A DNA stretch of 64,000 nt from Halobacteriovoraceae bacterium (GTDB lineage: Bacteria; Bdellovibrionota; Bacteriovoracia; Bacteriovoracales; Bacteriovoracaceae): positions 1 to 64,000 of the forward strand of contig PASP01000010.1 of NCBI GenBank assembly GCA_002712005.1. Direction: 5' to 3'. The notes under the pieces are model-generated. The model did not search any database. It worked only from the letters and a program-made list of their open reading frames with translations, and was not told the origin of the DNA. A program made the position numbers and the translations under genes. Shown one piece after another: positions 1 through 64,000 of this stretch (position 1 is the stretch's first letter; the number at the start of each line of letters is the position of its first letter).

Positions 1-1
1 T

Positions 2-3000
2 GATACCACGGATCGTGATTCGTACTTCGCTTTTTATACCACGCAAGATGATGTCTTAAGTGAGGCCATGCGAATTAATTCACAGGGCTTTGTTGGAATA
101 GGAACGAGTAATCCCACAAGTGAGTTAACAATAAATGGTAATCAAGAAATTAGAAGCGGAAATCTAGAAATTAGAAATGGTGAGGCACGTATAATTTTGG
201 AGTCCACTGGGACTAATTCAGACGCTTTTATATCATTCAAGCCAGACTCTGGACCCACAGATCAGATTAATGTTGGGATAAATGGGGTAAATAATTCTTT
301 TTCCATTGCGGGAAGTGGTGGTATTGGAGCCGATGATTTTTTAAGTATTTTACCTAATGGAAATATAGGAATTGGTACCTCTACTCCTTCTAGTGAATTA
401 GAAGTTTCTGGTACGATTACGGCATCAGGATTTAATGGTCCTGTCACAAGTTCATCTACAAGTGTTGCCGCTGGAAGTGCCGCTAATCCTTCTTATACTT
501 TTTCAACAGATACAGATACGGGCTTCTATTCGGGAACCGCCGATACGATTGAGGTGTCCGTTGGGGGAACTAATATCTTTGATATGACAACGACAGAGAT
601 TCGATCAAGTACAGTGGGGGGAGGTGTTCTCAGAACGGCGGCCTCTTCTGCGGCGACCCCTACTTTTACTTTCAACGGAGATGAAGATACGGGATGGTTT
701 TCTCCAGCTGCGGATGAGTTAGCTGCCACAACCGGTGCAAGTGAGAGAATAAGGATTGATTCAGCTGGAAATGTTGGTATTGGTACAGATACACCAAATG
801 CAAAGTTAAAAATAATAGATGAAGTTTCTGGGCAAACTAGTCAAATCCACACAATAAAAGACTCCGCAAGTAGTGGTGCTTGGAGACAAGATATATACAG
901 GAATAGTTCTTGGGGGCCGCAATATGTAGCAGCTCACTATAGAGGAACGCAAGCTGCACCACTCCCGCTACTTGATGGAGATTATTTAAGCAATATTATA
1001 GGTGCAGGTTATAATGGGTCTAGTACTCCACAAGGAGCTCAAATTTACATGTCAGCTACTGAAGACTGGGGTGTAGGGGCAACAGGAGCAACAATTCGTT
1101 TTCTAACAACTGAAAATGGAACATCTGGTTCTTCTGAACGTCTTCGTATAGACCATAATGGAAATGTGGGAATTGGAACTTCAAGTCCGGTTACACCGCT
1201 TGAAGTTGCGGGGAATATTAAATCTTCTGGAGGACAGATTTGGTCTGCCAATGGAAGTACCGCAACCAGTAGGGCCTTGCTCTTAGAAAATTATGATGAT
1301 TCAGCAAATACTAATGGAGTTGACTTTGGAGTAAAGCTTGGAGGAAGTGAATTCCAAGGATTGTCTTGGGCCCAAGACACGGCCTGGACGAGTGCTTCAG
1401 GTGCTGCCAGCAAAGATGTCTCATTAAACTTTGGAGTTCTTTCAAATGATACTCCTTTGCAGGGAATGACTTTATCGAGTTCGGGAAATCTAGGAATTGG
1501 CACAGCTTCACCAACCGATAAATTAGATGTCAATGGCAGTCTAAATATAAGCAATGGATCTTGGATCAAATTTGGCACCAATAATATTATTGGTAACTCG
1601 ACCAATACCATAATAAGGGCAACAAGTGGTGAAGGAATTGAGCTAAGAGTTAATGGAAGTGGAACAGAAGCATTATTAATTGATTCTAGTGAAAATGTAG
1701 GGATTGGAACTTCTACTCCGTCATCAAAACTTGATGTGAATGGTGTTGTTACAGCAACGGGCTTTAGTGGGCCAGTGACTAGTTCAACGGTTTCGGCCAG
1801 TGCGGGAACGGCAGCAGCTCCTTCTTATACTTTTTCAGGAGATACTAATACAGGTTTCTATTCAGGTGCAGGTGATACGATTGAAGTTTCTGTCGGAGGA
1901 TCGAATATTTTTGATTTAAGTATTGGAGGTATGGTTTCGGCAACAACGGGAGGAGCTTCTTTAGGAAGTTCTAATGGTAATGCCGGTGCGCCAACCTTTA
2001 GCTTTGCCGGTGATTCAGATACGGGATGGTTCCGTCCAGCAGCGAATACTCTTGCAGCTTCCAATGCAGGTTCGGAAACGATGAGAATTTCCAGCGCAGG
2101 AAATGTAGGAATCGGAACTTCGAATCCTACCAAGGCATTAGCTATTCAACGTGATGATGGGCAAACGAGTGGAGAACATATCATTACTACGATGACAAGA
2201 ACAACTCCAAACAGCTTGATTGGAGGATTATATTTTGGATATAGGTCAAACGGCTCCAGTGATACAGGGGGCTTTATGAGATCTATAGGAGGGTTACCAC
2301 TATTTTTAGGAACTTTAAATAACCAAGAGACCCTACTGATAAACGATTCAGGAAATGTAGGAATTGGAACAACAAGTCCAACCGAGAAACTTGAGATAAA
2401 TGGAGGAAATCTTCTCTTAACAGGTGGGGACTCTGATTTAAATCGAGGTTATATTACGATCGATAATGTTGGTCAGCTCAATGAAGATACGGGACTTTTA
2501 ATCCGCATGGATGGTGATGCACGAGCTGCATCAGGTGAAGATATTCCTATTCGAGTACAGACAGACGCTGGGGGTGTTTCTGCAAATGCTACAGATAAAT
2601 TTGTCGTTTATGGGGATGGGGAGACTTTTATCAATGGATGGCTTGGTGTGGGGACTCCTACTCCAGATACAAGGATTCACGTAGAAGGGGATAGTACAAA
2701 TGATTCCTCAATTACTCTTAATAATACTGGTACAGCTCCTAATTCTTCAGAATTAAGTTTTGAAACAGAAGGATTTGAATTTGCCAGTATTTTCGCCCTT
2801 TCTTCCGATTCTAATAGTGGTTCACTCCGATTTAGTACTTCTGATGGTGGAATTTTATCTGAACAGATGAGAATAACTGAAGAGGGGAAGGTTGGAATTG
2901 GTGAATCAAGCCCCTTAGAGAAATTTGTCGTAGGTTCTCATGGCATTGTCATGCATGATGGTGGTCAAAAAGGTCTTGGCTTTAATACAAACTATGATGG

Positions 3001-4033
3001 AACAAATGGTTGGACAGCTCAAGGAGCTGGCTCTTACTGGGGTGTTTTCGTCTTTGATCCAGTAAGTGGAAATTTGAACTTCGCTAATTCCAATACAGAT
3101 GGTTCCACTACTACTCATTCAAAGTTTTCTATTCTAGGAAGTGGAAATGTTGGTATTGGAACGACAGCACCCCAAGAAGCACTCGATGTGGTAGGAAAGG
3201 TTATTTCTACTGGAAGTATTATTTCAGGGGGAGATACCGGAGGTGTTTCTTTAACGACTAATGATGGTGAAGGAAATGCAAATTTGGCCTTTAATCACCA
3301 TGGTGGGATTCCCGATCAAAATGGAGTATCAGGTAGAATTACAGTGAATGTTGACGAGACTGCCGCAAATCCTGCAAGAATGGACTTTGAGCTGCAGCCT
3401 GGTGTTACGAATGGTGTTTCTGTCAATCTACCTACCGTTATGAGAATTCAACATAATGGAACGTCTGGAGCGATTGGAATTAATAAAACGACGGGTATTG
3501 ATGATGCTCTTGATGTTATAGGTGATGTCGATGCGACGGGATGTTTTCAAACAGACAACTCGGGAAGTGTGGGAGGAACCTGTGTATCAGATAGAAGACT
3601 AAAGAAAGATATTCAACCTCTTAAAGGGACCCTTGATAAATTATTAGGACTGCGACCAGTTGAGTATGTTTGGAGACCTGAGTACTTCGATGTGCATAAG
3701 AAAGAGGGCCCAGAGATAGGTTTGATCGCTCAAGAAGTCGAAGAAGTCTTTCCCCATCTCGTTGTGGAGAAGGAAGATGGTTTCAAGCGTGTGAAGTATG
3801 ATATTTCACTTAGTCTTTATATTATTCAATCGATTAAAGAATTCTTTGGGATCTATGAAAAAGATAAGAAAGTTCAAGGTCGAAAAGTGGCCTCTTTAGA
3901 AACTCAAAATGAAAAACTTAAAGAAGAAGTTGATTCCATTAGAGAAAAGAATAGGGAATTAGAGCGAAGAAACCAAATGATGGAAGAGTATCTCTGTTCA
4001 AAAGATTCATCCGCTCCGTTTTGTAAGCGCTAG
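2..4033 (+). CDS. Giant repetitive surface fibre with C-terminal S74 autoprotease (5' partial)
   Basis: The reading frame is already open at base 2 and runs through the first ATG (68) without a break. The residues before that ATG (SEAMRIN) match the protein's own repeat, so the gene begins outside the window. The visible part holds about 11-12 copies of a beta-helix-like unit with core NVGIGT-x-x-P followed by a short hydrophobic stretch. The C-terminus carries an intramolecular chaperone of endosialidase (peptidase S74) domain beginning SDRRLKKDI; the Ser and the Lys five residues later fit the S74 self-cleavage dyad. A terminal coiled coil rich in E, K and R follows, ending in two Cys. In phage tail spikes and cell-surface fibres this domain trimerises the fibre and then cuts itself off. 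No other tail genes are adjacent, so a cellular surface protein is more likely than a phage one. Ligand unknown. Confidence 0.85.
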   Translation, partial: DTTDRDSYFAFYTTQDDVLSEAMRINSQGFVGIGTSNPTSELTINGNQEIRSGNLEIRNGEARIILESTGTNSDAFISFKPDSGPTDQINVGINGVNNSFSIAGSGGIGADDFLSILPNGNIGIGTSTPSSELEVSGTITASGFNGPVTSSSTSVAAGSAANPSYTFSTDTDTGFYSGTADTIEVSVGGTNIFDMTTTEIRSSTVGGGVLRTAASSAATPTFTFNGDEDTGWFSPAADELAATTGASERIRIDSAGNVGIGTDTPNAKLKIIDEVSGQTSQIHTIKDSASSGAWRQDIYRNSSWGPQYVAAHYRGTQAAPLPLLDGDYLSNIIGAGYNGSSTPQGAQIYMSATEDWGVGATGATIRFLTTENGTSGSSERLRIDHNGNVGIGTSSPVTPLEVAGNIKSSGGQIWSANGSTATSRALLLENYDDSANTNGVDFGVKLGGSEFQGLSWAQDTAWTSASGAASKDVSLNFGVLSNDTPLQGMTLSSSGNLGIGTASPTDKLDVNGSLNISNGSWIKFGTNNIIGNSTNTIIRATSGEGIELRVNGSGTEALLIDSSENVGIGTSTPSSKLDVNGVVTATGFSGPVTSSTVSASAGTAAAPSYTFSGDTNTGFYSGAGDTIEVSVGGSNIFDLSIGGMVSATTGGASLGSSNGNAGAPTFSFAGDSDTGWFRPAANTLAASNAGSETMRISSAGNVGIGTSNPTKALAIQRDDGQTSGEHIITTMTRTTPNSLIGGLYFGYRSNGSSDTGGFMRSIGGLPLFLGTLNNQETLLINDSGNVGIGTTSPTEKLEINGGNLLLTGGDSDLNRGYITIDNVGQLNEDTGLLIRMDGDARAASGEDIPIRVQTDAGGVSANATDKFVVYGDGETFINGWLGVGTPTPDTRIHVEGDSTNDSSITLNNTGTAPNSSELSFETEGFEFASIFALSSDSNSGSLRFSTSDGGILSEQMRITEEGKVGIGESSPLEKFVVGSHGIVMHDGGQKGLGFNTNYDGTNGWTAQGAGSYWGVFVFDPVSGNLNFANSNTDGSTTTHSKFSILGSGNVGIGTTAPQEALDVVGKVISTGSIISGGDTGGVSLTTNDGEGNANLAFNHHGGIPDQNGVSGRITVNVDETAANPARMDFELQPGVTNGVSVNLPTVMRIQHNGTSGAIGINKTTGIDDALDVIGDVDATGCFQTDNSGSVGGTCVSDRRLKKDIQPLKGTLDKLLGLRPVEYVWRPEYFDVHKKEGPEIGLIAQEVEEVFPHLVVEKEDGFKRVKYDISLSLYIIQSIKEFFGIYEKDKKVQGRKVASLETQNEKLKEEVDSIREKNRELERRNQMMEEYLCSKDSSAPFCKR
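428..787 (+). repeat. First copy of a 360-bp in-frame duplicated module
   Basis: This 120-residue block (starting GFNGPVTSS, ending SAGNVGIGT) aligns without gaps to the block at 1760-2119. By eye count about 76 of 120 residues are identical, strongest in PSYTF..TGFYSG..DTIEVSVGG and DTGWF.PAA. It lies inside the S74 fibre gene and suggests growth by internal duplication. Confidence 0.8.
1760..2119 (+). repeat. Second copy of the 360-bp duplicated module
   Basis: Gapless partner of the block at 428-787, starting GFSGPVTSS. The middle (module residues about 53-76) has diverged most, while the two DTG motifs and the closing NVGIGT unit are kept. Confidence 0.8.
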
Positions 4034-4054
4034 ATGATCAAAATAGGATCATCT
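4032..4054. terminator. Bidirectional terminator between fibre gene and menB
   Basis: Inverted repeat AGATGATC / GATCATCT (8 bp) around a 7-base loop, placed exactly between two convergent genes and overlapping the stop of the first. There is no strong T-run, so efficiency is uncertain. Confidence 0.45.
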
Positions 4055-4059
4055 TGTAA

Positions 4060-4995
4060 CTAATAATGCCAAGGAAAATCAGAATAGTCTTGATCCCTCT
4101 TTTCTAGAAAAGCATCCCTTCCTTCTCGAGCTTCTTCTGTTCCATAGGCTAAACGAGTGGCTTCTCCCGCAAAGAGCTGTTGCCCTACAAGCCCATCATC
4201 AGTCAGGTTAAACCCGTATTTTAACATTCGCATCGCAGTCGGACTTTTTGAATTGATGAGCTCCCCCCATTCGAGGGCAACTTTTTCAAGGTCCTTATGG
4301 GCAACGACTTTATTAACCATTCCCATTTCAAAGGCTTCTTGAGCTGAATAGTTAAGTCCAAGAAAGAAAATCTCTCTTGCTCTTTTTTGACCACACATCT
4401 TGGCAAGGTAGGCACTCCCATAGCCTGAGTCAAAACTTGCTACATCTGGATCTGTTTGTTTAAAGACAGCATGTTCCTTTGAGGCCAATGTCATATCACA
4501 AACCACATGAAGAGAGTGACCACCTCCAACGGCCCAACCGGGAACAACTGCTATGACCACTTTAGGCATGAAGCGAATGAGGCGTTGAACTTCAAGGATA
4601 TGGAGTCTACCGAGACGGGCCTTGTCGATTTTATTTTGGGCCTTGGTTTTATCGGGAGTATTATTTTCATCTGCACCCTCGTACTTATACCCATCTTTTC
4701 CTCTTATTCTCTGATCTCCACCACTACAGAAGGCCCATCCGCCATCTTTGGGAGAGGGTCCATTTCCTGTGAGCAGTACGCAACCTACATCAGCAGAAAT
4801 TCTTGCATGCTCAAGAGCTTGATAGAGTTCATCTACCGTATGAGGACGAAAGGCATTTCGAACTTCTGGTCGGTTAATTGCAATTCGTACTGTTCCTTGG
4901 TTAAGAGCGCGATGGTAAGTGATATCAGTGAAATTAAATCCTTCTACTTCTTTCCATGCTTTTTCATCGAAAATCGGAGAAATGGTATTGCTCAT
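4060..4995 (-). CDS. menB: 1,4-dihydroxy-2-naphthoyl-CoA synthase, type II (MenB)
   Basis: Crotonase-fold enzyme that closes o-succinylbenzoyl-CoA to 1,4-dihydroxy-2-naphthoyl-CoA in menaquinone synthesis. At 311 aa it has the length and N-terminal extension of the actinobacterial type. Visible family signatures are the FCSGGDQ oxyanion segment, PGWAVGGGHSLH, the QTDPDVASFDSGYGSAYL segment and the closing EGRDAFLEKR..DFPWHY. An Asp stands where bicarbonate-dependent type I enzymes have Gly (QTGPKVGSFD in E. coli), so it should be bicarbonate-independent type II. Its ATG shares one base with the stop of the upstream barrel gene (TAATG), implying translational coupling. No other menaquinone gene is adjacent. 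Respiration through menaquinone is the natural inference. Confidence 0.95.
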   Translation of the reverse strand: MSNTISPIFDEKAWKEVEGFNFTDITYHRALNQGTVRIAINRPEVRNAFRPHTVDELYQALEHARISADVGCVLLTGNGPSPKDGGWAFCSGGDQRIRGKDGYKYEGADENNTPDKTKAQNKIDKARLGRLHILEVQRLIRFMPKVVIAVVPGWAVGGGHSLHVVCDMTLASKEHAVFKQTDPDVASFDSGYGSAYLAKMCGQKRAREIFFLGLNYSAQEAFEMGMVNKVVAHKDLEKVALEWGELINSKSPTAMRMLKYGFNLTDDGLVGQQLFAGEATRLAYGTEEAREGRDAFLEKRDQDYSDFPWHY

Positions 4996-5939
4996 TATAA
5001 TGATCCTTTGAAAAAATTTTGATTACGAGTTATATGAATTTTCTTATGGTTTTCTTTTTCTTCTGATTCGTAGAACCACCATACCAGTCCTAAGGCCATA
5101 TTGAAATTATAGTCCTGTTTCATTAATGGTGAGTTGTAATTGGCCGAGCCTTTATAGTGGGAATAACTGACTCCAATAAAACCCATAACATCTTTAAAGA
5201 GTTGGCGACTAAAACCTTGAGATAAGGTGGTGCTGAGATAGCCTCCGTGAGCCTGATATTGCGCTCTCGTATCGGTAACATAGGGAGCATCCACTTGATA
5301 AAAAACTCGGTGAAATTTTTGAGAAGCAATAACTGTACTCAGACCTGTGAAGCTGAACACTTTAGGAGCAAGGAAGTCTTCAGTAATAAAGTAGAGAAGA
5401 GGATTGAAAACAAGGCCCCTTTCTTTAATTTCCCAAAAGTCTAAACTAATGGCCGATCGAAGGGGGATATTCAGTCCAAGCTTAAAACTTGAGTCTCCCT
5501 TTGACTCCCAAAGGGTCGCCAAAAGCCCGGGACCAAGTTCGGCCATGGTATCTAAGTCAGGCATACCTTCACGGGCCTGATTATCTTCAGAGCTTGCTGG
5601 TAAACTCCCTCCGATACTGAGATTGATTTCAAACTTTTTGCTTTTGAAGAATCTACCTCTCATTCCACCTTCTTCATCGGCACGTACATAAGTTCCTCGG
5701 TAGAAGAATGAGGGAAAGGGTAGAGTGAAAAAGTTGTATTGATTGGCCCCTGGATAGGCAGGAACTCTTGCTGAAACAAGGGCAAGGCCTCCTTCCCATA
5801 GAGGTCTGGTGTTATCCGTTACACTTTTTGTTACTTGAGCCGTGGCCGTGATAGGCATAGCAAGGATGATAAAGGCAGATAGGACTAAAAAAACGAGAGC
5901 AAATGATGAGTGATTTTTCAGAGGCAAGGCTTTTGGCAA
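4995..5939 (-). CDS. MipA/OmpV-family outer-membrane protein (TTG start proposed)
   Basis: Outer-membrane barrel of the MipA/OmpV type: after a signal peptide come the GGLALV.ARVPAYPGA start and FFYRGTYVRADEEGGMRGRFF, typical of the family, followed by alternating strands. The frame is open upstream to an ATG at 6167, but that would add 76 residues of implausible Cys/Arg-rich sequence, overlap the permease gene and bury the signal peptide. A TTG at 5939 gives MPKALPLKNHSSFALVF..AMPITATA|QV, a clean signal peptide, with AAAGG about 9 bases upstream; the mature protein is about 285 aa. It overlaps the small membrane gene ending at 5918 by 22 bases. Members of the family act as scaffolds for murein synthesis complexes or as porin-like proteins; the exact role here is unknown. 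Confidence 0.75.
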   Translation of the reverse strand: MPKALPLKNHSSFALVFLVLSAFIILAMPITATAQVTKSVTDNTRPLWEGGLALVSARVPAYPGANQYNFFTLPFPSFFYRGTYVRADEEGGMRGRFFKSKKFEINLSIGGSLPASSEDNQAREGMPDLDTMAELGPGLLATLWESKGDSSFKLGLNIPLRSAISLDFWEIKERGLVFNPLLYFITEDFLAPKVFSFTGLSTVIASQKFHRVFYQVDAPYVTDTRAQYQAHGGYLSTTLSQGFSRQLFKDVMGFIGVSYSHYKGSANYNSPLMKQDYNFNMALGLVWWFYESEEKENHKKIHITRNQNFFKGSL

Positions 5940-6103
5940 GGTCTCTGGCCTTTTGTTGCTTTGTCCTTTCCTTTGTCGTTTCTTTGGCCATCGATAAGAG
6001 CTTCGATAAGGTCCCAGTTTGTCAGTACAAGTGCAGTCATGAGTCCCAAGAGTACACTTGCAAGCTCTCCCCACATAAATAGATTCATTCCGAATAATTC
6101 CAT
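5918..6103 (-). CDS. Small membrane protein, 61 aa, between permease and barrel
   Basis: Unrecognised. A hydrophobic N-terminal half (WGELASVLLGLMTALVL) is followed by an acidic-basic tail ending in a Lys/Gly-rich segment with two Cys. It fills the otherwise empty gap between the permease stop (6148) and the proposed TTG of the barrel gene (5939), overlapping that start by 22 bases. Its composition looks like a membrane protein rather than a chance frame. No convincing SD precedes the ATG at 6103; the internal ATGs at residues 6 and 10 are alternatives. It could be a small subunit of the exporter or a leader that couples translation of the barrel. Confidence 0.45.
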   Translation of the reverse strand: MELFGMNLFMWGELASVLLGLMTALVLTNWDLIEALIDGQRNDKGKDKATKGQRPCQKPCL

Positions 6104-6147
6104 AATCTAAAGATGGGATGGATAGAGAAAAGGGCAAGGGGCTTTTT

Positions 6148-6936
6148 TTAAGAAGAGGCAGAATCATAACGTCTTAAGCCTATTTTCCATAAGTTAGCGA
6201 GAATAAAAAGTCCGGCTACCACAGCAACTCCCATATAGAGAAGAAGTTTGTAGTGCGTGTGGTCTATGAGAAAGTGAACGGGACCAGATCCAATAAGGAG
6301 TATAGGGATCACGAAACTTAAGACTTTTCTCGTTAAGGACTGATAGATGAAGTTTGGCCATCTGGCCAATTGTTGAAATTGCATGCGAAGAAAGTTAATC
6401 CCAAGTCCATCCGTTAGCCAGAACATACTTGTACTGAGTATGAACTCTAAAATAACGAGTAGGGCCAGGGAGAGAATAACAAAGAGGGGAATCATGACCC
6501 AAGCCAGATAATCAAGCTTGAGCGATATTCCGTAGTAAATAAGATGTCCAATGAATAACGGGGTGATGATGAGACTAGAGGCTCGAAAATGACGAAAGAA
6601 GACACTAAAAATAGTATTCATGGGTCTCAAGATAATATAGTCGAGGCTACCTGTTTTTAAGTGTGCCGAAAATTCCCAAAAGCTTTGGGAGAAAATCATC
6701 ATATGTAGATTATCAATCATCAACATGAAGGTTATGAAAAAGAGAAGCTGATCTTTATTCCATGGTCCAATTGTAGCCACGTGATCGTATATAAAACGAA
6801 TAGAAGTTATAGTGCTAAAAAAGAAGAAGATATCCATAATGATGAGAAGGATAAAACTTGTGCGAAAGCTCGTTTCAACTGCTACAGATGTGGAAACAAA
6901 CTTCTTATAAACTTCCCAGTATTTTCTTAAAAGCAT
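6148..6936 (-). CDS. ABC-2 family exporter permease subunit 2
   Basis: Integral membrane protein of 262 aa with about six hydrophobic segments, of the ABC-2 type (PF06182-like) group whose genes occur as permease-permease-ATPase sets. It starts one base after the stop of the other permease, so the two should be co-translated and form a heterodimeric channel with the ATPase encoded at 7753-8763. The SGSLDYIILRPMN-like segment (GSLDYIILRP) resembles the family's conserved cytoplasmic loop and is also present in its partner as RISSYLIYP. Relatives are annotated as daunorubicin- or viologen-type exporters; the substrate cannot be read from the sequence. Confidence 0.85.
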   Translation of the reverse strand: MLLRKYWEVYKKFVSTSVAVETSFRTSFILLIIMDIFFFFSTITSIRFIYDHVATIGPWNKDQLLFFITFMLMIDNLHMMIFSQSFWEFSAHLKTGSLDYIILRPMNTIFSVFFRHFRASSLIITPLFIGHLIYYGISLKLDYLAWVMIPLFVILSLALLVILEFILSTSMFWLTDGLGINFLRMQFQQLARWPNFIYQSLTRKVLSFVIPILLIGSGPVHFLIDHTHYKLLLYMGVAVVAGLFILANLWKIGLRRYDSASS

Positions 6937-6937
6937 T

Positions 6938-7756
6938 TTACATCCCCGCCGCTGTATAGAGTTTAATCCCTCTTTTCCATATCAAATGATTGATATAGGT
7001 CAGGGCAAGTGTCCATATCCCTATAATGGCAATACCTAAGCTCAACTCCATGGGAGAGCTAATCTTTCCCATAAAAATCTGAATGGGGTAGTAGGAAAGA
7101 TAGGGAAAGGGTGTGTAATTGAGAATTTTCACAAGAGCTTCGGGATAGAGGTCTAAGGGAATGATGGCCCCAGAGAGAAAAGTGGCCACAATATTAAGAG
7201 AGACTCTAAGTATCCAGGTTTCTTCTAACCAAAAGGAAATAAGTCCGGTGAGATATTGAATGCTAAACCAGAAGCAACTTATAAAGAGAGTATAAACGGT
7301 TCCAAAAATAAAAAGAGAGCTACCTGGTAATTGAATAATTCCCATGCTCTTAAAAATAAGTAGAGTTACTGTGGTAATAAAGATTTGAATCATTTGAAAA
7401 GATATCCAGCTCGCAGTATGAAACTCCCAAAAATTAAAGGGATAGATCAAGTAACTTGAAATCCTCCCCATCCTAATATCTTCAGCTAAGTTCCAAGCGC
7501 CGTGACCTTGAGCGACGAGTCCTACTACAAAAGCCCAAAAGTGATATTGAATCATATCCTGAAAGTTAAAGCCTTTAATCACTAAGTCTGGCTGACCCTT
7601 GTAAATGGCACTCCATAGATTATATTTCACGAAGAGAAAGACAATGGCAGGGCCTAGGATTTGCAATAAGAAGTTAAGTCGATAAGCTGTGTGCTTAACC
7701 CAACTGATCTTTATCGTGATCCACCACTTATCGAGATTGATGAGAAATTGATTCAT
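6938..7756 (-). CDS. ABC-2 family exporter permease subunit 1
   Basis: A 272-aa membrane protein with about six transmembrane segments and the family loop GRISSYLIYPFN. Its ATG overlaps the ATPase stop by four bases (ATGA), a classic coupling arrangement. Together with the permease at 6148-6936 it should form the membrane half of an exporter. Aromatic-rich helices (FWEFHTASWISFQ, SFWLEETWILR) are usual for this group. No substrate-binding protein is present, consistent with export rather than import. Confidence 0.85.
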   Translation of the reverse strand: MNQFLINLDKWWITIKISWVKHTAYRLNFLLQILGPAIVFLFVKYNLWSAIYKGQPDLVIKGFNFQDMIQYHFWAFVVGLVAQGHGAWNLAEDIRMGRISSYLIYPFNFWEFHTASWISFQMIQIFITTVTLLIFKSMGIIQLPGSSLFIFGTVYTLFISCFWFSIQYLTGLISFWLEETWILRVSLNIVATFLSGAIIPLDLYPEALVKILNYTPFPYLSYYPIQIFMGKISSPMELSLGIAIIGIWTLALTYINHLIWKRGIKLYTAAGM

Positions 7757-8763
7757 GGGGATTTCTTCCTCAAGAGATCGGGATTATTCATCAACTCTTT
7801 CATTACCCTTTCGATGGGAAGTTTCTCGGTTTGAAAATCCTCAACAGGGAAATCTTGGATCATTTGAGCAGAGACTTCTCTTAAACGGGCCTCTTCAATT
7901 CTCAATTCCAATTGTGTCAATTCCTCATTCCACTTTGTATTAAGAGAAGAAAAGAAGGAGTGCTTAGGATCTTGAGGACAGGAAAAATTGAAAGTCACAC
8001 TCTTTTCGTGGCCTAGGATATGCTCAAATTCTTCGATGGGTCCATCAAAGGATTTCTTGCCGTCAAAAATAAGAACCAGGCGATCACAGAGGGCCTGAAC
8101 ATCTTGCATATAATGAGAGGTGATGATTATGCAGCACTGGTTTTCTTCATGGTATTGCTTAATGAAGTGACGAATATTTTCTTGGGCCACAAGGTCTAAT
8201 CCAATTGTAGGCTCATCGAGAAAAATAACATCGGGATTATGAAGCAGAGAGGCCATGAGTTCCATCTTCATTCTCTCACCCAAAGAGAGTTTACGTACAT
8301 GGATATGAAGTAGGTCTTTTACTCCAAGAAGCTCAGACATTTTTGATATGCGCTCTTCAAATTGTTCATCAGAGATTTCGTAATATTTCTGAAGCAAAAG
8401 AAAGCTATCCATGGCGGGGATATCCCACCAGAGCTGAGACTTTTGTCCCATGACGAGGGCCATTTTCTTTCTCAAGGCTTTATCTCTTTCCCATGGATTA
8501 TGTCCCAGGATTTTTAGCTCACCATGGCTTGGGACAATGATTCCTGTGAACATTTTCATGAGCGTGGTTTTTCCGGCACCATTAGGTCCGAGTAAACCGA
8601 CGATCTCTCCTGCCTTTACTGTAAAGGTAAAATCTTCCACGGCATTCTTTATTATGGGATTTCTTTTAAAAAATGAGGTAAAAGAGCCCATCACTCCCGG
8701 AAGTTTCTTAAAGCTAACGAATTGTTTTCCCAAATTTTGGGTCTGTATTAGTGGTGCTGTCAT
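7753..8763 (-). CDS. ABC exporter ATP-binding protein
   Basis: A 336-aa ATPase of the COG4586-like group that accompanies ABC-2 permeases. It shows Walker A GPNGAGKTT, a Q-loop at VMGQKSQLWWD, signature LSLGERMKMELM, Walker B DVIFLDEPTIGLD and the switch His in ITSHYMQDV. The roughly 90-residue C-terminal extension after the nucleotide-binding domain is usual for exporters of this class. First gene of the minus-strand run that continues through both permeases, the small membrane protein, the barrel and menB. Substrate unknown; coupling to an outer-membrane barrel suggests envelope traffic, but that is inference. Confidence 0.9.
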   Translation of the reverse strand: MTAPLIQTQNLGKQFVSFKKLPGVMGSFTSFFKRNPIIKNAVEDFTFTVKAGEIVGLLGPNGAGKTTLMKMFTGIIVPSHGELKILGHNPWERDKALRKKMALVMGQKSQLWWDIPAMDSFLLLQKYYEISDEQFEERISKMSELLGVKDLLHIHVRKLSLGERMKMELMASLLHNPDVIFLDEPTIGLDLVAQENIRHFIKQYHEENQCCIIITSHYMQDVQALCDRLVLIFDGKKSFDGPIEEFEHILGHEKSVTFNFSCPQDPKHSFFSSLNTKWNEELTQLELRIEEARLREVSAQMIQDFPVEDFQTEKLPIERVMKELMNNPDLLRKKSP

Positions 8764-8842
8764 GCGTGGCAGTTTGCCTCAAATCACTTGGGCTTGTCTA
8801 GCGTCCACGGAGTGACTGTGTTCGAGTCTAGGAGAAGTATTT

Positions 8843-9694
8843 TTGGAAAATTTGCCTGAAAAGATCATATTTAAAGGGATAAGGAAGAATTCTGATCCCG
8901 AGAATCTTATCGACTTTATTGCTCAAAGTCCTAAGCTAGAGGGGAAGCTCTCTAAGGGAAATATAAAAGAGGCCATGGCGCAAGGGTCTTGTTGGGTAAG
9001 GAAGGGGAATTCCAAGCTCTTAAAAAGGGTGAGAAGGGCCAAGACTCAATTGCGCGAAACTGACGCTGTAGAATTTTACTTTGATCGAGAACTCTTCCTT
9101 AAGCAAAGAGAAGGTTTAGTGGGGGATGGGCCTATTTTGGTTCAGGAGCATCGTGACTGGAGTGTATGGAATAAGCCTGCGGGCTGGCTGGCCCAAGGTA
9201 CAAGGTACGGAGATTCCTTATCCCTTTTAAGATATGTGGAAAAACAAAGAGGAAAAGAAGTCTTCCTTGTTCATCGACTCGACAAAGAAACTCGAGGTCT
9301 GATGTTGATTGCTCATAATGCTAAGGCCAACAAGGGTCTTGGAACACTTTGGGCAACCCAGAAAGTAGGAAAGAGTTATTGGGCTGAAGTATTGGGCCAT
9401 GTGGAAAAGGAAAGAGGTGAAATTGATCTTCCTATAGAAGGAAAAGAGTCTTTTACCTCTTATGAAGTGCTGGAAAAAAGGGAGCAGACAACCCTGGTAA
9501 ATATTGTCATTAAGACTGGAAGAAAACATCAAATACGTAAACACTTTTTAGAGATTGGACACCCTGTTATGGGTGATCCTCGCTATGGTCGAGGCAATAA
9601 GAACCTCGATGGGATGCGGCTTATGGCCTGTGCCCTTCGCTTTCGTTGGGGGGGAAATCCCGTGGAAATCAAATTAAGCGAATGCCCGTTCTAG
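8843..9694 (+). CDS. RluA-family RNA pseudouridine synthase
   Basis: Isomerises uridine to pseudouridine in rRNA or tRNA. The catalytic motif HRLDKETRGL places the essential Asp near residue 147; the usual Ser of HRLDxxTSG is Arg here. Further family marks are the WNKPAGWLAQGT start of the catalytic domain and GRKHQIRKHFLEIGHPVMGDPRYG. The N-terminal 75 residues look like a degraded S4 RNA-binding domain. The start is a TTG with a good SD (GGAGAAG about 7 bases upstream); no ATG competes. The target base cannot be assigned. Confidence 0.9.
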   Translation: MENLPEKIIFKGIRKNSDPENLIDFIAQSPKLEGKLSKGNIKEAMAQGSCWVRKGNSKLLKRVRRAKTQLRETDAVEFYFDRELFLKQREGLVGDGPILVQEHRDWSVWNKPAGWLAQGTRYGDSLSLLRYVEKQRGKEVFLVHRLDKETRGLMLIAHNAKANKGLGTLWATQKVGKSYWAEVLGHVEKERGEIDLPIEGKESFTSYEVLEKREQTTLVNIVIKTGRKHQIRKHFLEIGHPVMGDPRYGRGNKNLDGMRLMACALRFRWGGNPVEIKLSECPF

Positions 9695-9703
9695 TAATTT
9701 AGT

Positions 9704-9733
9704 TTAGCAAAAAATCCATTCTTCTTTTATAAT
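9704..9733 (+). promoter_or_regulatory. Sigma-70-like promoter for the binding protein/kinase operon
   Basis: A perfect -10 TATAAT (9728-9733) lies 18 bases after a 4/6 match to the -35 box (TTAGCA, 9704-9709), about 75 bases upstream of the binding-protein ATG. No other box this good is in the gap. Confidence 0.4.
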
Positions 9734-9809
9734 GATCTTCGTAATTGAAGTTGTCCTCATACTCGTTATGATCAAGGAATAAATTGAACCTCATTTAGGA
9801 AGATCGTTT

Positions 9810-11066
9810 ATGAAAAGAAGAGAATTTATCGAAGGCTCACTAAAAGGAATGAGTGGTATTCTAGCTTATTCTAAAGCTCCTTATATTTTTTCAAAAACTC
9901 AGACAAAATTAAGAGTTTTGGGAACCCATGTAACTTTACAGGAAGAGCTTAAAAAAAGAGCGATGAAGGATCTTGGAATTGATCTTATTTTTGAGGCCAA
10001 GGGAAGTGCTGCCGTTTTACAAAAGGCAGCAGCAAGTCCTGAGTCTTTTGACCTTTATGAGCAGTGGTCAGGAAGTATTAATATTTTATGGCATGCTAAA
10101 GCGATTCAGGCCATTGATACGGAGAGACTCAAATATTGGAAGGAAGTTAATCCACTTTCTAAAACAGGAAAGATTACTCCGGAAGCAAAAATGGGCTTAG
10201 GAGATTCTCCTAATAAAATCATTTACGTGCAAAAAGACGGATCTATTGGAGCCCAGGCCAGTGATAAAATCTCATTTCTACCCTATGTGCATAACGTAGA
10301 TTCATTTGGATATAACACTGATCTGATACCTAAGGGCAAGGAGTATGATAGTGAAAGTTGGTCTTGGCTATTGGATGAGAAATACAAGGGAAAAGTAGCG
10401 CTTGTTAATGCACCTACTATTGGAATTTTTGATGCTGCACTAGCAGTCCAGGCCAAAGGACTTATGAACTTTAAAGATATGGGAAATATGTCTGTAAAGG
10501 AGATTGATCAGCTTTTTTCTATCCTTATGGAATATAAGAGAAAGGGGCACTTTGCTGGATTTTGGACTTCGGTTCCTCAGTCTGCGGAATTTATGGTGCA
10601 AAAGAGAGTTTGGATTCAAAGTATGTTCTCTCCCGGAGTTTCTATGTCGCGAGGACAAGGAATTCCTGTCACGTATGCTTCTCCTAAAGAAGGTTATCGA
10701 GCCTGGCACGGAGTCATGTGTATGTCGTCACAAATTAAAGATAAAGCGAAAGATGCTGCCTATGAATATATGAATTGGTGGCTCTCAGGTTACCCAGGGG
10801 CCTTCATTGCTCGCCAAGGATACTATATTTCAAATCCTGAGCGCTCACGCTCTTTAATGACAAAAGAAGAATGGGATTATTGGTATGAAGGAAAGCCGGC
10901 CCGAAATGATCTCAAAGGTACAGACGGCAAAGTCTCCGTTAAGGCCGGAGAAATTCGTGATGGTGGCTCTTATGTGAAAAGATTTAGTAACATTGCCGTT
11001 TGGAATACAGTCATGGATAATTATGATTATAGTTTAGATAAGTGGTATGAATTTTTAAATTCTTAG
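9810..11066 (+). CDS. Tat-type periplasmic substrate-binding protein (PotD-like)
   Basis: A 418-aa extracellular solute-binding protein of the spermidine/putrescine and iron-type cluster. The N-terminus [13 protein letters not shown] is a twin-arginine-like signal (RR followed by hydrophobic residues). The middle carries [16 protein letters not shown] and [16 protein letters not shown], typical of PotD-like proteins, and the C-terminus has aromatic residues expected in a ligand cleft. No permease or ATPase gene is near; instead a transmembrane hybrid kinase starts 7 bases after the stop. This argues for a ligand-sensing partner of the kinase rather than a transport subunit. The ligand is unknown. 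Confidence 0.85.
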
Positions 11067-11073
11067 GCTGGTC

Positions 11074-13332
11074 GTGGGTAGAGCTTTTCGCATCATAAAT
11101 TCTCTGAGTATTGGAACGAAGATCTTCTTGGGCTTCTTTGTCATTTTTTTGATTTTAATCGCCCAATATATTTTTGTTTTAAAAACCTTTGATAAGGTTG
11201 ATACCTATTTTGGCCTACAAAGAGGGTTATCTGAAAATGCCACTTCAATTATGGCGATTAATAAAGACATTCTAGATATCCAGAGATTGGCCCTTTCCTT
11301 CAGTACCACAGGTAGCCAAAGGATAATGAATAAGCTCTATCTTAAATACGAGCAAACATTAAAGGCGATTACTGAGGTCAAAGCAAACTTAGATGATGAA
11401 GAGTGTATTTCATTAATTTTTGATATGGAAGAGGTGATTAAACGCTACGGAGAAAATCTAAGATCACTTGAGAAGAGATATGAATATCGTTCACGTTTGA
11501 TTGATCAGCTATTACCTCAGTTCTTTGGCCAAGGAAAGGATGCTATCAATCGACTTCAAAAGAAGAATCATCGCTATGATTCTATCAAGCAAAGATGGTT
11601 GCAAACTCATATGAATGCTATTCTCTTTTTTCAAAGTCGTCGTTTTTCTTTAAAAAGAGAAGTGAGTAAGAATTTAGCTGCAATCAAAGAAACAAGAATA
11701 TCTAGTTCTGAGAACTCTATAAACTACAGGGCCTTTCAAAGAATCTTAAAAGAATATTCGGAAACTTTTGATCAAGCGGTTCAGGCCAATCGTATCTACC
11801 TCACCCTCGTCAATGTGGTTATGGCCGGAGAAGCGATCGAGTTTACGACTCTTGCTGATAAATTAAGAAGCCGAACCCTTGAAAGATTAGAATCACTTTC
11901 CCAAAGAAATACCAAAGAGATTGATCATTCAAAAAGAAATGTTGCTCTTATTATTATTCTAACTCTTCCCATCCTATTCTTTGTGATTCTCTTCTATATT
12001 AGAAATATATCTTCAGCACTCAAGGCCATTTCTGAGGGCTTTAATGATATTATCGGAGGAAATCTTGAAGTACAGATACCCGGTTTAAAAAGAAGAGATG
12101 AGATTGGTATTTTAGCTCAAGCGGCTGATCGCTTTAAAGAAGTTACTATTGATTATCAAAATGCAAAGTTAGAAGCGGAGAGGATGGCCCGCTCCAAGTC
12201 TGAGTTCTTGGCCAATATGAGTCACGAAATCCGAACTCCCATGAATGGAATTATGGGCATGGTTGATCTCTTAAAAGATACACCCATTAATCAAGAGCAA
12301 TTGGAAATGCTTCAAACGATATCTTCTTGTGGAGAAAATCTTTCCACCATTCTTAACGATATTTTAGATTTATCCAAAAGTGAATTTGGGAAGATGAAAT
12401 TGGAAATGGCTCCTTTTAATCTCAACCAAATGATCAATGAATTAGAGAGCCTATTTACTAATGTCGCTAAAGAGAAGGAACTCGACTTTTCTTGTGAATA
12501 CACGAGTGCTTTTTCCCCGGCCATGATTGTCGGAGATGTGACTCGACTTAAACAAGTACTTATCAATCTTCTTAGCAATGGCTTGAAGTTCACTCAATCA
12601 GGCCACGTTAAATTAAAAGTATCTGGAGAAAAAGTAGGTTCTTCTCAAGTGAGGTTAGAATTTGAAGTTGAAGATACTGGAGTGGGATTAAATTCTGAGG
12701 AAATTTCAAGAATTTTTCAAGCCTTCTCTCAGGCTGATGCAAGTATCACTAGGGAATATGGAGGCACGGGATTGGGTCTTTCGATTTCACAAAATATTGT
12801 CGAGCTTATGGGTAGTGAAATCAAAGTAGAAAGTGTTAAAGGCTATGGAACCATCTTTCGGTTCATGGCCGTTTTCCCGATGAAAGAAATTGAAATGGTT
12901 AAATTAGAAGAAAAAGATAAGGGCCAAGAAGAATACTCCTCAGAAGACATCCATAAGGCCCTTCTCGTTGAGGATAATGAAATTAATATCAAGGTAGCCG
13001 TATCCAAACTTAAGAAATTAAAACTCGACGTTGATGTTGCGCGCAATGGAAAGGAAGCGGTTGACATGGCTTCCCAAGAACTCTATGAAATCATTTTCAT
13101 GGATATGCAAATGCCTGTGATGGATGGGATTACCGCAACTAAGGTGATCAAAGAGAATCCGGATCACTTAAATCACCAAACCCCAATCGTAGCGATGACC
13201 GCTAATGTTATGAGTGAAGATCGAGAAAAATGCTTAGAGGCGGGAATGAAGTATTTTATTCCTAAGCCTATCAATAAGAAAGATCTGCACAAAGTCCTTA
13301 AAAGCGTTTTTGAATCCCCATCAGATTCCTAA
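11074..13332 (+). CDS. Transmembrane hybrid histidine kinase with receiver domain
   Basis: Sensor kinase of 752 aa starting at a GTG 7 bases after the binding-protein stop. Order: TM1 (about 15-38), a helical periplasmic sensor domain (40-285), TM2 (about 290-312), HAMP (to 365), dimerisation domain with phospho-His 384 in [11 protein letters not shown], ATPase domain with the N-box ([13 protein letters not shown]), DTGVGL and GGTGLGLS, then a receiver with phospho-acceptor Asp 677 ([11 protein letters not shown]). All catalytic motifs are intact. It lacks an output domain and an HPt, so it must pass phosphate to another protein. With the binding protein it forms a likely two-gene periplasmic sensing unit of the TorT/TorS or LuxP/LuxQ kind. 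Confidence 0.92.
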
Positions 13333-13414
13333 ATTCAAGACTTTCCATTTCCAAAGGGCCAAAGTTTCGCTAAATTAGAAGAACTTTTTAAATGACAATT
13401 TTGCGGAGTGTTGT

Positions 13415-16201
13415 ATGCCCTACAATTTTACAGAAATCGATAAGAAATGGCAGTCCTACTGGTCAGAGAAGGGAACCTTTAAAGCGGATCATTCTTCAGA
13501 TAAGCCAAAGTATTATGTTCTCGATATGTTTCCCTATCCCTCTGGAGCAGGACTGCATGTAGGACATCCCTTAGGTTATATTGCTTCCGATATCTACACT
13601 CGCTATAAGAGAAATAAAGGATTCAATGTCCTTCATCCTATGGGTTATGACGCCTTTGGTTTACCAGCAGAACAGTATGCCATTCAAACAGGCCAGCATC
13701 CCGCCGTTACTACAAATGAAAATATTAAACGCTATAGAGAACAATTGGATAAAATTGGATTCAGTTTTGATTGGTCTCGCGAAGTCTTAACCTGTGATCC
13801 AAAATATTATAAGTGGACCCAATGGGCCTTCACTCAAATGTTTGAGCACTACTATGATGAAGCTCAAGATAAGGCCATGCCCATAAGTAAACTGGTAGAG
13901 CATTTCTCTGAGAAGGGGAGCGCAGGTATTCAAGCTCATGGAAATGAGCCGATGGAATTCAGTGCAGAACAATGGCAAAGTTTTGATGAAGCTAAGAGAG
14001 ATCAAATTCTTCAAAATTATCGTATGGCCTATCTTGATGATGTTCCGGTTAATTGGTGTCCTGCTCTTGGAACTGTTTTGGCCAATGATGAAGTCAAAGA
14101 TGGTCTAAGTGAGAGGGGCGGCCATCCTGTTGAACAAAAAGTTATGCGTCAATGGTGCTTACGAGTTTCTGCCTATGCCAAACGCTTATTAGAAGGATTA
14201 GAAAAATTAGATTGGTCAGATTCCATCAAAGAAGTTCAAAAGAATTGGATTGGACGTTCAGAAGGAGCTCAGGTTTCTTTTCAAGTTAAAGAGGGTGATT
14301 TAAGTTTTGATATCTTCACCACTCGTCCCGACACTATTTTTGGCGTTACTTTTATGGTGTTAGCTCCTGAGAGTGATTATGTTGCTCAAGTGACGACTCC
14401 ACAGCAGAAAGAAGCAGTAGAGCAATATCTTCAAGCTTGTAAAAAGAAATCTCAAAAAGAAAGAGAGATGGATGTGAAAACAGTAAGCGGAGTATTCACA
14501 GGAGCCTATTGTATTCACCCTTTCACTAAGAAAGAGATACCTATTTGGATTGGTGATTATGTTCTTGGTGGATATGGAACAGGGGCTATCATGGCCGTAC
14601 CGGCCCACGATAGTCGTGACCATGCTTTTGCCAAACAGTTTGAACTTCCTATTATTCCAGTTGTTCAAGGTGAGGGAACCGATCGCGTTCAGGAAGAATC
14701 TTATGACGCAAAATCTGGAAAAATGATTAATTCCGATTTTCTTGATGGTAAAAAAGTTAAAGAGGCCATCAAGACAATGATTTATAAAATCGAAGAAATG
14801 AAATTGGGAACTAAGCAAGTAAACTATCGTTTAAGAGATGCCATTTTTTCTCGTCAACGCTACTGGGGAGAACCCTTTCCTGTTTATTACAAAGACGGAA
14901 GACCTCAGATGTTGGAGCTTAACGAGCTCCCTTTAGAACTTCCTGAAGTCGATAAGTATTTACCTACAGAGACAGGTGAACCTCCACTTGGAAGAGCAAA
15001 GAATTGGAAAACTAAAGAAGATCTTCCTTTTGAACTATCGACTATGCCCGGCTTTGCAGGTTCTAGTGCCTACTATCTTCGATATATGGATCCACACAAT
15101 GAAGAGGCACTCGTTTCAAAAGAAGCAAATGAATATTGGCGTAATGTTGATCTCTATGTAGGGGGAACTGAGCATGCGACAGGGCATCTGATCTATTCTC
15201 GTTTTTGGAATAAGTTCCTCTATGATCTCGGTCATGTTTGTGAAGATGAGCCCTTTAAGAAATTACTCAACCAAGGAATGATTCAGGGGCGTTCTAATTT
15301 CGTTTATCGTTTAAAAGAAGACAAGAATAAATACGTTTCTTTGGGCTTAAAAGATAAGTATGAAACACAAGAGCTCCATGTTGATGTTAATATTGTGAGT
15401 AACGATATTTTGGACAGAGATGCTTTTCGCTCTTGGAGACCTGAGTTCAAAGATGCTGAATTCATATGTGAAGAAAAAGAAGGAAAAGAGATTTATATCT
15501 GTGGTAGTGCCGTTGAAAAGATGAGTAAATCAAAATTCAATGTAGTTAACCCTGATATTATTGCCGATAAGTATGGTGCGGATACTCTTCGATGTTATGA
15601 AATGTTTCTTGGGCCAGTTGAGCAATCCAAGCCTTGGAATACAAATGGAATCGAAGGTGTTTATCGCTTTCTCGTTAAATTTTGGAATCTCTACCATGAT
15701 GGGGATCAACTTAAAATAAGTGAGGAAGCTCCTAGTGCAGAAGAACTGAAAGTTCTTCACACGGTCATTAAAAAAGCAACTCAAGATATAGAATCCTTCT
15801 CTTTTAATACAACAGTATCAGCACTTATGATTGCTACTAATGAGCTGAGTAAACTCAAATGTAATAAAAGAGAGATCTTGGAGCCACTAGCGATCATCCT
15901 CTCTCCGTATGCGCCTCACACCGCTGAAGAGCTATGGAGCTTATTAGGGCATAAGGAATCTATCTCAATTGCACCATGGCCTGAATTTAATGAGAAGTAT
16001 TTGATCGAGAGTAACTTCAATTATCCGGTTTCTTTTAATGGAAAAATGCGTTTCTTATTAGAGCTTCCTATAGATATGGGGAAAGAAGAGATTGAAAAAG
16101 CTGTTCTCTCTCATGAAGATTCTCAAAAATGGATTGAAGGAAAGACCATTAAGAAGGTTATTATTGTACCTAAGAAAATCGTTAATATTGTAGTTGGATA
16201 A
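13415..16201 (+). CDS. leuS: Leucyl-tRNA synthetase
   Basis: Class I synthetase charging tRNA-Leu. HVGH (residues 48-51) is the HIGH motif and KMSKS is at about 702-706. The editing domain shows [13 protein letters not shown] and the [12 protein letters not shown] segment. At 928 aa it is longer than the E. coli enzyme (860), partly through an insert (about residues 145-200) before the [19 protein letters not shown] motif and another near 630-690. The ATG follows GGAG about 8 bases upstream. Its stop directly abuts the stop of the convergent gene at 16202, leaving no spacer and no recognisable terminator. Confidence 0.97.
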
Positions 16202-16864
16202 TTATTGATTGATGGAAGAAGATTGGCCTTGAGAGCTCTCTGTATTGACTCTATTCTTATATGCAGAGGTTAGGGAAGAGAGCTTACGGCTAATATCCAC
16301 ATGAGTATCATCGGTTCCTACAATAACATGTTCTGGCTCAGAAAGAGGGAGCTCAGCCTTTGGGCACTCTCTTACTCTTATCTGAGGTCTTTGAATATCA
16401 CCTGCACATTGACTGCTATATTCTGATACGGCCTGCTCACAGGCTGTTTTCTGGTCCTTAAACTGCTTAACTTGACCAGTACAAGTAAATGAGGGATCTG
16501 CATATTGTGAGATAGAGTCCCCTTGACCTGGGCACACGAGTCTAACTGTTTCCGTTACAGAATTTGTATTTGAGCAATAGCCTTGATTAGGATGACCATT
16601 CCATTCATAACGACAACGATTTTCAAAGAAAGAGGGGATATTTTCTGAGATACATTGAGTGAAGGTTTCGCAACCACTGATATTGGCCACGGATTGAGGA
16701 CACTTATTTCTTAAATCCTTACAAATGACCGCTTGAGTACATTGATTTTTTAGCTCTGAGCAAATCTCTTTGGCTTCGTTGTATTTTCTCTCACAACGAG
16801 CAGAGGCCAAGACTTGGCCAGAGATCAAAGTAGAGAATAGAAGAAAGAAAATTACTTTATGCAC
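16202..16864 (-). CDS. Cys-rich secreted protein, 220 aa
   Basis: Unrecognised. The GTG at 16864 has a good SD (AAGGA, about 6 bases upstream). A signal peptide (HKVIFFLLFSTLISGQVLASA) is followed by a mature chain with 14 cysteines, most in the first 150 residues, with even spacing such as C-x(8)-C-x(5)-C. This suggests several disulfides and a periplasmic or extracellular location. The last 60 residues lack Cys and are Ser/Gln-rich. It is transcribed alone toward leuS. No enzyme motif is visible. Confidence 0.7.
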   Translation of the reverse strand: MHKVIFFLLFSTLISGQVLASARCERKYNEAKEICSELKNQCTQAVICKDLRNKCPQSVANISGCETFTQCISENIPSFFENRCRYEWNGHPNQGYCSNTNSVTETVRLVCPGQGDSISQYADPSFTCTGQVKQFKDQKTACEQAVSEYSSQCAGDIQRPQIRVRECPKAELPLSEPEHVIVGTDDTHVDISRKLSSLTSAYKNRVNTESSQGQSSSINQ

Positions 16865-17053
16865 TAGTTTTCCTTGAAGTCGTTTTTGGTTAGCTAGTTG
16901 CTATTCTATCGTCGTATTGATTAACTAATTAAAGTGATTCCCAAGATTTGGGCCTATTTTATGTGATTAAAATTAAATAAATCGTAATTTCAGTTATTTA
17001 GTTTTAGTTAGAATTCGATGAATCTCATTTGGCCAAGATCGAAGGAGGCGCCT

Positions 17054-17095
17054 ATGATTAAGGGCATACCAACAATTCACGTTGAGAAAGTTTAA
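17054..17095 (+). CDS. Candidate 13-codon leader peptide
   Basis: Short frame encoding MIKGIPTIHVEKV, preceded by the strongest SD in the area (AAGGAGG, 5 bases from the ATG) and ending 17 bases before the ATG of the 184-aa gene, in a different frame. The quality of its ribosome site compared with the modest AAAGG of the downstream gene suggests real translation and possible coupling or attenuation. Confidence 0.4.
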   Translation: MIKGIPTIHVEKV

Positions 17096-17112
17096 GAAAA
17101 AGGATGTTTTTT

Positions 17113-17658
17113 ATGAATCACGATAATTTAACAGACGAGGAAAAGTTACGTCTTGAACAAGAGATGAAGGCCAATGTCTTGTCCCATATGAGTGATCAAA
17201 AAGAGATCCTTGAGTACTTAGATTTCACTTTAAAGAACTTTAGTTATCGTTATTTAGAAAGTGAAACCACTGGTGAACTTACTGTGAAGTGGAGTATGGA
17301 AGAGGATCAAACTTCAGGTAAGCTAGAAGTCATTGCCTATGAAGAAAAGCTTGCTCAATCTTTAAAGACTCAAAACGACCAAACCAGAAAGGGCATCATT
17401 GAGATGGCAAAGAGCTTTAAAAAAACGGATGCTCCCAAAGTAAAATATATCCTTGGTATTTCATTTTCTGACCTTAGTCATGATGATTTAAAATTAAAGG
17501 CCTATGCCGAAGTGAATTGGGCTTTTCCAAATTATGAAGAACATGAAGATTATATGAAGAAGAGAAATAGAAAGGAGCTTTTATTTGAATATAAGGATTC
17601 TTTTGAGATGAGAAATAACTTTCCTAGAGAGCTAGAGGAAGTTTGTACTATCTTATAA
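17113..17658 (+). CDS. Hypothetical protein, about 181 aa
   Basis: Unrecognised soluble, acidic protein without signal peptide or membrane segments. The preferred start is the ATG at 17113 (NHDNLTDEEKLRLEQ), 9 bases after AAAAAGG; the ATG at 17104 sits too close to that SD. The N-terminal 30 residues are helical and charged; the rest alternates strands and helices. Its last 11 bases overlap the end of the convergent DUF309 gene. A 13-codon leader frame lies immediately upstream. Confidence 0.65.
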   Translation: MNHDNLTDEEKLRLEQEMKANVLSHMSDQKEILEYLDFTLKNFSYRYLESETTGELTVKWSMEEDQTSGKLEVIAYEEKLAQSLKTQNDQTRKGIIEMAKSFKKTDAPKVKYILGISFSDLSHDDLKLKAYAEVNWAFPNYEEHEDYMKKRNRKELLFEYKDSFEMRNNFPRELEEVCTIL

Positions 17659-18139
17659 GTTCTATTTGAAGTTCCCTAATTTTCTCGGGTGTCTCTTTTA
17701 AAGAATGAAGCTCTTCTAAGAGTCGATCAAGCTCTACCCCAAAGAATTCAACGGTATGGGCATGATTCCTTACCTTCTCAAAGAGTTCGATTCCTCTTTC
17801 GATGTGACCTTTAGCCGGTACTTCATGGCCAAGTTTCATCTTTACACCTGCTGCAGCTAATTTAATTAAACCTTTTAGAAGATCCGCAAGTTCTCCCTTT
17901 CTTCCGGCCAAGTGCCACAGCTCTTCCCACCAAACATGAGATTCCCAATAGTAACCAAAATTAAAAAGATCAAAGGCGTAGTGATAGTCTGAGTGCTCAT
18001 GAAAATTATCCTGAGTCAGGGGATGACATTCAAGTTCAATCCCAAACATATGGCCACCTTCCTTCTCAGGGTGGGGATTTACTCCCGGTAAGAATGCATA
18101 GGGGGGAAAGGGGCGATTTGGAATCAGTCTTTGAGACAT
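17648..18139 (-). CDS. DUF309 family protein
   Basis: A 163-aa helical protein carrying the DUF309 signature FDLFNFGYYWESHVWWEELW followed by GLIKLAAAGVKMKLG. The family is small and all-helical, with conserved Glu, His and Trp along one face; its biochemical role is not established. It starts 5 bases after the stop of a lone receiver gene, so the two are probably co-transcribed and might be functionally linked. The N-terminus has a short Pro-rich stretch (PNRPFPPYAFLPG). Confidence 0.8.
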   Translation of the reverse strand: MSQRLIPNRPFPPYAFLPGVNPHPEKEGGHMFGIELECHPLTQDNFHEHSDYHYAFDLFNFGYYWESHVWWEELWHLAGRKGELADLLKGLIKLAAAGVKMKLGHEVPAKGHIERGIELFEKVRNHAHTVEFFGVELDRLLEELHSLKETPEKIRELQIELIR

Positions 18140-18144
18140 AGAAA

Positions 18145-18561
18145 TTAGAGATCCATTTTGAATAGTGTTTTTATTTCTTTAATAATGTCACGAATGGATA
18201 GAGGCTTCATTAATATTTTTGTTGCCCCCATTTTCTTCATTTGCTGATCTTCAGAAGGGTCAGAAAAACCAGTGAGAACAAAGATAGGAATTTCAGTATT
18301 ATATTTTCTAAATTCTTCAATTAATTGTAGCCCAGACATTTGAGGCATATTCTTATCAGTAATAACCAGATTGATGACTTGATGATTATCTTTAAAGTAT
18401 TCTACAGATTCCATAGGACGAGAGAAAATCGCGACATTAAAACCGGAGCGCTCAAGGCCTTGCTTGGTCATTTTAAGAGTTGTGGTTTCGTCATCGATCA
18501 CAAGAATGTTGATTTTTGAATCTTCATCCTGGTTCTCATTCTGAGTATCGCTATGGGTCAT
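18145..18561 (-). CDS. Single-domain response regulator (CheY-like)
   Basis: A 138-aa receiver with acidic pocket DD at 23-24 (VIDDE), phospho-acceptor Asp 69 in VITDKNMPQMSG, conserved Thr in VLTGF and Lys in MKPLS. An acidic 15-residue N-terminal tail precedes the domain. There is no output domain, so it acts by protein contact or as a phosphate shuttle. SD GAGAGG lies 7 bases before the ATG. It leads a two-gene unit with the DUF309 protein and diverges from serS. Confidence 0.92.
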   Translation of the reverse strand: MTHSDTQNENQDEDSKINILVIDDETTTLKMTKQGLERSGFNVAIFSRPMESVEYFKDNHQVINLVITDKNMPQMSGLQLIEEFRKYNTEIPIFVLTGFSDPSEDQQMKKMGATKILMKPLSIRDIIKEIKTLFKMDL

Positions 18562-18687
18562 AATTATACCTCTCTTATTTAGAAATTACATGGCTCTTTC
18601 TCTTTTGGCAAAGAGGTTAAAATAGCTTAAATTGTAACAGACTTTTTTAATATATATTTTGGATGAAATTGGGAAGGAAATCGCCTT

Positions 18688-19959
18688 ATGCTCGATATTA
18701 AGTTTATTAGAGAAAACTCTGATGCAGTGAAGAAAGCTGTAGAACTCAAAAATATGAATATCTCAATTGATGAGATTCTCAAAATTGATAATGACCTCCT
18801 AGAGGTGAAAAGAAAGCAGCAGGATCTTCAGGAAAAGAGAAATGCCCATTCTAAAAAAATACCCAAGGCAACTCCAGAAGAGCGTCCTGCTCTGATTGAG
18901 CAAGGTCGTGAAATTGGTTCTGAGTTAGATGCTCTCAAGCCAGAGGTCACAAAATTAGAAGAGAGTCTAAGAGATCTTATGCTCAGAGTTCCCAATCTTC
19001 CTGCCGAAGATGCACCGGTTGGAAAAGATGAAGAAGATAATGTGGAAGTTCAAAAGGGTGGGGTTTTACCTTCTTTTAGTTTTGAGCCAAAAGATCATGT
19101 TGATTTACTTGAAATGAATAACTGGGCCGAGTTTGAATCGATTGCTAAAGTTTGTGGAAGTCGTTCTTATTCTTTAAGAAATGAAATGGTTCTTCTTGAA
19201 ATGGCAACTCATCGCTTTGCCCTCGATAAATTAATGGAAAAAGGATTCACTCTTGTTTCTGCCCCAGCAATGGCCAGAGAGAGTGCCCTTATAGGTACTG
19301 GCCACTTCCCAGATGGGAAAGATCAAGTTTACTACCTTCCTGAAGATGACCTCTATCTTTCTGGAACAGCTGAAGTTCAGCTCAATTCACTTCATGCAGG
19401 TGATATCTTAAAAGAAGAGCAACTTCCTATTCTCTATGCAGGTTATAGCCCTTGTTTTCGTCGTGAGGCCGGAAGTTACGGACGTGATGTACGAGGATTA
19501 ATTCGAGTTCATCAATTTATGAAAGTTGAGCAATTTGTGATTTGTAAGAATGATCCTGCTGAAACAGAAAAATGGCATAAGGCCTTATTGGAAACTTCTC
19601 TTGAAATCGTAAAAGAGCTTGAACTTCCTTATCGTGTTGTCGAGTGCTGTACTGGTGATATGGGAACTGGAAAAGTGAAAATGTTTGATGTGGAATGTTG
19701 GGTTCCTAGCGAGAATAAATATCGTGAAACCCATTCATGCTCAGCTCTTCATTCATGGCAAGCAAGAAGAACCAATACTCGCTACAGAGACTCTGAAGGC
19801 AAGGTAGAATTTGTTCACACTCTAAATAATACCGCCGTTGCCACGCCAAGGCTTCTGGTAAGTTTATTAGAGAACCATCAACAAGAAGATGGATCTATTC
19901 GTTTACCAGAAGTTCTAAGACCCTATATGGGCGGTAAGGAAGTCATTAAAGGTAAATAG
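18688..19959 (+). CDS. serS: Seryl-tRNA synthetase
   Basis: Class II synthetase of 423 aa, the normal length. The N-terminal coiled-coil arm (residues about 30-105) clamps tRNA-Ser. Motif 2 is PCFRREAGSYGRDVRGLIR and motif 3 is in NNTAVATPRLLVSLLENHQ. SD GGAAGGA lies about 9 bases before the ATG. A strong terminator follows at 19989-20019. Confidence 0.97.
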   Translation: MLDIKFIRENSDAVKKAVELKNMNISIDEILKIDNDLLEVKRKQQDLQEKRNAHSKKIPKATPEERPALIEQGREIGSELDALKPEVTKLEESLRDLMLRVPNLPAEDAPVGKDEEDNVEVQKGGVLPSFSFEPKDHVDLLEMNNWAEFESIAKVCGSRSYSLRNEMVLLEMATHRFALDKLMEKGFTLVSAPAMARESALIGTGHFPDGKDQVYYLPEDDLYLSGTAEVQLNSLHAGDILKEEQLPILYAGYSPCFRREAGSYGRDVRGLIRVHQFMKVEQFVICKNDPAETEKWHKALLETSLEIVKELELPYRVVECCTGDMGTGKVKMFDVECWVPSENKYRETHSCSALHSWQARRTNTRYRDSEGKVEFVHTLNNTAVATPRLLVSLLENHQQEDGSIRLPEVLRPYMGGKEVIKGK

Positions 19960-19988
19960 TCAGTTATTTAATAAATCATAGTGTAGTG

Positions 19989-20019
19989 AAGGGGCAAGAA
20001 TTTCTTGTCCCTTTTTTTT
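19989..20019 (+). terminator. Rho-independent terminator of serS
   Basis: A 10-bp stem with one G-U pair (AAGGGGCAAG / CTTGTCCCTT), a 5-base loop, then an unbroken run of T. It ends only about 48 bases before the next gene's ATG. Confidence 0.9.
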
Positions 20020-20066
20020 ATCTCTAATTGATACTCCTCTTATTTCGTTTAGCCGATAACGAGGAG

Positions 20067-22637
20067 ATGCTAAAAGTAAAATTATTCAAAACATTACCCT
20101 TAAATTCGCGTTTCCTATTAGGATTATTGGCCTTTGTCGTAATCAATCTCGTTGGTCTCAAATATGAGGGAGTTTTTAAAAATAATTCAGCTCAACATAT
20201 TAAGGCCGTAGGTAAGTTAGAAGAACTCAAGACCTATATCTATAAGCAAAGGCATCTCATTGCCTATATTCAAATTCAACAAGATTTAGAAAAGAATAAA
20301 GTCGATCAAAGCATCCTTTCTCTCATCATCGAAAATAATGGTGTTATGAGAGAGATGGTGCGAGAGGTTCAGTCTTATGAAACCAAGGGGTTATTAGGAG
20401 TTCCCTCTATTAGAGAAATCTATTTTGATAGTGCTTGGAGAGTTGATGAAGGGTTTACTCATTTTCGTAAAATGACTGAGTCTTACGTTCGTTTGGTGAA
20501 AGATCACAATCGTTCAGATTTAAGAAGAATTGATCGCTATTTTTTAGAGATCGAAAAACATGGTGAAAATCTACTGAACTCTTTGATTCCTATTCAGCAG
20601 GAATTACTGATGGCCAGAGATAAGTATTATGAATTTATCACGATCAATGACTATGTTTTCCGAGTCTCTGTTCTATTAATGGCTATCGCAGTATATTTTT
20701 ATCTATATCGACCATGGAAGAAACAGGTTAATGAATTTACCAATGAAAGTAAGAGGCTAAAAGAAATCCTTTCCGAGTCTGAGAAGAAGGGAAATATTTA
20801 TACTTGGGAATTGAATTATCATACCAAGGAAATTATGCACTCGAAGCATTTGGCATCCATTTTTAATCTAGTAGACGATAGTGAGTTTGCTTACTTATAT
20901 GATGAAATTAGTTCTTTTGATGCTAAAAGTAGAGAACTCTTTTTAGAGGGAATTGAAAATTGTGTCCACAAAGAAGAAGAGCTTGAGATTACTGTCCATG
21001 TGACCACAAAGAATAAGAGTTCCTATTGGCTACGTTATAATGCGAGTAAGACCCTTAAAGGAGATCAGATATGGATAAGTGGTACTGTTCAAGATGTCAC
21101 TCCTATCAAGGTTGCCGAAAAACGTTTTGATGATCTTTTTAATGAATTAAATATACCACTTATCATCTTTGGTGATGGGCATGTTCGAGAGATGAATAGC
21201 TCAGCACAGAAATTCTTTGGAATCAATGAAGAGGAGAGTTATAAACTTCTCCATCCGGCCGTCATGTTTCCTCTTTATCAGGAAGATGGTCGTTCCTCTT
21301 TAGAAAAACTCACTCAGTGTCTAGAGGAGATGCAAAACCATAGAAGCGTAAAAGATACTTGGTCTTTTCATACTGCAATCCATGGGACTATCTCGGCTAA
21401 GACCACGATGTTTAATATTATGTACAATGAATCCAATCTCCATATGATGATCATTTCTGATAATAAAGAATCTCATGATCTAGAAGAAAGGCTCATTAAT
21501 GCTCATCGAAAAGCTCAATACTCAAGACGCTCAAAGATAGAATATATTGTGCAAAATGGAGTAGTTTTAGAGAGTTTAATAGAATCGGCAGAAAAAGCGA
21601 TTTCTCGTATCAATAGCGAAGAAGACTATTCGGAAGCTGAAAAAGAAATCGATATGAAAATCATTGAGAATGTTAGAGATAAGGCGCACAAAAACTGGGT
21701 CGACTGTATACACAGACCTATTGAAGAAGGTTATGGGCATATCATCTTTGATTTTGAGGAAATGCTAAATTCTCTTCATAGGAGATGGAACCGAATGACC
21801 GGGCATGATATCCGTTTTAAATTGGATGCGTCTTTTTTAGCAGAAGGGAAGAAATACTTTTGGGGTGATATATTAAAAATTAAAGCGATCCTCATCGGTG
21901 TTGTTGATAATGCTCTTCATACCGTCACAAAAGGAACGGTTACTATTTACCTTCATCACATGACGGCTCGAAGTAATCAGGAACATATCAAAGTGGAAGT
22001 CAGTTGTGATGATCCCGCATGGCCTGGCAATGATTGGAGTGAATTGAAGAATGAAAACTCCTCTCATTATATGGGAGAGCTCATTTCCCCTAAGAAAGTA
22101 TTCAGTCTTATTGAATATGTTGATGGAGACCTAGAGCTTCATAAAAGTTCAAAGAATCTCATTCATAATGGAAAAATTAAGCTGTCTTTTTCGGTCCGCT
22201 CGGTTCATGGAAAAATGTTCAAAGGGGATCATGAAGTCTATTTCATGATGAATAGAGAAGAGTACTTTGTTCCTTATAATGAAAGTGCAATTAGCTCAAC
22301 TGAGATTTGGTCCCACTTTGGTGGGGATTGGGATCTTATTGAGTCGGCCATACGTGACTTCATTAATTACTATCCTCAGGTTGTTTCCGATATACAATTT
22401 GGGCTAGAAGAAAAAGATGGAGATATTATCTACAATGCAGCAAGTGAACTCTATGGTGTCTTAACCCATTTTCCATTTTTTAAATCAATTGACCGTGTTG
22501 TTCTCATGCAAAAGTATGGGGAGTATCTGAAATTTTCTCAAATTGAAGCTGAACTGGATGTTCTTATCAAAGAATTATTAGAGTTTTCAAATGTTCTCGA
22601 GGAGTTTCTACCACAGGCCAAGGATCAGGCTGCTTAG
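20067..22637 (+). CDS. Membrane PAS sensor with degenerate kinase and HPt-like domains
   Basis: An 856-aa protein, counted from the ATG at 20067; an in-frame TTG at 20028 would overlap the terminator region. TM segments near residues 12-30 and 200-220 flank a helical periplasmic domain; two PAS-type domains follow (about 230-345 and 350-465). The region that should be the dimerisation domain reads SKIEYIVQNGVVLES, with Val 499 where the phospho-His belongs. The ATPase-like domain keeps the N-box-like DNALHT (Asn 615) but has no DxGxG or GTGLGL motif. The C-terminal helical domain looks like an HPt, but AASELYG (791-797) replaces AAHxLKG, so its His is also missing. It therefore probably senses and signals by contact, not by phosphotransfer. 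Similar architecture elsewhere: not known to me. Confidence 0.75.
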   Translation: MLKVKLFKTLPLNSRFLLGLLAFVVINLVGLKYEGVFKNNSAQHIKAVGKLEELKTYIYKQRHLIAYIQIQQDLEKNKVDQSILSLIIENNGVMREMVREVQSYETKGLLGVPSIREIYFDSAWRVDEGFTHFRKMTESYVRLVKDHNRSDLRRIDRYFLEIEKHGENLLNSLIPIQQELLMARDKYYEFITINDYVFRVSVLLMAIAVYFYLYRPWKKQVNEFTNESKRLKEILSESEKKGNIYTWELNYHTKEIMHSKHLASIFNLVDDSEFAYLYDEISSFDAKSRELFLEGIENCVHKEEELEITVHVTTKNKSSYWLRYNASKTLKGDQIWISGTVQDVTPIKVAEKRFDDLFNELNIPLIIFGDGHVREMNSSAQKFFGINEEESYKLLHPAVMFPLYQEDGRSSLEKLTQCLEEMQNHRSVKDTWSFHTAIHGTISAKTTMFNIMYNESNLHMMIISDNKESHDLEERLINAHRKAQYSRRSKIEYIVQNGVVLESLIESAEKAISRINSEEDYSEAEKEIDMKIIENVRDKAHKNWVDCIHRPIEEGYGHIIFDFEEMLNSLHRRWNRMTGHDIRFKLDASFLAEGKKYFWGDILKIKAILIGVVDNALHTVTKGTVTIYLHHMTARSNQEHIKVEVSCDDPAWPGNDWSELKNENSSHYMGELISPKKVFSLIEYVDGDLELHKSSKNLIHNGKIKLSFSVRSVHGKMFKGDHEVYFMMNREEYFVPYNESAISSTEIWSHFGGDWDLIESAIRDFINYYPQVVSDIQFGLEEKDGDIIYNAASELYGVLTHFPFFKSIDRVVLMQKYGEYLKFSQIEAELDVLIKELLEFSNVLEEFLPQAKDQAA

Positions 22638-22669
22638 ATTTCTAAACCTTTTTTTCTTAAGGAAATATC

Positions 22670-23320
22670 CTAAAGAAGGAAGCGGGGCAGTTCCACTTGC
22701 AAGAATTGTTCAAGATTAAACTTTAGGATTTGAGCGTAATCTTCGTGATCTAAAATATCACCCTTTGCTATCATTTCATTAAGAGTTCCAAAGGTCATGG
22801 TCTTAACTCCATGGACGGAAATTTTAACTGTCTCAATGGAATTAAAGCGCATACTTTCAAGAAAGATCTTTTCATATTGAGTCTGAATCATTTCATGATG
22901 AAATTGAGAGGTTTTTTTCAGACCTTGAGAGCTCTTCCCAATATGAGGCATTAAGCAAAAAAATTGAGCGACATCACGATTGAAGAGCGACCACTTGAAG
23001 GCGGAAACAGTAATGGCAGATATATTCTCTTCAAAGCTCGATTCTTGGTCGTAGCTTTGGCGATAGAAATACTCGAGAAGTTTAGTAATATAGAAATAGA
23101 GATCTTCGAGAACGAGTTCCATACTCTCATAGTGATAAAGAAGTAAGGGTTTGGAAAGTCCACACTCCTTTGAAAGGGAGGTTACACTAAGTCCTTGAAT
23201 TCCTCTTTTGGAGACAACTTTAAGAGCACCTTCCAAAATAGAGTATTTCTTATTGCTCAACTTTTTAGAGCCGTTCATGTCTCCTAAGGCATGCCAATCA
23301 ATTTTATAGTTAATGCGCAT
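22670..23320 (-). CDS. TetR-family transcriptional regulator
   Basis: A 216-aa regulator with a helix-turn-helix at residues about 30-75 (ILEGALKVVSKRGIQGLSV..ECGLSKPLLLYHY), the classic TetR layout, and a helical ligand-binding C-terminus with several aromatics. SD AAAGG is 8 bases before the ATG. It lies alone; the divergent neighbour (23456) is the obvious candidate target besides itself, but no palindromic operator was clear in the short gap. Confidence 0.9.
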   Translation of the reverse strand: MRINYKIDWHALGDMNGSKKLSNKKYSILEGALKVVSKRGIQGLSVTSLSKECGLSKPLLLYHYESMELVLEDLYFYITKLLEYFYRQSYDQESSFEENISAITVSAFKWSLFNRDVAQFFCLMPHIGKSSQGLKKTSQFHHEMIQTQYEKIFLESMRFNSIETVKISVHGVKTMTFGTLNEMIAKGDILDHEDYAQILKFNLEQFLQVELPRFLL

Positions 23321-23455
23321 GGTAAGAACCTTTAATAGAGCTTACGCCTTTTCAGGGATAATGGTATTATAATCAAGCTATTTGAATAGTTTTTCAACCC
23401 CAATATGGACTTGAGGTTTTTGGATCAAACTGCCCGTAAAGAGAGGAGAAAATTC

Positions 23456-23647
23456 ATGCCAAAAATGGATCGCAAGCAAAGAAAAGAGAAAAAAAGAGAA
23501 GAAAAAGCGAAAAGACTTCACAAAAAGAAAATAAAAGAGGAAGAAGCTTCTCTAACATTAGAAGAGAAACAATATGGAAAATTACAAATCACAATTTTTC
23601 TCATTGTTGCAGCAGCTGGCGCTCTCTTTCTTCTATTAAATGTATAA
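23456..23647 (+). CDS. Small Lys-rich membrane protein, 63 aa
   Basis: Unrecognised. About 40 strongly basic, helical residues (many Lys/Arg/Glu) are followed by a C-terminal hydrophobic segment (ITIFLIVAAAGALFLLLNV), giving a tail-anchored topology. An upstream in-frame ATG at 23405 exists, but GAGGAGA 7-8 bases before 23456 decides the start. It ends 21 bases before rapA and is probably co-transcribed with it. Confidence 0.65.
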   Translation: MPKMDRKQRKEKKREEKAKRLHKKKIKEEEASLTLEEKQYGKLQITIFLIVAAAGALFLLLNV

Positions 23648-23668
23648 GCTAGATAAAGGTTTACTATA

Positions 23669-26428
23669 GTGACTATTCTTCCTGGACAACGTTATATGAG
23701 TGAAACTGAACCTGAACTAGGTTTAGGACTTATCTCTGAGATTAATGACAAGCAACTTTCCGTACTCTTTCAAGCTTCAGATACACGGAGAACTTATGGA
23801 ATTCGTACGGCACCTCTTAAGCGAGTTATTTTTGCAGTTGGAGATAAGATTAAGACTCGAGAAGGTCAAGAATTTATAATTGAAGAAATCTTGGAGCACG
23901 AAGGACTTGTCGTATATTCAAGTGGAGAGCTCAAGGTTCTAGAAGTTGAACTTGATGATCATTTGGCCTTTAATAATCCAGAAGAAAAACTCTACAATGG
24001 ACAAGTCGACACAGATGCTTTCTTTCAATTAAGGCTCGATACCTTGGAGCACACAAAGACTTGGGAGACTTCTCCTGTGAAAGGGCTGATGGGAGGGAGA
24101 GTCGCTCCTATGCCTCATCAGTTATATGTGGCCAATGAAGTATTGAAGCGCCAAGCGCCACGAGTTCTTCTCGCTGATGAAGTTGGACTTGGTAAAACAA
24201 TCGAAGCTGGCTTGATCATCCATAAACTTGTCACGACTTCTCGTGCACAAAGAGTACTTGTTGTCGTACCTGATTCGTTGGTCTACCAGTGGTTCTTTGA
24301 AATGCACAGAAAGTTCCAATTAGGATTTAGAGCGATCAATCAAGAAACTCCACCAGAAGAGGGTTCTAATCCATTCTTAGATAATGAAAGAGTGATTGTT
24401 TCTTTGGGATTATTAAAAGGCTCCGAGCTTGCTCGTGACCTATTGGACGAAGCCCAATTTGATATATTAGTTGTTGATGAGGCCCATCAATATAAGAAAT
24501 CTCATGCCGAAGGAAAGAAGAGCTTTGAGTACGATCTATTAGAAAATTTGTGTGAAAAGATTCCCTCTGTTTTACTATTGACGGCAACCCCTGAGCAGTT
24601 AGGAATGGAGGGGCACTTTGATCGTCTTCAATTACTCGATCCCGATCGCTACAGCGACTTTGAAAGTTTTAAAGAGGAAGTGAGTGGCTATCAAGCTGTA
24701 GCTTTAGCTGCGAGAGAAGTTTTAGCCGGAAAAATAAGTTCAGACTCTAAAGAGCATCTTAAAGACTGGATCGGTTCAGAAATGGTCCAGGCTTGGGAAG
24801 ACAGTGATTATTCTTCCGAAAAAGGTATGAAAATCATAAAAGAATTGATTGATCGCCACGGTACAGGAAGAGTTTTCTTTCGAAATACGCGTTCTGCTAT
24901 GAGAAAAGAGTATGACTTTTTCCCCAAAAGGATTGTGAAACCAGTTCCCTTAAAAAGTGCTAGTGCTCAAAGTATTGCTTTTGAGGATACAACAAGTTTA
25001 GGGATAGGCTTTAAAGACAAAGCTGAGTGGTTGGCTCAATTTCTTGAAACTTGCCAAGAAAAAATCCTTCTCATCTGTCATAGCAAGAAAATGATTGTGG
25101 CCCTTGAGAGAATTCTCAAAGAAAAGAATGCTGGTCTAAATACGGCCCTCTTTCATTCAGGTTTAAGTTTGATGGCCAGAGACCGTCAAGCTGCTTATTT
25201 TGCTGACCCTAATGGAGCACAGATTCTTCTTTGTACTGAAATTGGTTCAGAGGGAAGAAATTTTGAATTTGCCCATCACTTAGTTCTTTTCGATCTCCCT
25301 AAGAAGCCCGACCTTCTTGAGCAAAGAATTGGTAGACTTGATCGTATTGGTCAAAAGTCAGATATTTCTATTCATATCCCTTATATGACCGGAACTTGGG
25401 AGGAAACTCTTTTTAATATTTATGACCGAGGACTTAATAGTTTTAGAAAGTTCTCTAGTGTGGGAACTCCTGTTTTTGTCCATTTCTCTGAGCAGATACA
25501 TCAATGTCTTCTTGATTCAGTACCGGATGAAGCCTTAATAGAAGAAATAGAGCGTTATAGAGAAAAATTAGAAAAAGAAGTCGAGGAAAGTAGAGATCTT
25601 CTTATCGAGATGAACTCATTTGATCCCCATGTGGGAAATGACATCGTTCGTATGGTTAAAGGTCATGATTCCAGCGATGGCCTCTCTCAATATATGGAGA
25701 AGGTCTTTGATTGCTTCGGAGTAGATAGTGAAGATCTTCATGAGTACGCTCAGTTTATTAAACCCAATGACAATATGTTTATCCCGCACTTTCCTTATTT
25801 GGAATCTAGCGGTCAAACTATAACTTTTGACCGACGTGAAGCCCTAGAAAGAGAAGATTATCAATTTCTTAATTGGGATCATGCTATGGTTCGAGAGGTC
25901 ATGAATCTCGTTCTTAGTCAGAGTTATGGAAATATGACAGTGGCCACAAGAAAGAATGCGAAAGGGAAGAAGTCTTTTGTAGAAGGTTACTTCGTCTTAG
26001 ATTGTTCGGCACCTGCATTTCTCGATATGAGAAGATTCTTTCCTCCTACTTTAATTAGAGTTCTCATGGATAAGGATGGAGAAGATTTTTCTGAGAAATG
26101 GTCAAAAGATCTCTTAGATGAAAAATGTGTTGAAGCCGATCGTGAAATTTTAGAAAGAGCGAAGAAAATTCCAAAAGACTTTTTTAAATCTCTTCTCAAG
26201 AAAGCTGAGTCTATGGCCTCCGCTAAATCCCAAGCTTATCTTGAACAATATAAGCATGAGATTGAAGACTATATGGAGCACGAGATTAAGAGGTTGCAAA
26301 GACTAAGTGAATTGAATCCTTCTATATCTAGTGACGAAGTCGAAATTCTAAAAGCGATGAAGAAACTTATGCTAGAGAGTATGAAGAGTGCTCAATTAAG
26401 GTTAGAGGCCGTTAGGCTTATCCTTTAA
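23669..26428 (+). CDS. rapA: RNA polymerase-associated Swi2/Snf2 ATPase RapA
   Basis: A 919-aa helicase-like translocase that recycles stalled RNA polymerase. The N-terminus GQRYMSETEPELGLG matches the RapA Tudor-like NTD, which distinguishes it from other Snf2 proteins. Walker A DEVGLGKT is near residue 170, VVDEAHQ near 269, LLTATPEQLGMEGHF follows, then the second RecA lobe with EGRNFEFAHHLVLFDLP and the arginine finger region QRIGRLDRIGQ. The start is GTG, supported by the family N-terminus. Slightly shorter than the E. coli protein (968 aa). Its 3' end overlaps the convergent lipoprotein gene by 27 bases. Confidence 0.93.
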   Translation: MTILPGQRYMSETEPELGLGLISEINDKQLSVLFQASDTRRTYGIRTAPLKRVIFAVGDKIKTREGQEFIIEEILEHEGLVVYSSGELKVLEVELDDHLAFNNPEEKLYNGQVDTDAFFQLRLDTLEHTKTWETSPVKGLMGGRVAPMPHQLYVANEVLKRQAPRVLLADEVGLGKTIEAGLIIHKLVTTSRAQRVLVVVPDSLVYQWFFEMHRKFQLGFRAINQETPPEEGSNPFLDNERVIVSLGLLKGSELARDLLDEAQFDILVVDEAHQYKKSHAEGKKSFEYDLLENLCEKIPSVLLLTATPEQLGMEGHFDRLQLLDPDRYSDFESFKEEVSGYQAVALAAREVLAGKISSDSKEHLKDWIGSEMVQAWEDSDYSSEKGMKIIKELIDRHGTGRVFFRNTRSAMRKEYDFFPKRIVKPVPLKSASAQSIAFEDTTSLGIGFKDKAEWLAQFLETCQEKILLICHSKKMIVALERILKEKNAGLNTALFHSGLSLMARDRQAAYFADPNGAQILLCTEIGSEGRNFEFAHHLVLFDLPKKPDLLEQRIGRLDRIGQKSDISIHIPYMTGTWEETLFNIYDRGLNSFRKFSSVGTPVFVHFSEQIHQCLLDSVPDEALIEEIERYREKLEKEVEESRDLLIEMNSFDPHVGNDIVRMVKGHDSSDGLSQYMEKVFDCFGVDSEDLHEYAQFIKPNDNMFIPHFPYLESSGQTITFDRREALEREDYQFLNWDHAMVREVMNLVLSQSYGNMTVATRKNAKGKKSFVEGYFVLDCSAPAFLDMRRFFPPTLIRVLMDKDGEDFSEKWSKDLLDEKCVEADREILERAKKIPKDFFKSLLKKAESMASAKSQAYLEQYKHEIEDYMEHEIKRLQRLSELNPSISSDEVEILKAMKKLMLESMKSAQLRLEAVRLIL

Positions 26429-26752
26429 GAAACGATCGAGATCGACTTGGTTAAAGCATTCCATAATTCTTTTTCCAAATCGATTCTCTAGTTTTTTTTG
26501 AGAGCCGTGAAGCATGAGCTGTCCCAAAGCAAATTTACACTTTTCAGGGGTATAGTCCAGCTGATTTTCCTTTTGATAGCAATATTCTTTATAAAGCTTA
26601 GAAGGTTTAGGTAGACCTCTGTAATATTTCATTGCAAGGCCGTCACAGTCTGAAATTAACTTCTTCTCTTCTTCTGACTGACAAGAAGAGAAGATCGAGG
26701 CAAAGGCAATGACAAGACATAGGAAGTAGGGAATAGATCGTAGCTTTTTTAT
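26402..26752 (-). CDS. Lipoprotein, about 116 aa, apparently starting at ATA
   Basis: Unrecognised lipoprotein. From the first ATG (26632) only 76 aa would be made, without a signal. The frame is open upstream and encodes a lipoprotein leader, KKLRSIPYFLCLVIAFASIF, ending in a lipobox-like FSSC (Cys 24), followed by QSEEEKK. No ATG, GTG or TTG exists in that stretch. The only codon at the right place is ATA at 26752-26750, with a perfect SD (GGAGGG, 6 bases upstream) and overlapping the preceding gene's stop as ATAA. The mature part is basic with four Cys including the lipid one. Start codon inferred; a sequencing or real G-to-A change is the alternative. Confidence 0.6.
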   Translation of the reverse strand: MKKLRSIPYFLCLVIAFASIFSSCQSEEEKKLISDCDGLAMKYYRGLPKPSKLYKEYCYQKENQLDYTPEKCKFALGQLMLHGSQKKLENRFGKRIMECFNQVDLDRFLKDKPNGL

Positions 26753-27684
26753 AAAAGACCCTCCTCTTTGAGAACCAATTCGAATCTCTTAATTAACTCA
26801 AGATTAAACATTCCAATGTAATCAATTTGAAAGGCCTTAAAGGCTTCTGCTGGAGTTTCCTTCTTGGTAAAAACTCGTTTGTCATAAGTATTTACAAGAT
26901 TAAGGCATTCTTGCAAAGGACTCAGTTTGGTCTTCTTGAAAGGACCTGTCCCTTGTAAGTTCTCTTCATGAAATTCAATAAGTTCTTCAACTTGCTTACT
27001 AATAAAAGGCTTAGAACTTAGTAATTGGGAAGAGATCTTAGTATGTTTGAAGTATTCAAATCTTTCTTCATTTTTCATCTCTTCTCTATCTTTAGAAAAA
27101 AGTTCAAGAGTTTCTCTTTTTAAATGAGGCAGACCAATATCATGAATGAGTGCTGCAGTTGCGAGCTCATCAATTTCATCTGAGGGGAGCTTGATATGTT
27201 CGGCAAGCTTTGTCGCCAAAGTACAGACATTAATACAGTGATTAATAATTTGGTCAGCTTCTTTAGATTTCTTTCCAAAGAGTATTTTTAAAGCACTTGG
27301 ATTTTGAGTCATGAGCTCTCTTAATCCTTTAGCTGCTTTTTGAGTCATAGAATAACTCTTCTCATTGGGTTCTGATTGCATCTGTTCGATTGCAGTCGAA
27401 GCAACTCCTTCCATAAGATCAATTGATTCCTCAGAAGAAATACCTTCTTTACAAAGGGCCATTTGAATCGCTTGATCGAGATAGACATTTACATTATCGA
27501 TTTGATCTTTAGGTATATAAAAGTCCGTAATACTTTGATGAATTAACTTTTCTAACTTTTCTTCATCAATAGACTTTCCTTTGGGAACGTAGCAGAGATA
27601 TTGATCTTTAAAGAAAATATACAGATCAAAAGTTAGCTCGCTATTGGCTCCAACTGTGGAAATTCTTAAAGGAACATATTCCAT
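26749..27684 (-). CDS. HD-domain protein, degenerate HD-GYP type
   Basis: A 311-aa protein. The N-terminal 110 residues are a mixed alpha/beta domain of unknown type; the C-terminal half is an HD phosphohydrolase (HCINVCTLATKLAEHI, then ALIHDIGLP, then HTKISSQLL and FHEENLQGTGPF). HD-GYP enzymes hydrolyse c-di-GMP and carry HHExxxGxGYP; here the second His is kept before EEN and the GYP triplet is GPF, so activity is doubtful. SD GGAGTG precedes the ATG. The gene overlaps the downstream lipoprotein start (ATAA). Confidence 0.8.
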   Translation of the reverse strand: MEYVPLRISTVGANSELTFDLYIFFKDQYLCYVPKGKSIDEEKLEKLIHQSITDFYIPKDQIDNVNVYLDQAIQMALCKEGISSEESIDLMEGVASTAIEQMQSEPNEKSYSMTQKAAKGLRELMTQNPSALKILFGKKSKEADQIINHCINVCTLATKLAEHIKLPSDEIDELATAALIHDIGLPHLKRETLELFSKDREEMKNEERFEYFKHTKISSQLLSSKPFISKQVEELIEFHEENLQGTGPFKKTKLSPLQECLNLVNTYDKRVFTKKETPAEAFKAFQIDYIGMFNLELIKRFELVLKEEGLL

Positions 27685-27752
27685 GAATAACTCACTCCAA
27701 ACTTTTCACTTTAGGTTTACTAGTATAGCGTAAATGACTAGATAATTCTTAT

Positions 27753-27770
27753 TTTTCCTAAATAGGAAAA
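27753..27770. promoter_or_regulatory. 18-bp inverted repeat between divergent genes
   Basis: TTTTCCTA-AA-TAGGAAAA, a perfect 8-bp inverted repeat in the gap between the HD-domain gene and the DsbA-like gene. It could be an operator for either direction. No matching copy was noticed elsewhere in the window. Confidence 0.3.
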
Positions 27771-27809
27771 TGCTACATTACTTAGATATGTATTTTTGAG
27801 GAGACACCT

Positions 27810-28520
27810 TTGCAGCACCTTTCCTTCTTCTTTGATTTTCTTTCTCCCTATTCATTCTTGGCGTGGAAACGCTTCTATGGTGATTACAAAAAAGGCGTTT
27901 ACGAAAATAAGAAGATTTCTTTATATCCGGTAACTCTCGCCAATATTATTCACTCCCATGAAACGAAAGGACCTGCAGAGATTGAACCAAAACGGGAATA
28001 CTTGATGCGAGATTGTCTTCGCTATGCCCTTGCAAATGAAATTGAGTTCAATCCTCCCATTCTTCCTTTTAATTCTCTTTATGCTCTTCGCATTTCTCTA
28101 GAACAATGTTGTGGAGAGCATCAATGGGAAGTGATTAATCTCTTTTATTGTGCAGCGTGGGAGAGAGGATGTGACTTGGGCTCCGATGAGGTCATAAAAG
28201 AGCTTCTCGAAAAAGAAGGTTACCCTGCACAGCAGTGGATTGAAGCCGTTGGGGATCGCGTTATTCGTGCCGAACTAAAAAAGAACACAAAAATGGCGAT
28301 TAATGCAGGAGTTTTTGGACTACCCACCATTATTGTGAGAGAAAGGATAGAGGATGACTTTGGAGACGGAAGCGAGCTCTTTTGGGGAAATGATTCTATG
28401 GATCACCTCAACCGATATATTAAAGGGGAAGACCCTTTTTCCAAGAATTCCACCCATCCTTTAAGTGAAGTTTATAAAGAAAAGCTAAGGTTATTTCAGA
28501 GCCGCTATCAGTCTCTTTAG
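27810..28520 (+). CDS. DsbA-family protein, 2-hydroxychromene-2-carboxylate isomerase-like
   Basis: A 236-aa cytoplasmic thioredoxin-fold protein of the HCCA isomerase/kappa-class GST group. The start FFFDFLSPYSFLAWKRF matches the family's active-site Ser segment, and INAGVFGLPTIIV is the cis-Pro loop. No CxxC is present, so it is not a thiol oxidase. The TTG start has a strong SD (GAGGAG) and no ATG competes. It precedes slyD on the same strand by 28 bases. The physiological substrate is unknown; a GSH-dependent isomerase or transferase is the family expectation. Confidence 0.85.
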   Translation: MQHLSFFFDFLSPYSFLAWKRFYGDYKKGVYENKKISLYPVTLANIIHSHETKGPAEIEPKREYLMRDCLRYALANEIEFNPPILPFNSLYALRISLEQCCGEHQWEVINLFYCAAWERGCDLGSDEVIKELLEKEGYPAQQWIEAVGDRVIRAELKKNTKMAINAGVFGLPTIIVRERIEDDFGDGSELFWGNDSMDHLNRYIKGEDPFSKNSTHPLSEVYKEKLRLFQSRYQSL

Positions 28521-28548
28521 GCCAAAATTTAAAACGAAGGAAATCATT

Positions 28549-29031
28549 ATGCAAATTGCTGAAAAGAAAGTCGTAGGAATCCACTACAAACTTACTAATG
28601 ACGACGGTCAAGTTCTCGACACATCAGAGGGAAGATCACCTCTTATGTTTATTCACGGAATTGGAATGCTTATTCCTGGTCTTGAAAAAGCTCTCGTTGG
28701 AAAGTCAAAAGGTGACCAGTTGAATGTATCGATTGCTCCTGAAGAAGGGTATGGTGTTAAAGATCCTAATCTGACTCAAAAGGTTCCAAAAGCCCAATTT
28801 GAAGAGCCAGAAAAAATTGAAGTTGGAACTCAATTTCAAGTTGATACTGAGCAAGGTGCAATTATTGTAACAGTAACAGAAGTTGGAGCTGAAGAAGTAA
28901 CTGTAGATGGTAACCACCCTCTAGCTGGAATGACTCTTCATTTTGATGTAACTGTTGATGAAGTTCGCGAAGCTACTGAAGAAGAAATTGCTCACGGACA
29001 TGTTCACGGAGAAGGTGGACACCAGCACTAA
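28549..29031 (+). CDS. slyD: FKBP-type peptidyl-prolyl isomerase SlyD
   Basis: A 160-aa SlyD-type isomerase and chaperone. The FKBP half has VLDTSEGRSPLMFIHG and the IPGLEKAL motif; the inserted IF chaperone domain spans about residues 70-130 and ends in HPLAGMTLHFDV. The C-terminus HGHVHGEGGHQH is the metal-binding tail, short as in many non-enteric relatives. SD AAGGAAAT lies just before the ATG. In other bacteria SlyD folds nascent proteins and delivers Ni to hydrogenase; no hydrogenase gene is in view. Confidence 0.95.
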   Translation: MQIAEKKVVGIHYKLTNDDGQVLDTSEGRSPLMFIHGIGMLIPGLEKALVGKSKGDQLNVSIAPEEGYGVKDPNLTQKVPKAQFEEPEKIEVGTQFQVDTEQGAIIVTVTEVGAEEVTVDGNHPLAGMTLHFDVTVDEVREATEEEIAHGHVHGEGGHQH

Positions 29032-29057
29032 TTACCAAATTTAATGAATAGAGAAAG

Positions 29058-29107
29058 AGGTTTAGAGAAAGAGTACTTTAAGTGCTTGATTTTCTAAGCC
29101 TTTTTTT
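29058..29107 (+). terminator. Rho-independent terminator of slyD
   Basis: AGGTTTAGAGAA pairs with TTTTCTAAGCCT over 12 bp (two G-U pairs), followed by a run of seven T. The loop is about 20 bases. Confidence 0.75.
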
Positions 29108-29209
29108 ATGCCTAAATTTCTAACACTTTGTAATATTAATGGCCTTGCTTTTATTTGAACTCGAATTGTGGCATTTTGAATCATTCTATCTTATTTAAAA
29201 AGGGTTAAT

Positions 29210-30364
29210 ATGAAAGTCGTACAATCTGTCTTATTGGGAGCCTTCCTCTGTGTTTCAACGATTCAGGCATCTTCTTTAAATGATGAAGCTAGTGAAGCAC
29301 CAGCTCCAAGGATATTGAGAACTATGGAAGAAAGAGCAGAGTTTATAGAAGAATTATGGCTTTCTTTTGAGTCTTCAGACGGTCTTTCACAAAAGCAAAA
29401 CGAACAAGTTAAAAAGCTTAAACTCTATCAATTTCCTCATGCCCAATCTTTAAAACTTCTCTTAATGAAGGCATCTTTGAATATTGAGATCTCTCAAAAT
29501 GAAGTCGGCTTTATGAATAGCCCGGGGGCGTGGAATGAAGAAAGTTTAGTTGAGTACTCCAAGTTAGAAAAAAGAATTGAAGAGGCTTCCATTGAAATCG
29601 AACAACCTCTTCAATCAAAGACTAAAGAAGTGACTGCGACAAATGATCGTTGGAGTAAAGAAGAGATAAAAGAATTGATTACCTTTGAGCCGAAGTGGAG
29701 GCTCTTTGGAAAGAATGAATACCGTAATGTGCCCACTCTCTATGTCTTCTGTAGAGAAGATCGTAACTATCCTTGCCTGATGATTATGAAAGATAAAGAA
29801 GGGAAAGTTGTTCGTGAGAAGAATGGACAAATTTGGAGTCAGAAGAAATTGGCCCTCTCTGGGAGAGGTCTTAAGTATAATGAAGTTAACGGAAATACTC
29901 CTCAAGGACTCTTTACTATTGATTCGGTTATGCCAAAAGCCGATCGTCGCTTTGTATATGGAAAATATAGAAGAATGAAGCTTAACTTTGTAGAGGCCTC
30001 AAAAGATGAGAAAGAGCTCTTACGCTACATTCCTGAAGAGCTTCAGCATTTGAACTTTTGGAAAGAATCTGTTGTCGCTAGAGATATGGGCAGAGACCTT
30101 TTCCGCATCCATGGTGTAGGAATAAAGAATATATTCAGAAATACCACTTATTATCCTTTCATTCCTACAGCCGGTTGTATTGCTTCTATAGAAGGTAAGT
30201 ACGACGGAAAGAGGTATGCTGATCAACGTGAACTCTTGGATCAATTTATGATTGCAATGGGAATTGAGCCTACTTATGAAAACGAGACACGTGTAAAAGG
30301 TCTACTTTACGTAGTTAATATCGACGATACCAATGCACCTGTAGAACTAGGTGATCTTTTCTAA
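29210..30364 (+). CDS. L,D-transpeptidase-like secreted protein
   Basis: A 384-aa exported protein (signal MKVVQSVLLGAFLCVSTIQAS). The C-terminal half has marks of a YkuD fold: NTPQGLFTIDSV (the family's TPxGxF), His 301 in RIHGVG and a Cys-containing motif PTAGCIAS with Cys 323, corresponding to [ST]HGC in canonical enzymes. The residue before Gly-Cys is Ala, not His, and the His-Cys spacing (22) is longer than usual. YkuD enzymes form 3-3 peptidoglycan cross-links or attach proteins to peptidoglycan. Many predatory deltaproteobacteria encode several. The N-terminal 140 residues are helical and charged, function unknown. Confidence 0.75.
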   Translation: MKVVQSVLLGAFLCVSTIQASSLNDEASEAPAPRILRTMEERAEFIEELWLSFESSDGLSQKQNEQVKKLKLYQFPHAQSLKLLLMKASLNIEISQNEVGFMNSPGAWNEESLVEYSKLEKRIEEASIEIEQPLQSKTKEVTATNDRWSKEEIKELITFEPKWRLFGKNEYRNVPTLYVFCREDRNYPCLMIMKDKEGKVVREKNGQIWSQKKLALSGRGLKYNEVNGNTPQGLFTIDSVMPKADRRFVYGKYRRMKLNFVEASKDEKELLRYIPEELQHLNFWKESVVARDMGRDLFRIHGVGIKNIFRNTTYYPFIPTAGCIASIEGKYDGKRYADQRELLDQFMIAMGIEPTYENETRVKGLLYVVNIDDTNAPVELGDLF

Positions 30365-30383
30365 AAGGCCTGTGATTTAAAGG

Positions 30384-31442
30384 TCAGTAGTTCCCATATC
30401 CTCCATAGGGGTCGGTGGGAATAAGCTGACACATGGAGATGAGTTCTCTGAGATCAATCATTCTTTCCGCCCAGTATCGATCGGATTTGAAGTGAGGAAA
30501 TGCCGTTTCAAAAGAGGGGTCTGCCCATCTCTTTCCAATCCATGCATCGAAATGAATGGTTCGCAGTCCTCTTAGGGGCTCGATAAGGCGTAATTGCTGA
30601 TAGGGAAATTCATTCCAAAGTTCGTAAGCCTCTAGGAAAGTATCTTTATCTCTTTGAGCATAGTCATCTCTTCCAGGAATAATCGTCCATAAGTCTTGCA
30701 CAACGGGTCCTCGAACAAAATCATCGAAGTCGATAAAAAAGAATCCATCATTTTCGTTATAAAGAATATTTCCTTTATGGCAGTCGCCATGAATTCTTTG
30801 GATAGCTAAGTTTTTAAATAGTGGAGTGATAGTCGTTATAAATTGTTTAACCAGTGATTCATAGGACTCCTTATAATTTTCAGGAAGATGATTATCTTCT
30901 AAAACACTTTTTAAATTCTGGTGCCCATAATTATCAATATTGAGTTCTACACGGTGTTGGCCTTTCCTCTTTTGTCCAATAAGATGAAGTCTTCCCAAGA
31001 GTCGACCCAGTTGCCTCAATTGATCTTCATTAAATTCATCAGGGTTGCGACCTCCTTTTTTAGGAAAGAGGCAATAAAAGAGTTCTCCATCATCTGTTTC
31101 AAAAATACTTTCACCATCAAAGCGAAGGGGAGCGATTGCTGGAAGTTCTGCATCTTGCAGATCAAAGAGGAATTGGTGTTCATCTTTAATTTGATCTTTT
31201 GACCATCGGCCAGGTCTATAGAACTTAGCGATAACGAAATTCTCGCTTATAGTTTTAGCCTTTGGATTATCAATTTCAATTTCATAAACTCGATTTTCAA
31301 GAGAATTAAGGGGGAGGCATCTCCCTGTGGTTTTTAGCCCTAATTGATCGATATATTTTAATATAGAGACAGGGTCGAGTTGATAAAAAAACTGGGTTTT
31401 TCCAGCTCCCCATGCATCTACTGCTTTATTTTCTTCATTCAT
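30384..31442 (-). CDS. srkA: Stress-response protein kinase SrkA (YihE)
   Basis: A 352-aa eukaryotic-like Ser/Thr kinase of the SrkA/RdoA group (choline-kinase fold). Catalytic loop HGDCHKGNILY and metal-binding DFDDFVRGP are intact, as is the family C-terminus with AWIGKRWADPSF. The frame extends to a TTG at 31454, but the ATG at 31442 (NEENKAVD) has GGAG 6 bases upstream and is chosen. In E. coli SrkA counters stress-induced cell death and lies with dsbA; here its neighbours are unrelated. Confidence 0.92.
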   Translation of the reverse strand: MNEENKAVDAWGAGKTQFFYQLDPVSILKYIDQLGLKTTGRCLPLNSLENRVYEIEIDNPKAKTISENFVIAKFYRPGRWSKDQIKDEHQFLFDLQDAELPAIAPLRFDGESIFETDDGELFYCLFPKKGGRNPDEFNEDQLRQLGRLLGRLHLIGQKRKGQHRVELNIDNYGHQNLKSVLEDNHLPENYKESYESLVKQFITTITPLFKNLAIQRIHGDCHKGNILYNENDGFFFIDFDDFVRGPVVQDLWTIIPGRDDYAQRDKDTFLEAYELWNEFPYQQLRLIEPLRGLRTIHFDAWIGKRWADPSFETAFPHFKSDRYWAERMIDLRELISMCQLIPTDPYGGYGNY

Positions 31443-31551
31443 ATGGCGCTCCAAATGGAAGTATAACTTAAAAGTTTCACCTTAATAATGGGGAGAGTTT
31501 CTTTTTTATTCTTTGGAGATAGAGAAAGATAGTTGAGAAAGAGAGTTGGGT

Positions 31552-31629
31552 ATGGCTCGTGATTTTAAGGAGATGCAGATTCAGTGGAGTAATTTAACCG
31601 CCTTTTTCCGCTTTCAGGAGGTGCTATAA
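31552..31629 (+). CDS. Possible 25-aa upstream frame
   Basis: ATG-led frame encoding MARDFKEMQIQWSNLTAFFR plus five residues, ending 7 bases before the ATG of the SelO-like gene. Its 3' end contains AGGAGGTG, a full anti-SD match, 13 bases from that ATG. GAGAG precedes the small ATG. It may be a coupling leader or chance. Confidence 0.25.
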   Translation: MARDFKEMQIQWSNLTAFFRFQEVL

Positions 31630-31636
31630 TAAAAGT

Positions 31637-33493
31637 ATGACGAGATTAAAGAAAAATCATAGTAGAGAGATAAGATGGGATGAAGACTTCAGGCCTTCTA
31701 AGAACTCTTATTCAAAAATCTCTAAAATTAATGGAAAACATCCTTTGCAAACTGAGACCCTTGATTCTTTTGTAGCGTATCGAGCAAGAAAGCGTCATGG
31801 AGGGAAAGTTATTGTATTTAATTATGAATTAGCAAGAGAGATGGGGCTGATTTCTAAGAGTCATCCAAACGTTATGACAAAGGAGCTGGAAAAGGAGCTT
31901 CTCGATACTTTTGCACTGGTTATTATTAATGAGTATGACCAAATAAATGATATTCAGTTTAAAAAAGAAGATATTAAACCTCATTTCTATATGGCCACTC
32001 GCTACTTACAACTTCAGCATCCCAATAAACAGGGGAAGACCTCTGGTGATGGGCGAAGTATTTGGAATGGTATCCATCGTTATAAAGGAAAATCTTGGGA
32101 TATCTCGAGTTGTGGAACGGGGGCAACATGCTTATCACCGGCCACTCATATTCAAAATAAGTACTTTCAAACTGGTGATCCAAGTATTTCCTATGGATGT
32201 GGCTATGCCGAAGTCGATGAGGGGATAGGTTCGCTTATCTTTTCAGAAATTCTTCACAAGAATAAAGTGAAAACTGAGCGCGTTCTTGGAGTCCTTCAAT
32301 TTGAAGATGGTTACGCCATAACGATCCGAGTCCACGACAATCTCTTACGTCCAAGTCATCTATTCAATCATTTAAAACAAGGTAACTACGATGCCCTCAA
32401 GGCCATGGTTAATTATTATATTAATCGCCAAGAGGAAAATGGAGTGTGGGATAATCTACCAAAATCTGAAAAAGGGCGTTGGGATTATTTCTTAAAGAAG
32501 CAAGTTGATGTCTTTGCTCGAACGGCGGCAAAGTTTGAAGATGAATATATATTTTGTTGGCTAGATTGGGATGGTGACAATGTACTGATGGATGGGGGAA
32601 TTATTGACTATGGTTCCGTTAGACAGTTTGGACTCTTCCATAGTGAATACCGTTTTGACGATAGTGATCGCTTCTCTACATCCATCATTGAACAAAAGCA
32701 GAAGGCCAAATATACGGCCCAAACCTTTTACCAATTAGTAGACTACTTAAAAACAAAAGATAAGAAGCCTATTAAAGAATTTTCCAAAGGTGAGTGGGCT
32801 GAAGACTTTGAACAGACATTTTGGAGATGTAAATACAAGAATCTCCTCTACAAGATGGGGATTTCTAGTGAGTGTGCTAAAGAAATCTTGGAAAGAGATA
32901 GAGCTCTTGTCGAACAATTTCAAAAGGTTTTCTTCTACTTCGAGAAAGCTAAGTCTCATCGAGGTCCGAAGAAGGTCAATGATGGAATTACTTGGGATGC
33001 CATTTATTGCATGAGGGATATATTAAGAGAAATACCTCAAATTTATTTATCACGTGAAGATCAGTTGGAGCGTGATGAGTTTATGGAAATTATTAAGTCC
33101 ACTTATGCTACTAAGAAGGATCTTGAGCTTACAGGTTATAAGAAAAAGAAGATTGATGAGTTTCAAAGTCTTTACAAAGATATTGTCGTTCTTGCATCCT
33201 CTATAGAAAAAGTAACAGTGAATAGAATGTTACTTAATATGAGCATGCGCTCTTCTATTATTAATAAATATGATCGAGTTACAGGTGATTCTATTTCTAC
33301 AATTATAGAAATATTAATGAAGAAGATAGAAGAGATGAAACCTGACAAGCTATATGAGCTTCTCTATAATTTTTCAGAATATCAAAATTTAAACCCTGAT
33401 GGAGAACGTATTCCAAAATCGGACCGTTCAGAAAGATCTCAAATGATGAGAGGCTTTTTAAAAGTTGTAAGAGAATATCGAGAGGGGCTGTGA
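31637..33493 (+). CDS. Divergent SelO/YdiU-like pseudokinase (possible AMPylase)
   Basis: A 618-aa protein that can be lined up by eye with SelO, the inverted-ATP pseudokinase that AMPylates proteins. Shared landmarks, in order: GDGR (137-140), SEIL with Glu 204, RVHDNLLR with Arg 231 and Arg 238 seven apart as in SelO, ARTAAKF, and DNVLMDGGIIDYG with Asp 314 and Asp 324 ten apart as in SelO. The Lys of the SelO HLKGAG segment is not in place; the matching stretch is WDISSCG. The C-terminal 250 residues are helical and lack the SelO C-terminal Cys motif. Its TGA overlaps the next gene's GTG by four bases. Start ATG; AGGAGGTG lies 13 bases upstream. Confidence 0.6.
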   Translation: MTRLKKNHSREIRWDEDFRPSKNSYSKISKINGKHPLQTETLDSFVAYRARKRHGGKVIVFNYELAREMGLISKSHPNVMTKELEKELLDTFALVIINEYDQINDIQFKKEDIKPHFYMATRYLQLQHPNKQGKTSGDGRSIWNGIHRYKGKSWDISSCGTGATCLSPATHIQNKYFQTGDPSISYGCGYAEVDEGIGSLIFSEILHKNKVKTERVLGVLQFEDGYAITIRVHDNLLRPSHLFNHLKQGNYDALKAMVNYYINRQEENGVWDNLPKSEKGRWDYFLKKQVDVFARTAAKFEDEYIFCWLDWDGDNVLMDGGIIDYGSVRQFGLFHSEYRFDDSDRFSTSIIEQKQKAKYTAQTFYQLVDYLKTKDKKPIKEFSKGEWAEDFEQTFWRCKYKNLLYKMGISSECAKEILERDRALVEQFQKVFFYFEKAKSHRGPKKVNDGITWDAIYCMRDILREIPQIYLSREDQLERDEFMEIIKSTYATKKDLELTGYKKKKIDEFQSLYKDIVVLASSIEKVTVNRMLLNMSMRSSIINKYDRVTGDSISTIIEILMKKIEEMKPDKLYELLYNFSEYQNLNPDGERIPKSDRSERSQMMRGFLKVVREYREGL

Positions 33494-34161
33494 AGCTAGT
33501 TTTCTATAGTGGTGGTGATGAAGAGGATAATGAAAATGTTGATCAGGCCTGTTTAGATCTGATTGATAACCCTAATCCCACTTTTGTTTTCATTCCCAGT
33601 TCAAGCTATGACGGAGAAGCTGAATTCCATGAGTTTGTGGAATCTTGGCAAGATTATGGCATCACCAGGTTTATATACTTTCCAGTTGATATTCCTCAAG
33701 ATCGCGTTCTTATGAAAGAAGTCTTTCAATCTGATTTAATTCACTTAGGTGGAGGAAATACCTTCTATTTCCTAAAATACCTACGTCAGTATGGATATCT
33801 CGAGTTTCTTCGTGAATATGTTCTAATGGGGAAAGTTCTCACAGGCCTAAGTGCAGGGGCCATTATGATGACTCCGAATATAAAGACGGCAAGTTATCCA
33901 AGCTTTGACCGGGATGAAAATGAAGAAGGAGTTCGTAACCTAAAGGCTTTGGGATTGGTTCGTTTTGAATTCTTTCCTCACTACAAGAATTCTCTTCGAT
34001 ATGATCGCGAGCTTTTGGCCAAAAGTAAGAATCTACGCCATCCTTTATTTGCTCTTCCCGATGGAAGCGGCCTTATTAAAAATGAAGAGCAATTAAGTTT
34101 TATAGGTAAAGCCTGGGCTTTTAAAAATGGAACTAAGATTCTTATTAATTCAGAATCTTAG
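33490..34161 (+). CDS. Peptidase S51 (dipeptidase E/cyanophycinase-like) family protein
   Basis: A 223-aa cytoplasmic protein with the S51 fold: LIHLGGGNTFYFLKYL is the substrate loop and GLSAGAIMM holds the catalytic Ser in the nucleophile elbow. A His/Glu-rich region (FEFFPHYKNS) follows, as in PepE. PepE cleaves Asp-X dipeptides; relatives degrade cyanophycin dipeptides. The GTG start lies inside the preceding stop (GTGA), so it should be translated with the SelO-like protein. No start other than GTG fits. Confidence 0.88.
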   Translation: MKLVFYSGGDEEDNENVDQACLDLIDNPNPTFVFIPSSSYDGEAEFHEFVESWQDYGITRFIYFPVDIPQDRVLMKEVFQSDLIHLGGGNTFYFLKYLRQYGYLEFLREYVLMGKVLTGLSAGAIMMTPNIKTASYPSFDRDENEEGVRNLKALGLVRFEFFPHYKNSLRYDRELLAKSKNLRHPLFALPDGSGLIKNEEQLSFIGKAWAFKNGTKILINSES

Positions 34162-34182
34162 TTTCCTCTTATGGATCGAGCT

Positions 34183-35172
34183 CTATAGGGTTCGGTCAAA
34201 TAGACGAAGCATATCATCTGTATACATGAGCATTTTTAGAGCTGCCGGGACATGGGTATAGTCCGTTTGATAGGTTCTTGGATGAACCCCTGCGTCTCTA
34301 ATTTCTCGCCATAGGTTCCACTGATTCCAAGTGGGGACAACATTATCATCATCTGAAATCAGCATATGAAAGTTTTCTAAGTGGGGACTTTTAACGGCCA
34401 TACTAGGGTCAAGATAGAGATTTTCTCTTAAATAATTCTCATAATCCTTGGGATCGGTCATTTCCATATAGGCCATATGATCACGTCTCAAAGGGGCGAT
34501 AACAGTATTTAAACTCGTTGCATAGAGAGAAGGGAAATCTGAGCCGGCAACAGCTACAAATATAGATTTAAATCTGTGATCAAGTCCAAATAGAATAGAG
34601 GAACGTATTCCTCCTAAACTTGCTCCAAGAAGTCCCATTGAGTCCATGTGAAAACGATTTGTTTGAGATAAGAATTCAATCGCACGACGAGTGGATACAA
34701 TGGCCCTAATCGTTAATCGTTCCATTTGATCGCATGTCGTTTCATCAAACTCGAGTTCAATAGGAAGTGATTTTATAATGAGGACATTATAATTATTCTC
34801 CATGAGTACATTACGTAATCTATTTTCTAAGGGAGTAATCCCATCAATATTTGGTGTAATTACAATGAGTTTTTCATTATGGTTAACGGGAGAATAGAAC
34901 GCAAATTCAACTTCTAAATCTTGATCGGTTTCTTTTTCATAAAGATTAAGACGACCTTGATAGAGGTAATCGATGACTCCATCCGTTTGTGGAGGAGGCG
35001 TTCTTTGCTCAACTTGATAGAGAGAATCGTAGTATTCAAGCTCTCTAAGCGGAGTTGAAAGATCGATAGAAGTGTCTTCTGAAACAGGGGTTGAAGCGTG
35101 TAATGAAACACTCGCCACTATCGAAGCTAAAATTAAATAAAAATTAAACCAAGTCTTAAATTGTTTTTTCAT
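34183..35172 (-). CDS. Secreted alpha/beta hydrolase
   Basis: A 329-aa exported hydrolase (signal MKKQFKTWFNFYLILASIVA then Ser-Val-Ser-Leu-His-Ala). The nucleophile elbow is LLGASLGGIRSSIL, the Asp candidate lies in MLISDDDNVVPTWNQW and the His in YTHVPAAL near the C-terminus. The order Ser-Asp-His fits the fold. SD AAAGGA is 7 bases before the ATG. Substrate unknown; periplasmic esterase or peptidase activity is plausible. Confidence 0.8.
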   Translation of the reverse strand: MKKQFKTWFNFYLILASIVASVSLHASTPVSEDTSIDLSTPLRELEYYDSLYQVEQRTPPPQTDGVIDYLYQGRLNLYEKETDQDLEVEFAFYSPVNHNEKLIVITPNIDGITPLENRLRNVLMENNYNVLIIKSLPIELEFDETTCDQMERLTIRAIVSTRRAIEFLSQTNRFHMDSMGLLGASLGGIRSSILFGLDHRFKSIFVAVAGSDFPSLYATSLNTVIAPLRRDHMAYMEMTDPKDYENYLRENLYLDPSMAVKSPHLENFHMLISDDDNVVPTWNQWNLWREIRDAGVHPRTYQTDYTHVPAALKMLMYTDDMLRLFDRTL

Positions 35173-35247
35173 AAATCATCCTTTTCTTATTTTTTTTTAA
35201 AAGGGATGAAGACTAATGTAAAACTGTAAAGCGTAGACAGAAAAAGA

Positions 35248-36459
35248 CTATTTGATAGACGAAAGTTTTTTCAAATCCTCAATCGTTTGGCTTAAGTATT
35301 CTTTTTCTTCGTTAAGAAAGTTTTCAATGGCCTTAGAAAATTGGGGATGAAAGAGGTAATGAGCGCTCTTTGTCAGAGTTGGTCGAAAGCCTCTGATAAG
35401 TTTATGTTCGCCTTGTGCGCCAGCTTCGAAGGTTTTAAGTTTCTTTTCAATGGTCAATTCAATTCCTTGATAGATACAGAGTTCGAAGTGAAGAAAAGAA
35501 ATATCTTCTAGACAGCCCCAATATCGACCATAGAGTGTATCTTGAGAATGAAGAAAGAGTGACGACGCAATTGGCGTATCCTCTTTTTCGGCGATGATGA
35601 GAGTTAAAGTTTCCGGAAGGTTTTTAAATAGATGGAGAAAGAAGTCCAAATTTAAATAGGCCATGCTGCCTTTTTTAGCAATTGTATCTTGATAGCAGCG
35701 ATAGAAGAATCGAATATGTTCTTCTTTAAGAGGTTGATCGGATGGGAGTAAAGAATGTCGTTTTATTTTCAGATCATCTCTCAACGTGTGTAAACTTGCT
35801 CTTTCCTTCTTAATATTTTTGCGCCTGTTTTTCTTGAGTTGACTTAGATAATCATTAAAGTTTTCAAAATTTAAATTTTTGAAGTGATATTGAAGAGAGT
35901 CTCGAATAAGAAATTGATGTTTTTCTAAAATTTGATTTTCATTCTCTTGGGTAAAAAGAAAATGAGTCCCTGATAAATGATTCTTTTGGGCAAAGCTAAG
36001 AATATGAGAAATTAGAATTTGATCAATTAATTTCTGATCGCCTAAGAACTTTGGAGCGGATACGGGTGAATGAGGAATCGCAAAGGTCAATTTAGGGTAG
36101 TAAGGAATTTGATAATTGTCGTATGCCTGAGCCCATTGCCAGTCAAAGATATATTCTCCGTAACTGTGAGTTTTTACAAATCCGATGACTAGGGCAAGTA
36201 TCTCTTCTTCTTCTTCTCCATTTCCTTCTTTTCTCTTCTCATTTTCACGATGGGTTATTTTTTGATGATCCGAGTGAATAGAAAAATAGAGAGGGTTCCA
36301 GCCTATCTTTTCTCCAATACAATCGGAATCCTCAAGGGCCTTGAAAAATAGAGGATTAGAAAAGGGGTTTTGGTCTGCCCAAGAAGACCACTGTTCGATC
36401 TCTTCATTAGAGAAGTCAGAAAGTTTATCACGAATTTTAATTTTATAGGTTGGACTCAT
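35248..36459 (-). CDS. FemAB-like acyltransferase, DUF482/COG3146 family
   Basis: A 403-aa protein of the GNAT-like DUF482 group. The signature LQYHFKNLNFENFNDYLSQL then RKNIKKERA matches the family's QFHW-N-Y-FDDFL..KRK-I-RER. The C-terminal half has TIAKKGSMAYLNLDFFLHL and FELCIYQGIELTIEKKLKTFEAG, also typical. Related proteins are proposed to transfer amino acids or acyl groups in peptidoglycan or lipid metabolism, but the substrate is not established. Last gene of the cmoA-cmoB-DUF454 run, 43 bases after DUF454. Confidence 0.8.
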   Translation of the reverse strand: MSPTYKIKIRDKLSDFSNEEIEQWSSWADQNPFSNPLFFKALEDSDCIGEKIGWNPLYFSIHSDHQKITHRENEKRKEGNGEEEEEILALVIGFVKTHSYGEYIFDWQWAQAYDNYQIPYYPKLTFAIPHSPVSAPKFLGDQKLIDQILISHILSFAQKNHLSGTHFLFTQENENQILEKHQFLIRDSLQYHFKNLNFENFNDYLSQLKKNRRKNIKKERASLHTLRDDLKIKRHSLLPSDQPLKEEHIRFFYRCYQDTIAKKGSMAYLNLDFFLHLFKNLPETLTLIIAEKEDTPIASSLFLHSQDTLYGRYWGCLEDISFLHFELCIYQGIELTIEKKLKTFEAGAQGEHKLIRGFRPTLTKSAHYLFHPQFSKAIENFLNEEKEYLSQTIEDLKKLSSIK

Positions 36460-36502
36460 GATTAGAATTTAACATAGATTTTGGGCAATGGAGAGGGACG
36501 CT

Positions 36503-36907
36503 TCACTTTGCCTTAGTATTATTAAGATTCTCTTTTCTTTCATGGGGTCTTGTCCAAATAAAAGTGAGGATAGCAATACCACTTAGGGCGACAATCCCTT
36601 TTATAAGATGGGGTACATTTACGAATAGGAGAGAATAGGAAAAGAGAAGAACGATCATTACGGTTGCAAGCCACTTGGCCTTAAGGCGGATAATTCCATG
36701 AGATTCCCAATCTCGTATTAGAGGGCCTAGAGTTTTTTGATCAAGAAGCCATCGATGAATCTTATGAGAACTTTTTGAAAAAAAGTAGGCAGCAAGAAGG
36801 GCAAAGGGGGTGGTGGGAAGTAGAGGGAGAAATATACCAATGACTCCTAAAAACAGAGAAAGAAAGCCGAGTATAAGAAAGAGTATTCTCTGACCACCTC
36901 TGAGCAT
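36503..36907 (-). CDS. DUF454 inner-membrane protein (YbaN-like)
   Basis: A 134-aa integral membrane protein with about four hydrophobic segments and the family stretch GFLSLFLGVIGIFLPLLPTT followed by PFALLAAYFFSKSS. Function not established. It starts on the base after the cmoB stop, so it is co-transcribed, but a direct link to tRNA modification is not implied. Confidence 0.88.
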   Translation of the reverse strand: MLRGGQRILFLILGFLSLFLGVIGIFLPLLPTTPFALLAAYFFSKSSHKIHRWLLDQKTLGPLIRDWESHGIIRLKAKWLATVMIVLLFSYSLLFVNVPHLIKGIVALSGIAILTFIWTRPHERKENLNNTKAK

Positions 36908-37882
36908 CTAATTTCCTTTTTTCTTTTGAACTTTAATGAGAAAACGTCTCGGTGCTGGATGTCCTTCAATGGTCTTCGTCGAGTCTTCTGGGTCTAACGA
37001 ATCATTTAAACTTTGAAAGGGAGGGGGACACCATGGAGTTTTTCTCTGTTCTTCACTTGTTAAAAGAGTATCAGAAACAATCTCTACATTAATAAATCTG
37101 GCCTTCTTAGCCCAGTTGATAAAACAGCTCATGGTTGGAATAAACCAAACATTACCCATTCGGGCATATCGATCTTCAGGAAAAAGAGCATAGGATTCTT
37201 CTCCTGGAATACCAATGGTTTCTAGAAAGGCCACACCACCTGGAACAAGAGACTCTCTAATATCTAAGAATTGTTGTATGGGATGTCTGTGGTGATAGAC
37301 AATACCCATATGAAAAATGACATCGAACATTTTTTTAAAGAGAGGTAAGTGTTCAACTCCAAAAAGTTCAAACTTAATAGCATCGTTCTTTGCATAATTT
37401 TGGATCAGATCAAATTGGGCCTGCATGGGAAGCACTGGATCTATCCCTAAGGCGAGGCGTGGTTCATAGTTGGCCATTCTAAAAAGAAAGTAACCATTAT
37501 TACATCCCACATCCAATATTGTCTTATTCTTCAAATCGGGAAGAAAAGGAATCATTCTTTCCCATTTCATATCAGAGCGCCATTCAGCATCGATTTTGAG
37601 ATCAAAGAGATGAAAGGGACCTTTTTTCCAAGGGATTAGCTGCTTGGCCTTTTCTTCAAGGTCGATTTTCGATTGAGGAGATTCGGGACTACCTTCTATA
37701 CGAACCCAGTCACTGTCATAGTGAGTTTTTACTTCTTCATAAGAAGGGTATTCATCAATCTTCCATTTCTTGGAACTCTCTCGTTGCCACCAGCTCTCTC
37801 TTTCTGCTTTTAGCTTTTCAAGCTCAGGCCAATCGATATTTTTCTTATATGGAAGGAGGTAGTCTAAATTACTCATATTCAT
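36908..37882 (-). CDS. cmoB: tRNA U34 carboxymethyltransferase CmoB
   Basis: A 324-aa enzyme that transfers the carboxymethyl group of carboxy-S-adenosylmethionine to 5-hydroxyuridine at tRNA position 34. N-terminal helical domain with KKGPFHLFDLKIDAEWRSDM, then a Rossmann domain with LDVGCNNGYFLFRM and MGIVYHHRHPI..LVPGGVAFLET, all family signatures. Its ATG shares one base with the cmoA stop; a second ATG two codons in (MSNLDYLL) is possible. Product and substrate supply come from the adjacent cmoA. Confidence 0.95.
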   Translation of the reverse strand: MNMSNLDYLLPYKKNIDWPELEKLKAERESWWQRESSKKWKIDEYPSYEEVKTHYDSDWVRIEGSPESPQSKIDLEEKAKQLIPWKKGPFHLFDLKIDAEWRSDMKWERMIPFLPDLKNKTILDVGCNNGYFLFRMANYEPRLALGIDPVLPMQAQFDLIQNYAKNDAIKFELFGVEHLPLFKKMFDVIFHMGIVYHHRHPIQQFLDIRESLVPGGVAFLETIGIPGEESYALFPEDRYARMGNVWFIPTMSCFINWAKKARFINVEIVSDTLLTSEEQRKTPWCPPPFQSLNDSLDPEDSTKTIEGHPAPRRFLIKVQKKKGN

Positions 37883-38622
37883 TAACTCTTTATTTCTTTT
37901 TTCATTCCAATATAACTTGCGAAATTATACCAGCGAAAGAGCATTTCAGAATAGTCAAAGCCTGCGTCGTCGAGCATTTCCAGCTGCTCTTTGGGTGTTA
38001 CAGGAACAAGAACATTTTCTAGGGCCTCTCTTTTTTGGCTAATTTCCAGCTCGCTATATCCATTTCTTCTTTTAAAATCGTAGTAAAGATCTGTGATAAT
38101 TTCTTGCATCGGTGCTTGAGGAGACTGAATCTTCTCACTTAGAAGGATAATTCCACCAGGAAGTAGGGAGTCATATATCTTCTTAAGTAGGCCAATTCTC
38201 TCTGAGTGCTTAAGAAATTGAAGCGTATAATTGAGAATAACAATTTCGGTTTGTTCAAAATTATATTCGGTCATATCACCGTGAATGAATTGAACATTCC
38301 TCACTTTAGCACATTTCTCTTTGGCCTTTTCTAGCATGGGAGCAGACGTATCTATCCCAACAAATTGGGCCTCTTGATCCGAGCGATTTTCAGTGAGAAC
38401 AATTTCAAGCATCGAAATGGTTGTCCCGGTAGAGCAACCTAGATCGACAATTTTTCCTTTGTAGCGATATTGTCTGACAACGAGATCCATAATGAGCTGA
38501 TGAATTTCTTGATAAAAAGGAATGGATCTTTGGACCATATCATCGAAAACGGAAGCCACTGATTCATTGAATTCAAAGGGGGCAATATTCTGAAGTCGGT
38601 CAGCAAAAACTTTATCTTTCAT
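37882..38622 (-). CDS. cmoA: Carboxy-S-adenosyl-L-methionine synthase CmoA
   Basis: A 246-aa SAM-dependent enzyme making carboxy-SAM from SAM and prephenate. Family start FEFNESVASVFDDMVQRSIP, SAM motif VDLGCSTGTTISMLE, then YTLQFLKHSERIGLLKKIY. The frame is open to 38652, but the ATG at 38622 (MKDKVFADRL) gives the family length and is preferred. It leads the minus run into cmoB. Confidence 0.95.
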   Translation of the reverse strand: MKDKVFADRLQNIAPFEFNESVASVFDDMVQRSIPFYQEIHQLIMDLVVRQYRYKGKIVDLGCSTGTTISMLEIVLTENRSDQEAQFVGIDTSAPMLEKAKEKCAKVRNVQFIHGDMTEYNFEQTEIVILNYTLQFLKHSERIGLLKKIYDSLLPGGIILLSEKIQSPQAPMQEIITDLYYDFKRRNGYSELEISQKREALENVLVPVTPKEQLEMLDDAGFDYSEMLFRWYNFASYIGMKKEIKS

Positions 38623-38893
38623 AAATAATCCCGATTCTTGATAAAAAATCAAGAAATCTTAGTTAGGGCCATGTCTTGGGATGACATAGGCGTAATATCT
38701 TCTGAGGGTACTTAAACCCTTAGGATATATAACAAAAGATAGATTAGGTCCAAGAAAAATTGTGCAACGGATAAAGGCATTACTTTTAAGATCTACCATC
38801 TTTTTGTTGAGAAATTGTGCTTTTTAAGGTTGAATAGAGCTGTTTTATTTAGTTTTAGCTTGAAAAGCCCAGATCTTGTATAACAGTTGTTGA

Positions 38894-39616
38894 ATGAGCA
38901 AGGAGATTCATTTGGACTCTAGTGGAAATATTAGTAAGTATCGTGCACTTGTTGATACTTCTTCTGTCGTTGCTCACGATCTATGCGCTCAACTTCATGT
39001 TCTCCAATTTTGTCTAGAAGAACTAGGTGAACATGTCTCTGACTCAGGTCAAGAGTATCTCAATCGTATGGGGGTCTCCACGAGTTATATTGCTAATCTT
39101 GTTGATTCTTTTCGCAAGCAATTGAAAATTTCACTTAGCGATGATGAACCTGAGAATCTAGATAAAATAGTAAGCTCTGCGCTTGAACTTGTTAAAAATC
39201 ATTTCTTCATTGTCATTGAAAAATTAGAGCTCTCCTTTGAAGGAGACTTTACGAAGTTCATGATTAAGCACTCGGGACGCAAGAGTATGCTTATGATTTT
39301 TGCACTCTATGCTACCTTCATCGAGGACTTTAAGGAAAAGAGTTTAGATGAGCATCAGAAAATGTCGATGATTCTCTCTGCTCAAGCAGAGAACTCTCGC
39401 TTTGTTAAGTTATCACTAGAAGTTAATCAAACGGACATTAATGAAGATAAGTTTGAAAATATCCTTTCTCAATCGGCTCCTGAAAAGGGAAAGATTAGAA
39501 AATTTGTAGGACTAAACCTAATTGAAGAATATAGAAAGGAGAATGCCGATTGGTTTCATCTTTCTCATCTTCCTAAGGGAGCAGTGGTTGAGTTAACGAT
39601 TCCATTGCATTTATAA
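38894..39616 (+). CDS. ChpT-like histidine phosphotransferase or degenerate kinase
   Basis: A 240-aa cytoplasmic protein. The N-terminal half is a dimerisation helical hairpin with a His in the right context (VVAHDLCAQLHVLQF, His 28). The C-terminal half resembles a kinase ATPase domain by position (GLNLIEEYRKENADWFHLSH..GAVVELTIPL in place of GLGLxIVxxI..GxGTxFxxxLP), but the N-box Asn and all DxGxG/GTGLG ATP-binding motifs are missing. This combination, phospho-His kept and ATP binding lost, is the hallmark of ChpT. It sits 27 bases upstream of an OmpR-type regulator. No SD is obvious; the start is the first ATG. Confidence 0.65.
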   Translation: MSKEIHLDSSGNISKYRALVDTSSVVAHDLCAQLHVLQFCLEELGEHVSDSGQEYLNRMGVSTSYIANLVDSFRKQLKISLSDDEPENLDKIVSSALELVKNHFFIVIEKLELSFEGDFTKFMIKHSGRKSMLMIFALYATFIEDFKEKSLDEHQKMSMILSAQAENSRFVKLSLEVNQTDINEDKFENILSQSAPEKGKIRKFVGLNLIEEYRKENADWFHLSHLPKGAVVELTIPLHL

Positions 39617-39643
39617 AGCTGAAACCGTGACGAAGTTGTTATT

Positions 39644-40336
39644 ATGAGTAACCATGAACTACCTAATATTTGGATTCTTGAAGATGATAAAGGCTGCCAG
39701 TTTGTCTATGATCAGATTCTGAAGAATGATTTCAGCATGACCTACTTTGAGAATATAAAAAGATTCCAAAGTTATTTTGAAAAATATTGTGAATCCAATA
39801 GCCCAGAAGCACCTGTGCTTATCATTGCAGATCTTATGCTTAATGACGGGAACTTCTTGAGCTTTTTAACGAATGAGTTTCATGGGAAATTAGGGGGAAG
39901 TAATATTCCTTTTATCATTGTCTCCTCAGATGATGATATCGAATCTTTAAGGTTATGCTTTAAAGAAGGGGCCAATGACTATATGACGAAGCCCTTCAAG
40001 AAGAATGAACTTCTCGTCAAGGTGGAGACTATTCTTCGCGGACGAAAAAGTATCGGCAGAAGTGTTCGTCCTCAATTGGCCATTGATGGAGTTACCATCT
40101 CAGGCTTAACTTCTAAGCAACAAAAGCTCTTAGGTCTCTTTATCGATAATAACCCCGAGAGAGTGGTAAATCGGGATATGATCCTAGATAAGGTTTGGGG
40201 AAATACTGCTGTTCATCCTAAGACCATTGATGTCCATCTCTATAATTTGAGAAGAAAGCTTCACCCCTTTGGTTATATGATTAAATCTTTGGGAAGCGGT
40301 CAGTGGGTACTCATGGCCGATAGAATTCAAGCATAA
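39644..40336 (+). CDS. OmpR-family response regulator
   Basis: A 230-aa DNA-binding regulator. Receiver: acidic pair in LEDDKG, phospho-acceptor Asp 63 (IADLMLNDG), Ser instead of Thr in IVSSDDD, Lys in MTKPFKKNE. The C-terminal winged helix spans about 140-228 with LTSKQQKLLGLF, RDMILDKVWG and HPKTIDVHLYNLRRKL. Acceptor residues are intact. Its likely phosphate donor is the product of the gene just upstream. A strong terminator follows. Confidence 0.93.
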   Translation: MSNHELPNIWILEDDKGCQFVYDQILKNDFSMTYFENIKRFQSYFEKYCESNSPEAPVLIIADLMLNDGNFLSFLTNEFHGKLGGSNIPFIIVSSDDDIESLRLCFKEGANDYMTKPFKKNELLVKVETILRGRKSIGRSVRPQLAIDGVTISGLTSKQQKLLGLFIDNNPERVVNRDMILDKVWGNTAVHPKTIDVHLYNLRRKLHPFGYMIKSLGSGQWVLMADRIQA

Positions 40337-40339
40337 AAA

Positions 40340-40369
40340 AAGGCCAACTTAATGTTGGCCTTCCTTTTT
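40340..40369. terminator. Bidirectional terminator between regulator and acnB
   Basis: A 9-bp perfect stem AAGGCCAAC / GTTGGCCTT with a 5-base loop, A-run on the left and T-rich run on the right, so it can serve both convergent genes. Confidence 0.9.
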
Positions 40370-40384
40370 CTATTTAAATTTAAG

Positions 40385-43162
40385 TTATGCGCCTTGTTCA
40401 GCTAGATCTTTCAAAGGGGGAGCATAATTCGTAAGAACGATTCCATCTACTGCTGCCTTATATTCTTCGATAGTAGGAACTCTTCCTAGGAAAGTTGAAA
40501 GAACAACTAGGGGAGTTGAAGCAAGGAGCGATTCACCTTTCTTTTCAGTGGAATCTGCAACAACACGCCCTTGGAAAAGGCGAGTTGATGTGGCCATTAC
40601 GGTATCACCTTTTTCAGCTTTCTCTTGATTCCCCATACATAGGTTGCAACCAGGTCTTTCAAGATACATCATATTGTCATATTTAGTACGAGCTTCATTC
40701 TTAGGAGCATTGTCATCGAATTCAAAGCCAGAGAATTTTTGAAGGACATCCCAATCTCCCTCTTTCTTAAGCTCATCAACAATATTATAGGTTGGTGGAG
40801 CTACTACGAGAGGAGCTTGGAATTTTACGCTACCGTGAATCTTTTCAAGATTTTGAAGCATATGAGAAAGAATCTTAAGATCACCTTTGTGAACCATACA
40901 GGAACCCACAAATCCAAGATCAACTTTCTTTTCCCCTTTGTAGTAAGAGACGGGTCTGATGATATCGTGAGTATAACGTTTAGAAACATCTTCGTTATGA
41001 ACATCTGGGTCAGCAATCATAGGCTCTACGATTTGATCAAGATCGACTGTGAATTCTGCCGCATACTTAGCATCTTTATCGGGAGAGAGAGGAGGTTTAT
41101 TACCTGATTTAATATCCTCGATTCTCTTATTCGCCTTATCCACTAGACCTTGAAGAGTTTTACCTTCGTTATCCATTCCTTTATCAATCATGATCTGGAT
41201 ACGACTCTTGGCAATTTCAAGAGATTCGATAAGAGTTTCATCTGTCGAAATACAGATTGAAGCTTTCGCTTTCATCTCAGCTGTCCAGTCCGTAAATGTA
41301 AAAGCTTGGTCGGCCAAAAGGGTTCCAATATGAACTTCGATCACTCTTCCTTGGAAAATATTTTCTCCAAATTGCTTGAGCATTTGAGCTTGTGTGGCAT
41401 GAACGACATCACGAAAGTCCATATGATCTTTTAATTGACCTTTAAAAGTAACTTTTACAGATTGAGGGATAGGCATAGACGCCTCACCAGTTGCAAGGGC
41501 AAGGGCTACTGTTCCCGAGTCTGCTCCAAAGGCCACTCCTTTAGACATTCTAGTATGGGAGTCACCACCAATGATGATATCCCAATCATCAACAGTGATA
41601 TCATTGAGAACCTTATGGATAACATCTGTCATAGCATGGTATTTTCCTTCAGGGTCACGGGCCGTGATGAGACCAAACTTATTCATGAAGTTCATAAGCT
41701 TTGGAATATTTGTTTGAGCTTTCTTATCCCAAACCGAAGCCGTGTGACATCCTGACTGGTAACCAGCATCTACACTTGGAGCAATAACAGTCGCTGCCAT
41801 TGATTCAAGTTCCTGAGAGGTCATTAGTCCTGTTGTATCTTGAGAACCCACTACATTAACTTGCACACGAACATCTGAGCCAGCATGAAGAGGCTTGTCT
41901 TTTGAAACCCCAAGAACATTGCGATTAAAGATTTTTTCAACTGCTGTCAGACCTTGATTTTCATGGCTAATTATTTTTGAAGGAGCAAAAGCGGACTTAA
42001 GTTCAACTCCTAGAGTTTTTGCAGCAAAGCTTTGTAGTTTTTTACCAAATACAATGGCGTAAGATCCACCAGCTCTAATAAATTCGAGTTTTTGTGGAGT
42101 AAGGGAAGAAGACATGTCGATAAGCTCTTTATCTCCATTATAGAGCTTCTTCTCTTTTGTGTTGATGGTTAGGATTGTTCCTGTGTCTACAGAGTAGGTT
42201 TGCTCGAGTACGGGATCACCATTCTTATCAAGAATTGTTTTTCCTTGATCGTCAGTTTTTCTTACCCAGTTCTTTAAGTCAATTCCGATTCCACCCGTTA
42301 CATCAACTGTTGTTAGGAAGATAGGAGAGATTCCATTCGTTCCAGCAACAATAGGTGCGATATTAATAAAGGGAACATAGGGACTTGCTTGTTTACCTGT
42401 CCAAAGGGCCACATTGTTCACACCAGACATACGTGATGACCCAACTCCCATAGTCCCTTTTTCTGCAACGAGCATAACTCTCTTATCAGGATGAGCTTTC
42501 TGAAGTTCTTGGATTTTTGATTGAGCTACTTTATCGATGAAACATTGGCCGTGGAGTTCACGGTCAGATCTAGAGTGAGCGTCACTTCCAGGAGAGAGAA
42601 GGTCTGTAGAAATATCACCTTCAGCGGCCACATAAGTTACGACTTCTATTTTTTCAGCAACCGGAGGAAGCTTTGTGAAGAATTCAGCAGCTGCATAGCT
42701 TTCAAGAATTTCTTTGGCCATGGCATTACCATTTTGAAAGGCTTCTTTTAAGCGATCCATATCTGCGTCATATAAAAAGACTTGAGTCTTTAGTACATCT
42801 GAAGCTTTTTGGGCAATTTCTTTATTTTCACCAAGGGCCAAGTCGAGGAGGGCTTCAACAGAAGGTCCACCTTTCATATGAGAAAGGAGTTCAAAAGCAA
42901 AGTCCTGATCAATTTCCTCAAGTTTATGCTCGCCAAGAATGATATCTTTTAAGAAGTTTACTTTTTCAGCTGCAGCACTCGTTGTTCCAGGAAGAGTGTT
43001 GTAGATGAAAAAATGAAGGGAATCTTTTCTGTGCTCATTTTGGGGATCTTTAATTTGAGCAATAATCTCACTGAGAAGCTTACTGTCATCAATAGGCTTT
43101 GGGTGAAGTCCTTGGGTTTTACGCTCTTCGATTTCCTTTAAATAGTCTGAGTATAAGCTCAT
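40385..43162 (-). CDS. acnB: Aconitate hydratase B (AcnB)
   Basis: A 925-aa bifunctional aconitase/2-methylisocitrate dehydratase of the TCA cycle with a [4Fe-4S] cluster. The N-terminal HEAT-like domain starts YSDYLKEIEERKTQGLHPKP, typical of AcnB. The swivel domain has DLLSPGSDAHSRSD and GTMGVGSSRMSG; catalytic parts include VGSQDTTGLMT, GGDSHTRMSKG, FVGSCMVHKGDL and PGCNLCMGNQEKAEKG with the cluster cysteines. The frame extends 22 codons upstream to 43228, but MSLYSDYL at 43162 has AGAGGA just before it and matches the family. About 60 residues longer than the E. coli enzyme. Divergent from acnA. Confidence 0.96.
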   Translation of the reverse strand: MSLYSDYLKEIEERKTQGLHPKPIDDSKLLSEIIAQIKDPQNEHRKDSLHFFIYNTLPGTTSAAAEKVNFLKDIILGEHKLEEIDQDFAFELLSHMKGGPSVEALLDLALGENKEIAQKASDVLKTQVFLYDADMDRLKEAFQNGNAMAKEILESYAAAEFFTKLPPVAEKIEVVTYVAAEGDISTDLLSPGSDAHSRSDRELHGQCFIDKVAQSKIQELQKAHPDKRVMLVAEKGTMGVGSSRMSGVNNVALWTGKQASPYVPFINIAPIVAGTNGISPIFLTTVDVTGGIGIDLKNWVRKTDDQGKTILDKNGDPVLEQTYSVDTGTILTINTKEKKLYNGDKELIDMSSSLTPQKLEFIRAGGSYAIVFGKKLQSFAAKTLGVELKSAFAPSKIISHENQGLTAVEKIFNRNVLGVSKDKPLHAGSDVRVQVNVVGSQDTTGLMTSQELESMAATVIAPSVDAGYQSGCHTASVWDKKAQTNIPKLMNFMNKFGLITARDPEGKYHAMTDVIHKVLNDITVDDWDIIIGGDSHTRMSKGVAFGADSGTVALALATGEASMPIPQSVKVTFKGQLKDHMDFRDVVHATQAQMLKQFGENIFQGRVIEVHIGTLLADQAFTFTDWTAEMKAKASICISTDETLIESLEIAKSRIQIMIDKGMDNEGKTLQGLVDKANKRIEDIKSGNKPPLSPDKDAKYAAEFTVDLDQIVEPMIADPDVHNEDVSKRYTHDIIRPVSYYKGEKKVDLGFVGSCMVHKGDLKILSHMLQNLEKIHGSVKFQAPLVVAPPTYNIVDELKKEGDWDVLQKFSGFEFDDNAPKNEARTKYDNMMYLERPGCNLCMGNQEKAEKGDTVMATSTRLFQGRVVADSTEKKGESLLASTPLVVLSTFLGRVPTIEEYKAAVDGIVLTNYAPPLKDLAEQGA

Positions 43163-43645
43163 GGGTATTCCTCTGAATAAGATGGTTAAACATATGAATT
43201 TTTGAATTTTGGATTCGCTGCACACCATAGCATAGCTGATTAACTACTTGAATTTATTTTTTAATGATTTAAGCTCAGATGGTGCATAGAGACAGGCTTT
43301 AGGGCCAAGCCTTTCCCTCACAATGAGTGGAGGTGTCTATGGTTTTGTGTTCTGTAATTACCTAAAATTCCTAAAAAAAAGAAGAGGGCGGTGGTATATT
43401 AAATATGAGCAGCGTGTCGTGCTTCCCCGCGGAAAGCTTTAGGGCCTTCTCTCTCACTCCATGTTCAAAATGCTAAGCGTTGCTCCTTAAATATGAGTAT
43501 GGGGCGGCTCTATTAAATTTAATTTATGGTATTATGGATGGAAATTAATAGATCCCATTTAGAGCTTAGAAAAGAATAACAATAAATAAATAGAGTTAGA
43601 TTAAACTCCTATTATTAATAAAATTTATGAACGAGGTTAAACACT
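43163..43645. other. Long divergent intergenic region between acnB and acnA
   Basis: The 483 bases without a gene hold both promoters and 5' leaders. Most is AT-rich, but about 43384-43500 is a clearly GC-richer island with an inverted repeat (43407-43415 with 43477-43485) inside an 11-base direct repeat (TTAAATATGAG at 43399 and 43487). A 12-bp palindrome ATTAAATTTAAT lies at 43512-43523. A 23-codon frame (43405-43476) exists in the island but lacks a convincing SD. Promoter boxes could not be fixed with confidence. Confidence 0.7.
43399..43497. repeat. Direct repeat pair framing a structured GC-rich island
   Basis: TTAAATATGAG occurs at 43399-43409 and 43487-43497. Between them GAGCAGCGT can pair with GCGTTGCTC over 9 bp (two G-U pairs), and an inner hairpin GCTTCC / GGAAAGC with a 4-base loop forms inside. 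Could be a small RNA, a leader element, a regulator site pair or a miniature inserted element. Confidence 0.5.
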
Positions 43646-46315
43646 ATGAGCAATGACAGCAAAGTTAAAAAAACGCTTGAAGTAGGGGGCAAGACCTACG
43701 ATATCTGGAGTCTGAAAGAGGCCAAATCTCAAGGGCTAAAAGATATTGATAAACTCCCAAAGTCTTTAAAGGTTTTACTAGAGAATCTTCTTCGTCATGA
43801 GAATGGAACAACTGTTGTGTGGGATGACATTGTCGCCATGAACGATTGGCTAAAAGAGAAGAAGTCCTCACGTGAAATTGCTTATCATCCAGCAAGAGTG
43901 GTCATGCAGGATTTCACAGGTGTTCCCGGTGTCGTTGACTTGGCGGCCATGAGAGAAGCGATGAAATCTCTAGGAGATGATCCTAAGAAGATTAATCCAC
44001 TCTCTCCAGTAGATCTTGTTATTGATCACTCGGTAATGGTGGAACACTTTGGCTCAAAAGAAGCTTTTGAAAAGAATGTTGAAATTGAATATGAAAGAAA
44101 TATGGAACGCTATAAGTTTTTAAAGTGGGGACAGCAGGCCTTTAAAAACTTCCGCGTTGTTCCTCCTGGGACAGGGATTATCCACCAAGTAAATCTTGAA
44201 TACCTTGCTGATGTTGTTTGGACAAAGAAAGAAGAGGGCAATCTTCAAGCTTATCCTGATACTTGTGTGGGAACAGATTCTCATACCACAATGATTAATG
44301 GACTCTCTGTTCTTGGTTGGGGTGTTGGAGGTATTGAAGCTGAAGCCGCCATGCTAGGACAGCCTGTAACGATGCTTATTCCTGAAGTTGTAGGTTTTCG
44401 CTTAAGTGGTTCTCTTAAAGAGGGAATTACGGCTACTGATCTTGTTCTCAATGTTGTAGAAAAACTTAGGGCCCATGGTGTTGTTGGTAAGTTCGTTGAA
44501 TTTTATGGACCTGGAATGGACGCCCTCTCTCTCGCTGATAGAGCGACTATTGCCAATATGGCTCCCGAATATGGAGCCACTTGTGGATTCTTTCCTATCG
44601 ATGAAAAAACAATTGAGTATATGAAGTTTTCCGGTCGTGATGATGAAACGGTTAATTTAGTTGAAGCTTATGCCAAAGAGCAAGGCCTATGGGGAACAGC
44701 TGTTGAGCCAGAATTCTCATCGATTGTTGAACTCGACATGGATACGGTAGAACCTTGTATCTCTGGACCTAAGAGACCACAAGATAAAATTCAATTAAGA
44801 GAGTCAGTGGCTTCTTTTGAAAAAGCTGCACAAGAAACTTTTAAATATGATGCGAGCTTTGCCACACCGGAATACGATGTGGAAGGTGAAGATTTTAAAA
44901 TGAAAAATGGTAATGTCGTTGTGGCGGCGATTACTTCTTGTACAAATACTTCAAATCCATCTGTCTTAATTGCAGCAGGACTTGTGGCGAAGAAGGCCAA
45001 TGAGTTAGGGATGAAAACAAAACCATGGGTGAAAACATCTCTAGCCCCTGGATCAAAAGTTGTGACGGACTATCTTTTAGAATCAGGTCTACAAGAACAT
45101 CTTGATGCTCTAGGCTTCAACCTTGTGGGTTATGGATGTACGACATGTATTGGAAATACTGGACCCCTTCCTCCAGCTATTTCGAAGTCGATTAATGATA
45201 ATGATTTAATTGCGACCTCTGTTCTTTCGGGAAATAGAAACTTCGAAGGAAGAATCTCTCCAGATGTAAAGGCCAACTATCTCGCATCTCCACCTCTTGT
45301 TGTAGCTTATGCTCTCGCCGGAAATATGTTGGTAGATGTGGCCAACGGTGTAATTGGTCAAGATAAGGATGGTAAAGATGTTTATTTAAAAGATCTTTGG
45401 CCATCAAATGAAGAAATTAATAAATTAGTGCTCAAGCATATCTCAAGTGAAATGTATAAGAAGCGCTATGCTAATGTTTTTGAAGGGGATGAGCATTGGA
45501 GTAAAGTTGATGCCCCAACAGGCGATATGTACGACTGGGATGAAAAATCCACCTATATCCAAAATCCTCCTTTCTTCGAAAATATGAAAGACGGTATCAA
45601 AGAAACTTACGAAGTAAAAAGTGCAAGAATCCTTGCTCTTTTAGGAGACTCCGTAACCACCGATCATATTTCTCCTGCCGGCTCAATTGCCAAAGGATCT
45701 CCTGCGGCTGAATACCTAACTTCCCATGGAGTTGAGAGAAGAGACTGGAACTCTTATGGATCTCGTCGTGGGAATCACGAGGTTATGATGAGAGGTACTT
45801 TTGCCAATATCAGAATCCGCAATGAAATGGTTCCAGGTGTTGAAGGGGGATATACAAAACATATTCCTTCTGGAGATCAAATGGCCATTTGGGATGCCGC
45901 TGAAAGGTATGCTAAAGAAAATCGCGAGTTGGTTGTTATTGGAGGTAAGGAATATGGAACCGGCTCTTCACGTGACTGGGCTGCTAAAGGAACTTACTTG
46001 CAAGGTGTAAAGGCCGTAGTCGTTGAGTCATTCGAAAGAATCCACCGTTCAAACTTAATTGGAATGGGAGTTCTCCCTCTCCAATTTCAAGAGGGTGAAA
46101 GTAGAAAGACTTATAAGTTATCAGGTAATGAAGTGATTTCAATCAGAGCTAAAGAAGAGAAGCTCTCTCCTAGACAAGAATTCGAGATGACAATCGAATA
46201 TTCTGATGGATCTACAAAGACTGCAACTCTTGTTTCACGTCTCGATACAGTTGATGAATTAAACTATTTTAAAAATGGCGGAATTCTTCAATATACAATT
46301 AGAAAACTGCAGTAG
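43646..46315 (+). CDS. acnA: Aconitate hydratase A (AcnA)
   Basis: An 889-aa monomeric aconitase of the AcnA/IRP type, nearly the E. coli length (891). Cluster ligands are Cys 432 ([11 protein letters not shown]), Cys 498 and Cys 501 ([11 protein letters not shown]). Also visible: [28 protein letters not shown], the swivel segment [14 protein letters not shown] and the terminal [23 protein letters not shown] lies about 9 bases before the ATG. AcnA is usually the stress- or stationary-phase-stable isoenzyme, and apo-forms can bind mRNA; nothing here tests that. Confidence 0.96.
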
Positions 46316-46323
46316 ATAATAAG

Positions 46324-46357
46324 AAAGGCCTTATTCATGTAAGGATAAGGCCTTTTT
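46324..46357 (+). terminator. Rho-independent terminator of acnA
   Basis: A perfect 11-bp stem AAAGGCCTTAT / ATAAGGCCTTT with a 10-base loop and a T-run. The next gene starts only 17 bases later, so that gene may live from read-through or a promoter inside acnA. Confidence 0.9.
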
Positions 46358-46373
46358 AATTTTAGGGATTTTT

Positions 46374-46916
46374 ATGAAAGTGTTTATATCTTTAATTCTT
46401 CTTACTTTATTTTTTCAGATGACTTTTATAGGAATCTCTTCTCAAACTTTCGCGCAAGCAAAGGATGAGAGTAAGAATAAAGGGGTTTATCAAATCGTTG
46501 GTAAGTTTGTTAAGCCAAGTAAGAAGCTAAATCTTCCTTATGAGTATTATTTCGTCTATAGCAACTCTAAGGGACAGAAGATGGCATTTCCTCTTAAGAA
46601 TAAGTCCTCTCTTAATCTAGATAATGTAGACTTTTCTCAAAACTACCATATCAATGTTCGCGATTCTCAAAAGCTTGTTGATGTAGGGGAATCCAAAAAG
46701 AAAGTTCGTGTTTTAGAAATGGTTGAAGGAAAGGTTTTTAATATGAAAGATCTTTCTTATGCGGCCAAGCAAGTTCCTGAAACTGACCCGGCTCCGAAAA
46801 TGCCTAATGATAAGACCCCCCATCACCCGATGTTCAGAATCAATGATAATGTCGCAAACTCTGCGATTTTTACGGCCGGTGCGGTTTTATTGGGAAGTAT
46901 GCTTCTGGCGAAATAA
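46374..46916 (+). CDS. Exported protein with C-terminal membrane segment, 180 aa
   Basis: Unrecognised. The N-terminal signal (MKVFISLILLTLFFQMTFIG) ends before SSQTFAQAKDES. A basic beta-rich middle (GKFVKPSKKLNLPYEYYFVY) follows, and a C-terminal hydrophobic stretch (SAIFTAGAVLLGSMLLAK). The middle repeats short strand patterns but shows no known motif. It lies alone between the acnA terminator and a convergent membrane gene. A small periplasmic protein anchored in the inner membrane is the best reading. Confidence 0.65.
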   Translation: MKVFISLILLTLFFQMTFIGISSQTFAQAKDESKNKGVYQIVGKFVKPSKKLNLPYEYYFVYSNSKGQKMAFPLKNKSSLNLDNVDFSQNYHINVRDSQKLVDVGESKKKVRVLEMVEGKVFNMKDLSYAAKQVPETDPAPKMPNDKTPHHPMFRINDNVANSAIFTAGAVLLGSMLLAK

Positions 46917-46919
46917 GAG

Positions 46920-47963
46920 TTAAGTTGCTTTAACTTTTTCCTGTGCTACAGGGGCTACCTCTTTTTCTTCAACTTTCATTGTTTGAGTTGATTGTTCTTT
47001 CTGTTGAATGCGACGTAATTTGTGATTCCTTTGAATACTTAAACGGCGTTCATTAATGGCCTTAGGTGAAATGCCGTGACTTACAATGAAACCTTTTTCA
47101 CTTAAATATTCAGTAACTCCCAGCCATTCATCATTCTCTTGATTGTCACTTCGTATCGTATTGTGCCAACTACAGATCGTTACCTTTTCTTCTTTGGCCT
47201 TTTCTTCAATCCAACTTTTTGCAAAGAGCATGATCGCAACATTGATTAGAAGAAAACTGATACTGATGGCCGGGATCGGTGACCAGTTGTAACTTTTAAT
47301 TAAAGGGATTGCGAAAATGGATGTTCCTAAGAGCTGAAAATAAAAGAACTTAAAACTATAAAAGAAGGCCTTAATTTTTAAATAGTCGTGATCTTTTTTG
47401 AGGTGGGTGATGGAAGTAATGAGCAGTACGGTTGAAGTGAGAAAGAGTGTTCCCGCTGAAAAGCCCACACTTTGGTCGTTTCCGGACTGATCAATAAGGG
47501 TTACATTTTGAAAGAGAAAGCCCCAGAGACCAATGACTGGTATAAAAGTCGCAATGAAATAGGTATAGAAAGATAGGCACTTCGAAATAAAATACTTATG
47601 TCCCGATAGAAAATTATGACAACCAAGCATCGTAAAAAAGGCAATCGTCATATAAGAACTAGGGTAATAATAAGGGTGATCGATTAAGTTTTGTCCCAAT
47701 ACTAATTGAACGACTGATGGAATTTGAAAGATCAAAAGAATGGCCGACATGAGAATTCGAATCTCATTAATCTTACTGAAACTAAAGAGAAGTAAAAGAA
47801 AGGAAATCGATGTCCAGATCGTCAGCACCGCATTCACACCATCGTTTAAAAAGAGCATAGGTGTGTTTGTCCCTAGGATGATTCCATTGAGAAAGACGGT
47901 AAAGAAAATTATGGCCCCGAGTGCTGTGGAGAGGATTTCTTTGGTTGAGATCTTGGTTTCCAT
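46920..47963 (-). CDS. Multi-pass membrane protein with degenerate SHGICP-type tail
   Basis: A 347-aa protein with about eight transmembrane segments (residues 10-250) and a cytoplasmic tail. The tail segment ICSWHNTIRS..WLGVTEYLSEK followed by VSHGISPKAI resembles the short Cys motif seen at the end of many PAS and receiver proteins (ICAxCKxIR..W..LE.Y...SHGICPxC). Here three of the four Cys positions are replaced (His, Ser, Ala). The membrane half has no recognised family; it recalls 7TM sensor input domains. The last 45 residues are charged and Glu/Lys-rich. SD weak. Possibly a truncated or output-less sensor. Confidence 0.6.
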   Translation of the reverse strand: METKISTKEILSTALGAIIFFTVFLNGIILGTNTPMLFLNDGVNAVLTIWTSISFLLLLFSFSKINEIRILMSAILLIFQIPSVVQLVLGQNLIDHPYYYPSSYMTIAFFTMLGCHNFLSGHKYFISKCLSFYTYFIATFIPVIGLWGFLFQNVTLIDQSGNDQSVGFSAGTLFLTSTVLLITSITHLKKDHDYLKIKAFFYSFKFFYFQLLGTSIFAIPLIKSYNWSPIPAISISFLLINVAIMLFAKSWIEEKAKEEKVTICSWHNTIRSDNQENDEWLGVTEYLSEKGFIVSHGISPKAINERRLSIQRNHKLRRIQQKEQSTQTMKVEEKEVAPVAQEKVKAT

Positions 47964-48132
47964 AACTTAATCTTAATCCTGAAATTGTGGATTATGTATA
48001 GTAATTATAAATAAATATTTTTCAAAGATGTGAGGATTTCTTCAACTTATTAGAATTAAAGAAGAGTTAATTGCTAGATATAAAAAATTAACTTTTTATT
48101 ATTGAGTTTTGCAAGAAAAAGGAGAGTCATAA

Positions 48133-48489
48133 ATGTCCAAAATTTATCATATTATCAAGGCCCAAGACTGGAAAGAGGCCCAAAAAGTTGGAACTTATGC
48201 TCCAGAGAGTTTGAAAAATGAAGGATTTATCCATTTTTCAAAAGCTGATCAAATTCTTGGAGTTGCTAATTCCTTCTATAAGAATCAAAACGATCTTCTC
48301 ATTCTACGTGTTGATCCTGATAAATTGAAGGCCGAGCTTAAAATTGAACCTCCTTTGGAAGCGCCAATGAGTGGTGTTTTATTTCCCCATCTCTATGGTG
48401 AATTAAATCTAGATGCAGTTGAGGGAAGTGTGAATTTCACAATGAACGAGGACGGATTATTTGAACTACCAGCAGACTTGATTGGATAA
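48133..48489 (+). CDS. DUF952 family protein
   Basis: A 118-aa protein with the DUF952 pattern: IYHIIKAQDWKEAQKVGTY, GFIHFSKADQILGVANSF, LLILRVDPDKL and FPHLYGELNLDAV. The fold resembles ADP-ribosyltransferase-like small proteins, but activity is not established. SD AAAGGAGA precedes the ATG by about 8 bases. An AT-only hairpin with T-run (48065-48097) lies in its leader. Eleven bases separate it from the DUF4442 gene, so the two form an operon. Confidence 0.85.
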   Translation: MSKIYHIIKAQDWKEAQKVGTYAPESLKNEGFIHFSKADQILGVANSFYKNQNDLLILRVDPDKLKAELKIEPPLEAPMSGVLFPHLYGELNLDAVEGSVNFTMNEDGLFELPADLIG

Positions 48490-48499
48490 GGATTAAAAA

Positions 48500-48958
48500 A
48501 TGAGTTTCTATCGTTCTCTTTCTTTGAAGACAGTCATTCGTTTTATGAACTTTTGGCCACCTTACTTTGGCGCTGGGGTAAAGATTAAATTACTCGATGA
48601 AAGTGAGATGATTATAAAAGTCTCTATGCCTCTTAAAAAATTGAATAAGAACTATGTGGGAACTCACTTTGGAGGCAGCCTCTATTCCATGGTTGATCCC
48701 TTCTATATGCTCATTTTGATGCAAAAATTGGGAAGGGATTATATTGTTTGGGATAAAGAAGCTCATATCTACTTCAAAAAACCAGGTAAAGACTGCGTTC
48801 ACTGTACCTTTAAAATTTCTGCTAAAGAGGTAGAGAGTATTCGATCTCAAGTGGCGGAACATGGAAAATATGAGCCCCTTTTTATTGCGACCATCTATGG
48901 CGAAAAAGGGGAGGTTGTTGCTGAGGTTGAGAAGAAACTATGGGTGAAAAAAAAGTAA
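48500..48958 (+). CDS. DUF4442 hotdog-fold thioesterase-like protein
   Basis: A 152-aa single hotdog domain. VGTHFGGSLYSMVDPFYMLI is the active-site-like helix segment of the DUF4442/PaaI-like group; YIVWDKEAHIYFKKPGKDCV follows. Relatives are acyl-CoA thioesterases, with unknown substrate here. SD AAGGA is 7 bases before the ATG. Its stop codon lies inside the following terminator stem. Confidence 0.85.
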   Translation: MSFYRSLSLKTVIRFMNFWPPYFGAGVKIKLLDESEMIIKVSMPLKKLNKNYVGTHFGGSLYSMVDPFYMLILMQKLGRDYIVWDKEAHIYFKKPGKDCVHCTFKISAKEVESIRSQVAEHGKYEPLFIATIYGEKGEVVAEVEKKLWVKKK

Positions 48959-48977
48959 GGCCAGAGTATGGCCTTAC
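48955..48977. terminator. Bidirectional terminator between DUF4442 and Tricorn genes
   Basis: A perfect 9-bp stem GTAAGGCCA / TGGCCTTAC with a 5-base loop between two convergent genes, preceded by an A-run. The T-tail on the right is weak. Confidence 0.7.
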
Positions 48978-48988
48978 TTATAGATAAC

Positions 48989-51900
48989 TTACTTTGGTAG
49001 CTTGGGAGCTTTTAGATTTGGAATATCCTTATTGAGATTTGGTCTCAAGGGGGGATTCTTCTTGGACCTTTTTTGAACTTCTTCAATGGCCTTTTCTAAC
49101 TGCTTATCAAGTCCTTTACTCCAGTCTTGAGGTGTATTTTCAACTTCAATATCTGGGTCCGTCCCATAATTTTCAACTTGATATCCTACATCTTTAAACC
49201 AAAAGCTAAATTCTGGCTGGCTCGTGATCGTTCCATCATTTAGAGGATGGCGGGGCCAAATTCCAACAACACCACCCCATGTTCTCTTTCCAATAAGAGG
49301 TCCAATATTCATAAGCTTAAAGCTGTGGGAGAAAATATCTCCATCGCTTCCGGCGTGCTCATTGGTGAGTGCAACGATTGGTCCATTGATCGCATAGGCA
49401 GGATAAGGCTCTATATCCATATATCTCGTTTTATCAAATCCGACGACCTTTTGGGCCAGGATTTTGAGAATATGCTGACTGACATGACCTCCACCATTGT
49501 ATCGAACATCAACGATGAGGCCTTCCTTAGTACACTCGCTTAGAAAATTACGGTAGAACTCACTAAATCCATGAACTCCCATATCGGGAATATGAACATA
49601 ACCAACTTTGCCTTTACTCATTTTATGAACATATTCTTTATTCTTATTAACCCAATCACGATAGCGGGCCATATGATGAGAGTAGCGAACTTTTATTTCT
49701 ACAGATTCACTCTTTTTAGCTCCCTTTCTCTTTACTTCAAGTAGAACCTTCTTACCATTGCGACCCATAAGACCTAGGTTTAAATCTTGAGCGCTTTGAA
49801 AGGGACGTCCGTCCATACCTAGAATCAAGTCTCCTTCATTAAGATAAACTCCGCTTTGTCTGAGAGGGGATGATGATTCTGATATCCAAGAGTCTCCTTT
49901 TGGTAGGGATTTTATGGTAAAGGTTTTTGTTTTCTCATTCCAATTGAGATCCGCACCTAAGTGTCCACTGGAGTGATTCTTTGGACGCCTATGATAATCT
50001 CCTCCAAACTCGTAACAGTGACTTGTTCCCAATTCTCCTTGCATCTCCCACATGAGATCACTTAATTCTTTTCTCGTATGAACTTTAGGTAAGAGATCTA
50101 AGTAACGTAAGTAGACTTCTTGCCAGTCTATGCGGTTCATATCCTCTGTCCAAAAATGTTCTCTTTGAAGGATCCACGCTTCTTGGTACATCTGTTTCCA
50201 TTCTTTTTTGGGTTCAATATAGAGCCGAATATTTGAGAGATCGATATGGCCATCTTTCTTATTATACTCTTCTCCATCTGAAGGTTTTCCCTCTGTCGAA
50301 ACAAGGCGCAGATCATCTTCTGTATCCATTAGAATATATTTTTGACCTGCAGAGAGTTCAAATCCATGACAGCCTTTTTGATACGTTTCTAGCTTTTTTT
50401 CTTTCAAGCAGAAGGTATAGAGTGTTGGTATTGATGGATGAGAACGAAGGGGGTTTAATCCTTTTACACTTTCTTTTAAGATGAAAATTTTATCTTCCAC
50501 TACTGCAATTTCTCTATATCCACCCAAAGGGAGAGGAAGAGAGAAAATTCTATCTTCAATCCCATCCCAGTCGATTGGGGTAGGAGATTCTTTTTCACTT
50601 TCCTTTGAGGACTCTTTTGAAACCTTTTTTACCTTCTTCGTCGTAGAGGTTTTCTTCGATCCTTTTTTGGAGACTTTCTTTTTTTGAGTTTGTTTTTCTT
50701 CTGCTAGATGCTCCTCGCTAGTATCGGACTCACTTTCTGAATCATTCTCTGGATCTTGGGGCTCAAAGTTTTCATACTGCTCTAGCGGTGAAGGGAGATC
50801 TTTTTGTAGTGCTATAGCATAGACTTTAGAAGCAAAGGGGAAACTAAGTTCAAAGTGGGTTTCACTATAGTTGGGATGAAATTCTCTGATACCTACAAAA
50901 TAGAGATATTCTCCATTTGGATCAAATATAGGATTTGAATCGGTGAGTACTGATGGAATCAGAGTTCGAGCTTTCTTTGACTTTAAATTGTAGAGCCTAA
51001 GTTCGTGAGTAGTTCTATTAATTGCTTCTGAATAGGCTAAATATTGTCCACAAGGAGACCAAGAGAATTTATCATAGTAGTGGTACCTATTCTCACAAAT
51101 AAGTTGGGTCTTCTTAGTTTTAAGGTTTATAAGAAAGAGTTGATTTCTATTATTACTTAATACTACAAGCTGCTCTTTGGGGTGAACGCAGAGATTTTGA
51201 ATTTTTCCCCATTCTTTCTTGGCGAATAGGGATTCACCTATCGGATCATATCGATCATCTTTCGTATCATAGGAAAAGAACTTCAGGGTTTCTTCGTTTT
51301 CATCATTAAGCTCAACAGCAAGCAGACCTTTATTTATTTGATTTCCTGATTTTGATTCAATAAAAGTCGGTTGCTTGTAGCGCTTATCTACATCACCCAA
51401 ATGAATGGGGGCGTGTGACCAAGGGCTACGGACAAAAATTTGACCACGGGTGATAAGGCCAAGCTTTGTTGCCTCGGAGTTTAATGTATATTCTTGTAAG
51501 TAATCTTCTGCTTCTTCAATTCGAGGAAGAGATTGATTAAAGGGTGAAGGAACTTGGATTGTGAGGACTTCACACCCACCCGTCTGTAAATCATGTTTAT
51601 AAAGATCAGCTCCAGCTTGATAGATGAGAGTTCCATCATCATAGCAAAAGTTACGAACATAGTACTTTTCACAATTTGTATGCCTCTTTACTTGGGTTCC
51701 TCGCTGATTACAAGAATAAATATTTCCAATTCCTTCGTGATCAGAAATGAAGAAGAGACGAGGATTTTTGCCCACTGTCTGATGATGAATCCATTGGGGA
51801 TTGGCCAAATTAGTTTTAAGAGATTTTAAAATCTGCTTAAATTCTCCTTTTGTTTTCCCTTCAGTTGATTCGAGCCATAGAGTTCCTGCAGTACCTCCTC

Positions 51901-52396
51901 GATATCTTTTCCATCGTGCCGGGTCACCCGTATTTCTACCTAGGACACGTAAATTTTTTAAAGTACTTAAAGCGGAGGCATGTCCTAAATTAAGGTCCTT
52001 GATCTCTAAGGTTTCGATATGGATCGAATAGAGATAAGTGACTCTTTGGCTGAAACTATGAGCATTACTGGTGTAGATAAGGGTTTTCTTATCTTTCCAA
52101 CCACAAATCTTTTGTACACCTTTAAAAGTGATCCTCTTTGAGAGACCGCCCTCTGTTGCGACGAGGTAGATATCTTTTTGACCTGAATAGGTATCTAGGT
52201 AAGCAATAAGACTACCGTCATGATTTATGAAAGGATCGCTTGCACTTCCTTTTGAATGAGTTAGACGGAAAGTTGCGGAGTTCGATTGGAGAGAAGTTCT
52301 CCACAGATCATCATCAGTTGAAAATATAAGGATATCTTTTTCTTTATTATAACTTGGAGTTTGGAGATAAGCATGAGAGTAGGGAGCTTGCTTCAT
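48989..52396 (-). CDS. Tricorn-like S41 protease
   Basis: An 1135-aa cytoplasmic protease (no signal peptide) that should trim peptides made by larger proteases. The N-terminal 600 residues form WD/beta-propeller repeats (for example STDDDLWRT, DGSLIAYLD, SPCGQYLAYSEA). A very charged linker rich in Ser, Glu and Lys (about 545-607) separates them from the catalytic half: His in GTSHCYEFGGD (about 795), a PDZ domain (815-890), nucleophile Ser in HAGSDGDIFSH (about 1013) and PDIEVENTPQDW. All three regions fit Tricorn of archaea. SD AAGGA lies 10 bases before the ATG. Long linkers of this type are not in the archaeal enzyme. Confidence 0.93.
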   Translation of the reverse strand: MKQAPYSHAYLQTPSYNKEKDILIFSTDDDLWRTSLQSNSATFRLTHSKGSASDPFINHDGSLIAYLDTYSGQKDIYLVATEGGLSKRITFKGVQKICGWKDKKTLIYTSNAHSFSQRVTYLYSIHIETLEIKDLNLGHASALSTLKNLRVLGRNTGDPARWKRYRGGTAGTLWLESTEGKTKGEFKQILKSLKTNLANPQWIHHQTVGKNPRLFFISDHEGIGNIYSCNQRGTQVKRHTNCEKYYVRNFCYDDGTLIYQAGADLYKHDLQTGGCEVLTIQVPSPFNQSLPRIEEAEDYLQEYTLNSEATKLGLITRGQIFVRSPWSHAPIHLGDVDKRYKQPTFIESKSGNQINKGLLAVELNDENEETLKFFSYDTKDDRYDPIGESLFAKKEWGKIQNLCVHPKEQLVVLSNNRNQLFLINLKTKKTQLICENRYHYYDKFSWSPCGQYLAYSEAINRTTHELRLYNLKSKKARTLIPSVLTDSNPIFDPNGEYLYFVGIREFHPNYSETHFELSFPFASKVYAIALQKDLPSPLEQYENFEPQDPENDSESESDTSEEHLAEEKQTQKKKVSKKGSKKTSTTKKVKKVSKESSKESEKESPTPIDWDGIEDRIFSLPLPLGGYREIAVVEDKIFILKESVKGLNPLRSHPSIPTLYTFCLKEKKLETYQKGCHGFELSAGQKYILMDTEDDLRLVSTEGKPSDGEEYNKKDGHIDLSNIRLYIEPKKEWKQMYQEAWILQREHFWTEDMNRIDWQEVYLRYLDLLPKVHTRKELSDLMWEMQGELGTSHCYEFGGDYHRRPKNHSSGHLGADLNWNEKTKTFTIKSLPKGDSWISESSSPLRQSGVYLNEGDLILGMDGRPFQSAQDLNLGLMGRNGKKVLLEVKRKGAKKSESVEIKVRYSHHMARYRDWVNKNKEYVHKMSKGKVGYVHIPDMGVHGFSEFYRNFLSECTKEGLIVDVRYNGGGHVSQHILKILAQKVVGFDKTRYMDIEPYPAYAINGPIVALTNEHAGSDGDIFSHSFKLMNIGPLIGKRTWGGVVGIWPRHPLNDGTITSQPEFSFWFKDVGYQVENYGTDPDIEVENTPQDWSKGLDKQLEKAIEEVQKRSKKNPPLRPNLNKDIPNLKAPKLPK

Positions 52397-52815
52397 AGGG
52401 CTTGAGTCCTTTATTTATATGAGTATATTGATTGGTTAATATTGATTTATCATTACTATTTTAAGAACCATGAAAGAATAGGCAATGAGAAAAAGAGAGA
52501 ACACATCGGAGTTGCCAGCTTCTTTGGGCAATTGAATCTCAACTTTTAGCGCAAATACTGTCAAAGTCTAGTCAACTTTTAAAATTTTTATGATTCGTAA
52601 AGAAGAATTTGATAGAATAGAAGATGTCTATGCACTTGAGAGCACCCTGTCATGAGCTAGATGATCTTCGCAATTAAATTGTCTAAATTAGGCGGAAATA
52701 GGGGGATATTTCACCCTTTTTATGTTGGCCAATGGGCCTTATGATGAAAGGATAATCCCTTGAATTGATTTGGGACAATTTTGCGACAAATGCAAAATTT
52801 TTGGAGTGAAAATAA
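52397..52815. other. 419-bp region between Tricorn and prc genes
   Basis: No full gene. It holds the divergent promoters. A 21-codon frame (52590-52655, MIRKEEFDRIEDVYALESTL plus Ser) looks protein-like but has no SD. A second 16-codon frame lies near 52485. An 8-bp inverted repeat AATTTTGC / GCAAAATT (52777-52799) sits directly before the prc SD and may be an operator or leader hairpin. No tRNA or repeat element was found. Confidence 0.6.
52777..52799 (+). promoter_or_regulatory. Inverted repeat in the prc leader
   Basis: AATTTTGC - 7-base loop - GCAAAATT, a perfect 8-bp inverted repeat ending 16 bases before the prc ATG and just upstream of its SD (TTGGAG). It could hide the ribosome site or bind a regulator. 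Confidence 0.35.
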
Positions 52816-55053
52816 ATGAAAAGAATTCTATCTTTAAGTGCGGCCCTTCTCTTCTTGCTTTCTTTTGCAAATATTCAGGCAAAAGTAGGTGAGTCAAAAG
52901 TTGATAATACTGAAAAACTTGTTGGAAACTTAATCCAAAGCCATCTCTCACGTTATCATTATACGGGAAAGACCTTAGATGACTCTCTTTCTAAGAATGC
53001 CTTTCAGGAATATATTAAGAAGCTAGACTATGGAAAGCAGTTCTTTCTTCAGAAAGATGTAGATAAGCTTTCTAAGTATCAATATAAAATGGACAATGAG
53101 CTGGTCTCTGGTAAGCACGAGCTTCTCGTTGTATCAATGGATCTTCATCAAAAGAGAATTAAAGAGCTTAATGATTATAGAAAATCTATCTTTAAAAAAG
53201 AGTTTTCTTTTAAAGACAAAGAATATTTAGAACTCGATCCAGAAAAAAGAGAATTCCCAGAAACAGAGAAAGAGCTTAAAGACTATTGGAGAAGAGTTTA
53301 TAAGCAATCTGTGTTGTCTCAATATATTTCACTCATGGAAGCTCAGGACGACTTAAAAAAAGAGCTTGCTGAAGCTAAGAAAGAGGGAAGTAAAAAAGAT
53401 TCTGATAAAGTGGCGAAAGCAGCAAAGAAAGATAAGAAGAAAAAGAAAAAAGAAGAAAAAATCCTCTCTGATGCAGAACTTATCAAAAAAGCTCATAAAA
53501 AAGTGAATGAGAAATATGAAAAAGTATTTGCTCGTCTAATGAAAGATGAGAGAGCGGACTACATGGAGAAGTTCTTCAATGCAGTAACAAGTGTATATGA
53601 TCCCCATACTGTATACTTCCCACCTAAGAGAAAAGAAGACTTTGATATCGATATCTCTGGTCAGTTAGAAGGGATTGGAGCTGTTCTTCAAGAAGATGGT
53701 GCCTATATAAAGGTCGTTAGAATTGTTCCTGGTGGAGCTGCTTGGAGACAGAAGGATCTTGAAGTTGATGATATTATCTTAAGCGCAGCAGAAGGGGATG
53801 AAGAGCCAGTTGATCTTGTAAATATGAGAGTTGACGATGCGGTTCGATACATCCGTGGTAAGAAAGGTACAATCGTTAAACTTACCGTTAAGAAAGTTGA
53901 TGGAACTAGAAAAGTGATTCCTATCGAAAGAGACGTGGTTCAAATTGAAGCAAGTTACGCAAAAGCTTCTGTTTTAAAACATAAAGAACTCAATATTCGT
54001 GTGGGATATATTCACGTACCTAAATTTTATCGTGACTTCAAAGACAGCTCACGCAGTTGTACAGCCGATGTTTTAATGGAGCTAAAGAGACTTAAAAAAC
54101 TTGATATTCAAGGAGTGATTCTTGACCTTAGAAATAATGGTGGGGGAGCCTTAAAAGATGCAGAAGAGATGTCTGGTCTTTTCATTAAGGAAGGACCCAT
54201 TGTTCAAATTAAAGGGCAAGGTGAAATTGATGTTCTAAAAGATACAAATACGAATATCACTTATGATGGTCCATTAATTGTTATGGTTAATCGCTTTAGT
54301 GCATCGGCATCCGAAATTTTAGCAGGTGCTATGCAAGATTATAAAAGAGCTGTGATTGTTGGTGGTGAACATACTCATGGAAAGGGGACTGTTCAGGCCA
54401 TCTTAGATTTTAATTCAACTCCTCTTATGAACTTCTTAAACAAAGACTTAGGTGGACTTAAGATTACAGTGCAGAAATTCTATAGAATTACTGGAGCCTC
54501 TACCCAATTCAAGGGAGTAACTCCTGATATTATTCTTCCAGATCCAATGGCCTATGCTGACAATAGAGAGCAAGATCTCGATTATGCCATTCCATGGGAT
54601 CAAGTTGATGCTCAAGAATATAAAGAATGGGATAAGTTTTCTTATGGACTTCCTCTTCTTAAGAAAAGAAGTGAGAAGCGTGTTTCTAAAAGTGAAAGAT
54701 TCAATAGAATTAAAGAGTCAATTGAGTATTTAACGAAGAAGAAAGATGAAACAAAAGTGAGTCTTAATCTGAAGGAAGTTCTTGCTGAAGATGAGAAGAA
54801 TAAGAAAGTCACAGATCGCCTTAAGGAAAAAGAAGAATCTAAGGATTTAGTTGTTCTTGATTTCGAAAAAAGTCTTATGGCCCATGAAAAAATTAATCCA
54901 GGTGAAGAAGTGCGTTGGAAGGAAGACTTTGAACAACGTAAAAAAGACTGGGTAAAGTCTCTTGTTGAAGATCCTATGATTGAAGAGACCATGTTTATTA
55001 TGGATGATATGATTCGCCAGGTTCAAGGCAAGAAACTGAGTATGGTTAAATAA
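52816..55053 (+). CDS. prc: Carboxy-terminal processing protease Prc (Tsp), S41 family
   Basis: A 745-aa periplasmic protease with signal peptide (MKRILSLSAALLFLLSFANI then QAK). Order: N-terminal helical domain (30-250) with a Lys-rich insert near 185-220, a PDZ domain (about 285-365), a catalytic domain with Ser 497 (RFSASASEILAGAMQDY) and Lys 523 (HTHGKGTVQ) as the dyad, then the DUF3340 C-terminus. The dyad spacing is one residue longer than in E. coli Prc (430/455). Prc degrades or trims periplasmic and murein-associated proteins. Two small genes follow closely. Confidence 0.93.
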   Translation: MKRILSLSAALLFLLSFANIQAKVGESKVDNTEKLVGNLIQSHLSRYHYTGKTLDDSLSKNAFQEYIKKLDYGKQFFLQKDVDKLSKYQYKMDNELVSGKHELLVVSMDLHQKRIKELNDYRKSIFKKEFSFKDKEYLELDPEKREFPETEKELKDYWRRVYKQSVLSQYISLMEAQDDLKKELAEAKKEGSKKDSDKVAKAAKKDKKKKKKEEKILSDAELIKKAHKKVNEKYEKVFARLMKDERADYMEKFFNAVTSVYDPHTVYFPPKRKEDFDIDISGQLEGIGAVLQEDGAYIKVVRIVPGGAAWRQKDLEVDDIILSAAEGDEEPVDLVNMRVDDAVRYIRGKKGTIVKLTVKKVDGTRKVIPIERDVVQIEASYAKASVLKHKELNIRVGYIHVPKFYRDFKDSSRSCTADVLMELKRLKKLDIQGVILDLRNNGGGALKDAEEMSGLFIKEGPIVQIKGQGEIDVLKDTNTNITYDGPLIVMVNRFSASASEILAGAMQDYKRAVIVGGEHTHGKGTVQAILDFNSTPLMNFLNKDLGGLKITVQKFYRITGASTQFKGVTPDIILPDPMAYADNREQDLDYAIPWDQVDAQEYKEWDKFSYGLPLLKKRSEKRVSKSERFNRIKESIEYLTKKKDETKVSLNLKEVLAEDEKNKKVTDRLKEKEESKDLVVLDFEKSLMAHEKINPGEEVRWKEDFEQRKKDWVKSLVEDPMIEETMFIMDDMIRQVQGKKLSMVK

Positions 55054-55062
55054 AGGATACTC

Positions 55063-55287
55063 ATGCTAGATAATATTGAATTAGAATCACTCATGAGCAA
55101 ACTTGAAAACCTTGAAGATGAGCAGCTTGCTGTTGAACTTCTTAGGGAACTCAATAATGCAACCTCACACTACGGAAAGCTCCTCATGAATCAAAATGAG
55201 GATCTTCCTCATGAGCATTGGAAAGACGAATGTGACAAAGCTAAGAAAAATGTCGATGAGGTTGTTCTTAGAATAAAGAATTTATAG
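55063..55287 (+). CDS. Small helical protein, 74 aa
   Basis: Unrecognised acidic helical protein (ELESLMSKLENLEDEQLAVE). It starts 9 bases after the prc stop with SD AAAGGA and is followed 35 bases later by the RDD gene, so all three are likely co-transcribed. No motif, signal or membrane segment was seen; coiled-coil propensity suggests a binding role. Confidence 0.65.
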   Translation: MLDNIELESLMSKLENLEDEQLAVELLRELNNATSHYGKLLMNQNEDLPHEHWKDECDKAKKNVDEVVLRIKNL

Positions 55288-55322
55288 AAATTGATATTTC
55301 TTACTCAATCTAGGATGGATTT

Positions 55323-56057
55323 ATGGGTGAAAAGAAAACGGATCAAAAAGAAAACTGGGATTTCAAAGTTCCTGAAAATAACAAAGAGAGGATTCAAGAG
55401 AAAGTAAGATCGAGAAGTGCTGCGCCTTCTCGTAAAGTTAAAACTCTTGATCCTATGACCGGTAATAAAGATCTTAGTGAAGCCAAAAAGAAACTACAGA
55501 CTCCTGGTAAGAAATTATCTATTGAGAACTCAGATGGAGCTAGAAAGAAGAGAACCACCCGTTCTCAACTTGCTCAGAAATATGACTTTCAAGACAAAAT
55601 AGAGAAGCTCATTTACACAAATCCAATCGAACGAATCGTTGCCGGTGTTATTGATATCATCTATTTAGGCGTATTAGGGTATAGTTCTCAGTTCCTTATT
55701 CCCATGGCCAAAAAAGAATATATGAAATTTCTTGTGGAAAACGGCATTAACCAAATGCTTGCACCAGAGACTCTTCATCAATATTTATGGATGGCTATAG
55801 CAAGTCTTTGCTTTCTCGCTCTTTATTTCCTACCAACTATGCTTCTTGGTAAGTCGATAGGAAAGGCCATGAAAGGCTATAGAATTGGCGATTCTAAGGA
55901 AGGAAATTCGATCTCTAGAGGAACTCTCTTTGTCAGAGAGTTCGTTCTACGACCGCTTTCACTTATTAGTGTTATTGGCCTAGGTTTGATGTTTACGAAT
56001 AAGAAGAATCAAACTCTTCACGATAAACTCTTAGGAACCTCTGTCTATTCAGATTAA
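55323..56057 (+). CDS. RDD-family membrane protein with long charged N-terminus
   Basis: A 244-aa protein: about 95 charged, disordered residues (rich in Lys and Arg), then an RDD domain with three hydrophobic segments. Family residues are RIVAGVIDIIYLGV, GKSIGKAMKGYRI, REFVLRPLS and the closing QTLHDKLLGT. RDD proteins are thought to be small ion transporters, with weak evidence. Third gene of the prc unit. The last four bases overlap the convergent PilT gene. Confidence 0.87.
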   Translation: MGEKKTDQKENWDFKVPENNKERIQEKVRSRSAAPSRKVKTLDPMTGNKDLSEAKKKLQTPGKKLSIENSDGARKKRTTRSQLAQKYDFQDKIEKLIYTNPIERIVAGVIDIIYLGVLGYSSQFLIPMAKKEYMKFLVENGINQMLAPETLHQYLWMAIASLCFLALYFLPTMLLGKSIGKAMKGYRIGDSKEGNSISRGTLFVREFVLRPLSLISVIGLGLMFTNKKNQTLHDKLLGTSVYSD

Positions 56058-57142
56058 TCAAAAGTCAGACTTTGAATAAAGTCTGACTGACTTGAAACTG
56101 TATCGAGTGCTGTTTTCTTGGAAATAATCCCATTTTCAAATAGCCACATTACATGTTGATCAAAGGATTGAGAGCCATTTCCTCCTGGTCCAAATCCCTC
56201 TTCAATAACTTCTCTAATTCTCTCTAAGGGAACATCTCCTTCGATCGCTTCTTTAATTCCGGGAGTGGTAACCATGATTTCTTGGGCGATAACTACACCC
56301 GATTGGTCCGTACGTTTTAGCATTCTCTGAGAAACACAGGCATGGAGATTTACAGAAAGCCTTTCTCGTACATCTTTTTGCTCTTCTGGAGGAAACATTG
56401 AAATGATCCTTCCTATGGTGGCAATTGTATTTGTAGTATGAACTGTTGAGAAAACAGTATGTCCCGTTTCAGCAGCTTTTAGTGCAATTTGAATGGTTTC
56501 AGGATCTCTCATCTCACCAATAAGGATCACGTCGGGATCTTGTCTTAGAGCTGAACGAAGGGCGCTAGGGAAGTCTATTGTATCGAGGCCTACTTCTCTT
56601 TGTGAAATTCTTGCTTTCTTTTGATCATGAAGATATTCGATAGGGTCTTCAATCGTTACAATGTGGCAAGGTCGAGATTCATTGATATGATTAATCATGG
56701 CCGCCAAGGTCGTTGACTTACCAGAACCTGTTGGACCTGCGACTAGAATTAAGCCTCTTCTCTGTTCGGCAATTTTTCCCAAGATACTAGGTAAGCCGAG
56801 ATCTTTAAATGTGGGAATATTGTCTTTAATAATTCTGAAAATAATTCCAATTTTCTTATCGTATTTATAGAGGTTGAAACGAATTCGACACAAGTTTTGA
56901 ATAGCAAAGCCACCATCAAATTCTTTAATGGAGGCAACCTGTCCTCTTAGTTTTTCTGTGGGAAGAATTAATTTTGCGATATCGGAGACATCTTCTTTAT
57001 CAAATGGTTTTGTTTGAATTTCGACGAGATCTCCAAAAATTCTAAAACAAGGTCTTTCACCAGTTCTGATATGAACATCACTGGCCTTATTTTCCACAGC
57101 GACTTTTAATAAACTTACTAAATTTTGTTTTGAAAATCCCAT
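56054..57142 (-). CDS. pilT: PilT-type twitching motility ATPase
   Basis: A 362-aa retraction ATPase of type IV pili. The N-terminal PAS-like domain is ASDVHIRTGERPCFRIFGDL; Walker A GPTGSGKSTTLAAMI; Asp box (LTIEDPIEY type) as VTIEDPIEYL; Walker B PDVILIGEMRDPETI; His box TGHTVFSTVHTT. The C-terminus is a little divergent from PilT (GIKEAIEGD instead of AIRNLI), so PilU or another paralogue is possible. SD GGAAGAGG precedes the ATG. It is transcribed alone. In a gliding or predatory bacterium it would power surface motility or prey entry, which is inference. Confidence 0.9.
   Translation of the reverse strand: MGFSKQNLVSLLKVAVENKASDVHIRTGERPCFRIFGDLVEIQTKPFDKEDVSDIAKLILPTEKLRGQVASIKEFDGGFAIQNLCRIRFNLYKYDKKIGIIFRIIKDNIPTFKDLGLPSILGKIAEQRRGLILVAGPTGSGKSTTLAAMINHINESRPCHIVTIEDPIEYLHDQKKARISQREVGLDTIDFPSALRSALRQDPDVILIGEMRDPETIQIALKAAETGHTVFSTVHTTNTIATIGRIISMFPPEEQKDVRERLSVNLHACVSQRMLKRTDQSGVVIAQEIMVTTPGIKEAIEGDVPLERIREVIEEGFGPGGNGSQSFDQHVMWLFENGIISKKTALDTVSSQSDFIQSLTFD
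56063..56088. terminator. Bidirectional terminator inside the 3' end of pilT
   Basis: A perfect 11-bp stem AGTCAGACTTT / AAAGTCTGACT with a 4-base loop. It lies just after the RDD stop and within the last 12 codons of the convergent pilT gene. Confidence 0.7.
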
Positions 57143-57310
57143 TGCCTCTTCCTAGATCCTTCCTCTAGAAAGACCTTATTTTTAAATATCTCTCTAATTT
57201 TACCAAAGGCCAAGTCAGATACAAGAGAAAGGTTAAGGTATTTAAGACGCAAGAAGTTAAGCTTATGAATATTCATACCTTTACTGATTAAAGTAGGGTA
57301 TCCTTATCCT

Positions 57311-58300
57311 ATGGCCAAGATTTTAATTATTCGGTTTTCAAGCTTTGGAGATATTGTACAGACTCGATCTGTACTCAAGCCTTTATTGCGCTCAAATGTG
57401 GTGGATCAAGTTGATTGGTTAGTTCGCAAAGATTTGGAAGGTGCCTTAGAAGGAGAAAAGAATATTTCTAAGCTGTTTTGCTTTGATCGTAAAGAAGGAC
57501 TGATGGGATTGATTGCTCTGGGCCTCTTTCTTAGAAAAGAAAAGTACGACTATATTTATGATGCTCATAATAATTTGAGATCCTTTGTAATTCGTCACGT
57601 TCTTAGTTTTCTTATGATGACTAAAGTTATTATTCGCTCTAAGGAAAGAATGAAGCGATTTCTCTTATTTAAATTGAGAATTAATAAATTCCCTAAGCCG
57701 TATAAGGCCATGGAAAGTTATTGGCTGCCCCTTCAAAAATTTTTTAATCTTTCAAAAGAGCTAAGTCCTATCGACTGGCCAATTGGTCTCGATATTAAAA
57801 TGAAAAACTATGTTGATGGAAAAATCGTTCTTGTTCCTTCTGCCGCTTGGAAAATGAAGAGATGGCCAATTGAACATTGGAAAAAGTTAGTAGAGCTCTT
57901 ACCAGAATATCACTTTACTATTTTAGGTGGACCTGAGGATCACTTTTGTGAAGAAATAAGAGAGGTGGACCCCGCTAGAGTAAATAATCTTGCAGGCAAG
58001 CTTTCTTTGAAGGAAAGCTGTGTGATGGCCGGTCATTGTGACTTCATCATTACAGGCGATACAGGCCTTCAACAAGTAGCCGATCTCTCAGGAAGAAAAG
58101 GCTTGAGTCTAATGGGGCCAACGGCGTTTGGTTTTGTCACTATGGGGACACTAAAAACATTAGGGGTTGATTTGGATTGTAGGCCCTGTTCCAAAGATGG
58201 TCGAGGAAAGTGTATTCAAGATGTCTATCAGAAATGTATGGTGGAAATTACACCTGAGCGAGTTGCTGCTCAGGTGCGTACTGATTTTCCTATTGTTTAA
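57311..58300 (+). CDS. Heptosyltransferase-like family 9 glycosyltransferase
   Basis: A 329-aa enzyme with the GT9 layout: ILIIRFSSFGDIVQTRSVLK at the start, YIYDAHNNLRS as the acceptor loop, VLVPSAAWKMKRWPIEHW and ITGDTGLQQVADLSG in the nucleotide-sugar domain. It transfers heptose or a similar sugar to lipopolysaccharide core. A C-terminal Cys-rich stretch (CRPCSKDGRGKCIQDVYQKC) is unusual but known in some relatives (metal-like CxxC..C..C). It overlaps the convergent deaminase-like gene by four bases. Confidence 0.9.
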   Translation: MAKILIIRFSSFGDIVQTRSVLKPLLRSNVVDQVDWLVRKDLEGALEGEKNISKLFCFDRKEGLMGLIALGLFLRKEKYDYIYDAHNNLRSFVIRHVLSFLMMTKVIIRSKERMKRFLLFKLRINKFPKPYKAMESYWLPLQKFFNLSKELSPIDWPIGLDIKMKNYVDGKIVLVPSAAWKMKRWPIEHWKKLVELLPEYHFTILGGPEDHFCEEIREVDPARVNNLAGKLSLKESCVMAGHCDFIITGDTGLQQVADLSGRKGLSLMGPTAFGFVTMGTLKTLGVDLDCRPCSKDGRGKCIQDVYQKCMVEITPERVAAQVRTDFPIV

Positions 58301-59973
58301 TCATTCTTAATTTCTTTTTCTGCTTCTGGTCCTTCTTCAGGTTCAATAAGTTTCTTTCGCATACTCCATAAGAGGTGACTAATATGGGCCCTTCTTGCTT
58401 CACCTGTTACTACCATTAAAAGCTTTGTAATTTTTAAGTTTTCAGGATCAGAGTAGAGCAGAATGAGCATCTCTTGGATAAAGTCCGTAGATAGAGTGAT
58501 ATAGTTATCTGTTCCTACTCCTAAATGGACACCTTTCTTTTCCCACCACGAGAAGGGGTGATCTTTAATATCGGGAAAGGAATTAGTTAACTTAATATTT
58601 GAAGTAGGTAGAGCAACCAAGCTGACATTCTTATTAAGCATGCGGTTTAAAATATCGTGCTGGTAATGCTCAATTTCTCTAGCCGTGTGAAATTTAGTCT
58701 TAGTAAAGATTGTAATTTCTTTCTCATTAAGAGGAATACCTGCAATGAGTTTATCTCTCACTTCTGGAACCATCCACTCCATATCCATAAGTTCTCTATA
58801 CTCTTTACTTGTGGGCTTTAAGGGACAAGATTGCTTATTAAGCTCAAGAACTCTTTGATAAAGACGGTGGAAATAGTAATTGGGATTAATACCCAAGCTG
58901 AGTCCATGCTCTAGTGTATCCAGATGCCAGATATTCATAGCATTATCTACTGACTGCACACCCTTACGTAATGTTTTCCAAGTTTCACCATGGTGAGACC
59001 TAATTCTAAAGCCATGCCCCTGAAGTCTTCTTAGGCCAGCTTTCATTTCCATGAAGTGTTTCTTTCTATAAAGCTCTTTCTCATCACCTACGGTATCAAT
59101 TTCAACAAGATGTTTCTTTAAGAAAGGGTACTTCTTAATAATATCGAGTAGTGTTTTTACTTGATGAAGGAAATGTTCTTGTTTTGATGAAAAATTCTCT
59201 TTGTCATAGAATTCTCCTTCTTTTCTAAAGCTAGGGGACAGAGCAAAGTTAAAGTCTTCATGCTCTGATTGAAACTTCATAAAGCCATCATATAATCCGA
59301 AGACAACGTCTTCCTCTGTTATATTTTCCGTACCAGGAATTTGTTCCGATTTCTTAGTTGTCGTTCTATTCAAGGTAAACTTGAGTCGTATAAGTCCGAC
59401 GTTGTATTTATAGTAAAGCTCTTCTGCCATGTGATAGGCCGCTTCTTCATGGGCCTTACGGTCGACTAGAATCAGCTTAGGTAAATAAAGGATTTTAAGG
59501 TAAGTCATGAACTGCTCACCCTCTTGTAATCGGATAAGCTTATCGACATCTTCTACAGAAGTAATCGGCCAGGCTTCTTCACCATAGACTTCCGTAATTT
59601 TTTCTTTGTAAATCTCTTTATCTGGACCTTCAAGTAGTTTCATGAGGCGAGGATAAATAAACTCTGCCGAGAGCGAGCCCGTTAGATGAATATGTTCCTC
59701 TCTATATTTCAAAGGAAACTTTTGGAAAAAAGAAAAGAATGCATCACTTACAGGATGCTTAAGTAGGGTGTAGATATCAACTTCATCTTCATGAAAGCCA
59801 CGCAATAATCTTTTAAACTCACTGAGCTGTTTATAGATTAAGGGGGCTTCTTTAAGTTTAGGGGAATAAGCGAGAAGCTCTAGAGTGTCATAGAGATTTA
59901 TTCCATTTGTTTCACTGATAACTTTTGTCAGTTCATTGGATAAGCTCGATATAAGTTGCTGATTTTGTGGCAT
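58297..59973 (-). CDS. Adenosine/AMP deaminase-like metal hydrolase, 558 aa
   Basis: A zinc-dependent TIM-barrel hydrolase of the adenosine deaminase superfamily. Metal and catalytic residues: HIHLTGS (His 94, 96), RSHHGETW (His and Glu), TLEHGLSLG (His), ALPTSNIKLTNSF and GVGTDNYITLS. The last motif reads TDN instead of the TDDP of true adenosine deaminases, and the protein is 200 residues longer than those (about 350). The extra length is mainly at the N-terminus (1-85) and after the first metal motif. Substrate therefore uncertain; amino-purine deamination is the family expectation. SD AAAGG precedes the ATG. Confidence 0.78.
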   Translation of the reverse strand: MPQNQQLISSLSNELTKVISETNGINLYDTLELLAYSPKLKEAPLIYKQLSEFKRLLRGFHEDEVDIYTLLKHPVSDAFFSFFQKFPLKYREEHIHLTGSLSAEFIYPRLMKLLEGPDKEIYKEKITEVYGEEAWPITSVEDVDKLIRLQEGEQFMTYLKILYLPKLILVDRKAHEEAAYHMAEELYYKYNVGLIRLKFTLNRTTTKKSEQIPGTENITEEDVVFGLYDGFMKFQSEHEDFNFALSPSFRKEGEFYDKENFSSKQEHFLHQVKTLLDIIKKYPFLKKHLVEIDTVGDEKELYRKKHFMEMKAGLRRLQGHGFRIRSHHGETWKTLRKGVQSVDNAMNIWHLDTLEHGLSLGINPNYYFHRLYQRVLELNKQSCPLKPTSKEYRELMDMEWMVPEVRDKLIAGIPLNEKEITIFTKTKFHTAREIEHYQHDILNRMLNKNVSLVALPTSNIKLTNSFPDIKDHPFSWWEKKGVHLGVGTDNYITLSTDFIQEMLILLYSDPENLKITKLLMVVTGEARRAHISHLLWSMRKKLIEPEEGPEAEKEIKND

Positions 59974-59998
59974 AAATTGGCCTTTGTCTAAAAATGAT

Positions 59999-61039
59999 TT
60001 ATCCCATCAGTATATCATAGGCCTTCTTAATTTGCGTAAAATTTTCCGTAGCGATTTTGTCAAATTCTGCTGGAATTCCTTTGCCCCTAAGGCGATCGGG
60101 ATGTTTGAGTTTGGCCAATGTCTTATATTGCTTTTTTATTTGTGCTTCATTGCAGCTTGAAGGGAGTCCTAAAATTTTAAGGGCGGTTTCTCTATCTTTT
60201 TTATTTTTTAATGGGGGGAGGGGCTCAAGAATTTTAAAGAGCTCAATAATATCTTTTAACTCTTTAGTGATAACGGCGAGAGAAAGTCCTGAACGCTTGA
60301 GTAGAGCAGAGAGAATAAAGGTATCTTGGGTAGAGGGAAGCGAGATCGTTTGCTTCTTTAATACATTGGCCAAGTCATCACTTCTTTCTTCTGACTTGAG
60401 TTTCTTTGTATAGAGAAAAAGCGCCTTTTTTAAATTGAGAGCACTAACCCCCCAGGCTCGTGCCTTTTGAGACTGTAACTCTTTTTCGCTATAGAGAACT
60501 TTGAGATAGAGATAGGTTTCGATCATGGAGGTGGTCGCCTTAAGTCCAAGAACAGAATTATTCTTTCCAATAAGAATTTCTCTTTTCATAAGTTCTTTGA
60601 AGGCTTGAGTAACCTGGGCAGCCTCCAACCTGTGACCTATTTTAGTTGATAGATTTTTGGCAATTTGATTGAGCGTTTTACTTTCCCCCCATTGAAAAGA
60701 GTCTATAATTTGAAGTAACTCTTTTAACTCTTCACTTCTTTTTGACTGGGCATCATTTTTCTTTTTTAGAGCCGAAAGTTTATTGAATTCTTGGTGAAGC
60801 TTTTGCGTATAAGTCGAATGAGACTGATTCTGAGAGCTACCTTTTTTAAGAGGATCAGTCGTTACATCTCCTCTTAAGTAGGCTTTTTTTTGCTCTATAA
60901 GGTGATCAAAATCAATATCAGAGTTTCTCTTTTTCTTAGATCCAAAAAGAAGAGACTGAAAATATTCTCCAAAGAATGGAGCAAGAATTTTTGCAAAAAT
61001 ATAAACCATAACGACTAGGGCTATGACTTTTACGATCAA
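59999..61039 (-). CDS. Membrane-anchored J-domain protein
   Basis: A 346-aa protein with an N-terminal membrane anchor (MIVKVIALVVMVYIFAKI), a charged helical middle, and a C-terminal J-domain (DRETALKILGLPSSCNEAQI then KHPDRL with the HPD triplet). The order anchor-middle-J at the end recalls DjlA, but the middle is not recognisable as TerB. It would recruit Hsp70 (DnaK) to the inner membrane. The start is TTG at 61039; an internal ATG at 61009 falls within the anchor and is less likely. It follows the direction of the deaminase-like gene and is 25 bases upstream of it. Confidence 0.85.
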   Translation of the reverse strand: MIVKVIALVVMVYIFAKILAPFFGEYFQSLLFGSKKKRNSDIDFDHLIEQKKAYLRGDVTTDPLKKGSSQNQSHSTYTQKLHQEFNKLSALKKKNDAQSKRSEELKELLQIIDSFQWGESKTLNQIAKNLSTKIGHRLEAAQVTQAFKELMKREILIGKNNSVLGLKATTSMIETYLYLKVLYSEKELQSQKARAWGVSALNLKKALFLYTKKLKSEERSDDLANVLKKQTISLPSTQDTFILSALLKRSGLSLAVITKELKDIIELFKILEPLPPLKNKKDRETALKILGLPSSCNEAQIKKQYKTLAKLKHPDRLRGKGIPAEFDKIATENFTQIKKAYDILMG

Positions 61040-61166
61040 TTCACTTTTTATAACGAATCTCCATTTTGTGGTAATCTAGTGGTTAATAATCGAGAAAATT
61101 TAGTCTTTTTGCATTTTATCATAATCCAAGAGTTGCTGAATATTCGGAATAAAATGAAGGAAAATT

Positions 61167-62165
61167 ATGTCTAAGTGGACAATCGAAAAAATAACTCTTC
61201 CCTTAAGTGTTGATTGGAAGATCACACGAGGTCAAACCAAGGTAAAGGAAAACTTAATCGTGACTTATAGTGATGGGAAGCTATCGGGAAAAGGGGAGGT
61301 ATCCTTTCTTACTGGAGCTGGGCAAACCATTGAAGAAGCTCAAGAGGCCTTTAATCAATTCTTACAACTTGTTCCCCGTGAAGTGAATGGATTAGAAGAC
61401 TTTTTACAAATTCTTGAAGAAGGTGATTTTCCTGCACATTTGAAGTCGGCACTGGAAACGGCCTATGTCGGATTTCTGGCGGAACTCATGCAAGATACCA
61501 CTCAAAGAGTTTTAGGCTTAAGAGAAGTGAGTAGTATCGAAACCAGTATGAGCATTCCGCATATGGATCTCTCTAAGGTGGAAAGTTATATTGAAACTAA
61601 TAATCTACACCGATTTAGTGCGCTTAAAGTAAAAATCACTTCGAGTGAGGATATTGAGTTTTTAAAAGAAATCTCACGTATCTATAAAGGACCCTTAAGA
61701 ATTGATGGAAATGAATGTTTTTCACAGGCCAAAGATTGTCTAAAATTTATTGAAAAACTCCAAGGGCTCAATATTCAGTTTCTCGAACAGCCTCTAGATC
61801 GTAGAGAATTCAATGAGTCCATAGAAGTAAGGAAGAATTCTCCTTACATGATTTTTGCAGATGAGTCTTTGCAAGAAGGTAGAGTCATTGATGATTTTCA
61901 ATTAGGCTTTCACGGTATCAATGTGAAACTCTCTAAAGCGGGTGGTTACTACAAAGCTCAAAGACAGCTCAAAGAGGCCAGAGAGTTGGGTCTAAAAACA
62001 ATGCTAGGTTGTATGGTTGAAACGAGTTTGGGGATTTCTTGTACCATGAATATTGCCCATGGCGTGGACTACTTTGATCTCGATGGTTTTCTTCTTTTAA
62101 AGGAAGACCCATTCCAATATATTTACGAAGAAAAGGGACGACTCTATTACTCTCATCAACAGTAG
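61167..62165 (+). CDS. Enolase-superfamily dipeptide epimerase-like enzyme
   Basis: A 332-aa member of the muconate lactonising/epimerase subgroup. Catalytic residues: KxK in ALKVKIT (second Lys acts as base), metal ligands Asp in RIDGNECF, Glu in FLEQPLD and Asp in FADESLQE, and the opposite Lys in NVKLSKAGG. The GCMVETSLGIS segment is closer to L-Ala-D/L-Glu epimerases than to most relatives. It would convert murein-derived dipeptides for recycling. The alternative is o-succinylbenzoate synthase (MenC), which uses the same residues; with menB 57 kb away and no men neighbours, the epimerase call is preferred. SD AAGGA precedes the ATG. Confidence 0.75.
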   Translation: MSKWTIEKITLPLSVDWKITRGQTKVKENLIVTYSDGKLSGKGEVSFLTGAGQTIEEAQEAFNQFLQLVPREVNGLEDFLQILEEGDFPAHLKSALETAYVGFLAELMQDTTQRVLGLREVSSIETSMSIPHMDLSKVESYIETNNLHRFSALKVKITSSEDIEFLKEISRIYKGPLRIDGNECFSQAKDCLKFIEKLQGLNIQFLEQPLDRREFNESIEVRKNSPYMIFADESLQEGRVIDDFQLGFHGINVKLSKAGGYYKAQRQLKEARELGLKTMLGCMVETSLGISCTMNIAHGVDYFDLDGFLLLKEDPFQYIYEEKGRLYYSHQQ

Positions 62166-62170
62166 AGTTC

Positions 62171-63436
62171 TTAAAAGAAGAATCTCAACTCAAAGTCAAT
62201 TCTTGAATAGCGAGGAGAGTTGAGTCCCCCAATCATTCTTTGGGCCGTGACATTAGCGGCAAAAGGAAGAAAGAAATCGCCGGATTTATATAAGGGAACT
62301 GTGGAAAAGTGAGTCCCTATCCTAACAAATTGTTCACTTCTTTCTGTATCTTGAGCATAGATTTCATTGGCCATTGTATATTGGGAATCATAAGCCGATT
62401 GAGGTCTATAACTATGGAGATAGGCAGCACTTAGGGCAAACCATCTTGAAAATTGATACTGAGTAGAGGTTTCAAAATTAAGCATATTTCCTAGCTTCTC
62501 TTTGAAAACTGCATCTTGAGAGCTGTAGGGAAAATCTTCTGATTCAGGTAGCCTTAGTCTACGATTATGCTCGAATTGATAGGTATATCTTAGGAAAGAA
62601 TTAAAACTCAATTGAGTATTAGGTAGGGTAATACCCCCTCCAAACTCGATAAAAGCGTCAGTTTGACCATCTCCAAAAGCAAAGTCCTGGAGCATATCGG
62701 GATCATCTTCTCTTCCTGTGGGAAGAACAACTCCTCCTGATAGAGCAAGTCCTGAGTATTCCCAATCGGTGAGACGATAGATCATACCAAATTCAAAATC
62801 TCCTGGACCTTGCGCCTGCCAATTTCCAAGAGGCTGATAATTATATCCATTAACAACGGCTGATTGAATCGTTTCCCCTGTAATATTGATATGAGAGATA
62901 TCGTTGGCTATATTTTGAATCATTTGGGCATCAGAGGAGTTTCCTGATTTATCCAGCTTTTGGGCTACAGAAGAAAGATTACTCTTCTTTGTTTGCTCCA
63001 TTTGAAGCTCAACTCGAGCATCATAAAATGGAAAAGCACCATAGGCGGTTAAGCGATTGGTAATTCCATAAGCGAGCCCAGCTCCTTTGACCTCAACTTG
63101 GGCATTTCCTTTGGCCTCAAATTCACCCAGAGAGAATTCATTATAAGCCTCTTCATTAATGGCCTTAATTTGCTCAAATACAGTTTGAGAAAAGGAATTA
63201 AAGTTCTCAAGGGCCTGGGGATTGAGATCAATTCGGAAAAAATAAGGTTCATTCTTTCCAGCTCGATTATATGAGGAATTAATTTGGCCCGTCTTAACCT
63301 GCCTCATAACCACCATTCTGACCCCTTTTGGTAGGGTGTCGTAATAAGAGCTATAAGCGTAACTGCTTGATAATAAAGCAGAAATGGCCAATAGTCCCTT
63401 AAAAGAGAATGTTCTTAGCTTTTGATTATGTTGCAT
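62171..63436 (-). CDS. Outer-membrane beta-barrel protein
   Basis: A 421-aa exported protein: signal near FKGLLAISALLSSSYAYS, then alternating polar-aromatic strands typical of a porin-like barrel, and a C-terminus ending RIDFELRFFF with the terminal Phe used for BAM recognition. It contains GLAYGITNRLTAYGAFPFYD and DFEFGMIYRLTDWEYSGLAL, patterns seen in transporter/channel barrels of unassigned specificity. No family name can be given with confidence. It converges on the epimerase gene with a gap of 5 bases. Confidence 0.75.
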   Translation of the reverse strand: MQHNQKLRTFSFKGLLAISALLSSSYAYSSYYDTLPKGVRMVVMRQVKTGQINSSYNRAGKNEPYFFRIDLNPQALENFNSFSQTVFEQIKAINEEAYNEFSLGEFEAKGNAQVEVKGAGLAYGITNRLTAYGAFPFYDARVELQMEQTKKSNLSSVAQKLDKSGNSSDAQMIQNIANDISHINITGETIQSAVVNGYNYQPLGNWQAQGPGDFEFGMIYRLTDWEYSGLALSGGVVLPTGREDDPDMLQDFAFGDGQTDAFIEFGGGITLPNTQLSFNSFLRYTYQFEHNRRLRLPESEDFPYSSQDAVFKEKLGNMLNFETSTQYQFSRWFALSAAYLHSYRPQSAYDSQYTMANEIYAQDTERSEQFVRIGTHFSTVPLYKSGDFFLPFAANVTAQRMIGGLNSPRYSRIDFELRFFF

Positions 63437-63656
63437 ATAGCCATTGTATATAAAAATTGTGGGATGCGGCTAAAATAACCAATTTTTTGCAATCTTTTTA
63501 GGTAGTGTCAAAAGCCTAAACGATTGGTCCACAAGGAGGATGGCCTGTATTCCTTTCATGGCGCATTGAGAAAAATGGCCAAATAGGATATGTTGCGGCG
63601 TATAATTTGGTTTTTTTATCCTCACACTAACTTTGGGCTCATTAGGAGATTATAAG

Positions 63657-64000
63657 GTGAACAGAATTTCTAAAATTTTTGTATTCGCTTGCTTATGCTA
63701 CCAGCTACTAGGCCTCGTTTCTTGTGGAACGAAAGAGTCGATTGAACCTGCTTACGAAGCGGTAAGTATCGATTCTCAACTTGAATCGAGACCGATTGAA
63801 GTGAGTTTGAATATTGATGATTTAGAAATTGAAGAATTCGGCTCAGAGTTTTCATCGGTTTCTCAATTAGGGCCTCTTTTTCAAGAATTGGCCGGGCATT
63901 TGGCCAATCTCGCCATTGCTGATGAAGATGGTCAAATGGTTGAAATAGAGCCCATCATTTATTATGCCAACGAGCTAGATCAAATCGAAGACTGGTCTTA
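63657..64000 (+). CDS. Lipoprotein, N-terminal part (3' partial)
   Basis: The GTG at 63657 opens a frame that runs without stop to the right edge (114 codons visible). The start MNRISKIFVFACLCYQLLGL then VSC is a clear type II signal with lipobox GLVSC (Cys 23), followed by GTKESIEPAYEAV. AGGAGA 8-9 bases upstream supports the start. The mature part is acidic, with no recognised motif yet visible. A TATAAT box lies at 63601-63606 about 50 bases upstream, without a clear -35. Confidence 0.75.
   Translation, partial: MNRISKIFVFACLCYQLLGLVSCGTKESIEPAYEAVSIDSQLESRPIEVSLNIDDLEIEEFGSEFSSVSQLGPLFQELAGHLANLAIADEDGQMVEIEPIIYYANELDQIEDWS

Follow-up and report, generated by a model that had tools for sequence, protein, structure and literature searches.

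Predatory-type bacteria of the Bdellovibrionota carry an undescribed relative of SelO without the hallmark Lys; in one large branch it shares its message with a presumably aspartate-specific S51-type peptidase, which suggests a new two-enzyme nucleotide or peptide chemistry. The pair described here lies in a stretch of 64,000 nucleotides (hereafter the window) from contig PASP01000010.1 of a Halobacteriovoraceae bacterium. The first gene encodes a 618-aa protein which is a SelO homologue belonging to a separate clade, without the beta3 Lys of SelO, and the pairing of this gene with that of a 223-aa S51 peptidase is real and widely conserved, but not obligatory. The clade is new within a known superfamily, and so is its gene association; no description of the Lys-less SelO-like family or of the S51 pair was found in the literature.

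SelO is among the most conserved of the pseudokinases. Its AMPylation, in which AMP passes from ATP to Ser/Thr/Tyr, its UMPylation and its NAD hydrolysis remain under study, as do its partners. A clade without the Lys but with the metal and phosphate residues offers a test of what the SelO Lys is for, and the search for the substrate of a SelO-like enzyme is narrowed by a translationally coupled partner, a hydrolase whose chemistry is known. Moreover, the SelO-like family is found in most of the Bdellovibrionota genomes examined, yet the window protein carries no Pfam name.

Organisation of the locus

The features of the locus are listed in Table 1. The initial annotation had placed two open reading frames with a GTGA overlap in this region; both were confirmed, and the overlap is kept in most homologues. 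The first ~20 residues of the SelO-like protein are not conserved and were modelled with low confidence, so its true start is possibly further in. A Shine-Dalgarno-like run within the last SelO-like codons was found in 51/58 S51-paired genes as against 8/24 others, and three of these eight are actually paired with a truncated S51 gene. With such a run at the gene end, conservation of the C-terminal Arg-Glu-Gly may be in part a ribosome-binding-site effect.

Table 1. Features of the SelO-like/S51 locus, in window coordinates.
Feature	Position	Strand	Remarks
Lys-less SelO-like gene, 618 aa	31637..33493	+	kinase-like/SelO fold and a C-terminal helical region exceeding that of SelO
S51 peptidase gene (PepE/MccG-like), 223 aa	33490..34161	+	triad Ser121-His164-Asp191
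GTGA, S51 start codon sharing the SelO-like stop codon	33490..33493	+	GTGA or ATGA in most homologues
GAGGGG, Shine-Dalgarno-like	33482..33487	+	within codons for the conserved C-terminal Arg-Glu-Gly-Leu; mainly where S51 follows
GDGR codons, G137-R140	32045..32056	+	invariant; R140 = E. coli SelO R87
D155-T161 codons	32099..32119	+	within WDISSCGTG block; C159 = SelO beta3 Lys position
E204 codon	32246..32248	+	equivalent of SelO alphaC Glu
R231 to R238 codons	32327..32350	+	equivalent of SelO gamma-phosphate Arg pair
D310-G326 codons, D-W-D-G-D-N...D-Y-G	32564..32614	+	metal-binding D314/N315 and D324

Upstream of the pair and divergent from it (window 30384-31454, minus strand) is a SrkA/YihE-type stress-response kinase gene (NCBIfam NF008738), which was found in only 9/84 loci and is therefore placed outside the module. 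A 384-aa exported protein is encoded at window positions 29210-30364 (plus strand); it has a catalytic stretch resembling L,D-transpeptidases (YkuD-type) and matches no Pfam or NCBIfam family.

Homology and fold of the SelO-like protein

Searched as a single sequence, the 618-aa protein had no match over the cut-off in Pfam, and matched NCBIfam YdiU at E=9.3e-6, far under the cut-off of that database. A PDB search with the single sequence returned nothing real, and the analysis turned to profiles and folds. The PF02696 cut-off was passed by several orthologues in other genomes, and 11/53 aligned family members matched PF02696 with E up to 0.01. Comparison of the family with 30 canonical SelO sequences of the same phylum using HHalign gave a probability of 98.9% (E=1.3e-17, 425 columns). 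The AlphaFold model of the protein, built from 53 sequences, has a mean pLDDT of 90.7 and a pTM of 0.90. When this model was searched against the PDB using Foldseek, nine matches had E<0.001, all of them SelO/YdiU (E about 1e-11), with TM-scores by target length of 0.65-0.71. NCBIfam, orthologue, HHalign and Foldseek results all bear out the divergent SelO identity that had been proposed. Two outcomes had been set beforehand as refuting the annotation, namely the lack of a SelO match and fold, and the lack of conservation of the pair; a SelO match, a SelO fold and a conserved pair were found instead.

The family forms one clade apart from SelO on a starred branch, in a quick tree with long branches and an unsure root. 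A canonical SelO (490-aa type) is also encoded in the window genome, on another contig. The separate clade and the presence of both proteins in one genome argue that the SelO-like protein is not simply a diverged SelO. Some genomes of the same genus (L119, L121) have a different SelO of about 565 aa with a QGN loop, which replaces the 490-aa type. A third SelO-like group was seen in the genomes of two relatives (L122:5404-7236, minus strand; L123:5687-8032, plus strand), where S51 is not adjacent. Its members keep the beta3 Lys and GDGR, show Gly at the position of the catalytic-loop Asp, and carry signal-peptide-like N-termini.

A viral origin of the SelO-like gene was rejected, there being no viral relative and only weak viral fold matches, the top ones including NiRAN-containing coronavirus fragments. 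Plasmid relatives were distant archaeal SelO records alone (about 22% identity).

Active site residues

The initial annotation rested on the order and spacing of SelO active site residues. In an alignment with E. coli SelO all of the residues named proved correct, and the DN-x8-DYG spacing is exact: E135, R170 and R177 correspond to E204, R231 and R238, whilst D246, N247 and D256 correspond to D314, N315 and D324. In P. syringae SelO, Lys113, Glu136, Arg176 and Arg183 are involved in gamma-phosphate handling, and Asn253 and Asp262 are metal ligands (PMC8097203). GDGR, R231, R238, D314, N315 and D324 are invariant in 47/47 family representatives across the phylum, and the alphaC position is Glu in 42/47 and Asp in 3/47.

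The Lys itself is out of place, as had been noted, with C159 at the position of K107. This holds for the whole family: the beta3 column contains no Lys in the 47 representatives (C27, R15, S4, V1) and reads C58, S4, R3, Q1, V1 in a Bacteriovoracaceae-centred set, whereas the Lys is present in 12/12 canonical SelO proteins compared. Further traits of the family are an invariant R329 and K/R at 247. D312 is also invariant, with Asn at the SelO equivalent. An insertion carrying K/R175 replaces the SelO YSRxGDGR stretch, and this residue is a candidate substitute for the missing Lys. Judged from the residues, the loss of the Lys would be expected to alter nucleotide handling; a loss of catalysis is another possible consequence.

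The annotated difference at the C-terminus was upheld. The helical region is longer, and the Cys tail (CSS), reported as necessary for NAD hydrolysis by SelO (PMC13391479), is absent from SelO-like proteins, which end in REGL, REGI, EDI and similar. An NADase role was set aside because this tail is missing.

The S51 partner

The assignment of the second gene to PepE-like S51 peptidases is secure. PF03575 matches the 223-aa protein with E=1.5e-29, and its model (pLDDT 95.9) has peptidase E as its top Foldseek matches. Alignment with E. coli PepE shows an intact triad of S121, H164 and D191, the last of which aligns with PepE Glu192 and is invariant in alignment A2. Asp as the third triad residue is a feature of MccG and its S51 clade V, and MccG cleaves isoaspartyl-nucleotides, whilst E. 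coli PepE, with its Glu triad, gives no protection from McC (PMC9239234). However, protection from one McC survives the D196E mutation in MccG, and two basal clade V enzymes are not protective (PMC9239234), so the Asp is no proof of nucleotide specificity. The Asp-type triad of the S51 partner is thus taken as a lead only towards aspartyl-nucleotide cleavage.

Distribution and conservation of the pair

The SelO-like gene was found in 209/369 Bdellovibrionota genomes, some of them complete genomes from a Bdellovibrio-like genus, and homologues from the genome scan came from Bacteriovoracaceae, Halobacteriovorax, Bdellovibrionales and similar groups. Occurrence outside Bdellovibrionota was covered by a single-protein pattern scan and by the plasmid and viral searches. 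S51 lies directly downstream on the same strand in 97/112 mapped SelO-like genes, with a gap fitting the 4-nt stop/start overlap in about 77 of these 97, in agreement with the sequences read. A further 3/112, from two other families, have S51 upstream on the opposite strand, two of them directly adjacent. The pair is kept across about 45-70% protein identity whilst the genes flanking it vary; among fetched loci S51 is a neighbour in 61/84, and the next commonest neighbour gene in 28/84.

A strong match to this S51 clade was obtained in 118 genomes, of which 116 also contain the SelO-like gene (Fisher p = 3e-34, relatedness being ignored). In several S51-positive genomes (families f11 and f24) the SelO-like gene is present but unlinked. 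About 3 changes of arrangement were counted on the tree, and hence there are few independent events. The pairing with S51, unfamiliar for SelO when first annotated, stands as a widely conserved one, but it does not hold throughout: about 93 of the 209 genomes that carry the SelO-like gene, those of the Bdellovibrio-like branch included, lack a close S51 partner. The SelO-like protein therefore works alone there, and the peptidase is better seen as an accessory (eraser or detoxifying) factor than as an obligatory one. Published SelO neighbourhood studies, in the sections available, report ABC transport, redox and other genes and do not name an S51 peptidase.

In the Bdellovibrio-like branch an ATP-grasp-like family adjoins the SelO-like gene (L161:4627-5823, L124:8102-9145 and others; alignment A3), and the block around them contains AhpC-like, exonuclease III-like, epimerase and hydroxylase-like genes. 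This gene was considered as a third member of the module and rejected, since it belongs to a wider syntenic block, was absent from the window genome and from almost all of the S51-linked genomes searched, and also occurs in genomes that lack the SelO-like gene.

Proposed function and alternatives

Drawing an activity, a transferred group, an action of the S51 enzyme on the product and a direction of the pathway from the homology, fold, residue pattern, pairing and co-occurrence, we tentatively propose nucleotide transfer by the SelO-like protein to an aspartate-bearing acceptor, with cleavage of the product by the S51 enzyme, a reading which is possible though short of probable. The locus would form a two-gene module. 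Its first member would be a nucleotidyltransferase of the SelO clade; binding of metal-ATP in the flipped SelO mode is probable even without the beta3 Lys, because the gamma-phosphate Args and the metal-binding Asn/Asp are retained. It would probably attach AMP or another NMP to an acceptor unlike those of SelO, the likeliest being a small molecule, peptide or protein site that bears an aspartate. The S51 hydrolase, with its MccG-like Asp triad, would probably cleave the aspartyl product, or a toxic form arising from its breakdown, and so might serve as eraser, recycler or safety valve. That the Lys-less clade and its dedicated hydrolase respectively make and cleave an aspartyl-nucleotide (or a nucleotidylated peptide), as a so far undescribed system in many Bacteriovoracaceae-type genomes, is more doubtful. 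If true, the S51 enzyme would be the first case of a dedicated partner or eraser whose gene adjoins that of a SelO-type enzyme.

Other chemistries may be envisaged. The SelO-like protein might form an acyl-adenylate and ligate an amino acid or peptide, with the S51 enzyme removing or trimming the addition. S51 enzymes cleave Asp-Xaa bonds and the isopeptide bonds of cyanophycin (PMC9239234), the kinase-fold glutamylase SidJ is a precedent (PMC12599244), the MchC subfamily acts in microcin maturation (PMC3281104) and may ligate likewise, and the catalytic loop is unusually acidic (D310/D312/D314). However, neighbourhood counts show neither a small peptide substrate gene nor an MchD acyltransferase by the pair, and the ATP-grasp gene of the Bdellovibrio-like copies is largely absent where S51 is linked, as described above, which makes ligation unlikely. 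The acceptor might also be the S51 peptidase itself, its activity toggled by AMPylation or UMPylation and the overlap fixing the ratio of enzyme to target. Both the translational coupling of the genes and the known protein AMPylation by SelO (PMC8097203) agree with this, but the persistence of the SelO-like gene in many genomes without this S51 gene, together with an S51 sequence that gives no reason for one modified residue, renders it distinctly unlikely.

A pseudoenzyme acting as a nucleotide-sensing scaffold that regulates the peptidase would account for the loss of the beta3 Lys throughout, with unrelated replacements (C, R, S, V, Q), and for the altered HGV-type catalytic loop. Yet a mere scaffold would hardly need the metal-binding Asp-Asn and Asp, both Args and the GDGR Arg, given their invariance in 47/47, and the gene exists without S51 in many genomes; we judge this rather unlikely. 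Finally, the small number of arrangement changes on the tree could mean that the housekeeping functions of the two genes are unrelated and that descent alone keeps them adjacent. This is very unlikely, as the pair stays whilst flanking genes vary, a second, opposite-strand arrangement exists and co-occurrence persists in the families where the genes are unlinked.

Comparison with known systems

With SelO/YdiU (PF02696) the SelO-like family has in common the fold, GDGR, the alphaC Glu, the Arg pair, the D-N metal site and the DYG Asp, but its members have neither the beta3 Lys nor the C-terminal Cys tail. The SelO HGVMNTDN loop is F-C-W-x-D-W-D-G-D-N in this family, an insertion of the form LSPA...K/R...TGD...YGxG stands against the SelO YSRxGDGR, and the protein is about 125 residues longer. 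SidJ shares a kinase-like fold in a non-phosphorylating use; it is not among the best fold matches listed for the SelO-like model and, unlike the Lys-less family, retains a Lys at its ATP site, K367, and makes use of it (PMC12599244). MchC/MceJ is likewise a distant SelO relative with peptide chemistry (PMC3281104), and is set apart here by gene neighbourhood, neither a microcin gene nor an MchD (HlyC-like) acyltransferase being a recurrent neighbour in the neighbourhood counts. The S51 partner shares its fold and Ser-His-acid triad with peptidase E, MccG and cyanophycinase (PF03575), and the third triad Asp with MccG, a likeness of that one triad residue. It differs from all three in forming a group of its own that is associated with the SelO-like gene.
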